Assembly: GCF_020515625.1 (NCBI RefSeq)
Contig: NZ_JAIWPJ010000001.1
Location: 1,116,001 to 1,180,000 of the forward strand
Length of the DNA: 64,000 bases
From: Natrinema amylolyticum
Lineage (GTDB): Archaea; Halobacteriota; Halobacteria; Halobacteriales; Natrialbaceae
Direction of reading: 5' to 3'
Made by a program: the position numbers and the translations under genes. Positions 1-64,000 of this stretch are shown one piece after another; positions within the stretch are counted from its first letter, which is position 1; each line of letters starts with the position of its first letter. A model generated the notes under the pieces. It did no database searches. It saw only the letters and a list, made by a program, of their open reading frames with translations, and was not told where the DNA came from.

Positions 1-1
1 G

Positions 2-736
2 AGGACGCGACTCGAGTTCGAGGTGGCCGACGACTCGTTCGTCTTCGCTCGGCTCGCTCGCGAGAGCGATTGCGTGCTCTCCGTCGACGGAGGCGTTCGA
101 CAGCGCGAGGACGGCGCATCAGTGCTCGCGACCGTCGACGGTGCGTCGCCGGACGCCGTCGCGGCGACGGCCGAAACACTCGTCGGCGTCGAGCGTGCCC
201 AGGTCGTCAACAGCGGCGGAGCCGCCGACAGTGACGACAGCGAGGCGACAGACGACACTGATAGCGACGAGACCGGCGGTGCGATCCTCTTGTCCCTTTC
301 GCGGCCGGGTCTCGCTCTCCGACTCGCGGACCACGGCGTGGTGTTGCGAGGCATCGAGGCGACCCCCTCGAGCACTCGCGTCGTGGTCGACGTTCCGCGA
401 TCCGTCGACGCGAGGGAGAGCGCCGACGTCGTCTCGACGGCGTTTTCGGCCGTCGAACTGCGGTCGAAACGGACCGTCGAGCGGACGACACCGCGGGACT
501 TCCGCTCGGAACTGCGCGAGCGACTCACCGACCGCCAGCTCGAAGTCGCCCAGTTCGCGTACCACGGCGACTACTTCGAATCGCCGCGCGAGAATTCGGG
601 CGAAGACGTCGCCGATGCGCTCGATATTTCGCCGGCGGCGTTCTACCGACACGTCCGAACCGTCCAGCGGGCGCTCTTCGATATCGTGTTCGACGAGATC
701 GGGATACCGGCAAAGCCGTCATCGGGGGTTGAATAG
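2..736 (+). CDS. Bacterio-opsin activator-type HTH_10 regulator, 5' end outside the window
   Basis: The frame is open from the first bases of the window, so the true start lies upstream; the first in-window start is GTG at 23. The C-terminal part, from about residue 167 of that version, begins [19 protein letters not shown] and carries the HTH_10 signature of haloarchaeal bacterio-opsin-activator (Bat-like) regulators, ending in a recognition helix region around [19 protein letters not shown]. The upstream portion matches the usual beta-rich sensor/bacterio-opsin activator domain. A DNA-binding transcription factor is therefore inferred; the target is unknown. A roughly 20-residue Asp/Ser/Thr-rich insert near residue 70 ([15 protein letters not shown]) is probably a disordered linker. 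Confidence 0.85.
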
Positions 737-849
737 TGAACGGCACTGCGTCGGCGGCGCTAGCTATCTGACGGACACGTTCATCCTAATATCCCTATTA
801 TTCCTAGGTGCGACAACAGCTGCGAGCACGACTGCTCGCCGTCTCCCCC

Positions 850-996
850 ATGAACCAGAAAGACGCGGAACTCGATACGCAGACGGAATCGACCTACGAA
901 TGCTTCGATTGCGGAACCGTCGTCCGTGCGGCGGCGCCGGACGCCTGTCCCGAGTGCGGTGCCGAGATGCGGAATCGACGCACACCGATCGAGTGA
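850..996 (+). CDS. Rubrerythrin-type zinc ribbon small protein
   Basis: A 48-residue protein with a compact rubredoxin/rubrerythrin-like knuckle: CFDCGTVV then CPECGAEM, four cysteines spaced for one zinc or iron. The open frame extends to 808, but ATG 850 gives the usual size of this haloarchaeal family. It stops two bases before the glutamate dehydrogenase start, so the two are almost certainly cotranscribed. AT-rich sequence just upstream (around 785-805, TAATATCCCTATTATT) is a plausible promoter for both. Function unknown; an electron-transfer or regulatory partner of the neighbouring dehydrogenase is only a guess from context. Confidence 0.75.
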
Positions 997-998
997 GC

Positions 999-2324
999 AT
1001 GTCCTCTCAGGAACGTTCGTCGACGCCGACCCGGGAAGCGACGGCCGCATCGACCGATCCGGAGACTGCACTCGAGACCGCGCGCCGACAGCTCGACCGC
1101 GTCGCCGCCCAGTTAGACGTCGACGACGCCGTCATCGAGCGCCTCGAGCATCCCGCAGCGGTCCACGAGGTGACCGTCCCCCTCGAGCGCGACGACGGGA
1201 GCGTCGAGGTCTTCACCGGCTACAGGGCCCAGCACGACAGCGTCCGCGGCCCCTACAAGGGCGGGCTGCGGTACCATCCCGACGTGACCCGCGACGAGTG
1301 CGTCGGCCTGTCGATGTGGATGTCCTGGAAGTGTGCGGTGATGGACCTCCCCTTCGGCGGCGCGAAAGGCGGCATCGTCGTCGAGCCCAAGTCGTTGAGC
1401 GACGACGAGAAAGAACGGCTCACGCGTCGGTTCGCACAGGAGATCCGCGACGTGATCGGGCCGAACACTGACATCCCCGCGCCGGATATGGGCACCGACC
1501 CGCAGACGATGGCGTGGCTGATGGACGCCTACAGCATGCAGGAGGGCGAAACGATTCCCGGCGTCGTCACCGGCAAGCCGCCGGTCGTCGGCGGCAGCTA
1601 CGGCCGGGAGGAAGCGCCGGGTCGGAGCGTCGCCATCGTCACGCGGGAGACCTGCGAGTACTACGACTACCCGCTCGCCGAGACGACCGTCGCCGTCCAG
1701 GGCTTCGGCAGCGTCGGCGCGAACGCCGCCCGCCTGCTCGCGGAGTGGGGCGCGACCGTCGTCGCCGTCTCAGACGTCAACGGCGCGGTCTACGACCCCG
1801 ACGGGATCGACGTCGCCGACATTCCCTCTCACGACGAGGAACCGGAAGCGGTGACCGAGTTCGCGACCAGCGTCGGAGACGGCACTGACGGCGTGCGCCG
1901 GCTCTCGAACGACGACCTCCTCGAGTTAGACGTCGACGTCCTCGTTCCGGCCGCGGTCGGCAACGTCATCACCGCTGACAACGCCGACGCGATCGCCGCC
2001 GATATCGTCGTCGAGGGCGCGAACGGTCCGACGACGTTCGCCGCCGACACCATCTTAGCGGAACGCGGGATTCGCGTGATCCCGGACATCCTCGCGAACG
2101 CGGGCGGCGTCACGGTCAGCTACTTCGAGTGGCTCCAGGACATCAACCGCCGCGCGTGGTCCCTCGAGCGGGTCAACGAGGAACTCGAGTCCGAGATGGT
2201 GACGGCCTGGACCGCGCTGAAAGACGAGGTCGAAGAGCGGAACGTGACGTGGCGCGATGCTGCGTACGCGGTCGCGCTCGATCGAATCGCCGAGGCACAC
2301 GAGATGCGCGGCCTCTGGCCGTAA
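999..2324 (+). CDS. gdhB: Glutamate dehydrogenase
   Basis: A 441-residue Glu/Leu/Phe/Val dehydrogenase, which interconverts glutamate with 2-oxoglutarate and ammonium using NAD(P). The substrate half has [11 protein letters not shown] near residue 84 and [18 protein letters not shown] near 108, containing the substrate-binding and catalytic lysines, followed by [17 protein letters not shown]. The Rossmann half has [17 protein letters not shown] near residue 235. ATG 999 was chosen because the longer open frame (from 141) is an out-of-frame shadow of the HTH_10 gene. Length is normal for haloarchaeal GdhB (about 430). Residues 1-30 are a Ser/Thr/Ala-rich tail. Cofactor preference cannot be read with certainty. 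Confidence 0.95.
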
Positions 2325-2496
2325 CTGAGCGAGTTTGTCGAATCGTGGTGGGACCGTTTCACTTGTCACTCTTTGTTCAGAGGGAACCACGAAACGCACG
2401 GTGCGTACAGGTGTCTCGATAGCGTCAGCTCGGTGTGTAACCGTCTGAAAAATCAAGATCGTTGTTCGTCGCTGTGAGCGACGGTGTGTCCCGGTA

Positions 2497-2703
2497 TTAC
2501 TGCCGGACGACGTTCGCCGCGCGAGGTCCCTTCGGCGAGGACTCGATGTCGAACTCGACCTCAGTACCTTCCGTGAGGTCCTCGCCGCCGACGTCCTCCA
2601 TGTGGAAGAAGACGTCTTCGTCGTCGTCGAGGTCGCCGTCGTCAGTCGAAATGAAACCGTAGCCGCCTGTGTCGTTGAAGAAATCAACGTTACCGTTTGC
2701 CAT
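2497..2703 (-). CDS. cspA: Cold-shock domain protein
   Basis: A 68-residue single cold-shock domain, an RNA/ssDNA-binding OB fold. RNP1-like GGYGFIST and RNP2-like VFFHMEDV are both present. Haloarchaeal CspA proteins are usually about 64 residues; this one has a few extra Asp residues in the loop between them (DDGDLDDDEDV). ATG 2703 is preferred over the upstream in-frame ATG at 2712, because a TATA-like GGTTATCC lies about 33 bases upstream and the family begins MANG. Monocistronic. Likely an RNA chaperone, possibly constitutive. Confidence 0.93.
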   Translation of the reverse strand: MANGNVDFFNDTGGYGFISTDDGDLDDDEDVFFHMEDVGGEDLTEGTEVEFDIESSPKGPRAANVVRQ

Positions 2704-3014
2704 TACAAACAAATGTAGGGGTGAGTGAGGGATAACCCTTCCGAGGGTCGAGGTACCACGACTCCCCGTAATACATTTGCAGACGAACGTACCGAATCGC
2801 TCGACCCGATTCGCTCACGACGTTCGCGAAGGCCTCGCACGGCTTCGTGCCACGACTCACAGTCGTTCGCGGTTCCCTGCGCTCACCGCTTCCAATACCG
2901 AGGCCGTCACTTCGTTCAGGCCTCGCAGTTCGCCGTAGTCCAGCGCGCGCCATCGCATGTAGGGTAACCGATTGCTGCAGTCCGTCGTTCGTCCGGATCG
3001 ACCGGGAGCCCGGT
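2704..3014. other. Intergenic region rich in small stem-loops
   Basis: About 310 bases between cspA and the phosphoribosyltransferase. The left edge carries the cspA promoter. The rest shows short inverted repeats, for example ACGACT-CAC-AGTCGT at 2852-2866 and GCACG-GCTT-CGTGC at 2837-2850, and repeated GGCCTCGCA words. Open frames across it (either strand) are Arg/Ser-rich and look like chance frames. I see no gene here; it resembles the dispersed, palindrome-rich filler seen also at 52.1-52.4 kb. Confidence 0.5.
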
Positions 3015-3644
3015 TCACGATTCTCGATCCAGGTACTCGAGCGCCTCCTCGTCGCTCACCTGACCGAAGGTCCGGTAGAACTGGCCGACGGCGCGGAAGT
3101 CGGCGGGCGTCTCGAGGGCGATCACCGCGTCGGCCTCCCGCTCCAAGTCGTCGACGGCCCGCGGTGAGCCCACGGGGATGGCCAGGCCGACCCAGTCGGC
3201 CCCGGTGTCCTGGACCTGTCGGAGGCAGGCCGTCGCGGTCGCGCCGGTCGCGACGCCGTCGTCGACGAGCAGGACTCGCTGTCCCTGCAGGTCGGGCAGG
3301 TCGTCCGTGTCGCGGTATCGGTCCGCCTTCTCGCGCGCGTTGTCGGCTTCCTCGGCCCGGACCTCCTCGAGATACTCCTCGGAAGCGTTCACCCGATCGA
3401 TCAGATCGTCGTTGTACCAGACGCTCCCGTCGCTCGCGACTGCGCCGAGCGCCAACTCGGGGTTCTGTGGTGCCCCCATTTTCCGTGCGACGACGACGTC
3501 GAGGTCGGCGTCGAGCGCGTCGGCGACCGGCCGCGCGACGGGCAGGGCGCCGCGGGGAATCCCGAGGACGACGTCGACCGCGAAGTCACGGGCCTCGAGT
3601 TCCGCTGCGAGGCGTTCGCCCGCGTCGGTTCTGTCGTCGAACAT
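3015..3644 (-). CDS. Phosphoribosyltransferase family protein
   Basis: A 209-residue type I phosphoribosyltransferase-fold protein. The PRPP-binding loop is clear near residues 116-131: VLLVDDGVATGATATA, two acidic residues followed by the TGAT turn. The N-terminal part (VVLGIPRGALPVARPVADAL, then VVARKMGAPQNPELALGAV) is typical of stand-alone haloarchaeal proteins of this group that lie outside the classical purine and pyrimidine salvage enzymes. The substrate base cannot be predicted. Single gene, convergent with nothing close; ATG 3644 is the only sensible start. Confidence 0.85.
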   Translation of the reverse strand: MFDDRTDAGERLAAELEARDFAVDVVLGIPRGALPVARPVADALDADLDVVVARKMGAPQNPELALGAVASDGSVWYNDDLIDRVNASEEYLEEVRAEEADNAREKADRYRDTDDLPDLQGQRVLLVDDGVATGATATACLRQVQDTGADWVGLAIPVGSPRAVDDLEREADAVIALETPADFRAVGQFYRTFGQVSDEEALEYLDRES

Positions 3645-3767
3645 GGTTCTGGGGAAGACTACGGCAGCGGTATACTATGCGTTTACGTCGCACACGCCGG
3701 GCGGACGCGAATCGAACCGGAACACGCCTGCCGAACGCCTACACGGTGTCGTTTCGGGAGGGGTGGT

Positions 3768-4544
3768 ATGGGACGGCTCCAGCAAACGCTCTCGAACGTC
3801 AGCGACGAGACGGGACTCGACAACGGTCGCGTCGGAATCGTCGGCGGGAGCGTCGCGTATCCGAACCAGCCGGCGCTCGTCGGACGAGCCGCGCTCCGGA
3901 CCGGCTCCGATCACGTCCGGGCGTTCGTCTGCGAACCGATTTACGAGATCGTCGCGACTCACTCGCCGGACCTGCTCGTCGACCGCCACGGCCAGGAGGA
4001 GTTCTACGACGGCGCGATCGAACGCACGCTGGAAGTCAGCGAGTGGGCCGACGCGTTCGTGATCGGTCCCGGTCTCGTCGACGCCGAGCCCGATGCAGTG
4101 CGCGAGGCGGTCGATCGCATCGAGATTCCGATCGTCGTCGACGCGCTGGCGATCGAACCCGCGCTCGAGGCGGACCTCTCGAACGCCATCCTGACGCCCA
4201 GCGGTGCCGAGGACGACCCGATCTACGAGGCCTACGGCTCGCTCGAGACGTTTTCGGAGGAGACGGGCGCGGTCATCACGCTCACGGGCGACGTCGACGA
4301 GATCGTCGCCGAGGGCGAGCGGATCGAAAACGAGACGGGAACGTCGGCGTTGACCGTCGCCGGAACCGGGGACACGATGGCCGGCATCATGGCCTCGCTG
4401 CTCGGCCAGGGGATGGATCGCCGCGAGGCCGCCGAACTCGGCACGTGGGTCCTCGGCAAGACCGGCGAACTCGCGACGGCCGAGTACGGCCCCGGCGTCG
4501 TCGCGACCGACGTCATCGAGCGGATTCCGAAGGCGATCCGCTAG
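3768..4544 (+). CDS. NAD(P)HX dehydratase-like protein (ribokinase fold)
   Basis: A 258-residue YjeF-C/NnrD-like carbohydrate-kinase-fold protein. Visible are GRVGIVGGSVAYPNQPALVGRAA near the N-terminus (substrate/ATP-loop start), DAFVIGPGL in the middle, ILTPSGAE, and the phosphate-binding AGTGDTMAGIMASLLGQG near residues 198-215 with the catalytic Asp. Such enzymes use ADP or ATP to dehydrate damaged, hydrated NAD(P)H. The protein lacks the N-terminal epimerase half that is fused in the two-domain form. ATG 3768 is preceded by GGAGGGG, a good ribosome-binding site. Alternative: another ribokinase-like hydroxymethylpyrimidine or sugar kinase; less likely. Confidence 0.78.
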   Translation: MGRLQQTLSNVSDETGLDNGRVGIVGGSVAYPNQPALVGRAALRTGSDHVRAFVCEPIYEIVATHSPDLLVDRHGQEEFYDGAIERTLEVSEWADAFVIGPGLVDAEPDAVREAVDRIEIPIVVDALAIEPALEADLSNAILTPSGAEDDPIYEAYGSLETFSEETGAVITLTGDVDEIVAEGERIENETGTSALTVAGTGDTMAGIMASLLGQGMDRREAAELGTWVLGKTGELATAEYGPGVVATDVIERIPKAIR

Positions 4545-4561
4545 CCGTTCCGGAGTCGACT

Positions 4562-5245
4562 TCACTGGTCGATCGAGAGCGACGGATCCCGTCGGCGTCG
4601 AAGTCGCCCGCGAACGATCGGCGTCACCGGAAACACCCCGACGCTGACTCGCTCCAGCTCGAGGACGTCGAACGCGTCGTGTCCGACGAACCGCTCGACC
4701 GTCTCGCGGTTCAACTGGCAGCCGCCCGCAGCACGTTCCCACACCGGATTCAGGCGGTCCTGTGCCCGCGCGCGCCAGCCGTCGTTTCGGACGTGCTCGA
4801 GGAATCGCAGTTCGCCGCCGGGTTTCAGGACGCGGGCGACCTCCTCGAGCGCCGCGTCGGGGTCGCCGATGGTACAGAAGACCAGACTCGAGAGCACCGC
4901 GTCGAAGGCGTCGTCGGCGTACGGCAGCGACTCGGCGCGAGCGTCGCGGAGGTGGACCTGCACGTCGGATCGCTCGGCCGTCCCGGCCGCCCGGCGTCGC
5001 ATGTTCGGATCCGGCTCGACCGCGTGGTACTCGAGGTCGGCATCGCCGGCGTCGGCCGCGTAGGGAATCATCGCGCCGGTGCCCGCGCCGAGGTCGAGGA
5101 CGCGCCCGGAGAGGTCGGCCGCGAGGTATTCCCGGTGCGGACCGATGAGGAACCGGTCCGGCATGAACCGGTCGTAGAGGGCTGCAAACAGTGGGTGTTC
5201 GATCCGCCGCTCGCCCATCGTGCGCCGTGACTTGCAGTCTGCCAT
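4562..5245 (-). CDS. Class I SAM-dependent methyltransferase
   Basis: Motif I, VLDLGAGTGAMIPYA, sits near residue 45, followed by an acidic YHAVEPDP motif II and LPYADDAFDAVLSSLVFCTI, the pattern of UbiE/COQ5-like methyltransferases. VLKPGGELRFLEHVR is the post-motif region. The open frame reaches 5380, but its first 45 residues are Cys/Ser-rich and unlike the family. I take ATG 5245 (MADCKSRRTMGERR); ATG 5218 (MGERRIEHPLF) is equally possible and gives 218 residues. Substrate unknown. The gene is convergent with the NAD(P)HX gene, 17 bases apart. Confidence 0.8.
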   Translation of the reverse strand: MADCKSRRTMGERRIEHPLFAALYDRFMPDRFLIGPHREYLAADLSGRVLDLGAGTGAMIPYAADAGDADLEYHAVEPDPNMRRRAAGTAERSDVQVHLRDARAESLPYADDAFDAVLSSLVFCTIGDPDAALEEVARVLKPGGELRFLEHVRNDGWRARAQDRLNPVWERAAGGCQLNRETVERFVGHDAFDVLELERVSVGVFPVTPIVRGRLRRRRDPSLSIDQ

Positions 5246-5660
5246 CCGTGTCTCGGTGCAACTGACGGCAACCTGACTGAAACTCGTTTTCCCGTCGGTA
5301 CTCGAGACCTCGTGCACGAGTTCGAGAGAGACCGTTCGGTGGCCCGATCGGCAGGCAGGATAGGAGAGACAAGACGTCACTGTAACAGCCGAATTGAGCA
5401 GCCGGCGTTCGGTGGCGCGCGCTGGCGGCCGGCCGAGCGGTAGCGAGGACGGCCGACGATACTGCGCGAGGGATGAGTGAGCGAGCCTGCGAGCGAGCGA
5501 ATCGGCTGGGGAGGGCGGTGGCGATTCCCCGTTGCCACGATAGCAGGACGCTCCGTTTCACCCGTTTCCCGCAGAATCTATCTCACTCGAGAATCTATCC
5601 CACTCGAGAAGGCGCATCGTCTCGAGTGGTTTTATGGCCGGAGGTCCCGGTAACAGCCGT
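5246..5660. other. Divergent intergenic region with repeats before the aminotransferase
   Basis: 415 bases between two divergent genes. Near its right end is a 17-bp tandem direct repeat (AGAATCTATCTCACTCG and AGAATCTATCCCACTCG, 5573-5606) overlapping a perfect 9-bp inverted repeat CCACTCGAG...CTCGAGTGG (5600-5608 and 5621-5629). A TATA-like GGTTTTATGG follows at 5628-5637, 24-33 bases before the aminotransferase ATG. The arrangement suggests promoter plus operator. The remainder is GC-rich with no credible gene. Confidence 0.5.
5628..5637 (+). promoter_or_regulatory. TATA box of the class V aminotransferase gene
   Basis: GGTTTTATGG lies 24-33 bases upstream of ATG 5661, the spacing expected for a leaderless haloarchaeal transcript. 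The right arm of an inverted repeat (CTCGAGTGG) abuts it, so a bound repressor or activator would contact TFB/TBP. Confidence 0.6.
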
Positions 5661-6737
5661 ATGCCCGACGATCGACTGCGCATGACGCCCGGTCCGACCG
5701 AGGTGCCGGCGGCCGTCCGCGAGCGGATGAGCGAATCGACGCCGAACCCCGACGTCGAGCCCGAGTTCTTCGCGTTCTATCGCGACCTCACGAGCGAACT
5801 CGAGGCGATCTACGGCGGCGACGATATCGCGATCCTCGGCGGCGAGGGCATCCTCGGGCTCGAGGCCGCCATCGCGTCGCTGGTCGAACCCGGCGACCGG
5901 GTGCTGTGCATCTCGAACGGGCTCTACGGTGAGGGGTTCGCCGACTTCGTCGAGATGTACGACGGCGAAGCGGTGCTCTGTGACGCGCCGTGGCGGGAGC
6001 CCCTCGATCTCGATGCGATCGAGTCCGAACTCGAGGACGGGTCGTTCGACGTGGCGACGATGGTCCACTGCGAGACACCGACGGGCGTCCTGAACGACAT
6101 CGAACCGGTCCTCGAGGTGCTCGAGGACCACGACGTCATCAGCGTCGTCGACGCGGTCTCTTCGCTCGGCGGGGTTCCGGTCCCGACCGAAACGATCGAC
6201 GTCTGTCTCGGCGCCTCCCAGAAGTGTTTCAGCGCGCCGCCGGGGCTGACCGTCTGCTCGGTTAGTGACCGCGCCTGGCGAAAGATCGAGTCGTTCGAGA
6301 CCGAGAGTCTGTACACCGACCTCGAGCCGTGGCGCGACGCCGCCGACGAGGAGTGGTTCCCCTACACCCACCTGTCGTCGAACCTGTACGGACTCGACAC
6401 CGCGATCGACCTGCTGCTCGAGGAGGGGCTCGGAGACGTCTTCGAGCGCCACGAGGCGGCCGCGACTCGGTGTCGCGAGCGTGCGGCCGAACTCGGGCTC
6501 TCCGTCTACCCCGACGACGCGCGGTCGTCACCGACCGTGACGGCGCTCGAGGTCCCCGGCCGAGCGACGGCCCTCCAGCAGACCCTAGCCGACGAGCACG
6601 ATATCGTCCTCGCGACCGGCCTCGGCGACCTCGAAGCCGACGTGCTCCGAATCGGCCACATGGGCCACAACGCGCGCCTCGAGCGCGTCGACCGGACGAT
6701 GGACGCGCTCGAGGCCGTCCTCTCGGTCCGAGACTGA
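5661..6737 (+). CDS. Class V aminotransferase (alanine-glyoxylate type)
   Basis: A 358-residue fold-type I PLP enzyme of the serine-pyruvate/alanine-glyoxylate aminotransferase family. The N-terminus, LRMTPGPTEVPAAVRERM, is the family hallmark. HCETPTGVLNDI and VDAVSSLGGVPV are PLP-contacting segments, and the Schiff-base lysine lies in GASQKCFSAPPG near residue 188. LRIGHMGHNA near the C-terminus holds the substrate-carboxylate Arg. ATG 5661 is used because ATG 5634 would start inside the TATA box. Role in glyoxylate, serine or glycine metabolism is inferred from family. Confidence 0.9.
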   Translation: MPDDRLRMTPGPTEVPAAVRERMSESTPNPDVEPEFFAFYRDLTSELEAIYGGDDIAILGGEGILGLEAAIASLVEPGDRVLCISNGLYGEGFADFVEMYDGEAVLCDAPWREPLDLDAIESELEDGSFDVATMVHCETPTGVLNDIEPVLEVLEDHDVISVVDAVSSLGGVPVPTETIDVCLGASQKCFSAPPGLTVCSVSDRAWRKIESFETESLYTDLEPWRDAADEEWFPYTHLSSNLYGLDTAIDLLLEEGLGDVFERHEAAATRCRERAAELGLSVYPDDARSSPTVTALEVPGRATALQQTLADEHDIVLATGLGDLEADVLRIGHMGHNARLERVDRTMDALEAVLSVRD

Positions 6738-7112
6738 ACGGTCACTGTACTCGATTGGTTCCGGATCGCCTCGGCGGCCGACCGTTCCGAAATCGATCAC
6801 TTCCTGACGGTCTGGCGAACTTGCCGTTCATTTCGCTCGCGAATCTATTTCCGAATACAATTAGTACTAGTGTTGTGGTCGGCGAACTGCCACGCCAGTT
6901 CAGTTTCTCGTGGACAATTGACCAATTCCCACTATCGATCGTATATTCTAAACGGGCCCTACAGCCGTTCTATCGGGAATTTTATCCTCTTTGACGGAAA
7001 CCGCCGTTCCCTATCCACGGAAGAAATACAATTAAAAAACAGAGCTAGGGACCCTAATAAAGACAAATAACAATTAAGGTCATTGGACCCCCTGGATTTG
7101 TGTAGACGTAGC
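6738..7112. other. AT-rich intergenic region upstream of cstA
   Basis: 375 bases, much more AT-rich than the flanks, especially 6840-7100 (for example AATACAATTAAAAAACAG and AAAGACAAATAACAATTAAGG). No coding frame is convincing. It likely carries the transcription terminator of the aminotransferase gene and a regulated promoter with a 5' leader for cstA; several AT blocks could serve as TATA elements, so I do not assign one. Confidence 0.5.
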
Positions 7113-8951
7113 ATGACACAGATAATCTGGATCATCGCGGCAGTACTGGTCACCTTTACCGTCGGCTACGTGGGGTACTCGCAGTACCTCACGCAGTTCG
7201 TCGAACTCGACGAGGAGGCGGAAACACCGGCCCACAAATACGAGGACGGACAGGAGTACGTCCCCTCGAAGAAACCGGTCCTGTTGGGTCACCACTACTC
7301 GAGTATCGCGGGTGGGGCCCCGATCGTGGGACCGATCACGGCCGGTGCCATCTGGGGGTGGGTGCCCGCGTTGCTGTGGATCGCACTCGGAAACCCGCTG
7401 ATGGGTGCCGTTCACGACTTCGTCTCGCTGTCGGGGAGTCTCCGTCACGAGGGGAAGTCGATCGGCTATATGATCGGTGAGTACGTCGGAAAGGGCGGCA
7501 AAAACATGCTGTTGTGGTTCGCGTTCCTGACGATCATGTTGGTCGTGGCAGTGTTCGCACTGGTCGTGGGAATCGTCTTCAACGCGTATCCACAGGTGGT
7601 AACGGCGTCCCTGCTCTACATCGGGCTGGCACTGGTGTTCGGCGTCTACCTCTACCAGTTCAACGGCCCGTTCATCCCCGGGACGATCCTGTTCGTCGGG
7701 GGCGTCTTCGCGGCCGTCTGGGTGGGGCTCGAGTACCCGCTGGCGCTGTTCGCCGGCGACTACCCGGCCGGGACGATCGTGCTGCTCGGCGGTGCCGGCG
7801 ACTGGGTGCCGGGAGCGGCCGCGCTCGGCGGTAACACAGCGGGATGGATTCCGGTCGTCATGATCTACGCCGCGATCGCGAGTGCACTCCCCGTGTGGGT
7901 GTTGCTCCAACCGCGCGACTACCTGTCGTCGTTCCTGCTGTACACCGGTGTCGGTGGGGCGATCGTCGCAATCATCGTCGGAACGCTCCTCGGAACGTCG
8001 TCCAGTCCGCTGGTCATCGACAGTTCCATCGGCGCGTTCGAAGGGTTCTGGGGCGTCGAAGGTGCCGGATTAGCACCGCTGTTCCCGCTCCTGTTCATTA
8101 CGATCGCCTGCGGGACGATCAGCGGATTCCACTCGCTCGTGTCCTCCGGGACGACCGCCAAACAACTCGACAACGAGACCGACGCCCGCTTGATCGGATA
8201 CGGGGGGATGCTCGGTGAAGGGCTCCTCGCGGCGGTCGCGCTCTCGACGCTCGCGGTGGCTGGCTTCGCCGACCCCGCGGGCGGGATCGGTGCCGCACTG
8301 CCGAACTTCGCCGAAGGCGGCGGTATCATCCTGACGAGCCTCGGTATTTCCGAGACCGTCGGCGCCGTGTTCATGGCGCTCGTCCTCTGTAGCTTCCTGC
8401 TCACGTCGACCGACACGGCCGTCCGTCTCGGTCGGTACATGATGGAAGAGCTCGTCGGCACGCCGGCAGGGCGCACCGATACGGGGCTGAACCTCGATCC
8501 GCGCTCGATCGCACGCGGTCGGTACACGAACCCGATCGTCCAGATCGTTCCCGCGTACCTGCTCGTCGTCTCCGGCCAGTGGGTCGTCCTCTGGCAGCTG
8601 TTCGGCGGCGCGAACCAGCTGCTCGCGGCGCTGGCGCTGCTCACCGCGACCGTTTGGCTCGCCAACTGGGACGACAACAAACAGCTCATCTCGACCGGCG
8701 TCCCGATGGCGATCATGGTCACGATCACTATCCTCGGGCTGTCGATTCTGGTGTTCTACGAGAACCTCTACCTGAACCTGATTCAGGGTGGCGCTGAGAC
8801 CTTCGGTGCACAGATCTCCGCAGTCGTGCAGATGGCTCTCGGTCTCGTCCTCATCGGCCTGGCGCTCGCGCTCGTCAGGCTGGGATACAGGAACATTCAG
8901 ACCGTCCGCAGTGGACCCGAGCGGCCTGCGGCCGAACCGGGCGACGACTAA
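7113..8951 (+). CDS. cstA: CstA family carbon-starvation/pyruvate-peptide transporter
   Basis: A 612-residue polytopic membrane protein with about 16 hydrophobic segments. Diagnostic CstA features: PVLLGHHYSSIAGGAPIVGP near residue 55, ALGNPLMGAVHDF, CGTISGFHSLVSSGTTAKQL around residue 335, SFLLTSTDTAVRLGRYMMEEL and LFGGANQLLAALALL. Bacterial relatives import peptides or pyruvate; the substrate here is inferred only. ATG 7113 gives a first transmembrane helix immediately (TQIIWIIAAVLVTFTVGYVG); a TTG at 7083 would add ten unlikely residues. Monocistronic, ends convergent to the next gene with a T-rich stretch (TTCGTTTTCTTTC, 8969-8981) as likely terminator. Confidence 0.93.
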   Translation: MTQIIWIIAAVLVTFTVGYVGYSQYLTQFVELDEEAETPAHKYEDGQEYVPSKKPVLLGHHYSSIAGGAPIVGPITAGAIWGWVPALLWIALGNPLMGAVHDFVSLSGSLRHEGKSIGYMIGEYVGKGGKNMLLWFAFLTIMLVVAVFALVVGIVFNAYPQVVTASLLYIGLALVFGVYLYQFNGPFIPGTILFVGGVFAAVWVGLEYPLALFAGDYPAGTIVLLGGAGDWVPGAAALGGNTAGWIPVVMIYAAIASALPVWVLLQPRDYLSSFLLYTGVGGAIVAIIVGTLLGTSSSPLVIDSSIGAFEGFWGVEGAGLAPLFPLLFITIACGTISGFHSLVSSGTTAKQLDNETDARLIGYGGMLGEGLLAAVALSTLAVAGFADPAGGIGAALPNFAEGGGIILTSLGISETVGAVFMALVLCSFLLTSTDTAVRLGRYMMEELVGTPAGRTDTGLNLDPRSIARGRYTNPIVQIVPAYLLVVSGQWVVLWQLFGGANQLLAALALLTATVWLANWDDNKQLISTGVPMAIMVTITILGLSILVFYENLYLNLIQGGAETFGAQISAVVQMALGLVLIGLALALVRLGYRNIQTVRSGPERPAAEPGDD

Positions 8952-9032
8952 CGGCCGTCGATTCACGTTCGTTTTCTTTCAGCCGCCGGCTGCGACACAT
9001 CGGGAGAACAGTCCGACCTCACCGCCGCGTCG

Positions 9033-9641
9033 CTACCGCCAGAACCGCTTTGCGAACCGCGAGAGCAGTCCCTCCTCGGGCGCGCTCACGGTCTCCCAGA
9101 GGGTAAACGCCTCCACGACATCGGCGGCCTCGCTGCCGACGTGATCCTCGGTATCGGGGGCGACGACGACGAGGTTGATCTCGTAATGACCGTGATAGCC
9201 GAACTTCAGTAACGTCCGGTCGCGGAAGCCGGCGACGAACTCGCGGACGTCGTCCGGAATCTCGTCGGCGACGAGAACGAACGTGAAGTCCGTCCCAAAG
9301 TGTTCCTCGTCGGCGACGACGCGCTCGTCGGCGAGCTCGTGACCGAGGTCGACGAGTCGCTCGAGTTCCGCGACCGTCGGCCGGGAGTCGCGTCGGGCGA
9401 AGAGATACTCCTCGGCCTCGTGGTCGGCGTAACTCAACGCCGGGTGGAAGAACTGTTTCTGGCTGAGCACGCGCATTTCCCCGTAGAGGTCCCATCGTTC
9501 GCCGCCGACGCGGCGATCCTTCTCGAGGTCGTAGTTGTACATCAGCCGGTCGGACACCCGATCGAGATACTCGTCGTCCCAGTCGGGCACCGCTTCGCGG
9601 ATCTCCGCCGGCAGTTCTGCTGGTTGCGTTTTTTCGCTCAT
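9033..9641 (-). CDS. Conserved haloarchaeal protein of unknown function
   Basis: A 202-residue soluble acidic protein. It starts with a helical segment (PDWDDEYLDRVSDRLMYNYD), then ERWDLYGEMRVLSQKQFFHPALSYAD, and a C-terminal half rich in beta strands (FTFVLVADEIPDDVREFVAGF; KFGYHGHYEINLVVVAP). No catalytic motif, membrane helix or metal site is obvious. I believe it belongs to a haloarchaea-restricted DUF family (possibly DUF8052) but cannot check. The convergent cstA gene ends 81 bases away. Confidence 0.75.
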   Translation of the reverse strand: MSEKTQPAELPAEIREAVPDWDDEYLDRVSDRLMYNYDLEKDRRVGGERWDLYGEMRVLSQKQFFHPALSYADHEAEEYLFARRDSRPTVAELERLVDLGHELADERVVADEEHFGTDFTFVLVADEIPDDVREFVAGFRDRTLLKFGYHGHYEINLVVVAPDTEDHVGSEAADVVEAFTLWETVSAPEEGLLSRFAKRFWR

Positions 9642-9857
9642 CGTGCGTTATCGGGGTGTGACAGTGATCGCTCACGATCCGACTGCGATTCCGTTCTCGC
9701 CGGATCCGTGACCCGTCCTCTCATACCACCGGTTACCGTCGGGGTATCAAATAATCGTCGGTGGAACGGATGTCGAGACCTCACCTGTCGTCGGTCCGCG
9801 TCGACACAGCCGATAGGCTTTAGCCGCCGGAGACGGAATATCGTGCAAGATAGTCCC

Positions 9858-10088
9858 ATGGGAGGAAAGAAAACCGAGTCCTGCGGCCGCTGTTCCATGT
9901 CGACGGTCGTCGACGTCGCCTCGTCCGACGACGAAGACGACGATGCCGAGGCGAGCCGAGATCCGTTCGGCGAGGCCGCCATCGAGATCGACGACGAGGA
10001 ACTCCGACGGGTATCGCCGGGCGCGTGGGCCGGACGCGTAACCGAGCACCTCGACGACCTCGGTCGCCAACTCATTTACGGCCGATAG
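9858..10088 (+). CDS. Small acidic protein with CGRC motif, unknown function
   Basis: A 76-residue ORF beginning MGGKKTESCGRCSMSTVVDV, with one CxxC pair, then a long Asp/Glu run (SSDDEDDDAEASRDPFGEA) and a C-terminal amphipathic helix (AGRVTEHLDDLGRQLIYG). Codon use and acidity fit a real haloarchaeal gene. TAGGCTTTAG lies 40 bases upstream. The opposite strand also carries an open frame (9747-10070) but with poorer composition. Function unknown; the lone CxxC could bind metal as a dimer. Confidence 0.55.
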   Translation: MGGKKTESCGRCSMSTVVDVASSDDEDDDAEASRDPFGEAAIEIDDEELRRVSPGAWAGRVTEHLDDLGRQLIYGR

Positions 10089-10109
10089 GCGGACCCGGCG
10101 AGTCCGCGC

Positions 10110-10346
10110 TCACGCCATTGTCACGAGATACGTCATCGCGAACAGCAGTATCGCCGCCGTGGCGACGTTGATGAACCCGAACTCGAGGAAATCCAGATAC
10201 GAGAGTCCCCAGACGATCGACCACGCGAACAGCGTCGACAGCACGGCGTTCATCGCGATCAGGACGCGAGGGTCGCCTTGTGAGGACGACACGCCGGCCT
10301 CGAATCCGTCCCTGTCTCCGTCCCGTTCGGTGTCACCATCGCTCAT
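10110..10346 (-). CDS. Small two-helix membrane protein
   Basis: 78 residues from ATG 10346 (MSDGDTERD). The first 30 residues are acidic and polar, followed by two hydrophobic segments: LIAMNAVLSTLFAWSIVWGL and FINVATAAILLFAMTYLVTM. The open frame could begin at 10370 but those residues (MILTSSPC) are not typical. No family recognised. It is convergent with the small CGRC gene and divergent from the next membrane gene. Confidence 0.65.
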   Translation of the reverse strand: MSDGDTERDGDRDGFEAGVSSSQGDPRVLIAMNAVLSTLFAWSIVWGLSYLDFLEFGFINVATAAILLFAMTYLVTMA

Positions 10347-10482
10347 ACAGGGAGAGGACGTCAGTATCACTTATACTGTTCGCTGTCAATACCGACCGTC
10401 TCGACCGCCGGAGTCGGCAACTGCGGCCGAACCGTGACAGCGCACGGTATAGCTCTTTATCGCTCGACGGTCAACGACCCGT

Positions 10483-10803
10483 ATGCGACTTCGAAACCGT
10501 CACGGCGCGTCCGTCGATCCCGTTCCGTTTTTCGTGGTCGTCGGGCTCGCCTTCATGATCCTCCTGTCGTTCGGACCGCTGTACGGACAGGCCCTGGGAT
10601 TCCCACTCGAGATCGCGATCGCGCTCTCCGCGGCGGCGTTCACCGTCGCCGCCGTCGCCGCGTTCTATCGACAAGTATGGACATTCCGGCCGGAACACAC
10701 CAGCGCCGTGCCGTCCGCAGTTCGCGCCGAACGACTGTTTCAGCTCATTCCGATTCTCGCGGCGCTCCTCGTCGCGCTCGCGGTTCCGCTCGTCGTCGGC
10801 TAG
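10483..10803 (+). CDS. Small membrane protein, three hydrophobic segments
   Basis: 106 residues: a short basic N-terminus (MRLRNRHGAS), then PFFVVVGLAFMILLSFGPLYG, IAIALSAAAFTVAAVAAFY and a C-terminal LIPILAALLVALAVPLVVG. The two halves flank a polar stretch RQVWTFRPEHTSAVPSAVRAE likely cytoplasmic. TATA-like TAGCTCTTTATCG lies around 10449-10461, about 25 bases ahead of ATG. No function recognised. Confidence 0.7.
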   Translation: MRLRNRHGASVDPVPFFVVVGLAFMILLSFGPLYGQALGFPLEIAIALSAAAFTVAAVAAFYRQVWTFRPEHTSAVPSAVRAERLFQLIPILAALLVALAVPLVVG

Positions 10804-10912
10804 TCGACCCTCCCGCGACGGACGGGATTGCGCGCCCGTCACGCGCCAGCGGTCATGAGACAGTGACACACATCCGCATAATACTATTGTCGTCCCCGGT
10901 GAACCGTCGAAT

Positions 10913-11116
10913 ATGGGTCTCATCGAATCGATGAAATCGGCGCTCGCGTCGCCCTCGCCGAAAGGCCGTCCCGACGACGGCTCCGAGGGTGCCTACTGGT
11001 GTGACGACTGCGCCGTCCGAATCAGGGATGTCGATCTCGAGGGGGAGCCGGTCTGCCCGGACTGCGGCGCGGAGATGCGCTTCGAGCGCTCGACGGGCCG
11101 GGACTGCGCGTGCTGA
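10913..11116 (+). CDS. Zinc-ribbon small protein
   Basis: 67 residues with a single zinc ribbon: WCDDCAVR near residue 29 and CPDCGAEMRF near 47, followed by a C-terminal CAC. The N-terminus MGLIESMKSALASPSPKG is a short amphipathic helix. ATACTATTG (10880-10888) lies at TATA distance from ATG 10913. The second knuckle is almost identical to that in the protein at 850-996, so they belong to the same broad family. Function unknown. Confidence 0.7.
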   Translation: MGLIESMKSALASPSPKGRPDDGSEGAYWCDDCAVRIRDVDLEGEPVCPDCGAEMRFERSTGRDCAC

Positions 11117-11122
11117 TCAGGA

Positions 11123-12370
11123 TCAGGGCTCCCGAACGACGGCCTCGTCGCCCTGTGCTTCGGGGAAGGGTCCGTCGAACTTCGTCTCCCACTCCGCGTC
11201 GGTGACCAGCGCATCCTCGAGCGCCGCCCGGAGTTTTCCCTCGTCGTAGTCGGTACCGATGAAGACGAGCTCCGTCCGGCGATCGCCGTGTTCGTCGTGC
11301 CACTCGAGGTCGGGTCGGTTCGATCGATACATGTCGCGCTCGACCTCCGGGAGGCTCGCGATCCAGGGCCCCTGTGCGGTGGCCCTGACCGACGGACCGG
11401 CCTGGGCGATCGAGACGCGCATCTCGTTGTCGGCGAGCCAGGCGGTCCCCTTCGAGCGGACGATCGATCGCGGAAGCTCCCGGAGGAACGCGGCGAATCG
11501 CTCGGGATGGAACGGCCTGCGGGACCGATAGACGAACGACGAGACGCCGTATACCTCGTCTGGGTGGTGGTGGCCGCGGTGGTCGTCCTCGTCTCGCCGG
11601 CCGTCGTGATCAGCGTGCCCGCTCTCGTCGTGGTCGTGATCGTCGTCGGCCGACTCGAGCGCTCGCTTCCAGCCCGGAAGGTCGTTCACGCGCCCGGGAT
11701 CGAACAGGCCGGCACCGAGCAGCCGGTCGGGATCGACCCCCGAGAACTCCGTCGGGATCGTCTCGGCCTCGGGCTGGAGCGCGCGGACGAGTTCCTCGGC
11801 CTCCGCGAGTTCCGCCTCGCTACAGAGATCCGCCTTGTTGAGCAAGACGAGGTTCGAGACTTCCACCTGCTCGACCAGCAGATCCGAGAGCGGCCGGTCG
11901 TCCTCGTCTCCCCGGCGCTCCGGCCGCTCCTCGCCCGCGAAAGCCTCGAGGAACGCGGGCGTGTCGAGGACGGTCACGAGCGTGTCGACGTCGTAGAGCG
12001 CGGCGACACGGGATTCGGTGGTGAACAACCGAGCGACCGGAGCGGGCTCGGAAATCCCCGACGACTCGACGACGAGGTGATCGAACGACCGATCGCGAGC
12101 CAGCCTGACCACGGCGGTCTCGAGGTCGTCCTGGAGTTCACAGCAGATACAGCCGTTCGAGAGCTCCGCGACGCCGTCGTCGAGCTCGAGTTCCGAGCCC
12201 TCGGCGACGAGTTCGGCGTCGACGTTGACCTCGCCCATGTCGTTGACGAGGACCGCCAGCGTCCGATCGCCGGCGCTCGAGAGCAGGTGATTGAGCAGCG
12301 TCGTCTTGCCGGCACCGAGACTCCCCGAGAGGATGGTCACCGGGATCTCCCCGTCCGTGTCCGTCTTCAT
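11123..12370 (-). CDS. G3E/CobW family GTPase (metal chaperone)
   Basis: 415 residues from ATG 12370. Walker A GSLGAGKT at residues 16-23, the G3E metal-binding CICC at 74-77, VVESSGISEPAP (switch with the G3E Glu) and NKAD for guanine recognition are all present. A His/Asp-rich insert (HDHDESGHADHDG and HHHPDEVYG) at roughly residues 243-275 is typical of zinc-handling COG0523 proteins. The C-terminal CobW_C domain follows. Metal insertion or buffering of zinc is likely; cobalt is the alternative. The longer open frame to 12484 overlaps the divergent promoter and is rejected. Convergent with the zinc-ribbon gene, six bases apart, an interesting neighbour for a zinc chaperone. Confidence 0.9.
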   Translation of the reverse strand: MKTDTDGEIPVTILSGSLGAGKTTLLNHLLSSAGDRTLAVLVNDMGEVNVDAELVAEGSELELDDGVAELSNGCICCELQDDLETAVVRLARDRSFDHLVVESSGISEPAPVARLFTTESRVAALYDVDTLVTVLDTPAFLEAFAGEERPERRGDEDDRPLSDLLVEQVEVSNLVLLNKADLCSEAELAEAEELVRALQPEAETIPTEFSGVDPDRLLGAGLFDPGRVNDLPGWKRALESADDDHDHDESGHADHDGRRDEDDHRGHHHPDEVYGVSSFVYRSRRPFHPERFAAFLRELPRSIVRSKGTAWLADNEMRVSIAQAGPSVRATAQGPWIASLPEVERDMYRSNRPDLEWHDEHGDRRTELVFIGTDYDEGKLRAALEDALVTDAEWETKFDGPFPEAQGDEAVVREP

Positions 12371-12444
12371 ATCCGGATACTGGGATCGGAGCGCCTTGAA
12401 AGCGAGCCACGAGAGTTTTTGCCGTTCGGTACACAGATACGGGC

Positions 12445-12741
12445 ATGGACCTGGCCGATCGGATCGAAACGTTCCGTGAAACACTCGACGAGTGGCTGCG
12501 GGGGCTCTATCACGGAATGATCACGCATCCGTCGTACGAGAAGATCGAGAAGGAAGCCGAGGACGCCGAGGACGCGTTCATTCTGGCGTGTTTCCCGGAC
12601 GCCTTCGGCATCCCGTCGCCGGTTTCCTACTACACCGCGGAACTGCTCCCCTACCTCGAGGACGAGTTCGAATCGTGGGAGCGACGGCTGTGGGACCGCG
12701 GAACGTACCTCGAACGAAAAGGACAGCAGTATCACTTCTGA
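12445..12741 (+). CDS. Conserved small protein preceding the ArsA ATPase
   Basis: 98 residues, acidic, predicted largely helical: MDLADRIETFRETLDEWLRG, then THPSYEKIEKEAEDAEDAF and PVSYYTAELLPYLEDEFESW. No known catalytic motif. Its TGA overlaps the ATG of the downstream ATPase by one base (TGATG), indicating translational coupling and probably a shared task. The promoter faces the divergent CobW gene within 74 bases. Haloarchaeal homologues likely exist but I cannot name the family. Confidence 0.75.
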   Translation: MDLADRIETFRETLDEWLRGLYHGMITHPSYEKIEKEAEDAEDAFILACFPDAFGIPSPVSYYTAELLPYLEDEFESWERRLWDRGTYLERKGQQYHF

Positions 12742-13715
12742 TGGAACCGTTCGTCTTCTTCGGCGGCAAGGGCGGCGTCGGCAAAACGACCGTCTCGTGT
12801 GCGTACGCGCTCCGCTGTGCGCGCGACGGCGAGCGAACCCTCGTCGTTTCGACCGACCCCGCACACTCCGTCACCGACGTGTTCGACCAGCAGTTCGACG
12901 ACTCCCCGCAGCCGGTCGGGGGAGTCGACGGGCTCGACGCGATGGAGATCGATCCCGAAGACGAGGTGACGCGTCACCTCGATGAGATCCGACAGGACCT
13001 CTCCGAGCAGGTGTCGGCGTCGATGGTCAACGAGATCAACCGCCAACTCGAGATGGCTCACGGCACGCCGGGCGCCTACGAATCGGCCCTGTTCGACCGG
13101 TTCGTCGACGTGATGCGGAACTCCGATCCGTACGATCGCGTCGTCTTCGACACCTCGCCGACGGGCAGCACGCTCCGACTGCTCGGACTCCCCGACCTGC
13201 TTGAGGGCTGGATCGACCGACTGATGCACAAGCGACGGACGAGCATCGACCTCTTCGAAAAGGCCGCCGTCGGGAACAACGAACCGCGCCGCGTCATGGA
13301 GGGCGATCCCGTCCTCGCGCGACTCCAGGGCCGAAAGGAGTTCTTCGAGTTCGCCGGCTCGGCGCTGCACGACGACGCCGCCTTTTTCCTCGTCCTGAAC
13401 CCTGACGAACTCTCGTTGAACGAGACCGAGCGTGCGATCGCCAACCTTCAGGAGAAGGATCTCGCGGTCCGGGGCCTCGTCGCCAACAAACTCACGCCGT
13501 CGCCCGATCCCGACGAGGACGGCCGCGGCGCACGCTACCTCCGCGAGCGCGTCGAGACGGAGACGGAACGTCTCGAGACGATCCGCTCGGAGTTCGAACC
13601 GCCGCTGGTCGCCGAAATCGGCTGGCGGAGTTCGGAAGTCAAGGGCGATCTCCTGGCGGATGTCGCCGACGAACTCGACATCGAAACGACCGCCGAGCCG
13701 CCGACGCACGTCTAG
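12741..13715 (+). CDS. ArsA/Get3-type P-loop ATPase
   Basis: 324 residues. Deviant Walker A GGKGGVGKTT at residues 8-17, with the signature first Lys; switch I STDPAHSVTDVFDQQF near 38; switch II VVFDTSPTGSTLRLLGLPDLL near 133; NKLTPS near the C-terminus for base recognition. It is a single ATPase unit, as in Get3 and archaeal ArsA homologues, not the tandem bacterial ArsA. Metal-binding Cys pairs of arsenite pumps are not evident, so tail-anchored-protein targeting or a chaperone role is more likely than arsenic export. Cotranscribed with the 98-residue gene upstream. Confidence 0.9.
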   Translation: MEPFVFFGGKGGVGKTTVSCAYALRCARDGERTLVVSTDPAHSVTDVFDQQFDDSPQPVGGVDGLDAMEIDPEDEVTRHLDEIRQDLSEQVSASMVNEINRQLEMAHGTPGAYESALFDRFVDVMRNSDPYDRVVFDTSPTGSTLRLLGLPDLLEGWIDRLMHKRRTSIDLFEKAAVGNNEPRRVMEGDPVLARLQGRKEFFEFAGSALHDDAAFFLVLNPDELSLNETERAIANLQEKDLAVRGLVANKLTPSPDPDEDGRGARYLRERVETETERLETIRSEFEPPLVAEIGWRSSEVKGDLLADVADELDIETTAEPPTHV

Positions 13716-13807
13716 CTCGAGTCGGCGGCACGGATTTGCTACGTCCACTCATACCACTCCGCCGCCGGACAGAAACCCGTTTAGGCGGGCCGCACCACCG
13801 ACGGATA

Positions 13808-15007
13808 ATGAGTACGAGTTACCGAATCGGACTCGTCGGCAAACCCTCCGTCGGCAAGTCCTCCTTCTTCAACGCAGCGACGATGAACGACGTGCCCGAG
13901 GGGGCCTACCCGTTCACGACGATCGATCCCAGCGTGGGCGAGGCCTACGCTCGCGTCGACTGTGCGGCACCCGAGTTCGACGAGGAGTGCACGCCGAACG
14001 TCGGCTACTGCGACCACGGGACCCGCTTCGTCCCGACGAAACTCGTCGACGTCGCCGGGCTGATCCCCGGCGCACACGAGGGCAACGGGCTGGGCAATCA
14101 GTTCCTCTCCGACCTCAACGAGACCGACGTGCTCGTCCACGTCGTCGACTTCTCCGGGAAGACGGACGCCGAAGGCGAACCCACCGAGGGCCACGACCCG
14201 CGAGACGACATCGGGTTCTTAGAGGAGGAGCTCGATCAGTGGTATCTGGGCGTCTTAGAGAAGGGGATCAATCGATACGAGTCGGGCTACACTACTGAGG
14301 ACGACGCTATCGAGGAAGAGCTCGCCGAACAGATGAGCGCGTTCAAGACGACCGAGGACGAGATCAAACGACTCATCCGACGCGTCGACGTCGGCTTCGA
14401 TCCCGCCGCGTGGGACGAGGACGACCAGCTCGCGCTCGCCCGCGAGATCCGGAAAGAGACCAAGCCGATGGTCATCGCGGCGAACAAGATGGACACGCCC
14501 GAGGCACAGGAAAACTACGAGGAGATTACCAGCGATCCCGACTACGATCACCTGACGATCGTCCCCTGCAGCGCCCACGCCGAGAAGGCCCTCAAGTCGG
14601 CCGACCAGGCCGGTGTCGTCGACTATCGGCCCGGCGACGCTGAGTTCGAAATCGTAGACGACGTCTCGGGCGAGCAGGAACAGGGCTTAGAACAGATTCG
14701 CGACTTCCTCGACGAGTTCGGCGCGACGGGCGTTCAGGCGGCCCTCGAGACGGCGCTCTTCGACGTGCTCGGCGTCACACCGGTGTTCCCCGGCGGTGCG
14801 AACGGGTTGGGGAACGAGCGGGGCGAAGTGCTGCCGGACTGTTACCTGATTCCGCCGAACTCGACCGCGGAGGACTTCGCCTACAGTCTCCACTCCGACA
14901 TTGGCGACGGCTTCCTCCACGCAATCGACTGCCGAACGAACCGTCAACTGGGCAAGGACTACGAAGTCGAGTCTCGAGACGTGATCGAAGTAATTACGAC
15001 GAACTGA
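13808..15007 (+). CDS. ychF: Redox-regulated ATPase YchF/Obg-type GTPase
   Basis: 399 residues. G1 GKPSVGKS at residues 11-18, G3 DVAGLIPGAHEGNGLGNQFL near 80, and NKMD near 226. A long helical insertion lies between, then a TGS domain at the C-terminus (DCYLIPPNSTAEDFAYSLHS, ending VIEVITTN). The archaeal-type length and TGS position match the Obg subfamily that includes YchF/OLA1; the base-recognition motif is NKMD rather than NMxE, so GTP specificity is plausible. Likely ribosome-associated. TATA-like sequence upstream (CCCGTTTAGGCGG, 13767-13779). Single gene. Confidence 0.92.
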   Translation: MSTSYRIGLVGKPSVGKSSFFNAATMNDVPEGAYPFTTIDPSVGEAYARVDCAAPEFDEECTPNVGYCDHGTRFVPTKLVDVAGLIPGAHEGNGLGNQFLSDLNETDVLVHVVDFSGKTDAEGEPTEGHDPRDDIGFLEEELDQWYLGVLEKGINRYESGYTTEDDAIEEELAEQMSAFKTTEDEIKRLIRRVDVGFDPAAWDEDDQLALAREIRKETKPMVIAANKMDTPEAQENYEEITSDPDYDHLTIVPCSAHAEKALKSADQAGVVDYRPGDAEFEIVDDVSGEQEQGLEQIRDFLDEFGATGVQAALETALFDVLGVTPVFPGGANGLGNERGEVLPDCYLIPPNSTAEDFAYSLHSDIGDGFLHAIDCRTNRQLGKDYEVESRDVIEVITTN

Positions 15008-15277
15008 TCGACGGGCGGGTCGGTCGTTCCCTCGCGGGACCGTCCGCTCGTTGCCGCTCGAGTTGTACTGAGGAAGCGCGTGGAGCGGTACTATCGTCGC
15101 ATATCACGTGATTCTCGACGACGAAACACCGAATCCGCTCTCTGCGATCCGTCGGGTCGCGCACAAATACGGAGAAGCATCAGTTTGCGAGACGTCGACA
15201 GCTCGGTATCGATCCGAACGGCATGTCATCGTCCGGCGCAGTCGGGCGGCCGATCGGGGTCGAAACCGAGGTCTCCA

Positions 15278-17233
15278 TTAGTCCCGTGACGGATGAACGT
15301 AGCCGATCGACCGGACGTCGCCGTACCGGAGCGTCGCGTACCCGATCTCGTCGGCGTCGACGGAGACGGTATCTCCCTCCGCGAACTCGCCGTCGATCTC
15401 CTCGTCGAGATCGATCTCGGTGGATTCTCCGGCTCCCCGGACATGCAGCGTGAGTTCCGACGCGGGAACCGAATCGCCGCCGACGTGTTCGATCGTCCCC
15501 TCGTCCTCGTCGAACTCGAGTTGGACCCGCGGTCGCGGATGGGTCCCGCCGACGCGGACGTCGTCCTCGCCCCAGACGACGGTGACGTTCGCACCGACCT
15601 CGACGTCGTCGACCTCGATCGTCGCCCCCGAAGAGACGGTCTCCGCCTCGTCGGCCCACTGCGTGTCGGCCGGCTCGTCGTCGATCAGCAGTTCGTACTC
15701 GTCGGCCGGGCGTTCGCTCTCGTCCTCGAATCGGAGCGTCGCAGAGAGCGTCTCGCTCTCGAAGTCGTAGTCGAAGTCAACGGCACCCGGCGGTCGGGCG
15801 CGGAAGTGTCCGATACTGTCCTGGTGAGTCGTTCCGTCCCAGCAGACGAGGACGGTGTCACCGGGGCGGATATCCTCAACGGTCGCCTCGTCTCCCGTAC
15901 TCATCGTTCCGGACCACGGCTGGACGGTCGTTCGCGGCTCGGGACCGTCCTCGCGGGGTCGGTACGCCGGCCGTTCGTCGTAGACGACGATGGAGACCTG
16001 CTCGCCGTCGAGCGGGAATTCGTCCGCGTACTCGACGGTGAGCGTCCCGGCGTCGACGTCGTAGTCGTACTCGAACTGGAAGTGACTGAGGATCGTCGTC
16101 CCGCTCGAGCTCCCGCCGAGTTCGTGGTCGTGACGGAGCCGGATCGACAGGTTCGGCTCGACGTCGTCCATGTCGATGACGATCGTATCGCCTTCCTCGA
16201 GGGTGCCGTGACCGTCGGCCCAGATGTCGCGGTCGTACTCCTCGCCGCCGACTTCGAGCGTGAGGTCCTCGATCGGGGTCGGATCGCCGCGGCCGATCTC
16301 GATCTCGAGAACGTCGTCGTCGAGGTCGACGTCTCGCTCGGGCCGGAGATGTCCCGGACTATCGTGTTCGCGGACCTTTCGCTCGGCCGCGAGGTCACGC
16401 TCGACGGTGACGGTCACGAGGGAGCCGTCGACCTCGACCGTGGGATCGCCCGTCGTCGCCATGTACGACAGTTCGCCCTTGAGCGATTCGACCAGTTCGT
16501 CGGTGACGTTGGACGCGTCCTCGAAGGCGATCGCGTTGTTCATCTCGATCGTATCCGGATCGAGCACGGTTAGCGCTTGAGCGATGTATTTGACGGAAAC
16601 CTCGTCGCTGGCGTTCGGCGGTTGATAGTCGTTACCGATCTGGACGTTGTAGCCGGCATGCTCTCCCTCGAAGAGGTCGAAGGCCTCCTCGAGCAGGGGG
16701 TCGGCGTCCAGCAGCCGCTCGGCTTCGCCCGCATTCGCGGCGAGGGAATCAGCGATCGTCTCGGTATCTTCGGCGAGCACGGCGACCGTATCGGTGACGG
16801 CGGCGACCATCTCGTCGGTCTCGTAGCGTTCGTACTCGACACCGCCGTCGGTCTCGCGCGTTTCGCCCTCGCTCTCGAGGTCGAAATCACCGGTGAGGAC
16901 AGTGAGCGGCGAGGAATATCCGTCTCCAGTCGTATAGATGGTAGCCTGTTTCGAGATGGACTCGGCGTCGATCCGGAGCCGTCCGGTGGTGGGGCGGGGC
17001 TGATAGGGTTCGTTTGCCTTTCGTCGGCGCTCGAAGTCGATCACTCTCGCCATCAGCGAGTCCGAGTGAGCCGAGGCCGGGAGATACTCGAGGAGGCTAT
17101 CTACGGATTCCGACTCGGCGTCGTCACCGGACTGGGCAGCCGTGTCCGTCGCACTGACGGCGTTTCCTGCCAGTGCAATGGTCATCGTCGTGCCGATGCT
17201 GCCGAGGAGGGTACGGCGGGGACACTGTGGCAT
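15278..17233 (-). CDS. Secreted Tat-substrate-like protein with four beta-domain repeats
   Basis: 651 residues from ATG 17233. The N-terminus MPQCPRRTLLGSIGTTMTIA is a twin-arginine-like signal ending in an Ala-rich region. Residues about 35-290 form one domain (start SLLEYLPASAHSDSLMARVI) of the haloarchaeal lipoprotein/receptor style. From about residue 300 four units of 85-98 residues follow, starting near 300, 384, 483 and 571; each has a sequence of the type DYDxDxxTLxVxxxDE, then L-T-h-x-h-x-G/D, then DGDTVxVDxDDVxxG and ends with a beta strand, suggesting immunoglobulin-like sandwiches. The open frame runs on to 17965 but that is a shadow of the SRPBCC gene. Extracellular binding or structural role is inferred. 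Confidence 0.8.
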   Translation of the reverse strand: MPQCPRRTLLGSIGTTMTIALAGNAVSATDTAAQSGDDAESESVDSLLEYLPASAHSDSLMARVIDFERRRKANEPYQPRPTTGRLRIDAESISKQATIYTTGDGYSSPLTVLTGDFDLESEGETRETDGGVEYERYETDEMVAAVTDTVAVLAEDTETIADSLAANAGEAERLLDADPLLEEAFDLFEGEHAGYNVQIGNDYQPPNASDEVSVKYIAQALTVLDPDTIEMNNAIAFEDASNVTDELVESLKGELSYMATTGDPTVEVDGSLVTVTVERDLAAERKVREHDSPGHLRPERDVDLDDDVLEIEIGRGDPTPIEDLTLEVGGEEYDRDIWADGHGTLEEGDTIVIDMDDVEPNLSIRLRHDHELGGSSSGTTILSHFQFEYDYDVDAGTLTVEYADEFPLDGEQVSIVVYDERPAYRPREDGPEPRTTVQPWSGTMSTGDEATVEDIRPGDTVLVCWDGTTHQDSIGHFRARPPGAVDFDYDFESETLSATLRFEDESERPADEYELLIDDEPADTQWADEAETVSSGATIEVDDVEVGANVTVVWGEDDVRVGGTHPRPRVQLEFDEDEGTIEHVGGDSVPASELTLHVRGAGESTEIDLDEEIDGEFAEGDTVSVDADEIGYATLRYGDVRSIGYVHPSRD

Positions 17234-17424
17234 ACGAGTCGTATTTCTTCCCACCCATATAAGTAGGTTTTCATTACATTCTGTTTCGTTAACCACTCCC
17301 GCCGATCGGAGCGGACAGTCGAACCGACTTCCCCCGGTCCAGTCGCTCGAGAGCGGGGGACCGAGAGCGAAGAACGAGTCGCAGACGACGGCGCAGTCGC
17401 CGCGAACCCCGCTTCCCGTCGTCC

Positions 17425-17835
17425 TCAAGCGAGTTCGGTTTCGATCGTCTCGAGGATACCCTCGAGCTCTCCCCGTCGCTTCCAGGCGGCGATCCGGTCG
17501 CCAAACGGCAGCGGGGCGGCGAGTCCGACCGCCGATCGGATCGTCACTCGGGTTCGCTCGGCGTCGACGGACTCGGTCTCGAGCCACGTCTCCATCTCCG
17601 AGAAGGGGCCGTGTTCGCCCTCCTGCGTGTAGTAGATCGCGTCCTCGCGGTCCTCGAATCGCAGCGGCAACCGGATACCGGGGCCGCTGGCGACGACGAT
17701 CGTCGCGTCGTCCTCGTCGTCGACGGTCTCGACCGAAAAGCTTCCCTCGGCTTCGACGATCGCCGCCGGCTCGAGCCATGCCGATAGCTCGGCCGAAGAG
17801 ACGTCGACGACTCGAGAGACCGATACCTCGCGCAT
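17425..17835 (-). CDS. SRPBCC (START-like) superfamily protein
   Basis: 136 residues from ATG 17835. It opens REVSVSRVVDVSSAELSAWLEP, the beta1-helix pattern of SRPBCC/polyketide-cyclase folds, and closes with LPFGDRIAAWKRRGELEGILETIETEL, the long C-terminal helix that lines the pocket. A helix-grip ligand-binding protein is inferred; ligand unknown. The open frame to 17946 adds residues with TATA-like AAAAACCG DNA and is rejected. It lies 191 bases upstream of the secreted repeat protein on the same strand. Confidence 0.75.
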   Translation of the reverse strand: MREVSVSRVVDVSSAELSAWLEPAAIVEAEGSFSVETVDDEDDATIVVASGPGIRLPLRFEDREDAIYYTQEGEHGPFSEMETWLETESVDAERTRVTIRSAVGLAAPLPFGDRIAAWKRRGELEGILETIETELA

Positions 17836-18043
17836 ATCGGTTCCGTCCCACCGAATCACCATAAAAACCGTCGTACCGGTGGAATCGAACGCGATCGTAT
17901 CGACTCCGCACGGGACGCGCCCGCTTTCTCTCCAGACACGCGTCATCGGCGGCCGAAGGCGTCACCGGCGGGGCGACGCGAGTAGCGGCGACGACCGTGG
18001 TGAGGCGACAGGTTCTCGTCGGCGGCTCACTACTGATCCGATA

Positions 18044-19711
18044 ATGAGTGTGCGGCAGCCGTCCGCCTACCGGCCGACCAAACCCGACGTCGCGGTGTTC
18101 GTCTCCGGTATCATCAGCATGGGGCTGGAGATTCTCGCCGGCCGAATCATCGAACCCCAGTTCGGCAGTAGCATCTACACCTGGGGGAGCATCATCACCG
18201 TCTCCCTCACCGCCCTCAGCCTCGGCTACTGGCAGGGCGGCAAACAGGCGGAGAGCGCGTCCACCCGGCGACTGATCTGGCTCCTACTGGGAACCGCTGG
18301 CTACGTCGCGATCATCATCTACGCGCGCGATCAGTTGTTGCTCTCGGCATCGGTGCTCCCGCTCCCGCCGCGATTCGCCTCGCTGCCGGCCGCGATCATC
18401 CTCTTCGGGCCGCCGACCTACCTGCTGGGATTTATCAGTCCGTACTCGGCCGAACTCTCGCAGAAAGAGGGGACCGGTGAGGCGTCGGGCCACGTCTACG
18501 CGCTGGGGACGATCGGCAGCATCGTCGGCGCGGGCGCGACGACGTACTTCCTCATCCCAGCGCTGGGTATCGACGCGATCGGCCTCCTGTTCGGATTCAT
18601 CCTCGTCGGCACCGCGTTCGCGCTCACGCTCCCCGCTCTCACGCCGAAGCCGGCGGTCGCGAGCATCGCCGTCGCACTGTTGCTCGTCGTCGCGGCCGGC
18701 ATCGGTCCCGTGGCGTTCGACCACCGCGGCGACGTCGTCTACGAGACGCAGACGGCCTACCAGGAACTCGAGGTCATCGACGACGGCGATACTCGAACGC
18801 TGTACCTAGACGGGGCCCGTCACAGCGCGATGGACCTCGAGGATCCCGACCGACACGTCTTCGAGTACACGCGCTATTTCCACATGCCCATGCTGATGGT
18901 CGACGACCCTGCCGAGGTCGAGAACGTCCTGTTCATCGGCGGGGGCGGGTACACCGGGCCGAAGGACTACGAGCGGACGTACGACGTCGACGTCGACGTC
19001 GCCGAACTCGATCCCGAGGTCTCCCGGACCGCCGAGGAGTACTTCGGCCTCGAGGAGAGCGAGAACCTGACCGTCCACACGGAAGACGGCAAGCGGTTCC
19101 TCCGAGAGACCGACAAGAACTACGACGTGATCGTGCTGGACGCCTACCAGAAGGATCAGGTCCCGATTCACCTGACCCAACTCGAATTCATGGAACTGGC
19201 CGAGGACCGGCTGACCGACGACGGGGTCTTCCTCGCGAACGTCATCTCCGCGCCCAGCGGTGCCGGCTCGGACTTCTATCGCGCGCAGTACAAGACCATC
19301 GACGAGGCCTTCGCGTCGACGTACAGCTACCGCACGTCGAACTGGGACTCGGTACAGAACATCGAGGTCGTCGCGACGAAGGAAGACACCGACTTCACCG
19401 CGGCCGAACTCGCCGAACGAAACGACGAGCGCGAGCTGGGGATCGATCTGAGCGACGAGATCAACGCGTCGCTCGACGAGCCAAACACCGACGACGTACC
19501 GACCCTGACCGAAGATTACGCGCCCGTCGACAATCTGCAGGCGTCGACGGTCGGTCAGGAGTACGTCATCGAGCAGACGGGCGAGGAGGAGACGCAACCG
19601 GAACCCGCGTCGATCGTCATCGGGTCGGAATTCCCCGACCGCGCGCGGCCCGCGCCGGAACTCGAGTCTATCGCCGCCGAACCGGGGCCGCTCGAGCCCG
19701 CAGCGGCGTAG
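18044..19711 (+). CDS. Membrane-fused spermidine synthase-like protein
   Basis: 555 residues. The N-terminal half has about seven transmembrane helices beginning VAVFVSGIISMGLEILAGRII, with the conserved EPQFGSSIYTWGSIITVSL. The C-terminal half is a Rossmann methyltransferase-fold domain like spermidine synthase: VLFIGGGGYTGPKDY near 305, VAELDPEVS, DGKRFLRETDKNYDVIVLDAY, then VPIHLTQLEFME. The glycine motif normally GGGDG is GGGGYTG, so putrescine aminopropyl transfer is doubtful; related fused proteins have unassigned function. The last 60 residues are acidic and Pro-rich. ATG 18044 is used because upstream frame is antisense to the SRPBCC promoter. Confidence 0.85.
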   Translation: MSVRQPSAYRPTKPDVAVFVSGIISMGLEILAGRIIEPQFGSSIYTWGSIITVSLTALSLGYWQGGKQAESASTRRLIWLLLGTAGYVAIIIYARDQLLLSASVLPLPPRFASLPAAIILFGPPTYLLGFISPYSAELSQKEGTGEASGHVYALGTIGSIVGAGATTYFLIPALGIDAIGLLFGFILVGTAFALTLPALTPKPAVASIAVALLLVVAAGIGPVAFDHRGDVVYETQTAYQELEVIDDGDTRTLYLDGARHSAMDLEDPDRHVFEYTRYFHMPMLMVDDPAEVENVLFIGGGGYTGPKDYERTYDVDVDVAELDPEVSRTAEEYFGLEESENLTVHTEDGKRFLRETDKNYDVIVLDAYQKDQVPIHLTQLEFMELAEDRLTDDGVFLANVISAPSGAGSDFYRAQYKTIDEAFASTYSYRTSNWDSVQNIEVVATKEDTDFTAAELAERNDERELGIDLSDEINASLDEPNTDDVPTLTEDYAPVDNLQASTVGQEYVIEQTGEEETQPEPASIVIGSEFPDRARPAPELESIAAEPGPLEPAAA

Positions 19712-19762
19712 AGCCGCGAGCGGCGTCAGTCGGGGAGCGGCGTCCAGCCGCGCGGTCGATAC

Positions 19763-20557
19763 TTACTCGGACAGCGTCTCGGACTCGAGGGGCGTCGCCG
19801 TCCGCCAGTAGTGATCGAGCGAGTCCTCGGCCCACGCCCGCACCGCGTCGTCGTCGGTATCGACGGAGGCCCGCAGGACCCCGTTCTCGTCGCGCAAGAG
19901 GAGGTAGACGACCTCGTCGACGATCATTATCGCGATCGGGACGCCCTCTTCGCGGACCCTGATCTCGACGTCCTCGGCCGCGAGCAGCGCCTCGAGTTGC
20001 TCTCGGAGTTCGGACTCGTCGGCGAGCGCGTCGATCGCGCTCCGGCCGAAGACTCCCTTGAACCGCTGGTCGCCGGCGGTGGCTCGCTCGCGAACGACCC
20101 GCAGCGTCTGTTCGTTGAACGTGTGGGAGAACGCCCGGACCTCGTCGGCCTCCCGGAGGAAGCCGAGCAACCGTCCGAGGGGCGCGTTGGGTCGCGTCGC
20201 GCTCGGAACGGTGATCGTCGCGTCCGCGAGCCGCCGGAGATCGAAGTCCATCGCGTGCGTGGGCAGGTAGTCCACGATCTCGCGGAGCCTGTCCTCGGTC
20301 TCGAGGATTTCCTGAAGGTCGGTGAATCCCTCCGCAACCAGTCGGCCGGTGGCGGTCGCGACGTACTCGCTGCCGTCGTGTCTGATCCACGATCGATCCT
20401 CGAAGTCCCCGAGAATCCGTCCCAGGGTCGCCTGCGAGGCACCGGTCTCGTCCGCCAACTCGGTGCGCGTGCGCCGGCCCTCCGCGAGTAGCCTGAGCAC
20501 CTCGACGCGGTTCGACGAGAGCGCGAGGAACTCGATTTCCTCGAGCGCAGATTCCAT
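19763..20557 (-). CDS. ArsR/MarR-type HTH regulator with FilR1-like domain
   Basis: 264 residues from ATG 20557. Residues 1-75 are a winged helix (FLALSSNRVEVLRLLAEGRRTRTELADETGASQATLGRIL), then a helical linker and a beta/alpha domain (VRAFSHTFNEQTLRVVRE, VEIRVREEGVPIAIMIVDEV) as in haloarchaeal/methanogen FilR1-type regulators. It is divergent from the EamA exporter gene, which it may control. A TATA-like CCTGTTTATCA (reverse strand, 20578-20588) lies at -21 to -31, next to an imperfect inverted repeat GTTTC...GAAAC at 20588-20604 suggestive of autoregulation. The open frame to 20596 crosses that promoter. Confidence 0.83.
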   Translation of the reverse strand: MESALEEIEFLALSSNRVEVLRLLAEGRRTRTELADETGASQATLGRILGDFEDRSWIRHDGSEYVATATGRLVAEGFTDLQEILETEDRLREIVDYLPTHAMDFDLRRLADATITVPSATRPNAPLGRLLGFLREADEVRAFSHTFNEQTLRVVRERATAGDQRFKGVFGRSAIDALADESELREQLEALLAAEDVEIRVREEGVPIAIMIVDEVVYLLLRDENGVLRASVDTDDDAVRAWAEDSLDHYWRTATPLESETLSE

Positions 20558-20587
20558 ACTGACTCTCGTGTCCCTGGTGATAAACAG

Positions 20588-20604
20588 GTTTCGCACCGTG
20601 AAAC
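20588..20604. promoter_or_regulatory. Inverted repeat beside the regulator TATA box
   Basis: GTTTCGCACCGTGAAAC: arms GTTTC and GAAAC, with CAC/GTG partly extending the dyad. It directly abuts the TATA-like element of the FilR1-type gene and lies between two divergent genes. A candidate operator, unproved. Confidence 0.35.
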
Positions 20605-20794
20605 TGTTGCAGGGTCTGAAAGTATATTGCGTGTGCCGGCTCTTTCTCGCCTCGTCGCACTATCTTCCCGTGAAATATTTTCTGAACGAAACTATAAACC
20701 CGTAGCTCGTACGTGTGAGTACGATGATTTTCGCTATTCACGCGTCGACCGATATCGGTTCGACGCAGACGGTTTCGACGGGGGTGACGGCATA

Positions 20795-21775
20795 ATGGTG
20801 TCCCGCCGCACTGCCGTTTTCTTCGCCCTCTCGAGTCTGTTCTTCGGCGGCACGTTCGTCGCCGCGAAGGCCGGACTCGCGTACTTCCCGCCGCTGCTGT
20901 TCGTCGCCCTCCGGTTCGACGTCGCGGCCGTCCTCATGCTGGCGTACGTCGGCCTGACCTCCTCGCGAGCGGAGTTGATTCCCCGGACTCGCGGCGACGT
21001 CGCGGGCATCCTCGCGACCGGCGTGCTCGCGATCGGCCTGACGAACGCGCTGTTGTTCGTCGGCCAGCAGTACGTCACCAGCGCTGTCGCCTCGATCATC
21101 TATAGTCTCAATCCCATCATGACGCCGGTGTTCGCCGCGGTGTTGCTCTCCGACGAGCGCCTCTCCCCGCGGGGCGCTGCCGGACTGCTGCTGGGACTCG
21201 TCGGCGTCGGACTCGTCGTCAGCCCCGATCCCGCGAACCTGCTGGGCGGAGCCGTCGGCAAGGGGATCCTGTTCGTCGGCGCGATCGCCGCCGCGCTCGG
21301 CGCAGTGTTGATCCGCCGGGCCGACAGCGACCTCTCGAGTACGGTCCGGGTCGCCTGGGGGCTACCCTTCGCTGCGGCGCTGTGTCACCTGCTGGCCTGG
21401 TCGGGCGGCGAGTCGGCGGCCGCGATCACGTGGACGACCGAAGCGGTCCTAGCACTGGCGTACGTCAGCGTCTTCGCGGGTGCCGTCGCGTACATCGCCT
21501 ACTTCGGCCTGCTCGACGAGACCGGCGCGATCAGCGCGAACCTGATCTTCTACGTCGTGCCCGTCGTCTCGACGCTCGGCGGCTGGGCGTTGCTCGACGA
21601 GACGATCGACGCGCTGGCCGTCGCCGGTTTCCTGACGATCTTCGCCGGCTTCGCGGTGCTCGGCAGCAAATCGATCGACGTTCGCTCGCTGCTCCCGAGC
21701 GTCCCGTCCGACGCGCCGCTCTCCGACGAGGATTCGCCGGTCAGGGAGGAACCGCGCGGCTACCGCTCGGACTAG
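20795..21775 (+). CDS. EamA/DMT family transporter
   Basis: 326 residues with ten hydrophobic segments in two homologous halves (EamA repeats), beginning AVFFALSSLFFGGTFVAAKAG with the family N-terminal GGTF motif; the second half starts near GKGILFVGAIAAALGAVLI. Members export metabolites, amino acids or nucleotides; the substrate here is unknown. ATG 20795 follows GGGGGTGACGG, a possible ribosome-binding site; upstream ACTATAAACC (20691-20700) could be the TATA box of a leadered transcript. The cytosolic tail of about 35 residues is acidic. Confidence 0.88.
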   Translation: MVSRRTAVFFALSSLFFGGTFVAAKAGLAYFPPLLFVALRFDVAAVLMLAYVGLTSSRAELIPRTRGDVAGILATGVLAIGLTNALLFVGQQYVTSAVASIIYSLNPIMTPVFAAVLLSDERLSPRGAAGLLLGLVGVGLVVSPDPANLLGGAVGKGILFVGAIAAALGAVLIRRADSDLSSTVRVAWGLPFAAALCHLLAWSGGESAAAITWTTEAVLALAYVSVFAGAVAYIAYFGLLDETGAISANLIFYVVPVVSTLGGWALLDETIDALAVAGFLTIFAGFAVLGSKSIDVRSLLPSVPSDAPLSDEDSPVREEPRGYRSD

Positions 21776-21848
21776 CGAGTCCGTTCTCTCCGTCGGTTTC
21801 GGTCTCTTACTCGAGTCGCCGTCCCCACCGCCGATCGATTCCTAGCTA

Positions 21849-22187
21849 TCAGAAGAGCGAGAGTTCGCCGGTCACGCTGTCGACGCGGTCGTCCGCCGCC
21901 GGCCCGACGGCCAGCGCGGTGACGGTTCCGGGCTCGAGTTGGGTGTGGCCGGCGTCGCGGATGACGGCGTTGGGAATCCCCTCGCGGTCGGCGATCTCGG
22001 CGAGTTCGTGGAGTTGGCGTTCGCTGTCGCCCTTCAGCACGACCTTTTTCTGACCGCCCTGCTTCCACTGGCTCTGTAGCTGGCTGTCGGCCTTCTCGTA
22101 GGCCGACAGCGACGCGTGGGCGACCTGTGCGGCGAGCTTTCCGGTCCCCATACCGATGTCCGTGCGGGCGACGATGGCCTGTTTCAT
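21849..22187 (-). CDS. pth2: Peptidyl-tRNA hydrolase, archaeal/eukaryotic type
   Basis: 112 residues, the standard Pth2 length. It begins [20 protein letters not shown] and has [33 protein letters not shown], and ends [23 protein letters not shown], all strongly conserved in Pth2. It releases peptides from prematurely dropped peptidyl-tRNA. The TATA-like GGCTAAAGGTTTCC (reverse strand, about 30 bases upstream) supports ATG 22187. Convergent with the EamA gene, 73 bases apart. Confidence 0.95.
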
Positions 22188-22510
22188 GACCGAGACGAGA
22201 ACGGGGAAACCTTTAGCCGTACCTATCCCGTCGACCGTCGGTCAACGGGCGGTTCCCGTGCCTCTCGGCGAATCCCGTCCGATTTCAGCGGACGAACCGG
22301 TCGGTCGATGGGTCAGCACCGGGTCAGCGTTCGCGACGAAATTCGTCTCCGTCCCCCAGAGGGGTGCGGTATTCGTGTTACTATCCGGGTGAAAGTGCCT
22401 TTTTTGCATGTGGGACGGTAACATTCATCTGGAGGGAGTAACGAAACCGAGACGAGGGCCGAGAGCGGTCCTCCCCGTTCGGCCGGCTACGGATCGTTCG
22501 AAACGAAACC
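22188..22510. other. Intergenic region, no gene seen
   Basis: 323 bases between divergent pth2 and the HalOD1 gene. The left end carries the pth2 promoter. Around 22390-22430, AAGTGCCTTTTTTGCATGTGG and GGTAACATTC are AT-rich and could hold a promoter for the HalOD1 gene with a leader of about 80 bases. Open frames on both strands are low quality. Confidence 0.5.
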
Positions 22511-22789
22511 ATGAGTCCACGCGACACCGATGGAGGTGGGAATATCCGCGTCGATTACACTGAATACGAATCACCGTCTCACGCGCTCGCAGTGACGATA
22601 GCCGCAGTAGAAGACGTCCACGTGACCGAACTCGATCCGCTCTTCGATTACGTCGATCTCGAGGCCCTCAATCGGCTCGTTCAACGGACGAACGCGGGCG
22701 AGACCCTGGCCGTAGACGTGACCATCGACGGACACGACGTTACGATCAGGGACGACGGATGGTTGACCGTTGACGACTCCAACACGTAA
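22511..22789 (+). CDS. HalOD1 output-domain protein
   Basis: 92 residues consisting of a single HalOD1 domain, a haloarchaea-specific output module: SHALAVTIAAVEDVHVTELDPLFDYVDLEALNRLV, then TLAVDVTIDGHDVTIRDDGWLTV. The pattern of DPL-x-D-x-VD is diagnostic. Stand-alone HalOD1 proteins are thought to take part in signalling downstream of response regulators; direct evidence is lacking. (Longer runs here are shown only in part by the motif DPLFDYVDLEALNRL at about residues 44-58.). Confidence 0.85.
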   Translation: MSPRDTDGGGNIRVDYTEYESPSHALAVTIAAVEDVHVTELDPLFDYVDLEALNRLVQRTNAGETLAVDVTIDGHDVTIRDDGWLTVDDSNT

Positions 22790-22843
22790 CGGTATTCGAG
22801 GGCGCATCCGGTTTCCGCGAGTGACGATCCCGGTCGACCCGCG

Positions 22844-23659
22844 TCAGTGGATGACTTCACAATCGAGGATGAACGTCCGTTCCGTCCGTTCCGCCTCCGG
22901 ACCCGCGTCGACGAGGGTCGGCTCGTCGACCGACTCCGCGAACCGATCGGGATCGGGTTCGACGCGCTCGAGCATCGCCGAGAAGACCGAGCCGCGACGA
23001 CCGCTCGCCGAGACGACGCCGCCGTATTTGCGCTCCTCGAACGACGTTTCGTCGGGGTCGGGGAACTCCTCGCGGATGATTTCCGCGGTCTCCCTGAGGT
23101 ATTCCGCCGCCTGTTTCTGGGAGTAGAGACTCTCCTCGTAGTACGTCTCGGTGTGGTCGTCGTCGAGCTCCTCGGAGCAGTGCTCCGGCGATTCGTAGCG
23201 GACCGACTCCGTCGTCGTGTAGCCGCTGGCAAAGCGGATGTTCATCGTGAAACTGTCGGGGTAGCGGAGGACCAACGGAGCGTACAGCATGTCCGTAATC
23301 GTGGCCTGCTGCTGTGCCCGCCACGCTCCCTCGAAGTAGTACGCGGTGAGCGCCCCGATCCGGTCGTCGCGCTCGCCGCGGTGGTACGCCATCGCGACCT
23401 CTTCGTAGTCCTCGCCGGCGATCTGTCGGAGCCGTCGCTCGAAACTTTCCGAAACGTGGTCGATCTGTGCTTCGTAGGCGTCCAGTACGGACGCTCCGGG
23501 ATCGGCGAGCAGCTCCGCCTTCCGCTCCCGGGCGGCGGCCACGTTCATCATGTTCTCGTGGAACACCCGTTCGGCCGCCATGTCCGGGAGCGGGATTCTG
23601 ACCGCTCGCTGATGCAGAACCCTCGTGTCTCCGGTGAACCGTTCCTGCTCCCCATCCAT
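22844..23659 (-). CDS. Conserved haloarchaeal protein of unknown function
   Basis: 271 residues, soluble, highly acidic. An N-terminal helical half (ERVFHENMMNVAAARERKAE; YEAQIDHVSESFERRLRQIA) is followed by a segment with two Tyr pairs (ALTAYYFEGAWRAQQQATI) and a strand-rich part (FTMNIRFASGYTTTESVRYE). The C-terminus RTFILDCEVIH may be an edge strand. ATTATAA on the reverse strand (23683-23689) sits about 26 bases from ATG 23659, a textbook leaderless promoter. No family recognised. Confidence 0.75.
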   Translation of the reverse strand: MDGEQERFTGDTRVLHQRAVRIPLPDMAAERVFHENMMNVAAARERKAELLADPGASVLDAYEAQIDHVSESFERRLRQIAGEDYEEVAMAYHRGERDDRIGALTAYYFEGAWRAQQQATITDMLYAPLVLRYPDSFTMNIRFASGYTTTESVRYESPEHCSEELDDDHTETYYEESLYSQKQAAEYLRETAEIIREEFPDPDETSFEERKYGGVVSASGRRGSVFSAMLERVEPDPDRFAESVDEPTLVDAGPEAERTERTFILDCEVIH

Positions 23660-23682
23660 GTCCCGGCCTTCGTCGCGCGGCG

Positions 23683-23689
23683 TTATAAT
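23683..23689 (-). promoter_or_regulatory. TATA box for the gene ending at 22844
   Basis: ATTATAA read on the minus strand, centred about 26-27 bases before ATG 23659, which implies a leaderless mRNA. Confidence 0.65.
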
Positions 23690-23881
23690 GGATTAGGCCG
23701 TTCGAGAGCGGCATTTCAGACGTTTATCACTATCAGCTAGTACCGATGACGTGGCCGCTCGACAGAGCGTGACGGTTGGTATCTCATCTACACCCTCGAG
23801 ATGCGCGGCCGGGTCGCGGCCGCGTTCCGGAACCGGCCGCGGACCGAGGAATTTAGGGCCCCGTACTCGCTCCTACTCCGT

Positions 23882-24484
23882 ATGATCCTCTCCGATGCGG
23901 ACATCCTCGAGCGCCTCGAGGCCGGCGACCTCGTCGTCGAGCCGTTAGACGACCCGGAACTGCAGATCCAGCCCGCGAGCGTCGATCTCCGACTGGGTCG
24001 GGAGTTCCTCGAGTTCCAGCGGACGAACATCCCCTGTATTCACCCGAACTCCGAGGACGAGGTCGACGATTACGTCACTGAAACCGTCGTCGACGATGAC
24101 GACGATTTCATCCTCCATCCCGGGGACTTCGTGCTGGGGACGACCCACGAGCGCGTCGAGATCCCGGCGGACCTGATCGCCCACGTCGAGGGGCGCTCCT
24201 CGCTGGGTCGGCTCGCCGTCGTCGTCCACGCGACGGCCGGCCTCTGCGATCCCGGCTATCGGGGCCAGATCACCCTCGAGCTGTCGAACCTCGGCTCCGC
24301 ACCGGTCGCGCTCACGCCCGGGATGCGGATCTCGCAGCTCACCTTTACGGAACTCAAGACGCCCGCGGAGCGACCCTACGGCAGCGAGCGCGGCTCGAAG
24401 TATCAGGATCAGGACGGCCCGCAGGCCTCCCGCATCCAGAGCGACGACGAGTTCGGCGGCGACCAACTCGAGCGCGGAGACTGA
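23882..24484 (+). CDS. dcd: dCTP deaminase
   Basis: 200 residues of the dUTPase/dCTP-deaminase trimer fold. It starts [19 protein letters not shown] and has [34 protein letters not shown] and [12 protein letters not shown], the core family motifs, including the catalytic Glu in the last. It makes dUMP or dUTP from dCTP for thymidylate synthesis; whether it is bifunctional (deaminase plus diphosphatase) cannot be read. ATG 23882 is preferred over GTG/ATG at 23801 since the extra 27 residues are Arg-rich and not conserved in the family. Confidence 0.94.
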
Positions 24485-24578
24485 ACCCGCTCGCCGGAGA
24501 CGGTCGAACGACGACGGCTGAACACGCCGGCAGGGGATACAACCCCGGGTCGCTCGTAGCCGCGGGCACTGATTGCAG

Positions 24579-25658
24579 ATGTCTCTCGCGAACTACGAAC
24601 TCCACGAGCGACTCGACCGCCTCTCGACGGCGTCGGCCGACCGAGACGTGCTCGTCACGCTGACCGTCCCGTCCGAGGAATCGATCGGCGAGGCCCGTCG
24701 ACCCGTCGAGACCGACTACGCCGAGGCGACGCAACTCGACGAGCAGTCCATGGCCCGGCCACTCGTGAACGCCCTCGAGGAGACCCGGAGCCGCCTGAAC
24801 GAGTACGACGAGATCCCCGAGCGCGGGCTGGCGATCTACGCCGGCGTCGTCGACGGCGACCTCGTCGCGACGACCGTCGACGACCTGCCCGTTCCGATCG
24901 AGGAGTTTAGGTACGAACACGGCAACGAGTTCGATCTCGAGCCCCTCGAGGACGTCACGGAGCCCGAGTCGACCTACGGACTGCTCGTCGTCGAACGCGG
25001 CGGGGTCGCGCTGGGGCGGCTGGACGACGAGGGCGTCGAACCGATCGAGACCCTCGACAGCGACGTCCCGGGCAAATCCAGCGCCGGTGGCCAGTCGGCC
25101 GAGCGGTTCGAGCGCGACCGCGAACGCCAGAAGCGTGACTTCTTCGACGCGATCGCCGAGCGCGCCGAGATGGAGTTCCTCGGCGACGATCCGGTCGACG
25201 GCGTCCTCCTCGGGGGGACGACGGGCACCGTCGAGGACTTCCGCGACGAGGCCGACCTCGACCACCGGCTCGCGGACCGCCTCGTCGGCGAATTTCCCGT
25301 CGAGTACGCCTCCGAACAGGGCCTCCGACAGCTCGCGGCGAAGGGCGAAGATGCGATCGACGAGCGCGACCGCGGTGACGTCCGCGAGACGCTCGGGGCG
25401 TTCTTCGAGGCGGTCCGAGACGACGACGAGCCCGTCGCGTACGGCGTCGACGAGGTCGACGACGCCCTCGAGTACGACGCGGTCGAGACGCTGTTGCTCT
25501 CGACGGGTCTCGAGGGCGGCGAGCTCCAGGAGTTGGGCGACCGAACGGCCGAACAGGGCGGCGAGACCGTCGTCGTGCCGGACGATTTCCCGGACGGGAG
25601 CCGGTTCCGCGACGCGTTCGACGGCGTCGGCGCGCTGCTTCGGTTCCCGATCGACTGA
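24579..25658 (+). CDS. Vms1-like peptide release factor (aRF1 paralogue, GGQ retained)
   Basis: 359 residues, colinear with archaeal release factor aRF1. The peptidyl-tRNA-hydrolysing GGQ is at residues 170-172 within GKSSAGGQSAERFERDRE (bases 25086-25094). The N-terminal position that holds NIKS in aRF1 (stop-codon reading) is occupied by ATQLDEQ (about 50-56), so stop-codon recognition is unlikely. The C-terminal third resembles the eRF1 domain 3 (VETLLLSTGLEGGELQEL). Such proteins are termed Vms1/Ankzf1 or VLRF1 type and release nascent chains from stalled 60S/50S subunits in ribosome quality control. ATG 24579 is used in preference to TTG 24573. Monocistronic. Confidence 0.85.
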   Translation: MSLANYELHERLDRLSTASADRDVLVTLTVPSEESIGEARRPVETDYAEATQLDEQSMARPLVNALEETRSRLNEYDEIPERGLAIYAGVVDGDLVATTVDDLPVPIEEFRYEHGNEFDLEPLEDVTEPESTYGLLVVERGGVALGRLDDEGVEPIETLDSDVPGKSSAGGQSAERFERDRERQKRDFFDAIAERAEMEFLGDDPVDGVLLGGTTGTVEDFRDEADLDHRLADRLVGEFPVEYASEQGLRQLAAKGEDAIDERDRGDVRETLGAFFEAVRDDDEPVAYGVDEVDDALEYDAVETLLLSTGLEGGELQELGDRTAEQGGETVVVPDDFPDGSRFRDAFDGVGALLRFPID

Positions 25659-25784
25659 CGGGGCGGCTCGGGCCGGTGGGCGTGCAGTTCGATCTGCGAT
25701 TCTCTTTGCAGTACTCGGAGCGCTACGAGAACGCGGGCGCAATGGTACTCGAGCGGCTCGAAGACGGCCCAGCGCCAGCCGATC

Positions 25785-27017
25785 TCAGAGGGCGTTCCCG
25801 AAAATTTCCTCGAGGTCGTCCCGGGAGACCCGCCGCGGGTTCCCAACCAGCAGTCGCTGGATGTCTTCGGTCTTCTCGGCGAGCCGCGGGACGTCGGCGT
25901 CCTCGACGCCGAGATCGGTGAGTCCCGACGGGATGCCGATGTCGGTCGAGAGCCGTTCGACGGCGGCGGCGGCGCGCTCACCTTTCTCGCGGTCGGCGAG
26001 CCCGTCGACGGGTTCGCCGAGGAGTTCGGCGACGCGGCCGTAGCGGTCGAACGCCGTCGGCGCGTTGTATCGCATGACTTCTGGCAGCAACACGGCGACG
26101 GTGACGCCGTGGGGCGTGTGGTTCTCCCCGGCGACGGGGTAGGCCATCGCGTGGGTCGCGCCCAGCCCGGCGTTCGTAAAGGCGATCCCCGCGAGGAGGC
26201 TCCCGAGGGCCATATCGCGCCGAGCCTCGACGTCCGAGCCGTTGTTGACCGCCCGACGCAGACTCCCGCCGATCAGTTCGATCGCCTTCTCGGCGTAGAG
26301 ATCGGTCATCGCCGTCCGGCCGCCGTAATCGGGGCGGTCGGCGGCGGTCTCCGGCGCTTCCTTCGCGTCGTAGCGGCGAGTCGTGTACGCCTCGATCGCG
26401 TGCGTGAGCGCGTCCATTCCCGAGGACGCGGTGATCGCGGGCGGCAACGACACGGCCAGCAGCGGATCGACGATCGACAGCTCGGGATAGAGGTGGCGAC
26501 TCGAGATGCCGACCTTGAGTTCGCGGTCCGGCAGCGAGACCACGGCCGCGGGCGAGCTCTCCGATCCGGTTCCGGCGGTCGTCGGCACCGCCGCGACGAG
26601 CGTCTCGGAGTCGGGGACCGATTCGCCGCCGCCGATCGGCGGCGCGACGTAGTCGAGCACGTCGCCGTCCGCGGCGACGAGCGCGCCGGCGACCTTCGCG
26701 ACGTCCATCGAACTCCCGCCGCCGACGCCGACGATCGCATCGGGACCGACCGCCGCCGCGGTCTCGATCGCGGACTCGTAGACGTCGACGTCCGGATCGG
26801 GCTCGACGCCGTCGAAGACGTCGATCGCGGTCTCGGCGGCGACCGACTCGAGGACGGTATCGACGATTCCCGCGTCCCGGAGCTGTTCGTCCGTGATCAC
26901 GAGCAGACTCGAGACGCCGCGCTGTTCGAGTTCGGACCCGAGTTCGTCGACCGCACCGCGACCGAATTTGATCGCGTCGGCGATCGCGAAGTCCCACACT
27001 GAATCGGACTGATACAT
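25785..27017 (-). CDS. Iron-containing alcohol dehydrogenase (HOT-like)
   Basis: 410 residues of the group III metal-dependent ADH family. GGGSSMDVAKV near 100 binds the dinucleotide pyrophosphate; PTTAGTGSESSP follows; metal ligands are likely D in IVDPLL region, H in GMDALTHAIEAYT near 205 and the two H in GATHAMAYPVAGENHTPHG near 285. The long insert around 215-230 (RRYDAKEAPETAADRPDYGG) and the overall order are like hydroxyacid-oxoacid transhydrogenase, so 4-hydroxybutyrate or similar oxidation is possible. Substrate is not assignable. The next minus-strand gene (SDR) lies 83 bases upstream. Confidence 0.88.
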   Translation of the reverse strand: MYQSDSVWDFAIADAIKFGRGAVDELGSELEQRGVSSLLVITDEQLRDAGIVDTVLESVAAETAIDVFDGVEPDPDVDVYESAIETAAAVGPDAIVGVGGGSSMDVAKVAGALVAADGDVLDYVAPPIGGGESVPDSETLVAAVPTTAGTGSESSPAAVVSLPDRELKVGISSRHLYPELSIVDPLLAVSLPPAITASSGMDALTHAIEAYTTRRYDAKEAPETAADRPDYGGRTAMTDLYAEKAIELIGGSLRRAVNNGSDVEARRDMALGSLLAGIAFTNAGLGATHAMAYPVAGENHTPHGVTVAVLLPEVMRYNAPTAFDRYGRVAELLGEPVDGLADREKGERAAAAVERLSTDIGIPSGLTDLGVEDADVPRLAEKTEDIQRLLVGNPRRVSRDDLEEIFGNAL

Positions 27018-27100
27018 CGTTCCGAAGGAGTATTCGGCGGGTTTACTTAACTGTGTGGAGGGGCCCCACGGCGGGGACCGGCGAACGCGGCGTCGCGGCG

Positions 27101-27874
27101 TCAGTACCAGACCGTTCCGGCGTCAACGTTGACGTCCTGTGCGGTGATCCGCCGCGCGTTCGGGCCCAGCAGGAACGAGACGGTTTCGGCGACGTCCTCG
27201 GCCTCGACGAGTCCCCCGAGCGCCGCGTCGTCGGTGAAGACGTCCCGCTTCGCCTCGTCGAACGAAATCCCCCGCTGCTCGGCCTGGTTCTCGATCACGC
27301 GCTCGATGCGCGGTCCCTCGGTCGCGCCGGGACAGACGGCGTTGACCGTGATATCGTCGTCGCCCAGTTCGAACGCGAGCGTCCGTGTGAGCCCGATCAC
27401 CGCCATCTTCGAGGCCGCGTACGGCGTCCGGTCCGCGAGCGGTCGCTTCCCGCTGATCGAGGAGATGGTGACGATACTCGCGCGGTCGCTCTCCCGCAGC
27501 AGCGCCGCGGCGTGTTTCGCGACGAGGAACGGTCCTCTGGCGTTGACCGCCATCGTCCGGTCCCAGTCGTCGGCGTCGACGTCGGTGACGGGAGCCGTCG
27601 GTCCGGCGATGCCGGCGTTGTTGACGACGCCGTCGAGACCGTCGAACGCCTCCTCCGTCCGCTCGATCAGGTTCTCGACCGACGACTCGTCGGTCACGTC
27701 GGTTCGGACCGGTAGCGCTCGATCCCCGGCGTCCGCCATCGCCGCCGTCTCCTCGATCCCATCGCTGCGCGCCGCCAGCGCGACGTTCGCCCCCTCCTCG
27801 AGCAATCGGAGCGCGATCGTTCGTCCGATACCGCCGCTCGCACCGGTGACGATGATCGTTCGGTCGTCGTGCAT
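27101..27874 (-). CDS. Short-chain dehydrogenase/reductase
   Basis: 257 residues from ATG 27874. TGASGGIG at residues 10-17 binds NAD(P); VNNAGIAGP near 86, SSISGK with the catalytic Ser near 137 and YAASK with Tyr/Lys near 151-155 complete the classical SDR tetrad. The C-terminus (AEDVAETVSFLLGPNARRIT, VDAGTVWY) is that of the 3-oxoacyl-reductase/glucose-dehydrogenase-like group. R/D at the end of beta-2 (ARSDG) suggests NADP. It and the Fe-ADH downstream are in the same orientation and may act on the same carbonyl pathway. Confidence 0.9.
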   Translation of the reverse strand: MHDDRTIIVTGASGGIGRTIALRLLEEGANVALAARSDGIEETAAMADAGDRALPVRTDVTDESSVENLIERTEEAFDGLDGVVNNAGIAGPTAPVTDVDADDWDRTMAVNARGPFLVAKHAAALLRESDRASIVTISSISGKRPLADRTPYAASKMAVIGLTRTLAFELGDDDITVNAVCPGATEGPRIERVIENQAEQRGISFDEAKRDVFTDDAALGGLVEAEDVAETVSFLLGPNARRITAQDVNVDAGTVWY

Positions 27875-27970
27875 GCGAACCCCGTTTCTCGCGGTTGACA
27901 ATAATTCCTCTCCCCGACGATCGAGGTACGGCCCCTCTCTACGGCTGAATCCGAGATAACTGACCCAGTG

Positions 27971-27978
27971 TTTTATAG
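27971..27978 (+). promoter_or_regulatory. TATA box of hisD
   Basis: TTTTATAG located 30-37 bases upstream of the hisD ATG at 28008, in an otherwise GC-rich region; fits a leaderless or very short-leader transcript. Confidence 0.65.
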
Positions 27979-28007
27979 AGTGTCAGATAGATGATCGGGC
28001 CGGACAG

Positions 28008-29309
28008 ATGGCAGAGTCAACCGAGTACCTGAAAGCGGCGGGGAGCGCTTCGATCGAGATCGACCGGGAGGTCACGGACGCGGTCCACGATATCCTCAGC
28101 GAGGTGAACGACCGCGGCGACGACGCCGTCCGCGAGTTCACCGAGCGGTTCGACGGCGTGGACGTCGACGAGTTCCGTGTCGCCGACGAGGAGATCGAGG
28201 CGGCGGCCGCGGACCTGACCGACGCCGAGACGGAGACCATCGACAACACGATCGAAAACGTCCGCGAGTTCCACGAGGAGCAACGCGACCACATCGAGGG
28301 CTTCGAGCGGGAGTTCGAGGAGGGCGTGCGCCTCGGTCAGCGCATCGTTCCCGTCGAGTCGGCGGGCACGTACGTCCCCGGCGGTCGCCACCCGCTCGTC
28401 GCCGCGCCCGCGATGTCGATCGTCCCCGCGAAAGTCGCCGGCGTCGAACGGGTCGTCACCTGCGCACCGCCACAGGACGACGGGAGCATCCAGCCGGCCC
28501 AACTGTACGCCATGGACCGAGCCGGCGCGGACGAGATCTACAGCATCGGCGGCGCGCAGGCCATCGGCGCGATGGCCTACGGCACCGAGTCGGTCCCCGG
28601 CGTCGCGAAGATCACGGGGCCCGGCAACGTCTTCACCACCGAAGCGAAGCGGCAGGTCTTCGGCCACGTCGGCATCGACTTCCTCGCCGGCCCCTCGGAG
28701 GTGCTCATCCTCACCGACGAGACGGCCGACCCCGAACTGGTCGCGACCGACCTGCTCGCACAGGCCGAACACGATCCCAACTCGCGGCCGATCCTCGTCT
28801 CGACCGACCGTGACGTCGCCGAGGCGGCCGTCGAGGCCCTCGACGAGCAGGCCAACGACCTGCGCACCGAGGACGTCGCCCGCGAGTGCTGGGAGGAGAA
28901 CGGCGAGGTCGTCGTCGCCGACGACATGGACACCGCCGTCGACGTCGTCAACGACTACGCGATCGAACACCTGCAGGTGATGATCGACGAGCCCCGCTCG
29001 ATCGTCGACGACCTCACCGACTACGGTTCGCTGTTCCTCGGCGAGCACTCGCCGGTCGTCTTCGGCGACAAGGCCGTCGGCACGAACCACAGCCTGCCGA
29101 CCCTCGAGGTGGCCCGCTACAGCGGCGGGATCACGGTCGACACCTATCTCAAGACGCTCACCCATCAGGAGGCGACCGAAGCGGGCGCCGCCCGCATCGC
29201 GCCGTGGGCGGCCGAGATCTGCAAACTCGAGGGGACCCACGCCCACCAGCTCTCGGCAGAAGCGCGCCTCCGCGACGACATCAGTCCCGACTACGGCCCC
29301 CAGGAGTGA
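28008..29309 (+). CDS. hisD: Histidinol dehydrogenase
   Basis: 433 residues. It oxidises L-histidinol to histidine in two NAD-dependent steps. Diagnostic segments: GQRIVPVESAGTYVPGGRHP, IYSIGGAQAIGAMAYGTESV, ITGPGNVFTTEAKRQVFG, AGPSEVLILTDE, and GTNHSLPTLEVARYSGG with the zinc-ligand His region. N-terminal helix ESTEYLKAAGSASIEIDREV is of family type. It is not in a cluster with other his genes here; hisH lies 9 kb away on the other strand, as is usual for scattered haloarchaeal his genes. Confidence 0.96.
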   Translation: MAESTEYLKAAGSASIEIDREVTDAVHDILSEVNDRGDDAVREFTERFDGVDVDEFRVADEEIEAAAADLTDAETETIDNTIENVREFHEEQRDHIEGFEREFEEGVRLGQRIVPVESAGTYVPGGRHPLVAAPAMSIVPAKVAGVERVVTCAPPQDDGSIQPAQLYAMDRAGADEIYSIGGAQAIGAMAYGTESVPGVAKITGPGNVFTTEAKRQVFGHVGIDFLAGPSEVLILTDETADPELVATDLLAQAEHDPNSRPILVSTDRDVAEAAVEALDEQANDLRTEDVARECWEENGEVVVADDMDTAVDVVNDYAIEHLQVMIDEPRSIVDDLTDYGSLFLGEHSPVVFGDKAVGTNHSLPTLEVARYSGGITVDTYLKTLTHQEATEAGAARIAPWAAEICKLEGTHAHQLSAEARLRDDISPDYGPQE

Positions 29310-29474
29310 TCACTACGGCCGCCAGAAGTGATCGATCGACCCGCGGTCGGCTCCCGTTCCCGCTCGAGTGGGAGCGAGCCGAGTATCGTCCGGGTTCGAC
29401 GCTCGTCACCGGCCCGACTCGTCCCGGCCGTTGCAGGCACCACGGGCTTGCTTCGAGTGCCGGTAGCCGACGGT

Positions 29475-30218
29475 ATGTGCGCCACGTTTACCGACGACGA
29501 TCTCGGCAAGCCCGTCGAGAACGACAACGGCGAGGCGGTCGGCGTCGTCACGGTAGTCGACGGAGACGTCGCCCACGTCAGACCCGATCCGTCGGTCGTC
29601 GAGTCGATCAAGTCCTCGCTCGGCTGGGAGAAGGGAGCCGAGGAGACGATCACGCTCGATCGCGGCTCGATCCGGGACATCACCGACGACGCGGTCCGAC
29701 TCGAGGGCGGGCTGCCGATCCGGGACGAATCGGGGACCGAACCGAACGTCGAGCGCGACGAGTCGCCGGACGGGGAGCCGGAGACGGAGCCCGTCGGCGG
29801 CACGAGCGGGATCGACGAGACTGAAATCGCCGAGGACATGGCGGACGACGAGGGTCTGGACGCGGCCGAGGAGATGGACCAGATCGAAGAACAGGGCCGA
29901 GGCGCGACGGTCGATCCGACCGAACTGGCGGACCGCGATTCGGAGCTCTCGGTCCGGCGCGACGAGGACCTCGAGCGGACGGACGCAGCGGTCGACGTCG
30001 ACGAGGACGCCCAGCGAACGGACGCGGCCGTCGAACCGGGCGAAGGGGCGAGCCGCACCGATGCCGCAGTGGATCCGGACGCGCTGCGCGAGACGGAGGC
30101 GACCGATCGAGGCCCGACGACCGAGGACGGCGCGCGGTCGGTCGAGGGCGGGCCCGAAACGGAACGGCTCACGGACGCCGGCTCCGACACCGAGAGCGAC
30201 GACCGCGAGGACGAATAG
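29475..30218 (+). CDS. Acidic protein with PRC-barrel-like N-terminus and repeated RTDAAV motif
   Basis: 247 residues from ATG 29475. The first 80 residues look like a small beta-barrel (DDLGKPVENDNGEAVGVVTV; EETITLDRGSIRDITDDAV), of PRC-barrel/DUF2171 style. The remainder is extremely acidic and low in complexity; three copies of (E/Q/S)RTDAAV(D/E) spaced about 14 residues occur at roughly residues 171-205. It is likely disordered. The start is chosen because the frame upstream (from 29328) is Arg-rich. Function unknown; a regulator or assembly scaffold is conceivable. Confidence 0.7.
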   Translation: MCATFTDDDLGKPVENDNGEAVGVVTVVDGDVAHVRPDPSVVESIKSSLGWEKGAEETITLDRGSIRDITDDAVRLEGGLPIRDESGTEPNVERDESPDGEPETEPVGGTSGIDETEIAEDMADDEGLDAAEEMDQIEEQGRGATVDPTELADRDSELSVRRDEDLERTDAAVDVDEDAQRTDAAVEPGEGASRTDAAVDPDALRETEATDRGPTTEDGARSVEGGPETERLTDAGSDTESDDREDE

Positions 30219-30276
30219 GCACGCGAGAGCGGGCGCGAGCAATCTGCTCGAGCCGGACCGAGACGGCGGATATCGC

Positions 30277-31104
30277 TCACTCCTCGTCGAGCGTCCGCAG
30301 AATCCGGTCGGCGACGTCGGTCGTCACGTAGTACGTATGCTTGCGGTGGGTCTCGTCTTTCGGCTTGAGCTTCCGCTCGGTTCCCTTGATGATCGACCCC
30401 TCGTAGGTCGTGACGAGTCCGACGGCCTCCATCGCCCGGTAGCGGTGCCGAACGGCCGTGAGGTCGAGTCCGAGTTCGTTCGCGGTCATCCGCGGGTAGT
30501 CCGGGCCGCCCCGCGAGAGGCGGCGAGCGAGGCGTTCCGTGCCCTCGATCCATCGGAGGAACCGCCGCTTCCCCTCGCGTTCCTCGAGAAACGATAGTAT
30601 TCCCTCACCGTCGTCGGTGAGCCGATAGGCGGGACGCGTCCGGTCACCGTCCGCGGGACGCTCCGCGAGCAGGCCGCTCCGTTCGACCGCCGCGCACAGG
30701 TCGACGACCGTCTCGTGGTCGGCGTCCAGCGCGCCCGCCATCGAGCGCGAGTCGTCCGTCCTGACCGTCTCGAGGTGGTCGAGAATCAGGACGGCGAGCG
30801 GCTCCGGCGGCACGGCGGCGAGTTCGCCCGCGACCGCTTCCCGTTCGTCGAGCTTCGCTGCGAGTTCGCCGGCGCGTTCGTACCGCTGCTGGGCGTTCTC
30901 GGCGGCGCTCCGATCGAGGTCCAGCGTGACCTCGATCGAGTCGCCGGTCGGGGTCTCGAGCTCGAGCGCTAGTTCTCGATCGTCCCAGTGCTCGCCCGGC
31001 CGGTCGCGCGCTCGCTCGAGGGCCTCGGTGACGGTGTCGATCCGCGTGAAGATCGTCTCGGCCTCCGTCCGCAGCCGCGCTACGTCCGCTCTCGAGGCGA
31101 TCAT
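30277..31104 (-). CDS. Winged-helix protein with NFACT-like segment, unknown function
   Basis: 275 residues from ATG 31104. Residues 1-100 are helical, with a segment LDLDRSAAENAQQRYERAGE (near 57-76) recalling the S-x-x-ENA-x-x-Y-x-x-A signature of NFACT proteins (RqcH/NEMF). Residues about 110-190 and 190-275 look like two winged helices: AVLILDHLETVRTDDSRSMA, then PDYPRMTANELGLDLTAVRH and a beta-hairpin (HTYYVTTDVADRILRTLDEE). DNA binding is probable; the NFACT likeness is a short-motif impression only. ATG 31104 is preferred because the 69 upstream residues are composed unlike a haloarchaeal protein. Confidence 0.6.
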   Translation of the reverse strand: MIASRADVARLRTEAETIFTRIDTVTEALERARDRPGEHWDDRELALELETPTGDSIEVTLDLDRSAAENAQQRYERAGELAAKLDEREAVAGELAAVPPEPLAVLILDHLETVRTDDSRSMAGALDADHETVVDLCAAVERSGLLAERPADGDRTRPAYRLTDDGEGILSFLEEREGKRRFLRWIEGTERLARRLSRGGPDYPRMTANELGLDLTAVRHRYRAMEAVGLVTTYEGSIIKGTERKLKPKDETHRKHTYYVTTDVADRILRTLDEE

Positions 31105-31213
31105 CGACGGTACGAGTCTCGGGATCCGCGCCGGAAACGCCTTGTGGTAGCCGTCTCCGCCGTGACTCGCCGGGCAGGCTACTAAGGCCGTCCTCGTGAT
31201 ACGTTCAACGGCT

Positions 31214-32011
31214 ATGAACTGGACAGGCGAGACCGGCGGCGACGAGGGCGTCGACGTCGCCGGCCCGACAGACGCACAGTCGATCGTGTTCGTCCACGGC
31301 GCGATGTTCACCCGGAAGATGTGGTTGCCCCAAACGCGCGAACTCTCAGAAGAGTATCACACCGTCGCCCCCGATTTACCGGGTCACGGCACCCGGGCCG
31401 GCAAGCCGTTCCGAATGGAGCCGGCGATCGACGTCCTCGAGGAGGTTTTCGAGACGCACGTCGACGGCTCGGCGGTGCTCGTCGGGCTCTCGCTCGGCGG
31501 CTACGCGGCGACAGAGTACGCCTACCGCCATCCCGAGCAGGTCGACTCGCTGGTGCTGTCAGGGAGCAGCGTGAACCCGGTGAACACGATGCAACTCGGC
31601 ACGCGGCTGACCGGCGGACTGACGCGGCTCCTGACCAAACCGGACCTCGGAAAGCGCGCCGGCGAGAAACTCGCGGCCCGCTGGGTGCGAAACCGGGAGC
31701 TCCCGCCGGACATCGAGCGGGAAATCATCGACTCGGGGTTCTATCCCAAGCAGTTCGGCGACGCGGCACCGGACATCGCGGGCGAGGACTTCCGGGCGAA
31801 GCTCTCGAGTTATCCCGGCTCGACGCTGATCCTCAACGGGGAGAACGACAAGCTCATGCGCCGCGGCGAACAGGCCCACGCCAAGGCTGCACGGGACGGC
31901 CGGGTGGAAGTGCTCGCGGGCGTCGGCCACATCTGCAACCTCCACCGGCCGGCGACGTACACGGATCGGGTCCGCCGGTTCGTCCAGCAGACCGTCCCCG
32001 CACAACGGTAG
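31214..32011 (+). CDS. Alpha/beta hydrolase
   Basis: 265 residues. Oxyanion strand SIVFVHGAMF near 23-32; nucleophile elbow GLSLGG with Ser 93; acid in LILNGENDKLM near 211-221; catalytic His in GVGHICNLHRPATY near the C-terminus. A cap inserts between (TRLTGGLTRLLTKPDLGKRA). Substrate unknown: esterases, haloperoxidase-like and MenH-like enzymes share the pattern. ATG 31214 is preferred to the upstream GTG 31196, with CTACTAAGG (31180-31188) at a TATA-like distance. Confidence 0.87.
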   Translation: MNWTGETGGDEGVDVAGPTDAQSIVFVHGAMFTRKMWLPQTRELSEEYHTVAPDLPGHGTRAGKPFRMEPAIDVLEEVFETHVDGSAVLVGLSLGGYAATEYAYRHPEQVDSLVLSGSSVNPVNTMQLGTRLTGGLTRLLTKPDLGKRAGEKLAARWVRNRELPPDIEREIIDSGFYPKQFGDAAPDIAGEDFRAKLSSYPGSTLILNGENDKLMRRGEQAHAKAARDGRVEVLAGVGHICNLHRPATYTDRVRRFVQQTVPAQR

Positions 32012-32140
32012 GCGTCGCGATCGTGCTCGCCCGAGCCGGATATCGATTCGAGAGCGGTCTCGCGAATGAGCAGGGATTCGAACGCGGAACTAGGTCGGTG
32101 ACAAGAGAGCCGTCGGACCGTCGAGCGCGAGCCGCGTCCC

Positions 32141-33466
32141 TCAGGAGCGTCGCTCGCCGACCAGGTTCCGGATCCGGCCGGGGATCCCCAGCAGGGAGAT
32201 CCCGAAGCCGAACAACACCATCAGGACGTAGACGCCGAGCGTCGAGGTCCAGACGACGAGCATCGCGAGGACCGCCCAGACGCCCTCGAGGAAGTAGAAC
32301 GCGGCGATCGACATCGCCGTCCCGTACAGCAAGACGAGATACGGTCCCCAGTCCTGGGCGTGGCCGCGCCGTACCCGCCGCCGCACGTATCGTTTGAGTT
32401 CGCCCTCGAGCGACTCTTTTCGAACGGTCCTGTCCTCGACGTCGGCCTCGAAGTCGTCGACGCGGTCGCGAAGCCGCTCGATCTCCTCGCGGAGGACTTC
32501 GGCGTCGCTCGAGCGGTCGCGCGTCCGGGCGCTGGCGCTCCTCGCGGTCGCACGGTCGCTCGCGCGGTCCTCCGCGGCTCCCTCGTCGGCACCCGTAGCG
32601 TCGTCGGTCATCGCTTCTGTCGGAATCTGTCGATGTCCGGGACTTTGTAGCTGCCGATCCACTTCACGGTCGGCGAGGACCGCATTGAGGACCGCACCGA
32701 AGACGAGGATGATCGAGCCGACGTACAGCCAGACGAGGACGAGAAAGACGGCCCCGAGCGCGCCGTAGACCGCGTAGCCGGTGACCAGACCGGTATACAC
32801 CGAGAAGCTCTGACTCAGCGTGTACCACCCGATAGCGGCGACGATCGTTCCCGGTGCCGCCTCGCGGAGACTGACGTTCGCGTCCGGAAAGATGACGTAC
32901 AGCGGGAGAAACGTCGCGATCAGACCGAGCACGACGAACAGCTGTCCGACGACCGAGAGCCCGTATCCGGGAACGAATCGGGTCGCGAGCTCGAGGAGAC
33001 CGACCACCACGAGCCCCAGTGCGATGCCGATGGACACGATCGTCGCGTCCCAGACGGTGTCGAGCAGCGACTTCTCCCCCGCAGTGCCGTACACCTGCGA
33101 GAACGCCCGATCGAGCCCGCGAAGCACTCGACTCGAGCCCCACAGCAGCCCGAGAATACCGACGATGGTCGCCCCCTGCCGACCGGTGTCGTCGACGATC
33201 GTCTCCGCGAGCAGTTCCCGGGCCGCCGGCGTGAGCACGTCGCTGGCTGCCGCCGTGAGCCGCGCTGCGAGCGCCTCGCCGCCGATGGATGCGGCGATTC
33301 CGAGCGCGAGCAACATGAGCGGCACGAGCGAGATGAACCCGTAGAACGCGACGCCCGCCGCCAGCAGCGTCAACTGTTCGGTCCGTGCGAGCCGAAGCGC
33401 CTCTCCCGTCACCGCCAATCCCCGTTTGCGATCGAGCACGCGCGACCCTTCCACGCGAGCCGCCAT
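32141..33466 (-). CDS. YihY/BrkB family membrane protein with C-terminal coiled coil
   Basis: 441 residues from ATG 33466. The first 270 residues are a six-helix YihY/virulence-factor-BrkB module: LLAAGVAFYGFISLVPLMLL, ILGLLWGSSRVLRGLDRAFS, and VLVWLYVGSIILVFGAVLNA. It is followed by a charged linker, then a coiled coil (SDAEVLREEIERLRDRVDDFEADVED in overlapping heptads, about residues 320-350) and two more hydrophobic helices (AMSIAAFYFLEGVWAVLAML; VYVLMVLFGFGISLLGI). The C-terminal extension is longer than in bacterial YihY. Function unknown, a lipid or envelope-associated role is assumed for the family. Confidence 0.87.
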   Translation of the reverse strand: MAARVEGSRVLDRKRGLAVTGEALRLARTEQLTLLAAGVAFYGFISLVPLMLLALGIAASIGGEALAARLTAAASDVLTPAARELLAETIVDDTGRQGATIVGILGLLWGSSRVLRGLDRAFSQVYGTAGEKSLLDTVWDATIVSIGIALGLVVVGLLELATRFVPGYGLSVVGQLFVVLGLIATFLPLYVIFPDANVSLREAAPGTIVAAIGWYTLSQSFSVYTGLVTGYAVYGALGAVFLVLVWLYVGSIILVFGAVLNAVLADREVDRQLQSPGHRQIPTEAMTDDATGADEGAAEDRASDRATARSASARTRDRSSDAEVLREEIERLRDRVDDFEADVEDRTVRKESLEGELKRYVRRRVRRGHAQDWGPYLVLLYGTAMSIAAFYFLEGVWAVLAMLVVWTSTLGVYVLMVLFGFGISLLGIPGRIRNLVGERRS

Positions 33467-33686
33467 ATGTAGTCTCGTCGGACAGGCCCACAACGAAGTC
33501 TTACACTGCGGCGCTCGTCAGGGTGTCTACGACCCAGTCACGACCGAAGCGCCGTAGCCGCTCCTTTCGATCGGCGAACAGCCGTATGGGGTCGATCTCG
33601 GTCGCACGGCTCTGATCCGATCCGGTCCGTCCCGTCCCCTGCCGACCGAACCCAACCGTTATCGGTTGTTACATTGACAGCAATGT

Positions 33687-33887
33687 ATGGACCAACGACG
33701 TTGTCCGGACTGTGGCGTGACGATGGAATCGGTCCCCGTTCGCGACACTGAGGGGATGAGCCTGTCCATCGCGACGGGGAAACGCGACGGACTGCTGGGG
33801 AAAATCGGCCTCCGGAACACGACGAAGTTGCAGGGCGTCTGCTGTCCCGAGTGCGGGCTCGTTCGCCTGTACGCTGACGTAGCGTAG
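33687..33887 (+). CDS. Zinc-ribbon protein
   Basis: 66 residues with CPDCGVTM near residue 6 and CCPECGLVRLYADVA near the end, spaced about 45 residues, so the ribbon encloses a Gly/Lys-rich loop (IATGKRDGLLGKIGLRN). TTACATTGACAGCAATGT near 33669-33686 is an AT-rich promoter-like zone. It is related in architecture to the paired small proteins at 46577 and 46809. Function unknown; nucleic-acid binding is typical of such ribbons. Ends ten bases before the convergent trm1. Confidence 0.75.
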   Translation: MDQRRCPDCGVTMESVPVRDTEGMSLSIATGKRDGLLGKIGLRNTTKLQGVCCPECGLVRLYADVA

Positions 33888-33897
33888 CGGCACTCGA

Positions 33898-35016
33898 TTA
33901 GCCGAGATTCGACTCGGTCGCCGCGCGGATCTCGCTCACGCTCGCGTCCGTCTTGAACGTCGTTCCTCCGTAGTGGGCTCGAGAGGCCGCATACCCCGCC
34001 TCGCGCAGATCTGCCAGGAACTCGTCCATTGCGTTCGCGGGCAGCCCCCAGTTCCGACAGAGCTTGTGCTGGTCGTAGTGGGTCGGCTCGTCGAGTTCCG
34101 CCGCGAGCGTGTCACAGAGTTCGCGGGCCTCCGGTGCAGTGTCGAACGTGTAGGGAATTTCGTCCCGAACCGCGCCGATGAACGTCGGGTCCTGGACGGT
34201 CCCGAGCCAGACGGGACCGGCGGTGAGCATCCGATTGCCGTCGCAGTGCGGACACCTCTCGAGCGGGTCGGCGATCAGTCCGGGGTCGGCCTCCCGGTAG
34301 AGACAGTCTTCGCAGTGGTAGAGGTGCCCTAACTCGTTGATCGCGGCGTCCGAAGCGGTGGGCTTGTGCTCGAGTTCGAGATAGGTCCGGACGTAGTGGC
34401 TGGTCGCGTGGGTCAGGATCGGCTCGATACCGACGTCGAACCGGGCGGCGCTCCGCGCGAGCGCCGAGATGAGGATTCGAACGCCCATCTCGGCGTGATA
34501 GTCCGTGTTTCGGGGGATCGCGGAGTACGAGCGGACGCCGCTGTTGAAGTGGGCCCCGCACAGCGGCGCGGTGTCCGTCGCGGTGACGCAGACGAGGTCG
34601 CGACAGTTCGCGAACGCGGCGTCCGCGAAGGGCATCGGCGTCCCGTAGGGGTCGAGATCGATCACGTCGAACGGCTCGTCGTGCATGAGAGCGTTGACGT
34701 TCCGGTGTTCGACCCGCGCACCGTCGCAGTCGTTTCGCTCGAGGTTCGCCCACGCGAGGTCGACCGCCTCCTCGTCGACGTCACAGCAGGTCACGTCCCA
34801 GCCGTCGGCGGCGGCCCGAACCCCGCGGATACCGCTCGCGGTCATCGCGTCCAGATACGAGGTGGCGCGGTCCTCGCGCTCGCGATACGCCCGCAGCGTC
34901 GCGATCGTCAGATCCCGGTTCAGTTCCTGTCGCGGGTTGTAGAAGACCGCCTCCTCGATGCCCTCCGTCTGTTCGCCGGGGACCTCGAGTTCGACCCCGC
35001 CCTCTGTGACGCGCAT
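33898..35016 (-). CDS. trm1: tRNA (guanine(26)-N2)-dimethyltransferase Trm1
   Basis: 372 residues. SAM-binding [20 protein letters not shown] near residue 53, catalytic [18 protein letters not shown] near 117, and [14 protein letters not shown] follow the Trm1 order. [19 protein letters not shown] and a zinc-finger-like [10 protein letters not shown]...[10 protein letters not shown] with [10 protein letters not shown] occupy the C-terminal half. It dimethylates G26 of tRNAs with SAM. ATG 35016 gives the normal archaeal N-terminus ([13 protein letters not shown]...EAVFYNP). Confidence 0.95.
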
Positions 35017-35224
35017 ACGTCGTCTCGTCGGTAGCGGGCGAAAAACGGTGTGGTCTCGAGCGGCCGATAGTGCCGCCGAGTTCCCTCCGAGAGACGGCGG
35101 CTATCGCGGCGGTCCCAGCTGAGCAACCGCAACAGTGGAAGAAAGCGGTAATTGGTTTTCGAGGAGTTTTCGGCCGCGGAATTCACGGTCTGTATCACAG
35201 CGGCCCCGACGGACAACCAAACCG

Positions 35225-35232
35225 ATTTTACA
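35225..35232 (+). promoter_or_regulatory. TATA box of the SWIM protein gene
   Basis: ATTTTACA centred 26 bases before the GTG at 35254. This spacing decides the GTG start over the upstream ATG at 35152, because the TATA would otherwise be inside the coding region. Confidence 0.6.
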
Positions 35233-35253
35233 GTTCGATACACAGTTTCAGTT

Positions 35254-35610
35254 GTGTCAGAGGCCAACCCCGTCGAGCGATGGCAGGCCGCTCTCGAGGA
35301 GGCCGGCGAGCTCACGCCGGAGATCGTCGGCCAGATCTCGGAGATCCACGGCGACCGTGGGGTTCGGGCCATCGAAGCAGTGGGCGAAAACCGCGTGAAG
35401 TCCTACCGCGATTTCACGATCGTCGTCGGCTACGACGACGAGTACATCGTGGAGGACGGCGGCTGTACCTGCAAGGACAGCGAGTACAACTTGGACGCCG
35501 ACGACCCGACCGAGCGCTGCTGGCACTCGCTGGCGGTCGCGATCGCTCGCCGGGTCGGCCACGTCGATTACCACGACATGTGGTACTCAGAGGTCCGCGA
35601 ACTCCTGTAA
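35254..35610 (+). CDS. SWIM zinc-finger protein
   Basis: 118 residues beginning (V/M)SEANPVERWQAALEEAGEL. The SWIM motif is C71-x-C73-x(15)-C89-x-H91 (CTCKDSEYN...ERCWH), a CxCxnCxH zinc site for DNA or protein binding. The preceding part (SEIHGDRGVRAIEAVGENRV; FTIVVGYDDEYIVEDGG) is conserved in haloarchaeal stand-alone SWIM proteins. GTG 35254 is chosen from the TATA position and the family N-terminus; the ATG at 35152 would add 34 residues. Partner unknown; SWIM proteins often accompany recombination or helicase machinery but none is adjacent here. Confidence 0.82.
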   Translation: MSEANPVERWQAALEEAGELTPEIVGQISEIHGDRGVRAIEAVGENRVKSYRDFTIVVGYDDEYIVEDGGCTCKDSEYNLDADDPTERCWHSLAVAIARRVGHVDYHDMWYSEVRELL

Positions 35611-35765
35611 CTCCGCCGAGCGGAACTCTTGCGGTTCTGACTCCGTCGTGAACTCGCTCGTCTGCTCATCTGCGTACTGTGCTACTGTCGTACGTCTCAA
35701 CTGGGGAGAGTCTCAGACTCGGAATGGAGAGCACTTGAAGTAGCTCTTCGGCGGAGTGTGTCCGT

Positions 35766-36422
35766 ATGCGTCGCCGCCGCTATCTCGCCGTCAGTCTCGG
35801 ACTGATGGGGCCGATCGTCGGATCAACGGGGAGCATTGCTGCGGTCGGTCAGGAGACCGATACCGACTCGGAATCGGAACCCGAACCAATTCGATTCACC
35901 GGCTCGGGAACGAGCGTTACTGAGGAGTTCGAACTCGAGGGCGGCGTGACGATCACCGAAGCCGTCCACGACGGGGAATCGAACTTCATTGTCGAGTTGA
36001 TTCCGACAGATGACGGCTTCGAGGAGCTACTTGTCAACGCGATCGGCGACTTCAACGGGGCGTCAGGTGTCCTCGCCGAGGAGGGGACGTATCTGCTAGA
36101 CATCGATGCGGACGGTAGTTGGGAGATCGAGATCCAACAGCCGCGCGCTGCAGTGGACGACGCAGACGCGCTGCCAGTCGAACTCGAGGGTGACAGACCT
36201 GGGTGGGACGGTCCGTTCCGATTCGATGGACTCGGCCAGGCTCGTGGAACCCACGAGGGGGAAGAGAACTTCATCGTCGAAATTCTGCCGCAGGATGGCC
36301 TCTTCTCGGAACCCGTCTTCAACGAAATCGGTCAGTTCGACGGCGAAACGACGTTCGATATCGAAGGCGTCGGGTATGTGACGATCGACGCCGATGGACC
36401 CTGGTCGCTCTCGCTGGAATGA
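35766..36422 (+). CDS. Secreted protein with two homologous domains
   Basis: 218 residues. The N-terminus MRRRRYLAVSLGLMGPIVGS with a following Ala/Gly region is a signal peptide (Arg-rich, possibly Tat). After an acidic linker two copies of a roughly 80-residue beta domain follow (about 42-130 and 140-218): each has a ...NFIVE(L/I)(I/L)P... core, an (F/V)NxIG(D/Q)F(N/D)G turn and a terminal ID(A)DG(S/P)W strand. Exported, small ligand-binding or adhesion domain inferred; no family named. TATA-like GAAGTAGCTCTTCGG (35738-35752) lies upstream. No related neighbours; orc1 is convergent 36 bases downstream. Confidence 0.75.
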   Translation: MRRRRYLAVSLGLMGPIVGSTGSIAAVGQETDTDSESEPEPIRFTGSGTSVTEEFELEGGVTITEAVHDGESNFIVELIPTDDGFEELLVNAIGDFNGASGVLAEEGTYLLDIDADGSWEIEIQQPRAAVDDADALPVELEGDRPGWDGPFRFDGLGQARGTHEGEENFIVEILPQDGLFSEPVFNEIGQFDGETTFDIEGVGYVTIDADGPWSLSLE

Positions 36423-36458
36423 CAGTCGAACTCGAGGACACTACCGGACGCGGTAGCA

Positions 36459-37658
36459 CTAATCGGACTCGTTACAGGCTGCGATGATGACGTCGGGATC
36501 GTCGATCAGTCGGTTCTCCATGTAGTTGCCCTTCCCCTTGCCGGCCCACTTGCGTTCCTGATCGATGATCGAGAGAAACTCGAGTTCCGAGAGGATGTCC
36601 CGAACCCGGCGCAGTTTCAGGTGCTCCGAGCCGTCCCGATCACAGAGTCGCTTGTAGAGGTCGTAGGCTTCGTTGGTCGTCACCGGCGCGTTGTCCTCCG
36701 CTTTCTGCTGGGTCAACAGCGCCATCGCCTCGAGAACCAGTTTCGCGTGGCTGGGGCTCTTCGAGATGAGTTCGGCCAGCCGGCTGGTCTCCTCGCGCTC
36801 GTGGGCCTGATCGACGCAGGCCTCCGTGACCCGCTCTCGGTCGGTTTCCTCGGCGATCTCGCCGGCGAAACGGAGGATGTCGATCGCCTTCCGCGCGTCG
36901 CCGTGTTCGCGGGCGGCCAGCGCCGCGACGCGGGGGATGACGCCGTCCTCGAGGACGTCCTCGTGGAAGGCGTCGGCCCGAGTGCGAAGGATCTCTCGAA
37001 TCTGCGTCGCATCGTACGGCGAGAAGACGTACTCGCGCTCACAGAGGCTCGATTTGATCCGCTCGTCCAACGAATCCTTGTATCGGATCTTGTTCGAGAT
37101 ACCGATGACGCCGACGGTGCTCTCGGTGAGTTTCCCGGATTCGACGGCCCGCGAGAGCTGCATCAGGATGTCGTCGTCCTCGATCTTGTCGACCTCGTCC
37201 AAGATGATCAGTGCGACGTCGTAGCGACTGTCGACGATGTGCCACAGGCGGCGGTAGTACTCGGCCGTGCTCAGCCCCGAATGAGGAATCGAGACGTCCG
37301 TCTTGGACTGGTCGTTGAGCTGGTGGCCGGCGGATTGGACGGCCTGGGTCTCGGTCGACTCCTGCAGGCAGTCGACGTACGCGACGCCGATCGAGACGTC
37401 GTTGCCCTCGGCGCGGTCGATCGCCTGATTCGTGATGAACTTCGAGCAGAGGGACTTCCCAGTTCCTGTCTTCCCGTAGACGAGGACGTTGTTCGGCGTG
37501 TTCCCTCGCGTCGCGGGTTTGATCGCGTTCGCGAGGTTCGTCAGCTCGTCCTCGCGGCCGATGATCCGATCGCCGTCGGGGAGATGCGAGACCTGCAGTA
37601 GCTCCTTGTTCCGAAAGATCTCGTTCTCGCTTCCGAAGTAGTCCATCGAATCCGGCAT
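36459..37658 (-). CDS. orc1: Orc1/Cdc6 replication initiator
   Basis: 399 residues, AAA+ ATPase followed by winged helix. Walker A GKTGTGKS at residues 62-69; Walker B LIILDEVD at 150-157; sensor 1 GISNKIRYKDSLDERIKSSL near 186; lid AAREHGDARKAIDILRFAGE near 247. The C-terminal winged helix (about 300-399: SKSPSHAKLVLEAMALLTQQ, LRRVRDILSELEFLSIIDQE) binds origin recognition boxes. Its promoter side faces the repeat-filled non-coding region at 37659-38897, the usual arrangement of archaeal initiator and its own origin. Residue length is normal. Confidence 0.95.
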   Translation of the reverse strand: MPDSMDYFGSENEIFRNKELLQVSHLPDGDRIIGREDELTNLANAIKPATRGNTPNNVLVYGKTGTGKSLCSKFITNQAIDRAEGNDVSIGVAYVDCLQESTETQAVQSAGHQLNDQSKTDVSIPHSGLSTAEYYRRLWHIVDSRYDVALIILDEVDKIEDDDILMQLSRAVESGKLTESTVGVIGISNKIRYKDSLDERIKSSLCEREYVFSPYDATQIREILRTRADAFHEDVLEDGVIPRVAALAAREHGDARKAIDILRFAGEIAEETDRERVTEACVDQAHEREETSRLAELISKSPSHAKLVLEAMALLTQQKAEDNAPVTTNEAYDLYKRLCDRDGSEHLKLRRVRDILSELEFLSIIDQERKWAGKGKGNYMENRLIDDPDVIIAACNESD

Positions 37659-37702
37659 TCAGATACCGGGTACTTTCGGGGTCGGGTACTTAATCGTTCG
37701 GA

Positions 37703-38227
37703 ACCGGAGTGCCGCTGTATACTCGAGATTTTCCGGTTTGAGTGCCTGAGTGAGGAGAAATACACCCCAGGGTGCCGCTGTATAAGCGGTTTCATACCCC
37801 TCGATTCCGCTGTATGAACGGTCCGGTCGTGCTGTCCCGTTGCCGAGGGATCGCGCCTGTATTGATTGAGACCGTCGCGCGCATCGGGAACCCCGGAGTG
37901 CCGCTGTATGGGTGGGACCACACCCCTCGGTGCCGCTGTATAGCCGCCGTAGTTCACTGCGTCACGCGTTGGCGGACCCCGGAGTGCCGCTGTATGGCGA
38001 GATGCCTACGCGACGACGGAAACTACCCGGCAAGCGGTGAGTCAGCAACGGTATAGGCTGGGTCAGACGGCCGTCTCCGGCAGCGGTGGGTCCAGTTCGA
38101 TGGACTGAACGGGTACCGAAGTTCCGCTGTATCGGATGAAAAGAGTTTCCATCGCGCGTGAGTCAGCCGGTTTCCACCCCTCGGTGCCGCTGTATGCGGA
38201 GACACACACCCCGCGGTGCCGCTGTAA
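37703..38227 (+). repeat. Nine ORB-like repeats, same orientation
   Basis: Core consensus CCCC(T/G)CGG(T/A)GTGCCGCTGTAT simplified as CGGTGCCGCTGTAT. Copies: 37703-37720, 37763-37784, 37797-37815, 37889-37910, 37921-37942, 37975-37997, 38114-38132, 38174-38196, 38206-38227. The invariant half is CCGCTGTA; most copies have an ACCCC block just before it, which read on the other strand is a GGGGT G-string, a feature of haloarchaeal origin recognition boxes. The motif differs from the widely known GTTCCA...TGGAAAC boxes, so it is probably specific for this Orc1 paralogue. Confidence 0.85.
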
Positions 38228-38288
38228 CGATGTGGCGGTGTCCGTCGACTCGAAGCGGGGGTCGGGTGGGGAGATTCACAGCACGATC

Positions 38289-38392
38289 GATGGCACGCGA
38301 CGAAATTCGCTATCGATAGTACGCAACGGGATTGACTACCAATAGCACGCGACAAAATTGGCGATCAATGGCACGCGACCGGGCCGGAACAG
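38289..38392 (+). repeat. Four tandem 26-bp iteron-like units
   Basis: Units at 38289-38314, 38315-38340, 38341-38366 and 38367-38392, exactly 26 bp each. Shared frame: (G/A)AT(G/A)G(C/T)ACGC(G/A)AC followed by (G/A)(A/G)(A/G)ATT; units 1 and 3 match at 21 of 26 positions, units 2 and 3 at 17. Regular period and position between the boxes and the AT-rich segment suggest a protein-binding array in the origin. Confidence 0.7.
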
Positions 38393-38421
38393 CGTCGGCA
38401 ACGGGATCACTGCAGAACAGC

Positions 38422-38471
38422 GGTAACGCAGCAACTGAATCAGGAACATCGGTAACGCAGCAACTGAATCA
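38422..38471 (+). repeat. 21-bp direct repeat pair
   Basis: GGTAACGCAGCAACTGAATC plus A occurs at 38422-38442 and again, identically, at 38451-38471, with an 8-base spacer (29-bp period). Confidence 0.8.
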
Positions 38472-38579
38472 ACAGGTATCGTCACGGCAGGGTCAAGGAT
38501 TACAGTTGCTATCCCGAAACGAGGGGTGTCGTTCGACTCGAGCGACAGAGCCGCGTCCAATACCGATTTGACGCATTCT

Positions 38580-38632
38580 CGTCCAATTAACTCAATGAAC
38601 TATAGCACAGTATTAGTATTTAGTATTGGTGA
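38580..38632. other. AT-rich putative DNA unwinding element
   Basis: A sharp AT-rich stretch in GC-rich surroundings, including three AGTATT words at 38609-38614, 38615-38620 and 38622-38627. Its location between the nine direct boxes and the inverted box fits a duplex unwinding element. Confidence 0.6.
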
Positions 38633-38727
38633 TCCTCGCCGACCCTCAAATCGGGGGTAACCGCTATCGAACAGTTACTGAGAATGGGACCCAGTGATTC
38701 CTCGGGGTAGCAGCCATCTCGTAGACC

Positions 38728-38750
38728 TATACAGCGGCACCGCGGGGTGT
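38728..38750 (-). repeat. Inverted ORB-like repeat
   Basis: TATACAGCGGCACCGCGGGG at its start, followed by TGT; the reverse complement matches the copy at 38206-38227 closely (ACACCCCGCGGTGCCGCTGTA). This is the only copy in opposite orientation and it sits on the far side of the AT-rich segment. Confidence 0.8.
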
Positions 38751-38776
38751 GTCTCTACATCCATCAACTGAAGCAC

Positions 38777-38814
38777 TGACGTCTGAGTAACTGAGTGACG
38801 CCTGAGTAACTGAG
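38777..38814 (+). repeat. 19-bp tandem repeat
   Basis: TGACGTCTGAGTAACTGAG (38777-38795) is followed immediately by TGACGCCTGAGTAACTGAG (38796-38814), one mismatch. It lies between the inverted box and the hisH stop codon. Confidence 0.75.
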
Positions 38815-38897
38815 AAGCGAACAGCAATATCGGAAGCAAACAGCGACCGGAGACCGGAGACCTAGCGGTCTCGTGCGGACCCAGCGGTCCCGTGTGA

Positions 38898-39560
38898 CTA
38901 CTCGTCGGCGCAGATCTCGACGAAGTTCCGCAGGATTTGTAGTCCCGTCTCACCGCTCTTCTCGGGGTGGAACTGCGTTCCGAAGACGGTTCCCTCATCG
39001 TTGGCTACGATCGAGGGGAACTCGCGCTCGTAGTCCGTCGTCGCGACCGTCGCGTCCTCGTCGTCCGGAGCCGCGTAGTAGGAGTGGACGAAGTAGGCGT
39101 AGTTGCCGTCAACCCCCTCTACGAGCGGGTGGTCACGCTGGACGTGGAGTTCGTTCCAACCCATGTGCGGAACCTTCTGGCCCTCGGCGAACCGGACGTT
39201 CGTTCCGGGGATCAGATCCAGGCCCTGGACGGCCGACTCACCGTCGTTGTCACCCTCCTCGCTGGTCGTGAGCAGCATCTGCATGCCGAGACAGATCCCG
39301 AACAGAGGGGTGCCGCTCTCGGCCACCTCGAGGAGGTCCTCGCGGAGCGGGTCGGCGTTCTCGACGCCTTCCCGAAACGCGCCGACGCCGGGGAGGACGA
39401 CGCCGTCGGCCGCGGCGAAGGCCGCGGGATCGTCGGTGATCTCGACGTCGGCACCCGCGCGCTCGAGACCGCGAGTAACGCTGCGGAGGTTCCCGAGCCC
39501 GTAGTCGACGATGACGACGGAAGCGAGAGACTGCTCCTGTGGAGACGAAACGGTGCTCAT
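38898..39560 (-). CDS. hisH: Imidazole glycerol phosphate synthase, glutaminase subunit
   Basis: 220 residues from ATG 39560. Class I glutamine amidotransferase: VVIVDYGLGNLRSVTRGLER at the N-terminus, VVLPGVGAF oxyanion strand, nucleophile Cys 90 in GTPLFGICLGMQML, and His/Glu in GTQFHPEKSGETGLQILRNF at the end. It supplies ammonia to HisF in histidine synthesis; hisF is not in the window. The open frame to 39632 overlaps the neighbour's end and its residues are not family-like. Confidence 0.95.
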   Translation of the reverse strand: MSTVSSPQEQSLASVVIVDYGLGNLRSVTRGLERAGADVEITDDPAAFAAADGVVLPGVGAFREGVENADPLREDLLEVAESGTPLFGICLGMQMLLTTSEEGDNDGESAVQGLDLIPGTNVRFAEGQKVPHMGWNELHVQRDHPLVEGVDGNYAYFVHSYYAAPDDEDATVATTDYEREFPSIVANDEGTVFGTQFHPEKSGETGLQILRNFVEICADE

Positions 39561-39628
39561 ACGCGTACTCGGAGCGGCGCGTTGAAGTGAATTACCCTTC
39601 GGGCAACCGGCTGCTACTCGAGTTTCGG

Positions 39629-40072
39629 TCAATCGCTCGCGGGCTCGGCCGTCCCGCCGCCCTCATCGCCGTCGCGACCGCCGAGACGCTGCCGTCGCCG
39701 GTACACGTAGTACCCGATCGCCGGGACCGAGAGCAGGTACGGAACCGCCAGGACCGCTCCGGCGAAGTGACTGAGTCCGAGCCCGCCCGCGAGCCACGGA
39801 TTCGGATTCCACGCCGGATGTTCTCGCAGCCCGAGCGCGTCCATGACTAACGCGACCGCCACGACAACGGCGAACAGGTACGACAGCCAGCCGGCGAGGA
39901 CGGTCACGACGAAGGAGGCCAGTCCGACGCCGAGAGACTCTGTGTCAGCAGTCTGGACGAAGAGACGGAGCGCAGCGTTGGAGGTCAGCGTCGAGAGCGG
40001 TGCGATCGGAAACAGGTACGCGCCGTACCGCCACGCGGGATCAGCGGGCCCGAATTCGGAGCCGGGGGACAT
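39629..40072 (-). CDS. Membrane protein of unknown function
   Basis: 147 residues with about three to four hydrophobic segments: GYLFPIAPLS region near 18-27 is weak, then LASFVVTVLAGWLSYLFAVV, VVAVALVMDALG and GAVLAVPYLLSVPAIGYYVY, ending in a basic/acidic tail (RRRQRLGGRDGDEGG). The positive-inside rule places the tail in the cytoplasm. It lies 68 bases upstream of hisH on the same strand; a functional link is not evident. Confidence 0.7.
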   Translation of the reverse strand: MSPGSEFGPADPAWRYGAYLFPIAPLSTLTSNAALRLFVQTADTESLGVGLASFVVTVLAGWLSYLFAVVVAVALVMDALGLREHPAWNPNPWLAGGLGLSHFAGAVLAVPYLLSVPAIGYYVYRRRQRLGGRDGDEGGGTAEPASD

Positions 40073-40200
40073 GCGCCCCAGTTCTTGACAGGCGATACTA
40101 ATACGTTCGTTGAAATCTCTCGCTTCCGTCCAGATACTCGCCGACGCAACCCTCTCGGCGAGTAGTCGCCGACGTCACCGACAGGGTCACGCCCGGTCGT

Positions 40201-40797
40201 TCAAAACCCGTCGAGTCGCGACTGCCCGCCCTCGCTGTCCGCGACGCCCGCGAGGTCGGCCGCCCGCTGCAGGGCGTTCTCGAAGGTCTCCTCCTGACTG
40301 CGATCGTACAGCGTCGCCGCCGGATGCACGCAGATCAGGAGTCGACGCGGCTCGCCGTCGATCCGGATCTCCTCGAGGTCGCCCGCCTCCGTGGTCACCG
40401 CGACCGACCGCTCGAGCAAGTGTTCGCTTGGCACCTTCCCCAGCGTGACGATTACCTCCGGATCGAGGGCGGAGATTTCCTGCTCGAGGTAGCCGCGACA
40501 GTTCGCGAGTTCGTCCTTTTTCGGATCGCGGTTTTCGGGGGGCCGACAGCGCACGCAGTTGGTGATACGGACATCGCCGCGCTCGAGACCGACGTCCCGA
40601 AGACCGTCGTCCAGAACGGTGCCACTTCGACCGACGAACGGCTCGCCCTGCTCGTCCTCGTTGGCCCCGGGGCCTTCGCCGACGAACAAGAGGTCGGCGT
40701 CCTCGGGACCGCCGCCGTTGACGATCCGACTGCGAGAGTCGACGAGCGCCGGACAGCGCGTACACTCCGTGACACAGAGGTCCTCCATCTCTCCCAT
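40201..40797 (-). CDS. udg: Family 4 uracil-DNA glycosylase
   Basis: 198 residues. The 4Fe-4S ligands are readable: C12 and C15 (CTRC), C84 (in NCVRCRPPE) and C100 (NCRGYLE), the C-x2-C...C-x15-C pattern of family 4. Motif I GEGPGANEDEQGEPFVGRSG spans 41-60, and the C-terminal motif is LLICVHPAATLY. It excises uracil from DNA. The C-terminal tail of about 20 residues is variable. It is in the same orientation as the endonuclease dU gene 79 bases upstream, suggesting a common deaminated-base repair theme. Confidence 0.93.
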   Translation of the reverse strand: MGEMEDLCVTECTRCPALVDSRSRIVNGGGPEDADLLFVGEGPGANEDEQGEPFVGRSGTVLDDGLRDVGLERGDVRITNCVRCRPPENRDPKKDELANCRGYLEQEISALDPEVIVTLGKVPSEHLLERSVAVTTEAGDLEEIRIDGEPRRLLICVHPAATLYDRSQEETFENALQRAADLAGVADSEGGQSRLDGF

Positions 40798-40876
40798 ACA
40801 GGTGGCTCAGTCGGTCGCCTCCTACGTCTTTCGGGACGCGGCCGCCGGTCGTGATCTCCTCGGCCTCCGGAGCGGG

Positions 40877-41455
40877 TCATTCGAACGACCGAGCGTACGA
40901 GTCCGCCGCTCGAGCCGCCATCCGCGCGATCCTGATCGGTTCCGGACGGCCGCCCTCGGGCGTGAACGCCCGGACGACGTCGTCGGCCTTAGCGGGCTCG
41001 AGGCCGACGTGCCTGACGTAGACGGTCTCGTCACCCACAGACAGTTCGCGTCGGTCCGGCAGCGCTCGGTAGACCGCGAGCCGTGCCTCGAGTTCGGGGC
41101 CGGAAAACGCGTCTCGGAGGCCGGTCTCGAGGCCGTCGCTGGCCTCGAACGTGACGGCGATGACCGGCCGGTCGACTGCCTCTCGAATTCGAGAAAGTGC
41201 GAGGATGTTGTACCACGCGGGGGCGATAGCGCCGAGCAGAACGTACCGGGCGTCCGGACGATCGAGTTCCTCGATGACCTCGATGACGGCGTCGGTTCCG
41301 TCAGTGCCGCCGACGCGACAAGTGCCGTACGCGAGTCCGTCGCAGACGCGGTCGGCACGAACGACGGCACCGGCGAGCGTACTCCGGGTCCGATCGCAGT
41401 CGCGGTCGCCGCGGTACGATTCGGCGATGCCCAGCGCCCGTACCCCGGCCTTCAT
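40877..41455 (-). CDS. DUF99 family endonuclease dU-like protein
   Basis: 192 residues of the UPF0215/DUF99 family, distantly related to endonuclease V: MKAGVRALGIAESYRGDRDC, then VVRADRVCDGLAYGTCRVGGTD, YVLLGAIAPAWYNILAL and DRPVIAVTFEASDGLE. The family is annotated as acting at deoxyuridine in DNA; catalytic residues (likely Asp near the N-terminus) are not individually proven. ATG 41455 lies three bases after the stop of the DUF5786 gene, so they are cotranscribed. Confidence 0.85.
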   Translation of the reverse strand: MKAGVRALGIAESYRGDRDCDRTRSTLAGAVVRADRVCDGLAYGTCRVGGTDGTDAVIEVIEELDRPDARYVLLGAIAPAWYNILALSRIREAVDRPVIAVTFEASDGLETGLRDAFSGPELEARLAVYRALPDRRELSVGDETVYVRHVGLEPAKADDVVRAFTPEGGRPEPIRIARMAARAADSYARSFE

Positions 41456-41458
41456 CCG

Positions 41459-41635
41459 TCAGTCGCTCTCGTCTTTGATCTCTTTGAGCCGGTCGAGTAA
41501 CTCGTCGCTCGACGCACCGTTTTCGAACTCGATGGTTCCTTCGTGGCTGTTCTCTCCCGACTTGACCGCATCATCGTCGTCAAAATCAGCGTCGACTTCC
41601 TGTTGCTCGGATTCGTCGTAGCTCCCGAATCCCAT
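41459..41635 (-). CDS. DUF5786 small acidic protein
   Basis: 58 residues, read on the minus strand from ATG 41635 to TGA 41459. It begins MGFGSYDESEQQEVDADFDD, has DAVKSGENSHEGTIEFENGA and ends SSDELLDRLKEIKDESD, the recognised pattern of the haloarchaeal DUF5786 family. Too short to appear in usual ORF scans. Coupled to the endonuclease dU gene (three-base gap). Function unknown; a disordered N-terminus and a C-terminal amphipathic helix suggest a small adaptor. Confidence 0.88.
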   Translation of the reverse strand: MGFGSYDESEQQEVDADFDDDDAVKSGENSHEGTIEFENGASSDELLDRLKEIKDESD

Positions 41636-41745
41636 ACAGTGTTCCCTACGGGGTTCCGATTGAAAAACTCAGTGGTTACCAGTTTATTACGGTTCCCCAA
41701 CCAGTCGACGCGTCCGGGAGCGCCGCTGGAACGGACGGTCCTTGG

Positions 41746-41760
41746 ATACTATATAAAAAA
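41746..41760 (+). promoter_or_regulatory. Strong TATA-like element
   Basis: ATACTATATAAAAAA is the most perfect TATA box in the window. It lies about 85-95 bases upstream of the MBL-fold ATG (41843), which would give a leader of about 60 bases; a second, weaker candidate CCGTTTTTGCC (41809-41819) is at the leaderless position. Confidence 0.55.
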
Positions 41761-41842
41761 TCCGCCATATGGGGTGCGGGGCGATATCACCGTCCCGCCG
41801 GCGAGGGGACCGTTTTTGCCGCCGGCCGTCCACTGTCCGCGT

Positions 41843-42463
41843 ATGGAAGTCCACCACGTCACCGAGGATGCGGAGACGTTCACCTGCAACGCGTTCCTCG
41901 CCGTCGGCGAGGACGGAACGGCGACGCTGGTCGACGCCGGCGCGTGGGAGGGCGTCGTCGACGAGATCAGGAGTCACACCGACGAGCTCGAGGCGGTTGT
42001 CATGACCCACCAGCACGGCGATCACGTCGCCCAGCTCGAGGCCGTCTGCGACGCCTTCGCTCCCGAGGTGTACGCCTACGACGATCATCCGACGCGGACG
42101 CAGGCGATCGGCGACGGAGACGCGGTCCGGATCGGCGACGAGGAGTTCGATGTCGTCTACACGCCGGGTCACGCCGACGACCACGTGTCGTTCGTCTCCG
42201 ACTCGTCGCTGTTCTCCGGCGACGTCGTCGTCCACGACGACGGGGCCTTCGACTACGGCAGCTTCGGCCGGACCGACATGGCCGGCCAGTCCCGCGAGCG
42301 ACTCATCGAGAGCATCGAGGACCTACTCGAGCGCATGCCCGAGGGCACCGAACACATGTACGCGGGCCACGGCGGCGTCTTCCACGGCGACGTCCGCGAC
42401 GTAGTGACGACGGCGCTCGAGCGAGCCGAGAAGCGAGAACCGAAGTATCCGGACGAGCAGTGA
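41843..42463 (+). CDS. MBL-fold metallo-hydrolase
   Basis: 206 residues from ATG 41843. H-x-H-x-D-H at residues 56-61 (THQHGDHV), further ligands in YTPGHADDHVSFV, SLFSGDVVVHDDG and a C-terminal AGHGGVFHGDVRD. This set is that of the glyoxalase II/persulfide dioxygenase-like MBL group. Substrate unassigned. The open frame begins at 41543, but the upstream part would read through promoter elements. Confidence 0.88.
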   Translation: MEVHHVTEDAETFTCNAFLAVGEDGTATLVDAGAWEGVVDEIRSHTDELEAVVMTHQHGDHVAQLEAVCDAFAPEVYAYDDHPTRTQAIGDGDAVRIGDEEFDVVYTPGHADDHVSFVSDSSLFSGDVVVHDDGAFDYGSFGRTDMAGQSRERLIESIEDLLERMPEGTEHMYAGHGGVFHGDVRDVVTTALERAEKREPKYPDEQ

Positions 42464-42583
42464 CCCAGCTCACGCGTTCCGACGAGTAGCGACCCAGTTC
42501 CTGCTCGCCGACACGACAGCGTCGCCACTCCGAAATAGCGACCGAAAGAAAACGGATCGGAACGGCCGATCCGCCAACGTCGA

Positions 42584-42733
42584 TTACGCGGCGCGCGCTT
42601 CCTTCGCCTTGGGACGAAGCTTCTTGTATCCGCACTTCCGGCAGCGGTTGGCTCGCTTGGAGTTGCGAGCGTTACAGCGCATACAGATCATCTTCTCGAG
42701 CATCCGTTTCTCAGCTGCGTCGAAACTGGCCAT
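42584..42733 (-). CDS. rpl40e: Ribosomal protein eL40
   Basis: 49 residues, minus strand from ATG 42733: [20 protein letters not shown], then [20 protein letters not shown] and PKAKEARAA. The C4 zinc site is C17, C20, C31 and C34. It is the stand-alone archaeal large-subunit protein homologous to the eukaryotic ubiquitin-fused L40. Strongly basic, unlike its acidic neighbours. Too short for a typical ORF cutoff. TATA-like CATTTAATCGC region (42756-42766) lies at promoter distance. Confidence 0.95.
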
Positions 42734-42847
42734 ACCCGCCCTTTGCCCGTGGTGCATTTAATCGCTATGGTCCGACCGCCGAGAGCGCCCTTCCGAGACA
42801 CGTCGTAGAACGAACACTTAGGAGCGGGCGACGCGTACGGTCCACTG

Positions 42848-43753
42848 ATGGCGACCGATCCGCTCGCGTGGACGTTCGGGCCGCACAACAGCCGGCTCTC
42901 TCGGATCGCGACGTACGCACCGTACGGGCTCGGCGGCGGGCTGGGCCTCGTGGTGGTGCTGAGCGGCGTGACGCTGGCCGCGCACGGGGCGTTCGACGAG
43001 TCGACGCTGGCAGCGATCCTAGTCTTCGCGCTCGTCGGTGGGCCGGCGTCGCTGCTCTACTGGTGGGCGCTCGAGAGGTACGGGTCTAGCGGGTCGAAAT
43101 GGTTCGTACAGTACGCGGGTACGTCCCGGCTCACGAAACGGGACGTGTCCATTGCGACGGTCGTCGGCGCGATCCTCATCGCGGCCTCGATAGCCGTCGC
43201 GCCCGAACTACTGGCCCTACTGTTCGCCGTCGTCGTACTGTCGGTCGTCCTCGTCAGTCCGCTCGCGACAGCGGTCGCCCTCGAGCCCGACGAGCGGCGG
43301 CTGACGCTCGGCGACGACGCACAGTTCGGCGGCGAGTTAGTCGTAGACCTCGAGAACGTGACCGGCGTCCGGCGGCTGTCGCTGGGTCCGCTGTCGCGCT
43401 GGCAGGTCGTCGTCGTCCGCCGGGTTCACGGCCCGCCGCTGTTCGTCCCGGTCCCGAATCGACACGCCGAGACGTTCGATCGGGCCCTCGAGCGGGGGCT
43501 CGCAGCGACCCCGACCGCGGAGCCGAAATCGCCGGGGACGACGCGGCCGATGCGGATCGTCCTGGCGACTATCGGAATCGGGTTCCTCGCGATCGCGATC
43601 GGGCTCGCCGTCCTCGTCGCCCGGACGTGGCGAACGGGCGGCGGGCGTGCGGTCTATCCCATCGTGCTCCTCGTCACGTTCGCCGTCATCGCGCTCGGCT
43701 ACGCCGGCTACGAGTCGTGGCTCGCGCGCCGCGCCGTCGCGTCAGACGAGTAG
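42848..43753 (+). CDS. Membrane protein with central PH-like segment
   Basis: 301 residues. Six hydrophobic segments: two near the N-terminus (GLGLVVVLSGVTLAAHG; TLAAILVFALVGGPASLLYW), two near residues 105-145 (VVGAILIAASIAVAPELLAL), and two at the end (IGIGFLAIAIGLAVLVARTW). Between them, ATAVALEPDERRLTLGDDAQ with VVDLENVTGVRRLSLGPLSR is like a bacterial PH (bPH2) sandwich. A similar layout occurs in the gene at 45000. Function unknown. Confidence 0.75.
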   Translation: MATDPLAWTFGPHNSRLSRIATYAPYGLGGGLGLVVVLSGVTLAAHGAFDESTLAAILVFALVGGPASLLYWWALERYGSSGSKWFVQYAGTSRLTKRDVSIATVVGAILIAASIAVAPELLALLFAVVVLSVVLVSPLATAVALEPDERRLTLGDDAQFGGELVVDLENVTGVRRLSLGPLSRWQVVVVRRVHGPPLFVPVPNRHAETFDRALERGLAATPTAEPKSPGTTRPMRIVLATIGIGFLAIAIGLAVLVARTWRTGGGRAVYPIVLLVTFAVIALGYAGYESWLARRAVASDE

Positions 43754-43787
43754 CGGATCCGTCCATAGACGACCCGCCCCTCCACCG

Positions 43788-44315
43788 TTACTCGACTTCC
43801 TCGACTTCCTCGTCTTCCTCATCGGCCAGATAGTCCTCCTGAACTGCGACGACCTCGCTCGAGTCCGCACACTCGCTGTACCGGCGCAGCGGTTCCTCGT
43901 TGAGCGTCAGGAAGGTCTCGCCCCAGCGGAACGGCTCAAGTAAGTCCTCGGCTCGCTCCCACTCGTCGAAGATGCAACATGCACCGGCGAGCGCCTCGAC
44001 GGTGGTCAACCGGAACGGACGGCCGTAGTTGATCGGGTTCGCGGCGACGAGAAAGGGGAGCGCTCGGTGGACTCCGCGCATCTGAAACGACGCTTCCTCG
44101 GCGGACTCCCAGGAGCAATCGAGGGCCACCAGCGTCCCCAGTCCCTCCTCGAGATCGGCCGGTGAGAGCGCCTGCTCGGCGTGGGGGTTCAACACGACCC
44201 CGTAGGGAACCTGCCCCATCGACCGATGGAGGATCGCCTTATCGAACTTCTCGAGGCGACGCGCGGTACACTTCTCGGGGTCGTCGTCGCCCTCGTAGTA
44301 CACGTGACACTCCAC
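43788..44315 (-). CDS. tsr3: 18S/16S rRNA aminocarboxypropyltransferase Tsr3
   Basis: 175 residues from GTG 44315. The family start is [20 protein letters not shown], then [31 protein letters not shown] and [20 protein letters not shown], core motifs of Tsr3 (formerly DUF367), which transfers the 3-amino-3-carboxypropyl group from SAM to the small-subunit rRNA. The C-terminal tail is very acidic ([13 protein letters not shown]). GTG is preferred because homologues begin with this sequence, though the reading frame stays open up to 44612 and encodes a hydrophobic stretch (see findings). Confidence 0.92.
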
Positions 44316-44844
44316 GCGAGGCGATACGGCCGGCCGAGAGAAAAGAACCCCGGAACGCGAGTCAGTACCGCCCGACTGTCCGGGAAGCGTTTTCCGCGCC
44401 CTGTCTGGCCGGCCCCCGTCGGAACACCAGCCGTCTGTCAGGAGGTGCCACGCGAGACCGCCGACGAAACAGAGCAAAGCGGGACCCAGCAAAACGAGCC
44501 CGTCGGGCCGGAGCGCGGCATCGGCCGCGAGTAACACACGGCCGATCAGCGAGGACTGATTCAGATATCGTATCTTCACAGCATTGTGACTGCTAAGACT
44601 GGTACTTCCCAACCGACGTAATCAGCTAAATCGTATCGACGAGTTGATCATGAGAAAGTCTGCGTCTGGATGTGTTCAGCATCCGTTTACAGCCGTCGTC
44701 CGACCGCGAAAGGGTGGGCGCGACCTGCCCGAACAGTTCACATTCCAGACGTTCTGTGGCTGGATTCGCCACGAACTAGAAGCAGAGGTAGCGCGGCGGT
44801 GGAAGATCGAGACGAACGTATCGGCGTCCCGACGCGTACGCTCC

Positions 44845-44873
44845 GGTCGCGGGCTGACGGCCAGCCCGCGACC
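44845..44873. repeat. Perfect 11-bp inverted repeat
   Basis: Arms GGTCGCGGGCT and AGCCCGCGACC separated by GACGGCC. As RNA it would form a very stable hairpin. No T-run follows, so an ordinary terminator is unlikely. Confidence 0.75.
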
Positions 44874-44971
44874 TTGGGCCGGCGAGTCTTCAGTAACAGT
44901 ACTCGTCAGAAACCGCTTTAACTCCCTCCTTCACGCTGAGGTCAACACTCAGTTTTCAGCGTGCCTAAATA

Positions 44972-44979
44972 CTTTATAC
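44972..44979 (+). promoter_or_regulatory. TATA box of the low-GC membrane gene
   Basis: CTTTATAC, centred about 25 bases before ATG 45000, in AT-rich DNA; implies a leaderless transcript starting essentially at the ATG. Confidence 0.65.
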
Positions 44980-44999
44980 TCCTCACATCAAAATTAAAT

Positions 45000-45902
45000 A
45001 TGAAATATAATACAGAAAACTCGGTAGTTTCACCGGATGGATTGGGTCCTCGATTCGGCGTGCTCGTCGGCAGCTACGTAGCCGCGCTGATTGCGCCGAC
45101 GCTTACTCTGTTCACTGTGGAGTATTTGGGCTTGCGCAGCAAAGTGCTTGCATTCGCCGTTCTAGGAACGATCGGTATTACTATCGGTTCCGGGACGGCA
45201 TTCCTAACAACCGACAACGGACAAATAGCCTCTTGGCTGAACTCAGGTTGGGTAGCCTGGCTCTTCCCGCTTCTCGGACTCGTTCCAATAATGGCTTACC
45301 ATTTTAGTGTCCTCGAGGTGGTCGCTGTCTATCTCATTGACCCGGCTTCCATCCCCGTGTCAAGTCTCGTCGGTGCGACTGGGTTCCTACTCGGGATTGT
45401 CGCAGCTGGGGCAGGTGAGATCGCCATACGAGCGGCTCGTAATCGGGTTGCGTCTTCCGCTATCGCATCCGAGAACGTCCTGATAGAATGGACTTCCAGG
45501 TGGCCGCGGGCTCACAAAATAAGAGTGCAGATATTCACCATGGTCACTGGATTGGTCCTAGTTGGGCTACTTTCATTTTGGCTTCCTCCACATCTGACTG
45601 TGTTAACTGCTCTCGTTGTCGTCGTCACAGTATCTAGTACAACAAACACAGTGCTGTCTGATAGAGCCTATAAGCTTACTCCGGCTGGGTTAGAGCTTCG
45701 TCGGAGTGGAAGTGGAAAATTGGTAACCTGGCGCCAATTTATACCAATGTCACAGATAAAATACGTTACAGTGTTGGAGAACCATGTAATATTACATCGA
45801 TCCGGTCTTTTACCGAGTATTCGATTCGATCGAAACGATCTCCGGTTTGATGACGAAGAAATCATCAATAATCTCGGAGAATATCTTAATAGACGAGAAT
45901 AA
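45000..45902 (+). CDS. Low-GC membrane protein with PH-like C-terminal domain
   Basis: 300 residues from ATG 45000. Around seven hydrophobic segments in the first 215 residues (VLVGSYVAALIAPTLTLFTV; VLAFAVLGTIGITIGSGTAF; FTMVTGLVLVGLLSFWLPPH), then a strand-rich tail AYKLTPAGLELRRSGSGKLV, SQIKYVTVLENHVILHRSGL, like a bacterial PH domain, ending in an amphipathic helix (EEIINNLGEYLNRRE). Codon use is visibly less GC-rich than all neighbours (many A/T third positions: AAATATAATACAGAAAAC), and the protein is less acidic. Recent transfer is inferred. Not similar in detail to the gene at 42848, but the layout is. Confidence 0.75.
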   Translation: MKYNTENSVVSPDGLGPRFGVLVGSYVAALIAPTLTLFTVEYLGLRSKVLAFAVLGTIGITIGSGTAFLTTDNGQIASWLNSGWVAWLFPLLGLVPIMAYHFSVLEVVAVYLIDPASIPVSSLVGATGFLLGIVAAGAGEIAIRAARNRVASSAIASENVLIEWTSRWPRAHKIRVQIFTMVTGLVLVGLLSFWLPPHLTVLTALVVVVTVSSTTNTVLSDRAYKLTPAGLELRRSGSGKLVTWRQFIPMSQIKYVTVLENHVILHRSGLLPSIRFDRNDLRFDDEEIINNLGEYLNRRE

Positions 45903-46062
45903 GGTGACACAGATCCGTCCCATAGCGTGATAACCCTGCCTTACGGAGCGTCTTCTTGCCCTGTGCTTTCGCCTCGTCGTCGCTATCACAAACTACGAAC
46001 ACGGAGACGATCCGGGAAGCACGATCATCACGATGTGAGAGGAGTTCTATGACACCCTCCAT
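45886..46062 (-). CDS. Small hypothetical protein, doubtful
   Basis: A 58-residue frame from ATG 46062: MEGVIELLSHRDDRASRIVS, then VFVVCDSDDEAKAQGKKTLR and KAGLSRYGTDLCHLILVY. The strand-helix-strand order (VFVVCDSD, EAKAQGKKTLRKAGL, DLCHLILVY) looks protein-like. It overlaps the end of the low-GC gene by 17 bases. Starts upstream are Arg-rich and unlikely. No family recognised. Confidence 0.4.
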   Translation of the reverse strand: MEGVIELLSHRDDRASRIVSVFVVCDSDDEAKAQGKKTLRKAGLSRYGTDLCHLILVY

Positions 46063-46178
46063 TGTCACGAAAGTCCCGAGCGACAGCGACGGGGGTCCGG
46101 TGGTCACGTCACACGTTCGCCTCGGCTCAGCCGCCCATAGAGTCGCACACTTTTGTCGGTCGCACCGAAACGTCGGGT

Positions 46179-46502
46179 ATGGATTCGGTCGCTCTCGTCC
46201 GGCGATACTACGACGCGCTCGACGAGCACGATTACGACGCACTCGAGGCGCTCCTCTCGCCCGAGTTCGTCCAGCACCGGCCTGACCGGACGTTCGAGGA
46301 CCGCGCGGCGTTCATCGCGTTCATGCGCGAGGGGCGACCGAACCCGGACACGGACCACGAACTCGAGTCGGTGATCGCCGAGGCCGACCAGGTCGCGGTT
46401 CGCGGCCGCGTGATCGATGACGGAGCGACGTTGTTCGAGTTCGCTGACTTCTTCGACCTATCGGCGGGAGAGATCCGCTGCCTCGAGACGTACTCGCGGT
46501 GA
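46179..46502 (+). CDS. NTF2-like/SnoaL-like protein
   Basis: 107 residues of the cystatin-like alpha+beta barrel: VALVRRYYDALDEHDYDALE, ALLSPEFVQHRPDRTFEDRA, FIAFMREGRPNPDTDHELES and VAVRGRVIDDGATLFEFADF. Typical of the SnoaL/nuclear-transport-factor-2 group (DUF of ester cyclase type); ligand-binding or enzyme activity cannot be told. ATG 46179 agrees with family starts; ATG 46062 does not. Confidence 0.8.
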   Translation: MDSVALVRRYYDALDEHDYDALEALLSPEFVQHRPDRTFEDRAAFIAFMREGRPNPDTDHELESVIAEADQVAVRGRVIDDGATLFEFADFFDLSAGEIRCLETYSR

Positions 46503-46576
46503 TCGGTTTCGCGGTGGTCGAGCCGCCGATGTGAACGTGGGCAACAAATTTCAGGCAGGCTTCCCATTCGATCGCT

Positions 46577-46771
46577 ATGGTCCACTGCCCGGACTGTGGA
46601 ACGACCCTCGCCGAGGCGTCCGACATCGACTTCAGAGAAACCGACGCGGAGATGGGGTTCATCGCGGCGTCAAAACGTTTCTATACGGCGTCCTGTGCCG
46701 CCTGCGGCGCGACGATCGGCAGCGGTGTCGCCGGGGCGAAAGCCGGTGGAGGCGGAGGTGGCGCAGTGTGA
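46577..46771 (+). CDS. Zinc-ribbon protein, first of a tandem pair
   Basis: 64 residues: MVHCPDCGTTLAEASDIDFR, then MGFIAASKRFYTASCAACGA and TIGSGVAGAK, ending in a Gly-rich tail (AGGGGGGAV). Four cysteines as CPDC and CAAC. It is 38 bases from the next gene, with which it shares about half its residues. Likely a metal-binding or RNA-binding peptide; no function is known. Confidence 0.8.
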   Translation: MVHCPDCGTTLAEASDIDFRETDAEMGFIAASKRFYTASCAACGATIGSGVAGAKAGGGGGGAV

Positions 46772-46778
46772 GGACAAG

Positions 46779-46786
46779 AAATATAG
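46779..46786 (+). promoter_or_regulatory. TATA box between the paired zinc-ribbon genes
   Basis: AAATATAG centred 26 bases before ATG 46809. It gives the second copy its own leaderless promoter, so the pair can be expressed independently. Confidence 0.65.
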
Positions 46787-46808
46787 TCCCACTATCATAA
46801 CGCCGGGT

Positions 46809-46979
46809 ATGGTCCACTGCCCAGAATGCGACGCGACCCTCTCGAAGAAGACCGACGTCGAGTTCGTCGAAATGGACGCCACGACCGGCTTCTTTGCGGC
46901 CTCGAAGCGGTTCTATCTCGTCGCGTGCAACGACTGCGGCGCGGCGATCGGCAGCGGCGTCGCCGGCGCGAAGCGGTAG
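46809..46979 (+). CDS. Zinc-ribbon protein, second of a tandem pair
   Basis: 56 residues: MVHCPECDATLSKKTDVEFV, MDATTGFFAASKRFYLVACN, DCGAAIGSGVAGAKR. It has the same CPxC/CxxC spacing and the FxAASKRFY and IGSGVAGAK motifs as the gene just upstream, a clear local duplication. It lacks the poly-Gly tail. Missed by long-ORF prediction, because the frame opens upstream at 46596. Confidence 0.82.
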   Translation: MVHCPECDATLSKKTDVEFVEMDATTGFFAASKRFYLVACNDCGAAIGSGVAGAKR

Positions 46980-47024
46980 GCCGACGCGACGTTCAGCCGG
47001 TGGGTCGCTCGGAACTCGCTCGAG

Positions 47025-48167
47025 TCACGCGGAACAGTTGTTCGGTCCGAGCTCGAGTTCGACCCGCTCTTCGGGCGGCAGTTCCCGAACGCCGCGGTTG
47101 CACTCGATGATTTCCTCGTAGTTCGACGGCTTCTCGCCGGCGTCGGCCATGCGGTCGACGAACTCGTTTTCCTCGAGTCCGAGCAGGTCGATTTCTGTCC
47201 GTGCGTCGCGGATCGTCGTCCGGATCGCCTGGCCTGGCGCGCCGTGCTCGAACTCGCCATCGGCGGTAACCGTGACGTGACCCGGCAGCACGACGACGCT
47301 TTCGGGCTCGGCCAGAATCGTTCGGTGGAGCGTCTCGTAGAGGAGTCTGGCTCCCCGCTGCCCTTCGTCGTCGCTAAATTCGAGTTCCGTCCGCCCAGTC
47401 GAATCGACGTGGAGCGTATCGGCGGTCAACAGCGCTCGGTCGTCCACGAGCAAATCGATCATCTCGCTCGTGTGGCCGGGCGCGAAAAGGGCCTTGATCT
47501 CGCGCTCGCCCACCTCGAGCACCTCGTTGCGCTCGAGCGGCGTGTACTCGTACTTGACGTCGCGGTCGCTGGCTCGCTCCCCGAGGTAGTACGGCACCGC
47601 GAGGTCGTCGGCGAGGTTGCGACCGCCGGAGACGTGATCGGCGTGGACGTGGGTATCGATCACGCCCGCGACCGTGAGACCGGCCTCCTCGGCCGCGACC
47701 GCGTACTCGTCGGTGTCGGCCGTCGGATCGACGACGACGGCCTCGCCCGTGGCCGCACAGCCGACAACGTAGCCCAGACACCCCTTCGCGCGACGCTGGA
47801 GTTGGACGACCGTCAGGTCGCCTCCGACGTCGACCGCAACGTGATCATAAACGCCGCTCCAGCCCTTCATTCCGCCGTCGACGGTCGCCACGTCGTACTC
47901 GTCGGTCGCCGACTCGAGGCGCGTCGCCAGGTTGCCCGACGAGAGCCCCTTCGCACAGACGGTGATCACGCGCTCGGTGTCGCCGACGACGTCTCGGAGC
48001 TCCTCGAGGCGACCGTCGAGCTCCGCGTCCGGGTCGAAGGGGAAGTTGACCGCCTCCGGGATGTGCCAAGCGTCGTAGCTGTCGGCGGGACGGGTATCGA
48101 GGAGGACGAAATCCGCGTCTTCGTCCCGCAGTTCCGCGAGCCGATCGGCGGAGAACGTGGTGACCAT
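47025..48167 (-). CDS. Rhodanese-MBL fusion (persulfide/sulfur metabolism)
   Basis: 380 residues from ATG 48167. Residues 1-110 are a rhodanese domain with active Cys 71 (VITVCAKGLSSGNLA). Residues about 115-320 are a metallo-beta-lactamase domain with HVHADH at 173-178, FAPGHTSEMIDLL and LLTADTLHVD. The order rhodanese then MBL and a C-terminal tail with GPNNCSA resembles persulfide dioxygenase-rhodanese fusions (CstB-like), but the ETHE1-specific residues cannot be fully checked. Probable role: oxidising or detoxifying persulfide sulfur. Confidence 0.87.
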   Translation of the reverse strand: MVTTFSADRLAELRDEDADFVLLDTRPADSYDAWHIPEAVNFPFDPDAELDGRLEELRDVVGDTERVITVCAKGLSSGNLATRLESATDEYDVATVDGGMKGWSGVYDHVAVDVGGDLTVVQLQRRAKGCLGYVVGCAATGEAVVVDPTADTDEYAVAAEEAGLTVAGVIDTHVHADHVSGGRNLADDLAVPYYLGERASDRDVKYEYTPLERNEVLEVGEREIKALFAPGHTSEMIDLLVDDRALLTADTLHVDSTGRTELEFSDDEGQRGARLLYETLHRTILAEPESVVVLPGHVTVTADGEFEHGAPGQAIRTTIRDARTEIDLLGLEENEFVDRMADAGEKPSNYEEIIECNRGVRELPPEERVELELGPNNCSA

Positions 48168-48263
48168 ATGCGTCCCTACGATCACGGTTCACGTAAAATC
48201 ACGAGCGACCGGTGAGCGAAGCCGGAGCGTTCATTTAACTGATATGGGCTCGAAGGGGTCGGT

Positions 48264-49793
48264 ATGGCCCTCTCCGATTTCGTCGCCGCCGTCGTCGCCG
48301 TCCTCCGCCGCCGCCCGGGCGACCTCCTTCCGATGTACGTCCTCGGCGTCGCGATCACCGCGATCGTACGCGTCGTCCCCTTCGCTGCGATCGGCGTCGC
48401 CTACCTCTATCTCGCGACGACCGGTCGGCTGGACGCGATTCGGACCCAGCTGGCCGACCTGGATCCCCCGCCGACCGATCCGACCGCCGATCCCGAGGAG
48501 TTCGACGCGTGGGCCAGCGGCCTCGAGCCGGTCTTCGATCAAGTACTGACACCACCGCTGCTCGCCCTCGCTGCGGTGACGGTGGTCGTCAGCGTCGCGC
48601 TGTTCGTCCTGCTGTCGGCCGCCGTCTCCGCGGGACAGCTCGCGACCTGTTACGGCCGGTTGCGAAACGACCGTGGGCTCGTGGCCGGGCTCGCGGGAGC
48701 CCGCCGCTACTGGCTGCGGTTTCTCGGACTCTTCGCGCTCGAGTTCCTCTGCTGGGGCGTCGTGCTCGGCACCGTCGGGATCGGGGCCGCGCTGTTGGCC
48801 GGCGCGGTTTCGCTCGCGACCGGGTCGACAGCGGGGTCCGTTTTGGTCGCCCTGCTCGCGGGTCTCGTGGCGGTCGTCCTCCTCGTCGTCGTTCGGGCGC
48901 TGTTCGCGTTCGCGCCGGTCGCGATCGTCATCGACGACGCGGGCGTCTTCGAATCGGTCCGAAGCGCCGGCGGATTCGTCCGCGCACAGCCGGTGGAGGC
49001 GGTCTTCTACTACGTCATCGCGCTCCTGTCGATCATCGGGCTGTCGACGGTCACCGGCCTGCTCTCGCTCGTCGACGTCGTCACGGCCGGCTCGCTGCTC
49101 TCGGTGTTGGTCCTCCTTCCGGCACTGGATCTGCTGAAAACGGCCGTCTACTGCGACTATCGTGAGAGACTGAGACCGCCGGACTCACCGACGGGTTCGC
49201 TTCGCGGCCAGCTCTGGGCCGGACTCCGCCGCGGCTGGGCCGAAATGACGTCGTTCATTCGGACGACGCCGGGAACGCACGCCCTCGTCGTCGCCCTCGG
49301 CGTCCTCGGGTTCTGGATCGGCTGGGCGGCCGCCGGCTCCTACGTCGGGGCGTTCGAGACGTCGATCTCGGCCCGCCTCGTCGGCTGGCTCCCGCCGGCG
49401 ATGGCGGTCGAACTGTTCGGCAACAACTGGCTGGTCGCGCTCACGACGGCCTACGCCGGTATCGCCCTCGCGATCCCGGCGATCGTCTCGTTACTGTTCA
49501 ACGGCGTCGCCCTGGGGATCACCGCTCGCCTCGAGGTCGATCCGACCGAACTCGTCGCCTTCGTCGTCCCCCACGGTATCATCGAGATTCCGGCGATCCT
49601 CGTCGCCAGCGCGCTCGGGATCTCCGTCGGCGTCAGCGCCTGGCGGACGTGGCGGGGTCGCGCCGGACGAGCGGCCCTCGCGGACGCGCTCGAGCGGGCG
49701 TTCTGGGTGCTCGTCGGCGTCGGCATTCTGCTGGCGATCGCGGCCGTCATTGAAGCGTTCGTGAGTCCGTACTACTATCGGCTGTTCCTCTGA
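48264..49793 (+). CDS. Stage II sporulation protein M-like membrane protein
   Basis: 509 residues with about ten hydrophobic segments. The N-terminal 290 residues contain six helices of a Yip1/DUF-like membrane module (LLPMYVLGVAITAIVRVVPF; FVLLSAAVSAGQLATCYGRL). The C-terminal 200 residues hold the SpoIIM signature: FGNNWLVALTTAYAGIALAI, LLFNGVALGITARLEVDPTE and VPHGIIEIPAILVASALG. In archaea SpoIIM homologues are of unknown role. Start ATG 48264 lies 96 bases from the divergent rhodanese gene. Confidence 0.85.
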   Translation: MALSDFVAAVVAVLRRRPGDLLPMYVLGVAITAIVRVVPFAAIGVAYLYLATTGRLDAIRTQLADLDPPPTDPTADPEEFDAWASGLEPVFDQVLTPPLLALAAVTVVVSVALFVLLSAAVSAGQLATCYGRLRNDRGLVAGLAGARRYWLRFLGLFALEFLCWGVVLGTVGIGAALLAGAVSLATGSTAGSVLVALLAGLVAVVLLVVVRALFAFAPVAIVIDDAGVFESVRSAGGFVRAQPVEAVFYYVIALLSIIGLSTVTGLLSLVDVVTAGSLLSVLVLLPALDLLKTAVYCDYRERLRPPDSPTGSLRGQLWAGLRRGWAEMTSFIRTTPGTHALVVALGVLGFWIGWAAAGSYVGAFETSISARLVGWLPPAMAVELFGNNWLVALTTAYAGIALAIPAIVSLLFNGVALGITARLEVDPTELVAFVVPHGIIEIPAILVASALGISVGVSAWRTWRGRAGRAALADALERAFWVLVGVGILLAIAAVIEAFVSPYYYRLFL

Positions 49794-49819
49794 TCGCCGC
49801 ACGACTGCATCGCGGGCGA

Positions 49820-51193
49820 TTATCGATACGCCGCGAACTCCTCACCGAACACCACGAAATAGGCCGTCCCGACCAGTCCGATCGCGGTCGCGAGACCGAA
49901 CGCGACCGTCGGATCGCCGGTGAACACCTGAGTGTCGGTCAACGGATTCGTAACCCCCTCCCAAAGCAATCCGCCGAGCGCGGCACTCGGGATCACAATC
50001 AGGTTCCGCAGGAGGTAGTACGCCCCCGTCACTCGGCCGCCAGCGCCCGTCTCAGCGGGGCCGACGATCAGCGCCTTATGCGCCGGCAAGCCCGCGAATC
50101 GCAGCCCGGAGAAAGCGAAGAGGCCAGCGAGGACGGCTGCGTCGGCGGGTGCGTTGATCAACATGATCGGGAAGATCGCGTAGACGGCGAAACCGAGCGC
50201 GACGACGGGCTTGAGACCGATCCGCTCGGCCGCCTTGGCGGCCGGCAGCATCGTCAGGAGGGCGACGAGCATCTCGATTCCGAGCAAGATTCCGAAGTAC
50301 GACTGCGGCGAGAGGGAAACGGTGCCAATCGCCGGCAGGGACAGGGTGAGCCCGACCTCGAGAAAGCGAGTGACGACGATGACGAAGAAGACGTAGACCA
50401 TCCCGTTGGCGAAGCGAACGAGCGTGTCGCCGATCAGTAGGGGCCGGAGTTCGTCCGGCATCGATCGGAGATCCGCCAGTAGCTGCGAGACGCCTTCGAA
50501 CGCCTTGCCGACGTCGTCTTCCGGCCGATAGAGGACGTGCTGGACGACAGTTCCGAGCACACCGAAGGCGACCGCGACGAGCAGGATGAACTGAAACGCG
50601 GTGACGATCTCACCGTCGCTCGAGCCGAACGGATAGAACAGCGCCGCGGCGAACAGGGGGCCCACGAGAAACGCCGCCCGGCGGAACGTCTCGGTGCTCG
50701 CGAAGCCGGCGGCCAGCTGCGAGGGCGGTACCGACTGCTTGACGATGGCGAAGGTGGCTCCGAGCCCGAAAGACTTCCAGGCCTGTGCGAGGAGCAGTCC
50801 GAGAAAGATCGCGACGATCACCAGCGACGTCGGACCGATCGAGACGTCGGCGAACGCGGGCGCGACCAGCCAGATTCCGAAGCCGACCGTCGAGCAGAGG
50901 CCGAACGCGGTCAGGGCGTACCGCGACCCGATGCGATCCGAGATCGCCCCGCCCGGATAGGGGTAGACGGCGCTGATGACGTTCCCGAAGGACCCGAACA
51001 GGCCGATGACGACCGCCGACGCGCCGAGCGCCGACATGTACTCGGCCATATACCGATTGGTCATCTGGAAGCCGAGACTGAACGCGAACATCGCCGCCGA
51101 GAGGACGAGCACGTCCCGCTCGAGCGCGAGGAACTGCCGGAACGGGTCCAGGGGATCGGCCGCCTCGTCCGATCGCTCCTGTTCGAGGCTCAT
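49820..51193 (-). CDS. MFS transporter
   Basis: 457 residues, twelve hydrophobic segments. The helix 2-3 loop motif appears as GGAISDRIGSRYAL near 80-93, and the half repeat has PAAKAAERIGLKPVV near 300. FSLGFQMTNRYMAEYMSALG forms helix 1. The N-terminal 25 residues are cytosolic and acidic. Substrate not predictable; resembles drug/sugar exporters. ATG 51193 is preferred over the open frame up to 51460, which is Arg-rich and overlaps the divergent promoter. Convergent with the SpoIIM-like gene. Confidence 0.88.
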   Translation of the reverse strand: MSLEQERSDEAADPLDPFRQFLALERDVLVLSAAMFAFSLGFQMTNRYMAEYMSALGASAVVIGLFGSFGNVISAVYPYPGGAISDRIGSRYALTAFGLCSTVGFGIWLVAPAFADVSIGPTSLVIVAIFLGLLLAQAWKSFGLGATFAIVKQSVPPSQLAAGFASTETFRRAAFLVGPLFAAALFYPFGSSDGEIVTAFQFILLVAVAFGVLGTVVQHVLYRPEDDVGKAFEGVSQLLADLRSMPDELRPLLIGDTLVRFANGMVYVFFVIVVTRFLEVGLTLSLPAIGTVSLSPQSYFGILLGIEMLVALLTMLPAAKAAERIGLKPVVALGFAVYAIFPIMLINAPADAAVLAGLFAFSGLRFAGLPAHKALIVGPAETGAGGRVTGAYYLLRNLIVIPSAALGGLLWEGVTNPLTDTQVFTGDPTVAFGLATAIGLVGTAYFVVFGEEFAAYR

Positions 51194-51401
51194 ACGTCTC
51201 GGTGCGCAGCGGACGGGCTTGAAATTTGGTCCACCGGGAGCGTCGTACTCGACCGGTTCCGAACGGAATGACGTTCGCCGACGGCCATCGCGTTCGATGA
51301 GCCGCTCGAGACGGTATCGACCGACGGCCGTCCCCGGCGAGGTCGAGGACGGGATACGACAAAGGGAAGCGCTCATTAGCCAGTAGTGTGAGTTTCGGCA
51401 C

Positions 51402-52118
51402 ATGGCTTCGTGGAAACGGGATTTCGCCAGCGGACTGATCGTCCTGGTCCCGATCCTCATTACGCTCTACGCGATCTACTGGCTCTACGGCCTCGTCGCC
51501 GGTCTGACGCCCGGCCTCATTCTCGATCCGACCGCGCTCGAGGCGTTCATCCCCGGCGACAGCGAACAGGCAGTCCAGACCCGCGAGCAGGTCGCGCAGT
51601 TCCTCCGCGTGATCGTCGCGCTGACCGTTTTCATCATTCTGACGTTCTCCGTGGGCTATCTTATGCGGACGACCGTCGGGGGGCTCGTCGAACGGCTCGT
51701 CGACAACATTGCGAACCGCGTGCCCGTGATCCGCGTCGTCTACAACGCCTCGAAGATGGCCGCCGAGACGGCCTTCGGCGAGCAGGAATCGCTCCAGAAA
51801 CCCGTCAAACTCGAGACGTGGGAGGGGCTCCGGATGACGGCGTTCAAGACGGGGAAGGTGGCCGACGACGGCCGCGAGGTGCTCTTCTTGCCGACCTCGC
51901 CCAACATCACGACCGGCTACGTCATCGAGGTCGAACCCGATCGAATCACCGAACTCGACGAGGACGTTGAGGACGCGCTGACGCGCGTGTTGAGCGCCGG
52001 ATTCGGCGACGCTAACCACCGCGGCATGGACGCCGGCATCTCGATCGACGTGGTCGACGAGGCCAGAACCGACGGTGGGAACGGAGACGAGCGGACGAAC
52101 GGAACCGACGGCGACTAA
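51402..52118 (+). CDS. DUF502 family membrane protein
   Basis: 238 residues. Starts WKRDFASGLIVLVPILITLY, the DUF502 hallmark; a second helix VIVALTVFIILTFSVGYLMR follows near residue 74; RVPVIRVVYNASKMAAETAF and LPTSPNITTGYVIEVEPDRI are the conserved cytosolic segments. An acidic tail ends the protein. Family function is undefined, with links to membrane organisation only by guess. ATG lies nine bases after a GTGTGAGTTTC promoter zone. Confidence 0.88.
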   Translation: MASWKRDFASGLIVLVPILITLYAIYWLYGLVAGLTPGLILDPTALEAFIPGDSEQAVQTREQVAQFLRVIVALTVFIILTFSVGYLMRTTVGGLVERLVDNIANRVPVIRVVYNASKMAAETAFGEQESLQKPVKLETWEGLRMTAFKTGKVADDGREVLFLPTSPNITTGYVIEVEPDRITELDEDVEDALTRVLSAGFGDANHRGMDAGISIDVVDEARTDGGNGDERTNGTDGD

Positions 52119-52493
52119 CGAAATTTTGCTCTGCGGTCTATCGCGCTGGCGGCTTCGCCGCACAGCGCGATGTCCCTCGGCAAAATCCTCAAAAGAGCGC
52201 GTAGCGCTCTTTTGGACCTCGCGGAGCTTCGCTCCGCTCAGTTTCGATCAAAAGCACTCCTCCTTTCCACTTCGTTACGGGTCAGTCGTCGGCCCGCTCG
52301 CTCCCTACGGTCGCTCGCGGCAGGTGTCGGTAAACCGCCTGCCCTCCCCCGGGTTGCACACCTCTCGCACTGCTCGAGGCGCGCTCCCGGCCACGACAAT
52401 CAGTTTTCGAGAGAACAGTACGACAACTTCGATTTGCAACCGAGGACCCTGTTTCGAGACCGCTCAGACTCGTTCCCTACCGGGAAATTGCCT
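52119..52493. other. Intergenic region with three consecutive stem-loops
   Basis: 375 bases between DUF502 and ilvE. Stem-loops: 52141-52170 (TCGCGCTG-GCGGC-TTC-GCCGC-A-CAGCGCGA, 13 base pairs with one bulge), 52191-52213 (AAAAGAGCGC-GTA-GCGCTCTTTT, perfect 10 bp), 52221-52237 (GCGGAGC-TTC-GCTCCGC, perfect 7 bp). The middle one ends in four T and could terminate DUF502 transcription. The rest, up to 52490, carries further palindromic words (TCGCTCCCTACGGTCGCTCGCGG) and no gene. Confidence 0.6.
52191..52213 (+). terminator. Stem-loop with T-rich 3' arm
   Basis: AAAAGAGCGC-GTA-GCGCTCTTTT, 73 bases after the DUF502 stop codon. The arms are perfect and the 3' end is TTTT. Archaeal termination depends mostly on T-runs, so the hairpin may be incidental. 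Confidence 0.45.
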
Positions 52494-53429
52494 TCACACG
52501 TCGACGTACTCGAACCACTCGTCGTACTCTTCGGGGGCCTGTTCGACGATGTCGAAGAACTGCTGTTGAATTTCCTCGGTGACGGGGCCGCGAGAGCCGT
52601 TCCCGATGACGACGTTGTCGACCTTTCGGATGGGCGTGACTTCGGCGGCGGAGCCGGTGAAGAACAGTTCGTCGGCGGTGTTGAGCTCGCCGCGCGAGAT
52701 GGAGACGTTGTCGTGGACGGTGTAACCCTGCTCTTCGGCGATCCGAATGACGGAATCTCGAGTGATGCCGTCGAGGATCGATTCCGACAGGCCGGGCGTG
52801 TAGATCTCGTCGTCGCGCACGAGGAAGATGTTCTCGCCGGGGCCTTCAGCGACGTTGCCCTCCTTGTTGAGGACGATCGCTTCCGCGTAGCCGTTCCGGC
52901 GCGCCTCCTCGCCCGCGAGCATGCTGTTGACGTAGAGGCCGGTGGTCTTGGCGTTGGTCGGAATCTGGCTCGAGGCGTGTTTTCGCCACGAGGAGATCAT
53001 CACGTCGATCCCGTTCTCGAGGGCCTCCTCGCCGAGGTAGGCGCCCCACGGCCAGACGGCGACGGCGGTCCGGGTGGGACAGTCCTTCGGGCTGACGCCC
53101 AGCGAGTTGTAGCCGTAGTAGGCGATCGGCCGGACGTAACAGGAGGGGAGCTCTTGGCGCTTGATGAGCTCTTTCGTCGCCTCGGTGAGTTCGTCCTTCG
53201 TGAACTCGATGTCCATGTCGTACGGTTTCGCGGACTGATAGAGGCGGTCCAGATGCTCTTCCCAGCGGAACAGCGCCGGCCCGTTTTCGGTGTCGTAACA
53301 GCGCGCCCCTTCGAAGACGCCCGACCCGTAGTGGAGTCCGTGCGTGAGCACGTGGATCTCGGCGTCGTCCCAGTCGACGAACTCGCCGTCCATCCAAATC
53401 GTGTCGACGTCCATCTCGTCGAATCCCAT
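52494..53429 (-). CDS. ilvE: Branched-chain amino acid aminotransferase
   Basis: 311 residues of fold-type IV PLP aminotransferases. Key parts: HVLTHGLHYGSGVFEGARCY near the N-terminus, RPIAYYGYNSLGVSPKDCPT, catalytic Lys in NAKTTGLYVNSMLAGEEARR near residue 159, and EAIVLNKEGNVAEGPGENIF. SISRGELNTADELFFTGSAA closes the active site. It catalyses the last step of Leu, Ile and Val synthesis. A TATA-like CTTAGTAC (reverse strand, about 53452-53459) lies about 27 bases from ATG 53429. Confidence 0.96.
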   Translation of the reverse strand: MGFDEMDVDTIWMDGEFVDWDDAEIHVLTHGLHYGSGVFEGARCYDTENGPALFRWEEHLDRLYQSAKPYDMDIEFTKDELTEATKELIKRQELPSCYVRPIAYYGYNSLGVSPKDCPTRTAVAVWPWGAYLGEEALENGIDVMISSWRKHASSQIPTNAKTTGLYVNSMLAGEEARRNGYAEAIVLNKEGNVAEGPGENIFLVRDDEIYTPGLSESILDGITRDSVIRIAEEQGYTVHDNVSISRGELNTADELFFTGSAAEVTPIRKVDNVVIGNGSRGPVTEEIQQQFFDIVEQAPEEYDEWFEYVDV

Positions 53430-53750
53430 GATCGAGAGTGTTGAAAGCCACCGTACTAAGTGTTCGCGGTTTTCGGGAGCGAACGTCGGAGATCGAGGAG
53501 GAGGCCCACCGAGCGCTGCTCAGTCGCGTGTCGGCAGTCACAGCTCTCCGCCACCGACTGTGCCGGCAATCACTGCGATCCAGACGTGTTCTCGAACACG
53601 CCGTCGACCAGTCGGGTAACGCGATCGAACAGCCAGTCCGGGACCGTCGGCGAGATCTCCGAGAGGCGAAGCGGGGCCCTCGAGTCGATGGTTTCAAAAT
53701 CTGCGTGAAATATAGTCGGCGACACTGCGTAGCCGGCGGTCGTCCGGGCC
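53430..53750. other. Intergenic region, possible small-gene remnant
   Basis: 321 bases between ilvE and the Tat protein gene, both on the minus strand. At the right end, read on the minus strand, a TATA-like CTATATTTC (53711-53719) precedes an open stretch encoding FHADFETIDSRAPLRLSEI and PTVPDWLFDRVTRLVDGVFE, then a stop near 53570. There is no good start codon after that TATA box, so a remnant or an RNA is as likely as a gene. Left end carries the ilvE promoter. Confidence 0.45.
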
Positions 53751-54728
53751 CTACTGGTCCGGTCCGTGGAACTCCTCGAACTCACGGATAGAGACGTACG
53801 CGCCGCCGTCGCCGTCCGGCATTATCGCGTACGACGTCGGGTAGTCGTCGGTCTCGAAGTACACACCCGGCGTTGCGACGTCCACTGTCGTCTCTTCCTC
53901 GAGGTCGTTCCGAAGGAAGTCGGTCGTAACCATCGGCTCGACGAAGTGAACCCTCCCTTCACCGTCCCCTTCGTAGACTGGGACCTCGACACGTTCTCCC
54001 TCTAGCTCTATCACCTCGGTGTCAGCGGGCTGCTCCGGGTCGATACTCGGATCGTACACACCGTAGACGTTCGTGTGAGTGAACGCTTCACCGTGGAACT
54101 CCGGAGCCGTCTCGTCGAGCAGGTGTTCCCCCATCCTTTCGACGATGAGCCGATGCTCCTCGAACATGTACCCCTCCGGGAACTGGTCCGCGGGAACGTC
54201 GTAGTCGGCCAGACCGACGAAGGGGAGCGGCGTGGACTCGAGCGGCCCCCCACTGATTCCCTCGACGATGTCTTCGGCCATCATGTAGAAGTGGAAGTCG
54301 AAGTGCGGAACGTCGTAGATGCCCGGCGGTGCATGGCCCTGAGGGTTGTAGTGGAAACCCACGTAGGTGAACTGATGGAGGTCGATATCGACTCCGTCGT
54401 CTGTCTCTTTCGGGAAGTGGAGATGTGTCGCGCTCTCCTCCTCGTCGAACGCCATCAGCGCGTCGCCGCCGACGTGGACGCCCAGCGACGAGAGTCGCCC
54501 TTCCCGGTCGGTGGTCGCGTACGTCCGGACGCCCCCGTCCGTGTCCGATTCACCCCAGTGGACGTCGTGATCCGCCGGCGTCGGGAGTTCCGACGGGACC
54601 GAGTCGCGCCGGGATCCGTCGACCGTTCCGGTTACGAGCGCTCCACCCGCCAGTACAGCCGTCGTCTGCAGGAACAGTCGTCGATCGATGCCGTCGATAT
54701 GCCGTTTCGTTTTTTGCCTCGGTGTCAT
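53751..54728 (-). CDS. Tat-exported protein with DFHFY motif
   Basis: 325 residues. A twin-arginine signal: R16 and R17 in DRRLFLQTTAVLAGGALVTG. The mature protein has VGFHYNPQGHAPPGIYDVPH followed by FDFHFYMMAEDIVEGI (residues about 130-165), where four His/Asp residues could bind a metal; then a strand-rich C-terminal half (EVIELEGERVEVPVYEGDG). It resembles the TTHB210-like/DUF5602 group, stated only from memory. Extracytoplasmic. Third in a minus-strand unit after the small Cys/His protein and the cupin (41-base gap), so probably coexpressed. Confidence 0.8.
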   Translation of the reverse strand: MTPRQKTKRHIDGIDRRLFLQTTAVLAGGALVTGTVDGSRRDSVPSELPTPADHDVHWGESDTDGGVRTYATTDREGRLSSLGVHVGGDALMAFDEEESATHLHFPKETDDGVDIDLHQFTYVGFHYNPQGHAPPGIYDVPHFDFHFYMMAEDIVEGISGGPLESTPLPFVGLADYDVPADQFPEGYMFEEHRLIVERMGEHLLDETAPEFHGEAFTHTNVYGVYDPSIDPEQPADTEVIELEGERVEVPVYEGDGEGRVHFVEPMVTTDFLRNDLEEETTVDVATPGVYFETDDYPTSYAIMPDGDGGAYVSIREFEEFHGPDQ

Positions 54729-54769
54729 TGTCTCGGTTCTCGATTCGGTCGTGATCGGTCGAAACGACG

Positions 54770-55204
54770 CTACGCCTTGACGGTTCGTTCCCCGAACGGT
54801 TCGAGGTCCGCTTCGAACTCGGAGACGGTGGTACTATCCGAGAAGACGCCCAGGAACCGGGCCGTCACGTCACCGGTATTGCGGAACCCGTGCGGAGCCA
54901 TCGGCGGAATAACCGCCAGGTCGCCGGCACTGATGGTTCCCGTCGCGTCCCCAGTCCAGGCCTCGACTTCGTCGCCATCGAGACAGATGATGAGTTCCTC
55001 GGGGCTGTCCGTGTGGGTCCCGAGTTCCTTCCCAGGTTCGATCTCGAAGTAGACGACGTTGTGGCCACCCTCGAGTTCCATCCCGGTCGTCGCTGGGAAC
55101 GCCGGTGAGAACGGGAAGTTCACGTTCACGTTCATCTCCGAGTCCGATTGCGTCACTCCAACGAGCTCGAGTTCGTCGAGGCTGAGTGTTTTGAGTTTGG
55201 ACAT
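54770..55204 (-). CDS. Cupin-domain protein
   Basis: 144 residues, single cupin barrel. First motif GHNVVYFEIEPGKELGTHTD near 47-66, continuing SPEELIICLDGDEVEAWTG; second motif AGDLAVIPPMAPHGFRNTGD near 98. Metal ligands are probably H64, the E in SPEE and H in APHGF. Small-molecule binding, isomerase or dioxygenase activities are typical; none is specified. Its start lies ten bases after the stop of the upstream Cys/His gene, so it is in an operon. Confidence 0.87.
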   Translation of the reverse strand: MSKLKTLSLDELELVGVTQSDSEMNVNVNFPFSPAFPATTGMELEGGHNVVYFEIEPGKELGTHTDSPEELIICLDGDEVEAWTGDATGTISAGDLAVIPPMAPHGFRNTGDVTARFLGVFSDSTTVSEFEADLEPFGERTVKA

Positions 55205-55213
55205 TAGTATTGA

Positions 55214-55525
55214 CTATTCGAGGTCGTTTCGATCGAACTGATCGTCGAGGCGCGTGAGTTCAGTCACCGGGAGGCCCGCGCGCTCGGAGTGCTCCGCGAT
55301 GGCTTCCTCGCTCGGGGCGCGGTAGTGACAGTACGCGCAGTCAGTGTCGCCGTCCGTGTCTTCCAGCACGTCGGTACGGACCCACTCGACCTCGACGTCC
55401 TCCTCGCTGAGTTCCGCGATCGCCCGCTGAGACGCCGCGAGCGCCTCCTGTTTCGCTTCCTCGGTGGAGAGGTCTTCGTCCATCTCGCGCCAGATTCCGA
55501 AGTCGATCAGGTCTTGTTCTGACAT
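55214..55525 (-). CDS. Small protein with C2H2-like finger, first gene of the operon
   Basis: 103 residues: MSEQDLIDFGIWREMDEDLS, a long acidic helix (STEEAKQEALAASQRAIAEL), VEVEWVRTDVLEDTDGDTDC, then CAYCHYRAPSEEAIAEHSER where two Cys and two His (C-x2-C...H) may form a zinc finger. The N-terminal part is ferredoxin-like in pattern, reminiscent of nickel-responsive or DUF4242 folds. Unknown function. It leads the three-gene unit and has a perfect palindrome about 52-73 bases upstream of its ATG. Confidence 0.75.
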   Translation of the reverse strand: MSEQDLIDFGIWREMDEDLSTEEAKQEALAASQRAIAELSEEDVEVEWVRTDVLEDTDGDTDCAYCHYRAPSEEAIAEHSERAGLPVTELTRLDDQFDRNDLE

Positions 55526-55576
55526 GACCAGCTAGGGCTACGGCAGGATCGTACTTAGACATAAGGAGAACTACAC

Positions 55577-55598
55577 TTCACTAGCTAATTCTAGTGAA
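55577..55598. promoter_or_regulatory. Perfect palindrome, candidate operator
   Basis: TTCACTAG-CTAATT-CTAGTGAA: 8-bp arms, 6-base spacer, in the 147-base gap between the regulator gene and the start of the three-gene operon. It ends about 52 bases before ATG 55525, just upstream of TATA-like TTATGTCTAAG (reverse strand). An AT-rich perfect dyad of this length is rare in this GC-rich DNA and is the natural candidate for binding by the adjacent ArsR-type regulator. Confidence 0.6.
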
Positions 55599-55672
55599 AT
55601 CCCGTTCACGAACTCGGTCTGTGGGTTCGTATTCACCCCCAATCGGGTCGAGAAACCGATGGACTCCTGATA

Positions 55673-56653
55673 TCAGACTGACGGCTGTCCGTCGATACCG
55701 ACGACGTTCATGTCGTCGTCCAGTGAAACGGTGAGCGTCGTCGCTTCACCCTCGACGGTGACGGTCACGCGGAACGGATCATCCGTGACGGCCGTCTGGA
55801 AGCGGGTCTGAAGCAAGTCGATGACTTCGTCGAAGGAGGGAGCGAGCACGTCGATTCCCTGGTCGTCGAGGAATCCAATTACGGGTGTGAGACTCATGAC
55901 GAACGGTTCGATGGGCAGATTCTTCGCGAATCCGCAGGTATCACACCGCTGTTCTGCCCAAACGGGGAATCGTGTCCCACAGTGCGGACATGGTTTCCCC
56001 TCCCGAACCTGATGTGTCTCACAGACCGAAACCGACGCCGAGATGGAGCCCGCACACTCCCGACAGACATCGCGCATCATGTAGGCGATATCCAACATAC
56101 ACCGGTAGAATCCGGTTGCGAGTGCCTCGTCGGGGGTCCGATCCGTCAGCCCTGCAGCCGGGTAGCTCGAAAAGAAGACAGAGTCCCGTGGCGCCTTGTC
56201 GCCGAACATCCCGTCACACTCGGTACAACTGATCCGAAGCCACTGGTCCTCGTAGGTCGCCATCATGGGCGCGTCACACAGCGGACAGTCCTGCTCGAGG
56301 TCGGCGGAGAAGTCGAGGTCTTCCGCACCCGAGACGGCGATTACGGTTCTGGCGATCTGCTTGCCGGCACTGCTCAACCGGTACCCGTCGTCGGTTTGCC
56401 GAACGAAGTGGGGGGCCAGTTGCGAGAGGTGGTAGTTGAATTTCCCGTTGTCGTCAACGTCGACCTGACGACGTAGTTCCGAGAACGATATTGTCTCGGC
56501 GGTATCGGAGACGTCGTCGTATTTGTGGGCGGCATCGGCGTGCCAGAGCACGCGAATGATGTCTAACCGGATCTCGTTGCCCAGGATGGTAAAGGCCTCG
56601 TCCGGGGAAATACCGTCTAGATCGATTGCTGGTGTCAACCGGGTTCCAGCCAT
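55673..56653 (-). CDS. ArsR-type HTH regulator with zinc ribbons
   Basis: 326 residues from ATG 56653. N-terminal winged helix (SPDEAFTILGNEIRLDIIRV, FSELRRQVDVDDNGKFNYHL) near residues 13-90. Next CPLCDAPMMATYEDQWLRIS with CTECDG, then CRECAG with CETH, CPHCG and CDTCG: at least three Cys2/Cys2 knuckles. The C-terminus (VTDDPFRVTVTVEGEATTLT) is a small beta domain. This modular DUF7347/DUF7351-like regulator is common in haloarchaea. It is the same orientation as, and upstream of, the operon at 53751-55525 and likely controls it and itself. The inducer is unknown; metal or redox sensing via cysteines is possible. Confidence 0.85.
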   Translation of the reverse strand: MAGTRLTPAIDLDGISPDEAFTILGNEIRLDIIRVLWHADAAHKYDDVSDTAETISFSELRRQVDVDDNGKFNYHLSQLAPHFVRQTDDGYRLSSAGKQIARTVIAVSGAEDLDFSADLEQDCPLCDAPMMATYEDQWLRISCTECDGMFGDKAPRDSVFFSSYPAAGLTDRTPDEALATGFYRCMLDIAYMMRDVCRECAGSISASVSVCETHQVREGKPCPHCGTRFPVWAEQRCDTCGFAKNLPIEPFVMSLTPVIGFLDDQGIDVLAPSFDEVIDLLQTRFQTAVTDDPFRVTVTVEGEATTLTVSLDDDMNVVGIDGQPSV

Positions 56654-56830
56654 GCTAGCAGGGCCCACATAGAGATCAATAAACGTGTCCTACTGTTTTC
56701 AAATCAGACCGAACCGGTTGTAAGATACGCACGTTGATGCAGGACAGACCGGTTTGTAGCCGGGAGTTCGCACATCTGCATCGAGTCTGCTTCGGTAAGA
56801 TCTAGTACGAATCTTCTACGACTCCGGCCG

Positions 56831-57553
56831 CTACTCTACTCGCTCGAGGACCTCGCTGCCCTCGAGGTAGGCGAAGCCGTGCCGATCGGCGTAGGCGCGA
56901 GCGTCGGCGGGAGAGAGCGCCGCGCCGGTCTCGTCGTCGAGCATCTCGCAGACGACGACGGCGGGCGAGCGGCCCGCGGCGTCGGCGAGGGCGACGCCGA
57001 GTTCGGTGTGGCCCTCGCGCTGGGCGAGCAGGTCGGGCGCGGCCTTAAGCAGGTGGACGTGGCCGGGGACCCGAAACTCGGCGGCGAACTCGGTTTCCTC
57101 GGGTGCCGCGGCGGCCTCGCCGAGCGCCCGGATCGTGGTCGAGCGATCGTCGTCGGTGATCCCGGTGTAGGTGTCGCGGTGGTTGACCGTCAGCGAGAAC
57201 GACGAGCGCTCGTCGTAGCCGAGTTCGTGGTCGCCCGTCGCGGGGTGGTCGACCGCGTCGGAATAGAAGGGCAGGTCGAAGGCCTCCGCGACGTCGTGGC
57301 CGAGCGCGACGCAGATCAGCCCGCCGGCGTCGTTTCGCAGTCGGGCGACGGCCTCGGGCGTCACGCTATCGGCGTGGTAGATCAGGTCCGTCTCGCCCTC
57401 GCGGTCGGCCGCGTCGTGGACGAGGACCGGCTCGCCCGCGCGCAGCGACTCGAGGGCGCGTTCGAACGAGTTCACCGATGCGTTCGCGCTCGAGTTCGAG
57501 CCCGCCGCGCTGCCGTCGGCGTTCGACTGCGGGCCGGCGTGGTGACCAGTCAT
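56831..57553 (-). CDS. ribB: 3,4-dihydroxy-2-butanone 4-phosphate synthase
   Basis: 240 residues. Core motifs: [40 protein letters not shown] (acidic loop), [40 protein letters not shown] and [34 protein letters not shown]. It converts ribulose 5-phosphate to the four-carbon riboflavin precursor. A Ser/Asn-rich N-terminal extension of about 28 residues is unusual but short. Its ATG overlaps the stop of the riboflavin kinase gene by four bases (ATGA), so translation is coupled. Confidence 0.95.
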
Positions 57554-58257
57554 TCCCGATCACCCACCGAGACGGTGACGTGATCGCCGTCTTCGAGGGC
57601 GAGTTCCTCGCGGAGCTTGTCGGGGGCGATGACCTCGAGCTGGTCGTCGTCGTGGTGGGTGCGTTCGGGGGCGATAGTGTAGGCGTTCTCGTAGAGTTCG
57701 CCATCGGCCGTCTCGATCGTCGCGGGATAACAGACGGCGGGGCCGTAGGTCCGTTCGTCGGACTCCCAGCCGTCGATCGGGACGGGCTCGAGCGAGGCCA
57801 TGGCGCTACGTCGACGGACGCTGTCCTCGCGGAGGTCGACGTTCAGCGTGCCGGGGAACGGCTCGTAGCCCAGCCGCTCCTCGAACTGGCGCTTGTAGCC
57901 CGGCAGGGAGATGTAGTGGCGGCCCTCGCCCATGCCGCTGGTGACGGTGCCCTCGAGTTCGACCTGGGAGTCCGTCTCGAAGATGCGACGGTAGTCCTCG
58001 TACTCGGCGTGGAGCGTTCGCTCGCCGGTCTCCGTGATCTCGACCCACTGACCGTCGCTGACCGTATCGCGCTCGAGCAGATCGGCGCTCTCGAGGCGCT
58101 GGAGCCGTCGCGAGGCGGTCTGGTTCGACGCGTCGAGGCGTTCCGCGAGGTGAGAACAAGAGATTTTGACGTCGCCCTCGAGTCCGCCCTCGAGTGCGAG
58201 GAGTTTGAGCACGGCGAGTTCGTCGTGCCCGACGGCGGACTCGGCTATCACTGACAT
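57550..58257 (-). CDS. ribK: CTP-dependent riboflavin kinase with HTH domain (RbkR type)
   Basis: 235 residues. Residues about 1-85 are a winged helix ([40 protein letters not shown]). Residues about 98-235 are the archaeal riboflavin kinase: [37 protein letters not shown]-like ([12 protein letters not shown]) and [20 protein letters not shown]. Such fusions, known as RbkR, both phosphorylate riboflavin with CTP and regulate riboflavin genes; the adjacent ribB is the expected target. TATA-like CTTTTACCGG (reverse strand, about -33) precedes ATG 58257. Confidence 0.93.
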
Positions 58258-58544
58258 ACACCCACCTATTCTCTAAGCCGGTAAAAGCATATCGAATGTG
58301 GCATGCATCACGAAACCGTGACGGCGTTCACGAGAGTTTATCGCGTACTCGGACGTCCCGAGCCGAGTGGAAAAAGCCACCGGTCCGACGAATTCGGCTC
58401 ACCGGATACCGCTACTGGTAGTTGATGGGCCCGTCCTCGATCGCCCGAACGTGTACGGTTCGATGACAGTAACAGTCGTCTCACCTTGCACAATGCAAGC
58501 CGACGGGCTTTGCAGCGGACCGTTGAGCGTTGAGGCGTACTCGC

Positions 58545-59708
58545 ATGAAGCGTCTCCTCGAGGCCCTGTTCGGCCTAGTCGCGCTGACCGGTCTCCCGTA
58601 TCTGATCTACCTCGGCGTCTACTATCTCCGGCGGCCGTCGGGAACGCCCGCCGAGACGTGGCCCCGAGAGCCCTCGGTGAGCATCGTCTTGCCGACCTAC
58701 AACGAGGCGGCGATCGTCGAGTCGAAACTCGAGGAACTCGTCGAACTCGACTATCCGATGGATCGGGTCGAGATCGTCGTGGTCGACTCGAGCGACGACG
58801 GGACGGCCGATCTGGTCGAGACCTTCTTCGCCGGCCGTCGGGAACCGAAGTTAACGCTCATCCGCGAGGACGAGCGGCGGGGGTTGGCACCCGCACTGAA
58901 CGAGGCTTACGCCGCCGCGGCGAACGAGGTCGTCGTCAAGACCGACTGCGACTCCCGGATCGCACCGGGCGCCATTCGAAGGGCCGCCGCGAACCTCGCC
59001 GATCCGTCCGTTGCAGCCGTGACCGGACGTAACGCGGAGGTCATCGGCGAGAGCGAGGTCGAGCGGGGGTACCGCGACATTCAGACGATGATTCAGGTCC
59101 TCGAGTCGCACATCGACTCGACGCTGATCTTCCACGGACCGTTCTCGGCGTTCGAGCGCGACGCGATCGTTCCGATCGACGAGGACTCGATCGCCGACGA
59201 CAGCGAACTCGCCCTCAAAATCCGCCGCAACGGGGGCCGGGTCATCTTCGATCCGGACATCCACTACAAGGAAGCGGCCCACTCCGAGTTCGGCAAGCGC
59301 CGCGAGCAGAAGGACCGGCGCGCGATGGGGCTACTCCGACTCCTGTGGCGACAGCGCGACGCGCTCGGCCGGCACGGGGCCTACGGCCGCGTCGTCCTGC
59401 CCTTCAACTGGTGGTTTATGGTCGTCTCGCCGTGGCTCGTCGCGACCGGGATCGGCGTGGCGACGGTCGGCTCGCTGGCCGTCCTCGGGCCGCTCGGACT
59501 GGCGACGCCCGCCGGCGTCCTCGCGTTCACGGCGCTCGGCTCTCGCGACGCCCTCGGCCCGCTCCAGCCGCTGTACTCGCTGTTCGACAGCCAGATCTCG
59601 CTGTTCCGCGCGAGCGTCTCGCTCCTCCGCGCTCGCGCCAACGGTGACGAGGAGACCCACGACGGCACCTGGTCGCCCGACCGGGAGCTCCGGGAGGTGT
59701 TACAGTGA
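58545..59708 (+). CDS. Membrane-anchored family 2 glycosyltransferase
   Basis: 387 residues. N-terminal helix RLLEALFGLVALTGLPYLIY, then a GT-A domain: VSIVLPTYNEAAIVESKLEE near 45, VVVDSSDDGTADLVE, and the DxD-like VVKTDCDSRIAP near 138; IADDSELALKIRRNGGRVIF carries the catalytic-base region, though the typical QxxRW is not obvious. Two or three C-terminal helices (WWFMVVSPWLVATGIGVATV). It transfers a sugar to a lipid or polysaccharide at the membrane. ATG 58545 avoids a basic five-residue addition. It opens the polysaccharide operon; the next gene overlaps by four bases (GTGA). Confidence 0.9.
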   Translation: MKRLLEALFGLVALTGLPYLIYLGVYYLRRPSGTPAETWPREPSVSIVLPTYNEAAIVESKLEELVELDYPMDRVEIVVVDSSDDGTADLVETFFAGRREPKLTLIREDERRGLAPALNEAYAAAANEVVVKTDCDSRIAPGAIRRAAANLADPSVAAVTGRNAEVIGESEVERGYRDIQTMIQVLESHIDSTLIFHGPFSAFERDAIVPIDEDSIADDSELALKIRRNGGRVIFDPDIHYKEAAHSEFGKRREQKDRRAMGLLRLLWRQRDALGRHGAYGRVVLPFNWWFMVVSPWLVATGIGVATVGSLAVLGPLGLATPAGVLAFTALGSRDALGPLQPLYSLFDSQISLFRASVSLLRARANGDEETHDGTWSPDRELREVLQ

Positions 59709-60919
59709 CCGACGCCGACACCGACGCGGACGTCGCGATCCTCCACGACCGGTTCCCCGGCATCGGCGGCGGTGAGGAGTTCGCCATCGAGGCCGCCCGC
59801 GTCCTCGAGGCGCCGATCTACACGACCTACGTCGCCGACGGGACCGAGATCCCCGACGACGTTACGGTGATCCCGTTCCGGCAGGCGAAGTACACCTCGC
59901 TGCCGTGGCGCCCGTTCCTCGAGTGGAAAAACGAGGGGATGAACCCGCTCGAGACGCTCAACGTCGCACTCGATATGACCGACGCCCATCCGGACCTCGC
60001 GGAGTACGACGTGATCCTCGAGAGCGCACCGCTGTCGAAGTACTACGTCCCCGACGTGGGCCAGCGGATCGTCCACTATCCCCACAGCCCGCCGCGGTGG
60101 CTGTACGACCTCTATCGGGACCGGCTCTCGTCGTTCGAGCTACCGTTCGTCGAGATCGGACTCAAAGCGTACGCGAAGGCGTGGCGAGCGCTGGACAAGG
60201 AGGCCAACGACTACGTCGATCAGTTCGTCGCGAACAGCGAACTGGTCCGGGACCGCATCCGGCGGTTCTACGACCGCGACGCCGCGGTCGTCTACCCGCC
60301 CGTGACCGGCGACTGGCGCAACGAGGGCGACGACGGCTACTTCGTCACGTGGTCCCGGCTCGCCCCCGAGAAGCGGATCGATCTGATCGCGAAGGCGTTC
60401 GCGGGGCTCGACGAGCGCCTCGTGATCGCCGGCGACGGGGAGCAACGGGAGCGTCTCGAGGCCTTCGCCGAAAACTACGACAACATCGAGGTCCGGGGCT
60501 ACGTCGAGGACATCGAGTCGCTGGTCGCCCGGGCCACCGCCGTCGTCTACGCCCCCAAGCAGGAGGACTTCGGCCTCGTCGGGGCCGAGGCCATGATGGC
60601 CGGCAAACCACTGCTCGGCGTCGATGAGGGGTTCACGCGGTACCAGGTCCGGGAGGGACGGACCGGGCTGTGCTTCGAGCCGACCGTCGAATCGATCCGC
60701 GAGACGGTTCGCCGGTTCGATCCCGACGACTTCGACGCCGGCGAGATCCGCGAGGAGGCCCGGCGCTACGAGTACAACCGCTTCGCAGCGGGGCTGCGCG
60801 AGGTCGTCGCCGAGACGGCGGCCATCGATGCCTCACCGGAACCGGAGCGAGAAGCGGAATCCGCGGACGACGCTCGAGGATCCGGACAACAGCGTGCCGA
60901 GGGGGTGCCCGATCAGTGA
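59705..60919 (+). CDS. Family 4 glycosyltransferase
   Basis: 404 residues from GTG 59705. N-terminal half: VAILHDRFPGIGGGEEFAIE (glycine-rich donor loop), ESAPLSKYYVPDVGQRIVHY and the conserved PHSPPRWLYDLYRD. C-terminal half: YFVTWSRLAPEKRIDLIAKA, LVIAGDGEQRERLEAFAENY and the E-x7-E motif in QEDFGLVGAEAMMAGKPLLG near 282-301. GT-B fold, retaining. The last 30 residues are a disordered acidic tail. GTGA overlap on both sides shows operon translation coupling. Confidence 0.92.
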   Translation: MTDADTDADVAILHDRFPGIGGGEEFAIEAARVLEAPIYTTYVADGTEIPDDVTVIPFRQAKYTSLPWRPFLEWKNEGMNPLETLNVALDMTDAHPDLAEYDVILESAPLSKYYVPDVGQRIVHYPHSPPRWLYDLYRDRLSSFELPFVEIGLKAYAKAWRALDKEANDYVDQFVANSELVRDRIRRFYDRDAAVVYPPVTGDWRNEGDDGYFVTWSRLAPEKRIDLIAKAFAGLDERLVIAGDGEQRERLEAFAENYDNIEVRGYVEDIESLVARATAVVYAPKQEDFGLVGAEAMMAGKPLLGVDEGFTRYQVREGRTGLCFEPTVESIRETVRRFDPDDFDAGEIREEARRYEYNRFAAGLREVVAETAAIDASPEPEREAESADDARGSGQQRAEGVPDQ

Positions 60920-62010
60920 CGGCGAGGACGACTGCTCGCGACCGGGACGGCGACTCGACAACGCGAACGGAGACCGAGACGTCGCGTCCGCGGCGAGCGG
61001 CGACGAGCGATCGGTGTCTGCTCTATCAGAACAGCGACGCACACCCCGCACATCGAGTGTTCGCCGACGCCGTCGGCGCCGACCGTCGTCACTTCGAAAC
61101 CGGGAGCTGGCCGCCCGAACCGGGCGGCAACACCGAGCGGACCATCGACCGGCTCCGAACCGCCGGGACGCTGCCCGCATACGATACCGTCATCGCGGAG
61201 GGGAGCGCGCCGCTCCAGACGGGGCTCGCCTACAAACTGCGCCACCCGAGGACGACGCTCGTCTACCTCGCCGCCGACGAGACGTTTTATACCCTGCGCC
61301 AGCGTCCGACACGATACGTCTGGCACGGGCTCAAGCCCCTCTCGAGTCGGCTGCTGGACGGCGTGATCGCGGTCGGCAGGGACGCCTACCGCTGGGGGCG
61401 ACCGTACCTCGGCGACGTTCCGGTCGCGTACGTCCGGCCGCCGATCGCCGACGACAAGTACGAGCGGCTCGCCGCGCTCTCCCCGAACTCGCCCGCGAAT
61501 CCGTTCACGATCCTCTCGGCTGGCGAGGCCAAACCCGCGAACGGCTACGATCGACTTGCTCGAGCGGTCGAGCGGTTCGCCGGGACTGTCGACGCCGACG
61601 TTCGATTGGTTATTCTCGGGGAGGGCCACGACGAGCGGCCGTACGCGGCGATGCCCCACGTCGTCACGCCCGGGTTCGTCGATCTGGACGCGTTCGCCGA
61701 CTGGTTCGACCGCGCGAGCGTCTACGTCCAGTCGTCGCGGGGCGACGCGTTTCCCGTCGCCGCGCTCGAGGGGATCCTCTCGGGAACGCCGACGACCGTC
61801 ACCGAGACGACCGGCGTCCGGGAACTCCTTCCCGCTCGACAGGTCGTTCCGCCGACCGAAGCGGGCCTGTTCGACGGGCTAGTGTCGTTCGCCGACCTGT
61901 CGCCCGCCGAGCGGCAGTCTATCGCGAGCGATCAGCGCAGTCTCGTCGCCGATCTGACCGAATCGAACCAGCGAGAGCGCTTCAGCGCCGCACTCCGGAA
62001 ATTCACATGA
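60916..62010 (+). CDS. Glycosyltransferase, GT-B fold
   Basis: 364 residues from GTG 60916, overlapping the previous stop (GTGA). An Arg/Thr-rich disordered start of about 30 residues, then CLLYQNSDAHPAHRVFADAV, RHPRTTLVYLAADETFYTLR and VIAVGRDAYRWGRPYLGDVP. The C-terminal donor domain has FTILSAGEAKPANGYDRLAR, RLVILGEGHDERPYAAMPHV and the ExxxE-type SSRGDAFPVAALEGILSGTP. Weaker than the preceding GT4 but same clan. Substrate unknown. Confidence 0.85.
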   Translation: MTARTTARDRDGDSTTRTETETSRPRRAATSDRCLLYQNSDAHPAHRVFADAVGADRRHFETGSWPPEPGGNTERTIDRLRTAGTLPAYDTVIAEGSAPLQTGLAYKLRHPRTTLVYLAADETFYTLRQRPTRYVWHGLKPLSSRLLDGVIAVGRDAYRWGRPYLGDVPVAYVRPPIADDKYERLAALSPNSPANPFTILSAGEAKPANGYDRLARAVERFAGTVDADVRLVILGEGHDERPYAAMPHVVTPGFVDLDAFADWFDRASVYVQSSRGDAFPVAALEGILSGTPTTVTETTGVRELLPARQVVPPTEAGLFDGLVSFADLSPAERQSIASDQRSLVADLTESNQRERFSAALRKFT

Positions 62011-63497
62011 GCGGAAATACCAGTCCGAACGTCGTCGTCCTCTGTCTGGACACCGTCAGGAAAGACGTCTACGACCGATACGCCACTCGCCTCCGAGAGA
62101 TGGCGACCGTCCGCTTCGAGGGAATGCGGGCGCTCGGCGGCTGGAGCGTCCCGAGCCACGCCGGAATGCTGACGGGTTCGGTTCCGTCGGAAACGGGCGT
62201 CCACGCACACCAGCGGCGGTTCGACCCGATCGACGCCGAGGACACGTGGATCGCGCCCCTCGAGCGACAGGGGTACGAGTCGGTCTGCGTCACGTCGAAC
62301 ATCTACGCTAGCCCCGTCTTCGGGTTCGATCGCTTCTTCGATCGGACGGTTCCCATCTCGCCGAGCCGCAGACTCCCGGCGGGGATGGACGTTCAAGAAC
62401 ACATCTCCGATCGATCGACCGACGGCGCGGAAGCCTACGCTGATTTCGTCCGCGAAGCCCTCGCGCACGACCACCCGCTGCGCTCGCTGGCCAACGGCGT
62501 CCTGCTCAAACTGGACGACGTGAGCCGGAAGCTGCCGCTCGAGAAGCCGACCGACTTCGGCGGCCGCGCGATCGCTCGAGCCCTCGAGCGGGAGGTCACC
62601 GAGCCCGACGGACCGGTGGTCGCCTTCGCCAACCTCATGGACGCCCACGGCCCGCATACGCCGTTTCGCGGGTTGGACGACTCGATCCACGGCGTCTCGG
62701 CCGACTTCCACTCGAGTTCGTTCCGCGATTCGGACGTGAACGCCGCAGACGGCCTCGGCGAGTTCGAATCTGACGTCGAGCGCGTTCGCGGGCTGTACGC
62801 GGCGACGGTCGACTACCTCGACCGGATCGTCGCTGACCTCGTGACCGCGCTGGCCGCCGGTGACGACCGCGAATCCATCGTGATCGTGACGGCGGACCAC
62901 GGCGAGAACCTCGGCTACGAGTCGGACGGCTACCTCATGAATCACATGAGCAGCCTCTCGGAGGCGCTGTTGCACGTTCCGTTCGACGTCATCGCGACCG
63001 GTGATCGCGACCTCGATCTCGCGGTCGATGATACTCGTTCTGACGAGCGGGGCGCAGTCGCCAGCGGCACTGCCCGCCCCGTCGACGTGGACGGACTCAG
63101 TTCCCACGCCGATCTCGGGGACGTAATCCGATCGCTCGCGGACGAGGAGCCGTTCGATCCGTTCGCCTTCGAGCGCGAGCGCGCTCGCGCCGAGATCGTC
63201 GGCTCCGGCTCCGGCATCCCGGAGGGCGAGGACGAGTCGTACTGGGACCGCGGCCAGCGGGTCGTCTACGAGGACGAGCGGAAGTACTATCGCGACCAGC
63301 TCGGTACCGAGGCGGTGTACGACGTCTCCGGGCCGCCGTCGAAGCAGGTCGAACTGCCCGACGAGACGGTGCCGGACGGGCTCTTCGAGTCCGCCTTCGG
63401 CGACTGGGTCACTGACGACGAGCACGATGAGGCGGCGTTCGCCGAGGAGGTAGACGCGGCGAGTCGCGCACGACTGGAGGACTTGGGATACCTATGA
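62007..63497 (+). CDS. Sulfatase-fold protein with Ser at the nucleophile position
   Basis: 496 residues from ATG 62007, overlapping the previous stop (ATGA). Alkaline-phosphatase superfamily: VVVLCLDTVRKDVYDRYATR with metal Asp 15, then GGWSVPSHAGMLTGSVPSET where classical sulfatases have C/S-x-P-S/A-R; here S47-V-P-S50-H51, so the nucleophile is Ser (or none) and the usual Arg is His. Metal ligands: NLMDAHGPHTPF and IVTADHGENLGYESDGYLMN. This may be a polysaccharide-modifying sulfatase, phosphotransferase or phosphodiesterase. The C-terminal 130 residues are acidic and extended. Confidence 0.87.
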   Translation: MSGNTSPNVVVLCLDTVRKDVYDRYATRLREMATVRFEGMRALGGWSVPSHAGMLTGSVPSETGVHAHQRRFDPIDAEDTWIAPLERQGYESVCVTSNIYASPVFGFDRFFDRTVPISPSRRLPAGMDVQEHISDRSTDGAEAYADFVREALAHDHPLRSLANGVLLKLDDVSRKLPLEKPTDFGGRAIARALEREVTEPDGPVVAFANLMDAHGPHTPFRGLDDSIHGVSADFHSSSFRDSDVNAADGLGEFESDVERVRGLYAATVDYLDRIVADLVTALAAGDDRESIVIVTADHGENLGYESDGYLMNHMSSLSEALLHVPFDVIATGDRDLDLAVDDTRSDERGAVASGTARPVDVDGLSSHADLGDVIRSLADEEPFDPFAFERERARAEIVGSGSGIPEGEDESYWDRGQRVVYEDERKYYRDQLGTEAVYDVSGPPSKQVELPDETVPDGLFESAFGDWVTDDEHDEAAFAEEVDAASRARLEDLGYL

Positions 63498-63525
63498 GAA
63501 CGAATTCGCTTCGAACGGTGAACGC

Positions 63526-64000
63526 ATGACGGAGACAACCCTGCTAGTCACGGTCGACTCGCTCAGGACCGATCACGTCCAGTACATGCCCCGAACTCTG
63601 GAGTATCTGGACGATACCCACGACGCCGCCTTCGCCACGAGCACCGCGACGCCCGGCAGCTTCCCGGCGATTATCGGCGGGGAGTACCCGGCCGGGAACG
63701 GCCTCGAGTCCGAGGCCAGCGTCGCCCACGAGTTCGACGCCCACGGCGTCGGGATCACGACGAACCACCTGCTGTCCGCGGAGTACGGCTACGCGGCCGG
63801 TTTCGACTCGTTCACGTCGCCGAAAGGCGGCGGCGAGTCACTGAAGGACAAGGGCGCGATCCTGCTCGAGCGGGGCTCGCTCCCCTACAAGGTCGCCAGC
63901 TGGGGCTACAACCGATACCAGCAGCTCCGGAGTTACGTCGAGGAGACTGAGAAGTCGTTCCGACCCGCCGACGCTGTCGTCGACCAGTTCCTGACCGAGA
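63526..64000 (+). CDS. Sulfatase-fold protein, truncated by window end
   Basis: 158 codons from ATG 63526, open at 64000. LLVTVDSLRTDHVQYMPRTL carries the first metal Asp as in the preceding gene, and STATPGSFPAIIGGEYPAGN corresponds to the nucleophile loop, with T/S residues and no Cys. GVGITTNHLLSAEYGYAAGF is the next conserved strand. It is a second member of the same superfamily in the operon, starting 29 bases after the first; divergent in sequence, so not a simple recent duplicate. The frame is intact as far as visible. Confidence 0.83.
   Translation, partial: MTETTLLVTVDSLRTDHVQYMPRTLEYLDDTHDAAFATSTATPGSFPAIIGGEYPAGNGLESEASVAHEFDAHGVGITTNHLLSAEYGYAAGFDSFTSPKGGGESLKDKGAILLERGSLPYKVASWGYNRYQQLRSYVEETEKSFRPADAVVDQFLTE

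Follow-up and report, generated by a model that had tools for sequence, protein, structure and literature searches.

The window, that is, the whole stretch of 64,000 nucleotides of Natrinema amylolyticum DNA that was analysed, contains an orc1/cdc6 gene and hisH on the same strand, and the interval between them carries a cluster of repeats that a preliminary description had taken for the ORB-like boxes of a replication origin. The features of this interval and its borders are as follows (window coordinates; numbers preceded by a minus sign are offsets from the orc ATG).

36459 to 37658, minus strand: orc1/cdc6 initiator gene, 399 aa, an Orc of the class termed A below (TIGR02928, E 7e-126)
37677 to 37704, minus strand: putative orc promoter, BRE plus TATA, here CGAACGATTAAG (conserved column block in 24 loci)
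37699 to 37719, minus strand: proximal ORB (-61) in contact with the BRE, its G-string degenerate (GGTTCC; box alignment and locus comparison)
37764 to 37782, minus strand: direct ORB (-124; CCGCTGTA match)
37796 to 37814, minus strand: direct ORB (-156), 32 bp from the -124 box (CCGCTGTA match and spacing)
37890 to 37908, minus strand: direct ORB (-250; CCGCTGTA match)
37922 to 37940, minus strand: direct ORB (-282), 32 bp from the -250 box (CCGCTGTA match and spacing)
37976 to 37994, minus strand: direct ORB (-336; CCGCTGTA match)
38113 to 38131, minus strand: direct ORB (-473), weak G-string GGTACC (CCGCTGTA match)
38176 to 38194, minus strand: direct ORB (-536; CCGCTGTA match)
38203 to 38226, minus strand: distal-most direct ORB (-568), full extended G-string GGGGTGTGTGTCTC, one putative wall of the core origin (GGGGTG at the same rank in 30/31 loci)
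38227 to 38729, no strand: gap between the two full boxes, 503 bp, 53.5% GC, within which the presumed unwinding element lies (GC scan)
38514 to 38631, minus strand: second conserved element, with TATA-like TAAATACTA, GTTCATTGAGT and the 8-mers ATTGGACG, CGTCAAAT and ATTGGACG (HMM, 6e-28)
38730 to 38753, plus strand: single inverted ORB, full extended G-string, the other putative wall of the core origin (GGGGTG in 31/31 loci)
38898 to 39632, minus strand: hisH, conserved distal neighbour of the chromosomal form of the origin (TIGR01855 and synteny)

The reported adjacency of the repeats to orc1 was borne out, the neighbouring gene encoding a full Orc1/Cdc6 (>300 aa) whose AAA+ and winged-helix domains both aligned to PDB 2qby_A and 2v1u_A. 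The consensus block CGAACG-TTTAAG lies approximately 32-43 bp before the orc ATG, with the last box of the array directly upstream, and probably represents the orc BRE and TATA. The setting seen in the window, hisH - origin - orc - SWIM protein - trm1, was found in most orthologues of >90% identity, and the Orc proteins of most chromosomal copies share 90-97% identity. Elsewhere in the window, positions 44000-46000 are AT-rich (55% GC versus approximately 65%) and may be a small acquired island.

Ten copies of CCGCTGTA were located within 37712-38737, a span of approximately 1.03 kb. Nine are on the plus strand (starts 37712, 37775, 37807, 37901, 37933, 37987, 38124, 38187 and 38219) and one on the minus strand (start 38730), which places the direct copies at -568, -536, -473, -336, -282, -250, -156, -124 and -61 from the orc ATG and the inverted copy at -1079. 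Across the entire window CCGCTGTA occurs 14 times against 1.07 expected, a total of 14 or more being reached in 0 of 100 shuffles; the ten-copy motif is therefore real. On the orc strand the box consensus reads ATACAGCGGCAC-NNN-GGGGTG, in which C/A-A stands beside the core and a variable stretch precedes the G-string; the 8-bp core served as the search string and is invariant for that reason. Seven of the ten boxes satisfy TACAGCGGCA-N4-GGGGT, the remaining three having GGTACC, GGTTCC or an AAT variant. The C-rich block said to adjoin the copies was recovered as CACCCC[TG]CGG before most plus-strand boxes and corresponds to a G-string when read on the strand of orc. Across the whole genome (4.7 Mb) the strict pattern TACAGCGGCA-N4-GGGGT matched seven times, always at this locus, so that the scattering of boxes away from orc genes that would have spoken against an origin was not seen. 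A looser 11-mer, TGCCGCTGTAT, gave 11 genome matches, seven here and four elsewhere, the latter number being close to the two matches of a reversed-pattern control.

The nine direct boxes are spread unevenly, forming pairs 32 bp apart and steps of 63 bp; the orc-proximal box lies 53 bp from the start codon, touching the putative promoter. Helical phase was assessed at 10.5 bp and gave R 0.60 for all spacings and R 0.10 for unique spacings. Since the unique spacings are unphased, general helical phasing of the boxes was dropped and no phasing is claimed beyond the recurrent 32/63-bp steps.

The disposition of the boxes, nine direct and one inverted around an AT-rich segment, agrees with the coordinates, the AT-rich stretch lying at 38586-38685 (59% AT) and reaching 71% AT at 38590-38630. 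The preliminary description had called this 9:1 asymmetry odd. Comparison with 30 other Natrialbaceae loci (Orc 79-95% identical, one locus on a megaplasmid; 31 loci including the window) revealed it instead to be a conserved design of the class, while the sister class described below has the reversed asymmetry. The other loci possess 5-20 direct boxes each, and 29 of the 30 possess exactly one inverted box (three in L048), which in every locus is situated 0.5-1.4 kb upstream, past the AT-rich gap. Spacings of 63/64 and 32/33 bp are kept for the three orc-nearest boxes in nearly all loci, and the distal end of the array mostly repeats a 32 + 63 bp step. A full GGGGTG is present in the distal-most direct box of 30/31 loci and in the inverted box of 31/31, in 75/184 internal boxes, and in none of the 31 proximal boxes. 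On the strength of this pattern of G-string and position, the 9:1 asymmetry is more aptly divided into two parts, an inverted core of 1:1 and, on the side of the initiator gene, an array of eight boxes. An earlier description of this conserved layout of two full boxes and an array was not found in the available text of the literature. An expanded array in Natrarchaeobius chitinivorans (L042, approximately 980-1790) comprises 20 direct boxes, with steps of 33-36 bp between many of them, yet has a single inverted box.

Boxes and initiator are inherited, and lost, together. Among 125 Natrialbaceae genomes, 62 encode an orthologue of this orc (threshold E up to 1e-190) and all 62 carry at least two strict boxes; of the 63 orc-negative genomes, 56 have no strict box and seven retain boxes. 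Two of these seven have a damaged gene (orc interrupted in G265 and truncated in G016), and three (G002, G273 and G276) lack orc but keep 1-2 relic boxes in the interval from hisH to the SWIM/trm1 genes. In the last two, G314 and G316, one or two boxes occur at loci where no neighbouring gene was recognised. Decayed copies of this locus account for at least five of the seven, and orc and boxes evidently decay together in nature. The synteny points to a chromosomal site of old standing, lost on repeated occasions. As approximately half of the family genomes are without the locus, the origin is not essential in general, and the presence in all haloarchaea that marks oriC1 does not extend to it. 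Relic origins with a broken or missing orc and 1-6 boxes were seen at L095, L096, L097, L098, L099 and L090, several recognisable by hisH-SWIM-trm1 synteny. The orc match begins at residue 15-16 in L045 (Natrinema versiforme JCM 10478) and in G026:C63; in G026 a TAG lies within the orc frame, and an intact relative resides on plasmid pNVE414 (L112).

The preliminary description had proposed a separate Orc1 specificity class, and this proposal gains support from the match between box type and Orc clade as well as from the joint loss of boxes and orc. The Orcs in question, here class A, form one clade of 41 proteins (support 100/100) with 40 TACAGCGG members and one TACATCGG variant. Boxes of the TACAGCGG type accompany Orcs of 61-97% identity across several haloarchaeal families; those of 61-65% identity are encoded on megaplasmids and chromosomes of Haladaptatus, Haloarcula, Halobellus, Halorubrum and others, where the loci examined have TTACAGCGGCAAC boxes arranged 6:1 or approximately 3:2. 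The sister clade, class B, has Orcs of 54-58% identity and the box TTTCACCGGAAAC. A class B paralogue with this box is also present in the N. amylolyticum genome (L013, G000:C1:821704-822879), and its origin resembles the locus in having multiple boxes around an AT-rich gap and the same directional GTCCAYTRAGT element. Unlike class A, class B origins usually have 2-3 direct boxes close to orc, with a larger number of inverted ones further out. The genome holds 12 Orc/Cdc6-like matches besides the locus orc. The paralogue flanks are without a cluster of the class A box. Some possess other repeats, among them CACCGGAAAC at L013, TCGAGTG together with AGGTGTCG at L014, and ACACATCGATAGAGG at L019.

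The winged helix and the initiator-specific motif of Orc contact the ORB. Fixed differences between classes A and B fall partly within the wHD (K348/S, S357/K, L359/H, S363/D, G375/A, K376/E and N382/H). L116, on a plasmid of Natrinema sp. SYSU A 869, is nested in class A and has the box TACATCGGCA, seen upstream of 2501; its Orc has R at 348 (instead of K) and H at 382. Judged by box and residues, L116 is a natural specificity variant. An A/B specificity split within one genome was not found described in the accessible text of earlier work.

The gap holds a second conserved feature. The lowest-GC 50-bp window of the locus falls inside the gap in 29 of 30 loci, the exception (L053) having a misplaced start coordinate in the calculation. 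An HMM search found the gap element once per locus, on the orc strand, in all 31 loci (window included). Over approximately 110 bp it comprises, in order, TAAATACTA, CTGTGT, GTCCATTGAGT and three 8-mers (forward, reverse, forward), with GTCCAYTRAGT approximately 24 bp after the TATA-like box; the three 8-mers covary between species. At L029 and L045, 8-mer copies 2 and 3 have been lost. The core GWYCAYTRAGTNNAT matches twice in the N. amylolyticum genome, once at this locus and once upstream of the class B orc. In the 125 genomes, 27 of its 91 matches lie no more than 1.6 kb upstream of an orc gene, which belongs to class A in 13 cases and to class B in 14, and without exception these 27 are on the orc strand; far fewer than one would be expected near orc by base count, although the pattern was partly drawn from such loci. 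In tests for an RNA structure in the element, two alternative helices covary equally, the RNAalifold energy is near zero, single-strand folds are mostly unexceptional and the ratio of G-T to A-C mismatches is only approximately 2:1. The sole match to an Rfam family in 37600-38950 was a chance one below the cutoff. Class A origins of other families (L077, L078, L079, L080, L081 and L113) have a different candidate gap element upstream of orc, consisting of a TTTAT-like box followed by CTTTNGC(G/C) repeats with inverted-repeat arms.

A conserved motif that lies between inverted ORBs and is common to origins with different initiators is also what defines the Sulfolobus ucm, an essential sequence inside the DUE to which UBP, a protein that contacts MCM, binds (PMC12141716). 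Sulfolobus oriC1, with its order ORB3-DUE-ORB2, resembles the present locus in its inverted ORBs, AT-rich unwinding element and non-ORB motif shared across initiators (PMC12141716). The haloarchaeal gap element differs from ucm in having a TATA-like companion and a fixed orientation to orc, and the likeness appears to be one of position and sharing. As A and B are sister classes, shared descent explains the common element; its apparent persistence despite ORB divergence argues for a function. That an element common to two box classes is a haloarchaeal ucm counterpart, or an origin promoter that aids opening through its transcript or through melting, and acts independently of the ORB code, is a tentative proposal to which we give somewhat less than even odds. 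Were it an origin promoter, GTTCATTGAG near 38.59 kb on the minus strand would be a candidate transcript start. The gap element has apparently not been described earlier in the text available to us, and a literature search with its motif string returned no related description among the matches listed.

Diverse Orc-family-specific ORBs with G-strings were described in 2012 for 15 haloarchaeal genomes, according to the main text of that study (Wu et al., PMC3528665), and the box class is therefore not new in principle. The origins in that text likewise have family-specific G-string ORBs beside orc, inverted around an AT-rich stretch, and the Orc family is linked to the ORB sequence. The nearest box it contains, TAACAGCGGAAACAGTGGGGTGGGGGGGT of H. 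lacusprofundi and H. walsbyi, differs from TACAGCGGCA-N4-GGGGTGTG; the exact box is absent from the text, and the logos of Figure 2B or the additional files may depict the class. The box string was not found in a search of the haloarchaeal literature. In Haloarcula hispanica each origin depends on its own cdc6, and the ORB-rich oriC2D restrains oriC2, likely by titration (PMC3936714). The oriC2-cdc6E/oriC2D system is similar in its large ORB surplus linked to one cdc6, but the 11 ORBs of oriC2D lie downstream of cdc6E, whereas the surplus here is upstream, between core and orc promoter, in one orientation. No experiment on a class A origin was found in the literature. For class B, primer 3R of ARS-3 from Natrinema sp. 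J7 (PMC5350488) matches locus L195 with one mismatch approximately 200 bp after orc, and primer 3F can be placed in L162, approximately 1.7 kb upstream, if five mismatches are allowed. These matches suggest that the ARS-3 plasmid pFJ3, which gave approximately 39 transformants per microgram (PMC5350488), carries a class B origin. Two J7 ARS primers had no match in 29 genomes of the genus.

The repeated G-string boxes, the inverted pair flanking an AT-rich segment and the position beside orc constitute the architecture of an origin, as had been proposed. We consider it probable (approximately 0.85) that the locus is an orc1/cdc6-dependent origin of a Natrialbaceae main chromosome, composed of an inverted core pair, an array and the gap element. 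Orc1 would bind TACAGCGGCA-N4-GGGGTGTG, an ORB that is specific to the class and includes the G-string of haloarchaea. The inverted full-length boxes at 38203-38226 and 38730-38753 would form the core on both sides of the AT-rich gap; occupying them with opposite polarity, Orc1 would open this gap and load MCM. The remaining eight boxes share one direction, most of them have a weakened G-string, and distances of 32 or 63 bp between them are frequent. They would form an array ending in the orc promoter that may autoregulate orc and/or titrate Orc1, limiting initiation (compare oriC2D). The directional gap element, with its TATA-like box and GTCCAYTRAGT, probably helps opening or loading.

GC skew displayed no clear turning point at the locus, and given the 12 other Orc/Cdc6-like matches in the genome, this could be a weak origin or a dormant one. 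Dormancy or decay, with a sequence that is intact and goes unused in the wild type, would accord with the patchy presence (62/125 genomes), the decayed copies in relatives and the few transformants obtained with the J7 ARS-3 plasmid suggested by primer mapping to carry the sister class. There are also precedents, since oriC4 of Haloferax mediterranei is dormant (PMC4595724) and, in the text of PMC3528665, two predicted ORB-bearing origins of H. hispanica were without ARS activity. The intact orc ORF, box spacings and gap element in the window, and the high Orc identity among most chromosomal copies, speak against this reading, and on balance we regard dormancy as possible but doubtful.

It is unlikely that the boxes are mainly operators through which an Orc paralogue regulates its own promoter at a site that does not fire. 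In nearly all loci the proximal box does abut the BRE/TATA of orc with a constant offset, the three nearest boxes stand at -61, -124 and -156, and Orc regulators that are not initiators exist, for instance Sulfolobus Orc1-2 (PMC9738581, as far as its available text goes). However, operators leave unexplained both the single inverted full box 0.5-1.4 kb upstream beyond the AT-rich gap and the G-string preference of the two gap-flanking boxes; operator and origin roles are, moreover, compatible. Less probable still is an integrated plasmid or virus replicon in place of a resident chromosomal origin. Relatives of 79-87% identity include megaplasmid copies, such as that on pNVE414 of N. versiforme, and relatives of 61-65% are found on megaplasmids of other families. 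Against this, the window copy lies in the conserved chromosomal setting between hisH and trm1, no match was found among 50,697 phage records, and 44 viral contigs had one box pattern each (background) and none had two.

The conserved division into two full boxes and a weaker array ending in the orc promoter makes initiator autoregulation or titration directly testable. Two sister Orc classes with different boxes in one genome, together with the L116 variant, provide a clean set for a change of Orc1 specificity, with few candidate residues to explain such a shift in archaea. The shared gap element, if functional, would extend the recently found ucm principle to haloarchaea.
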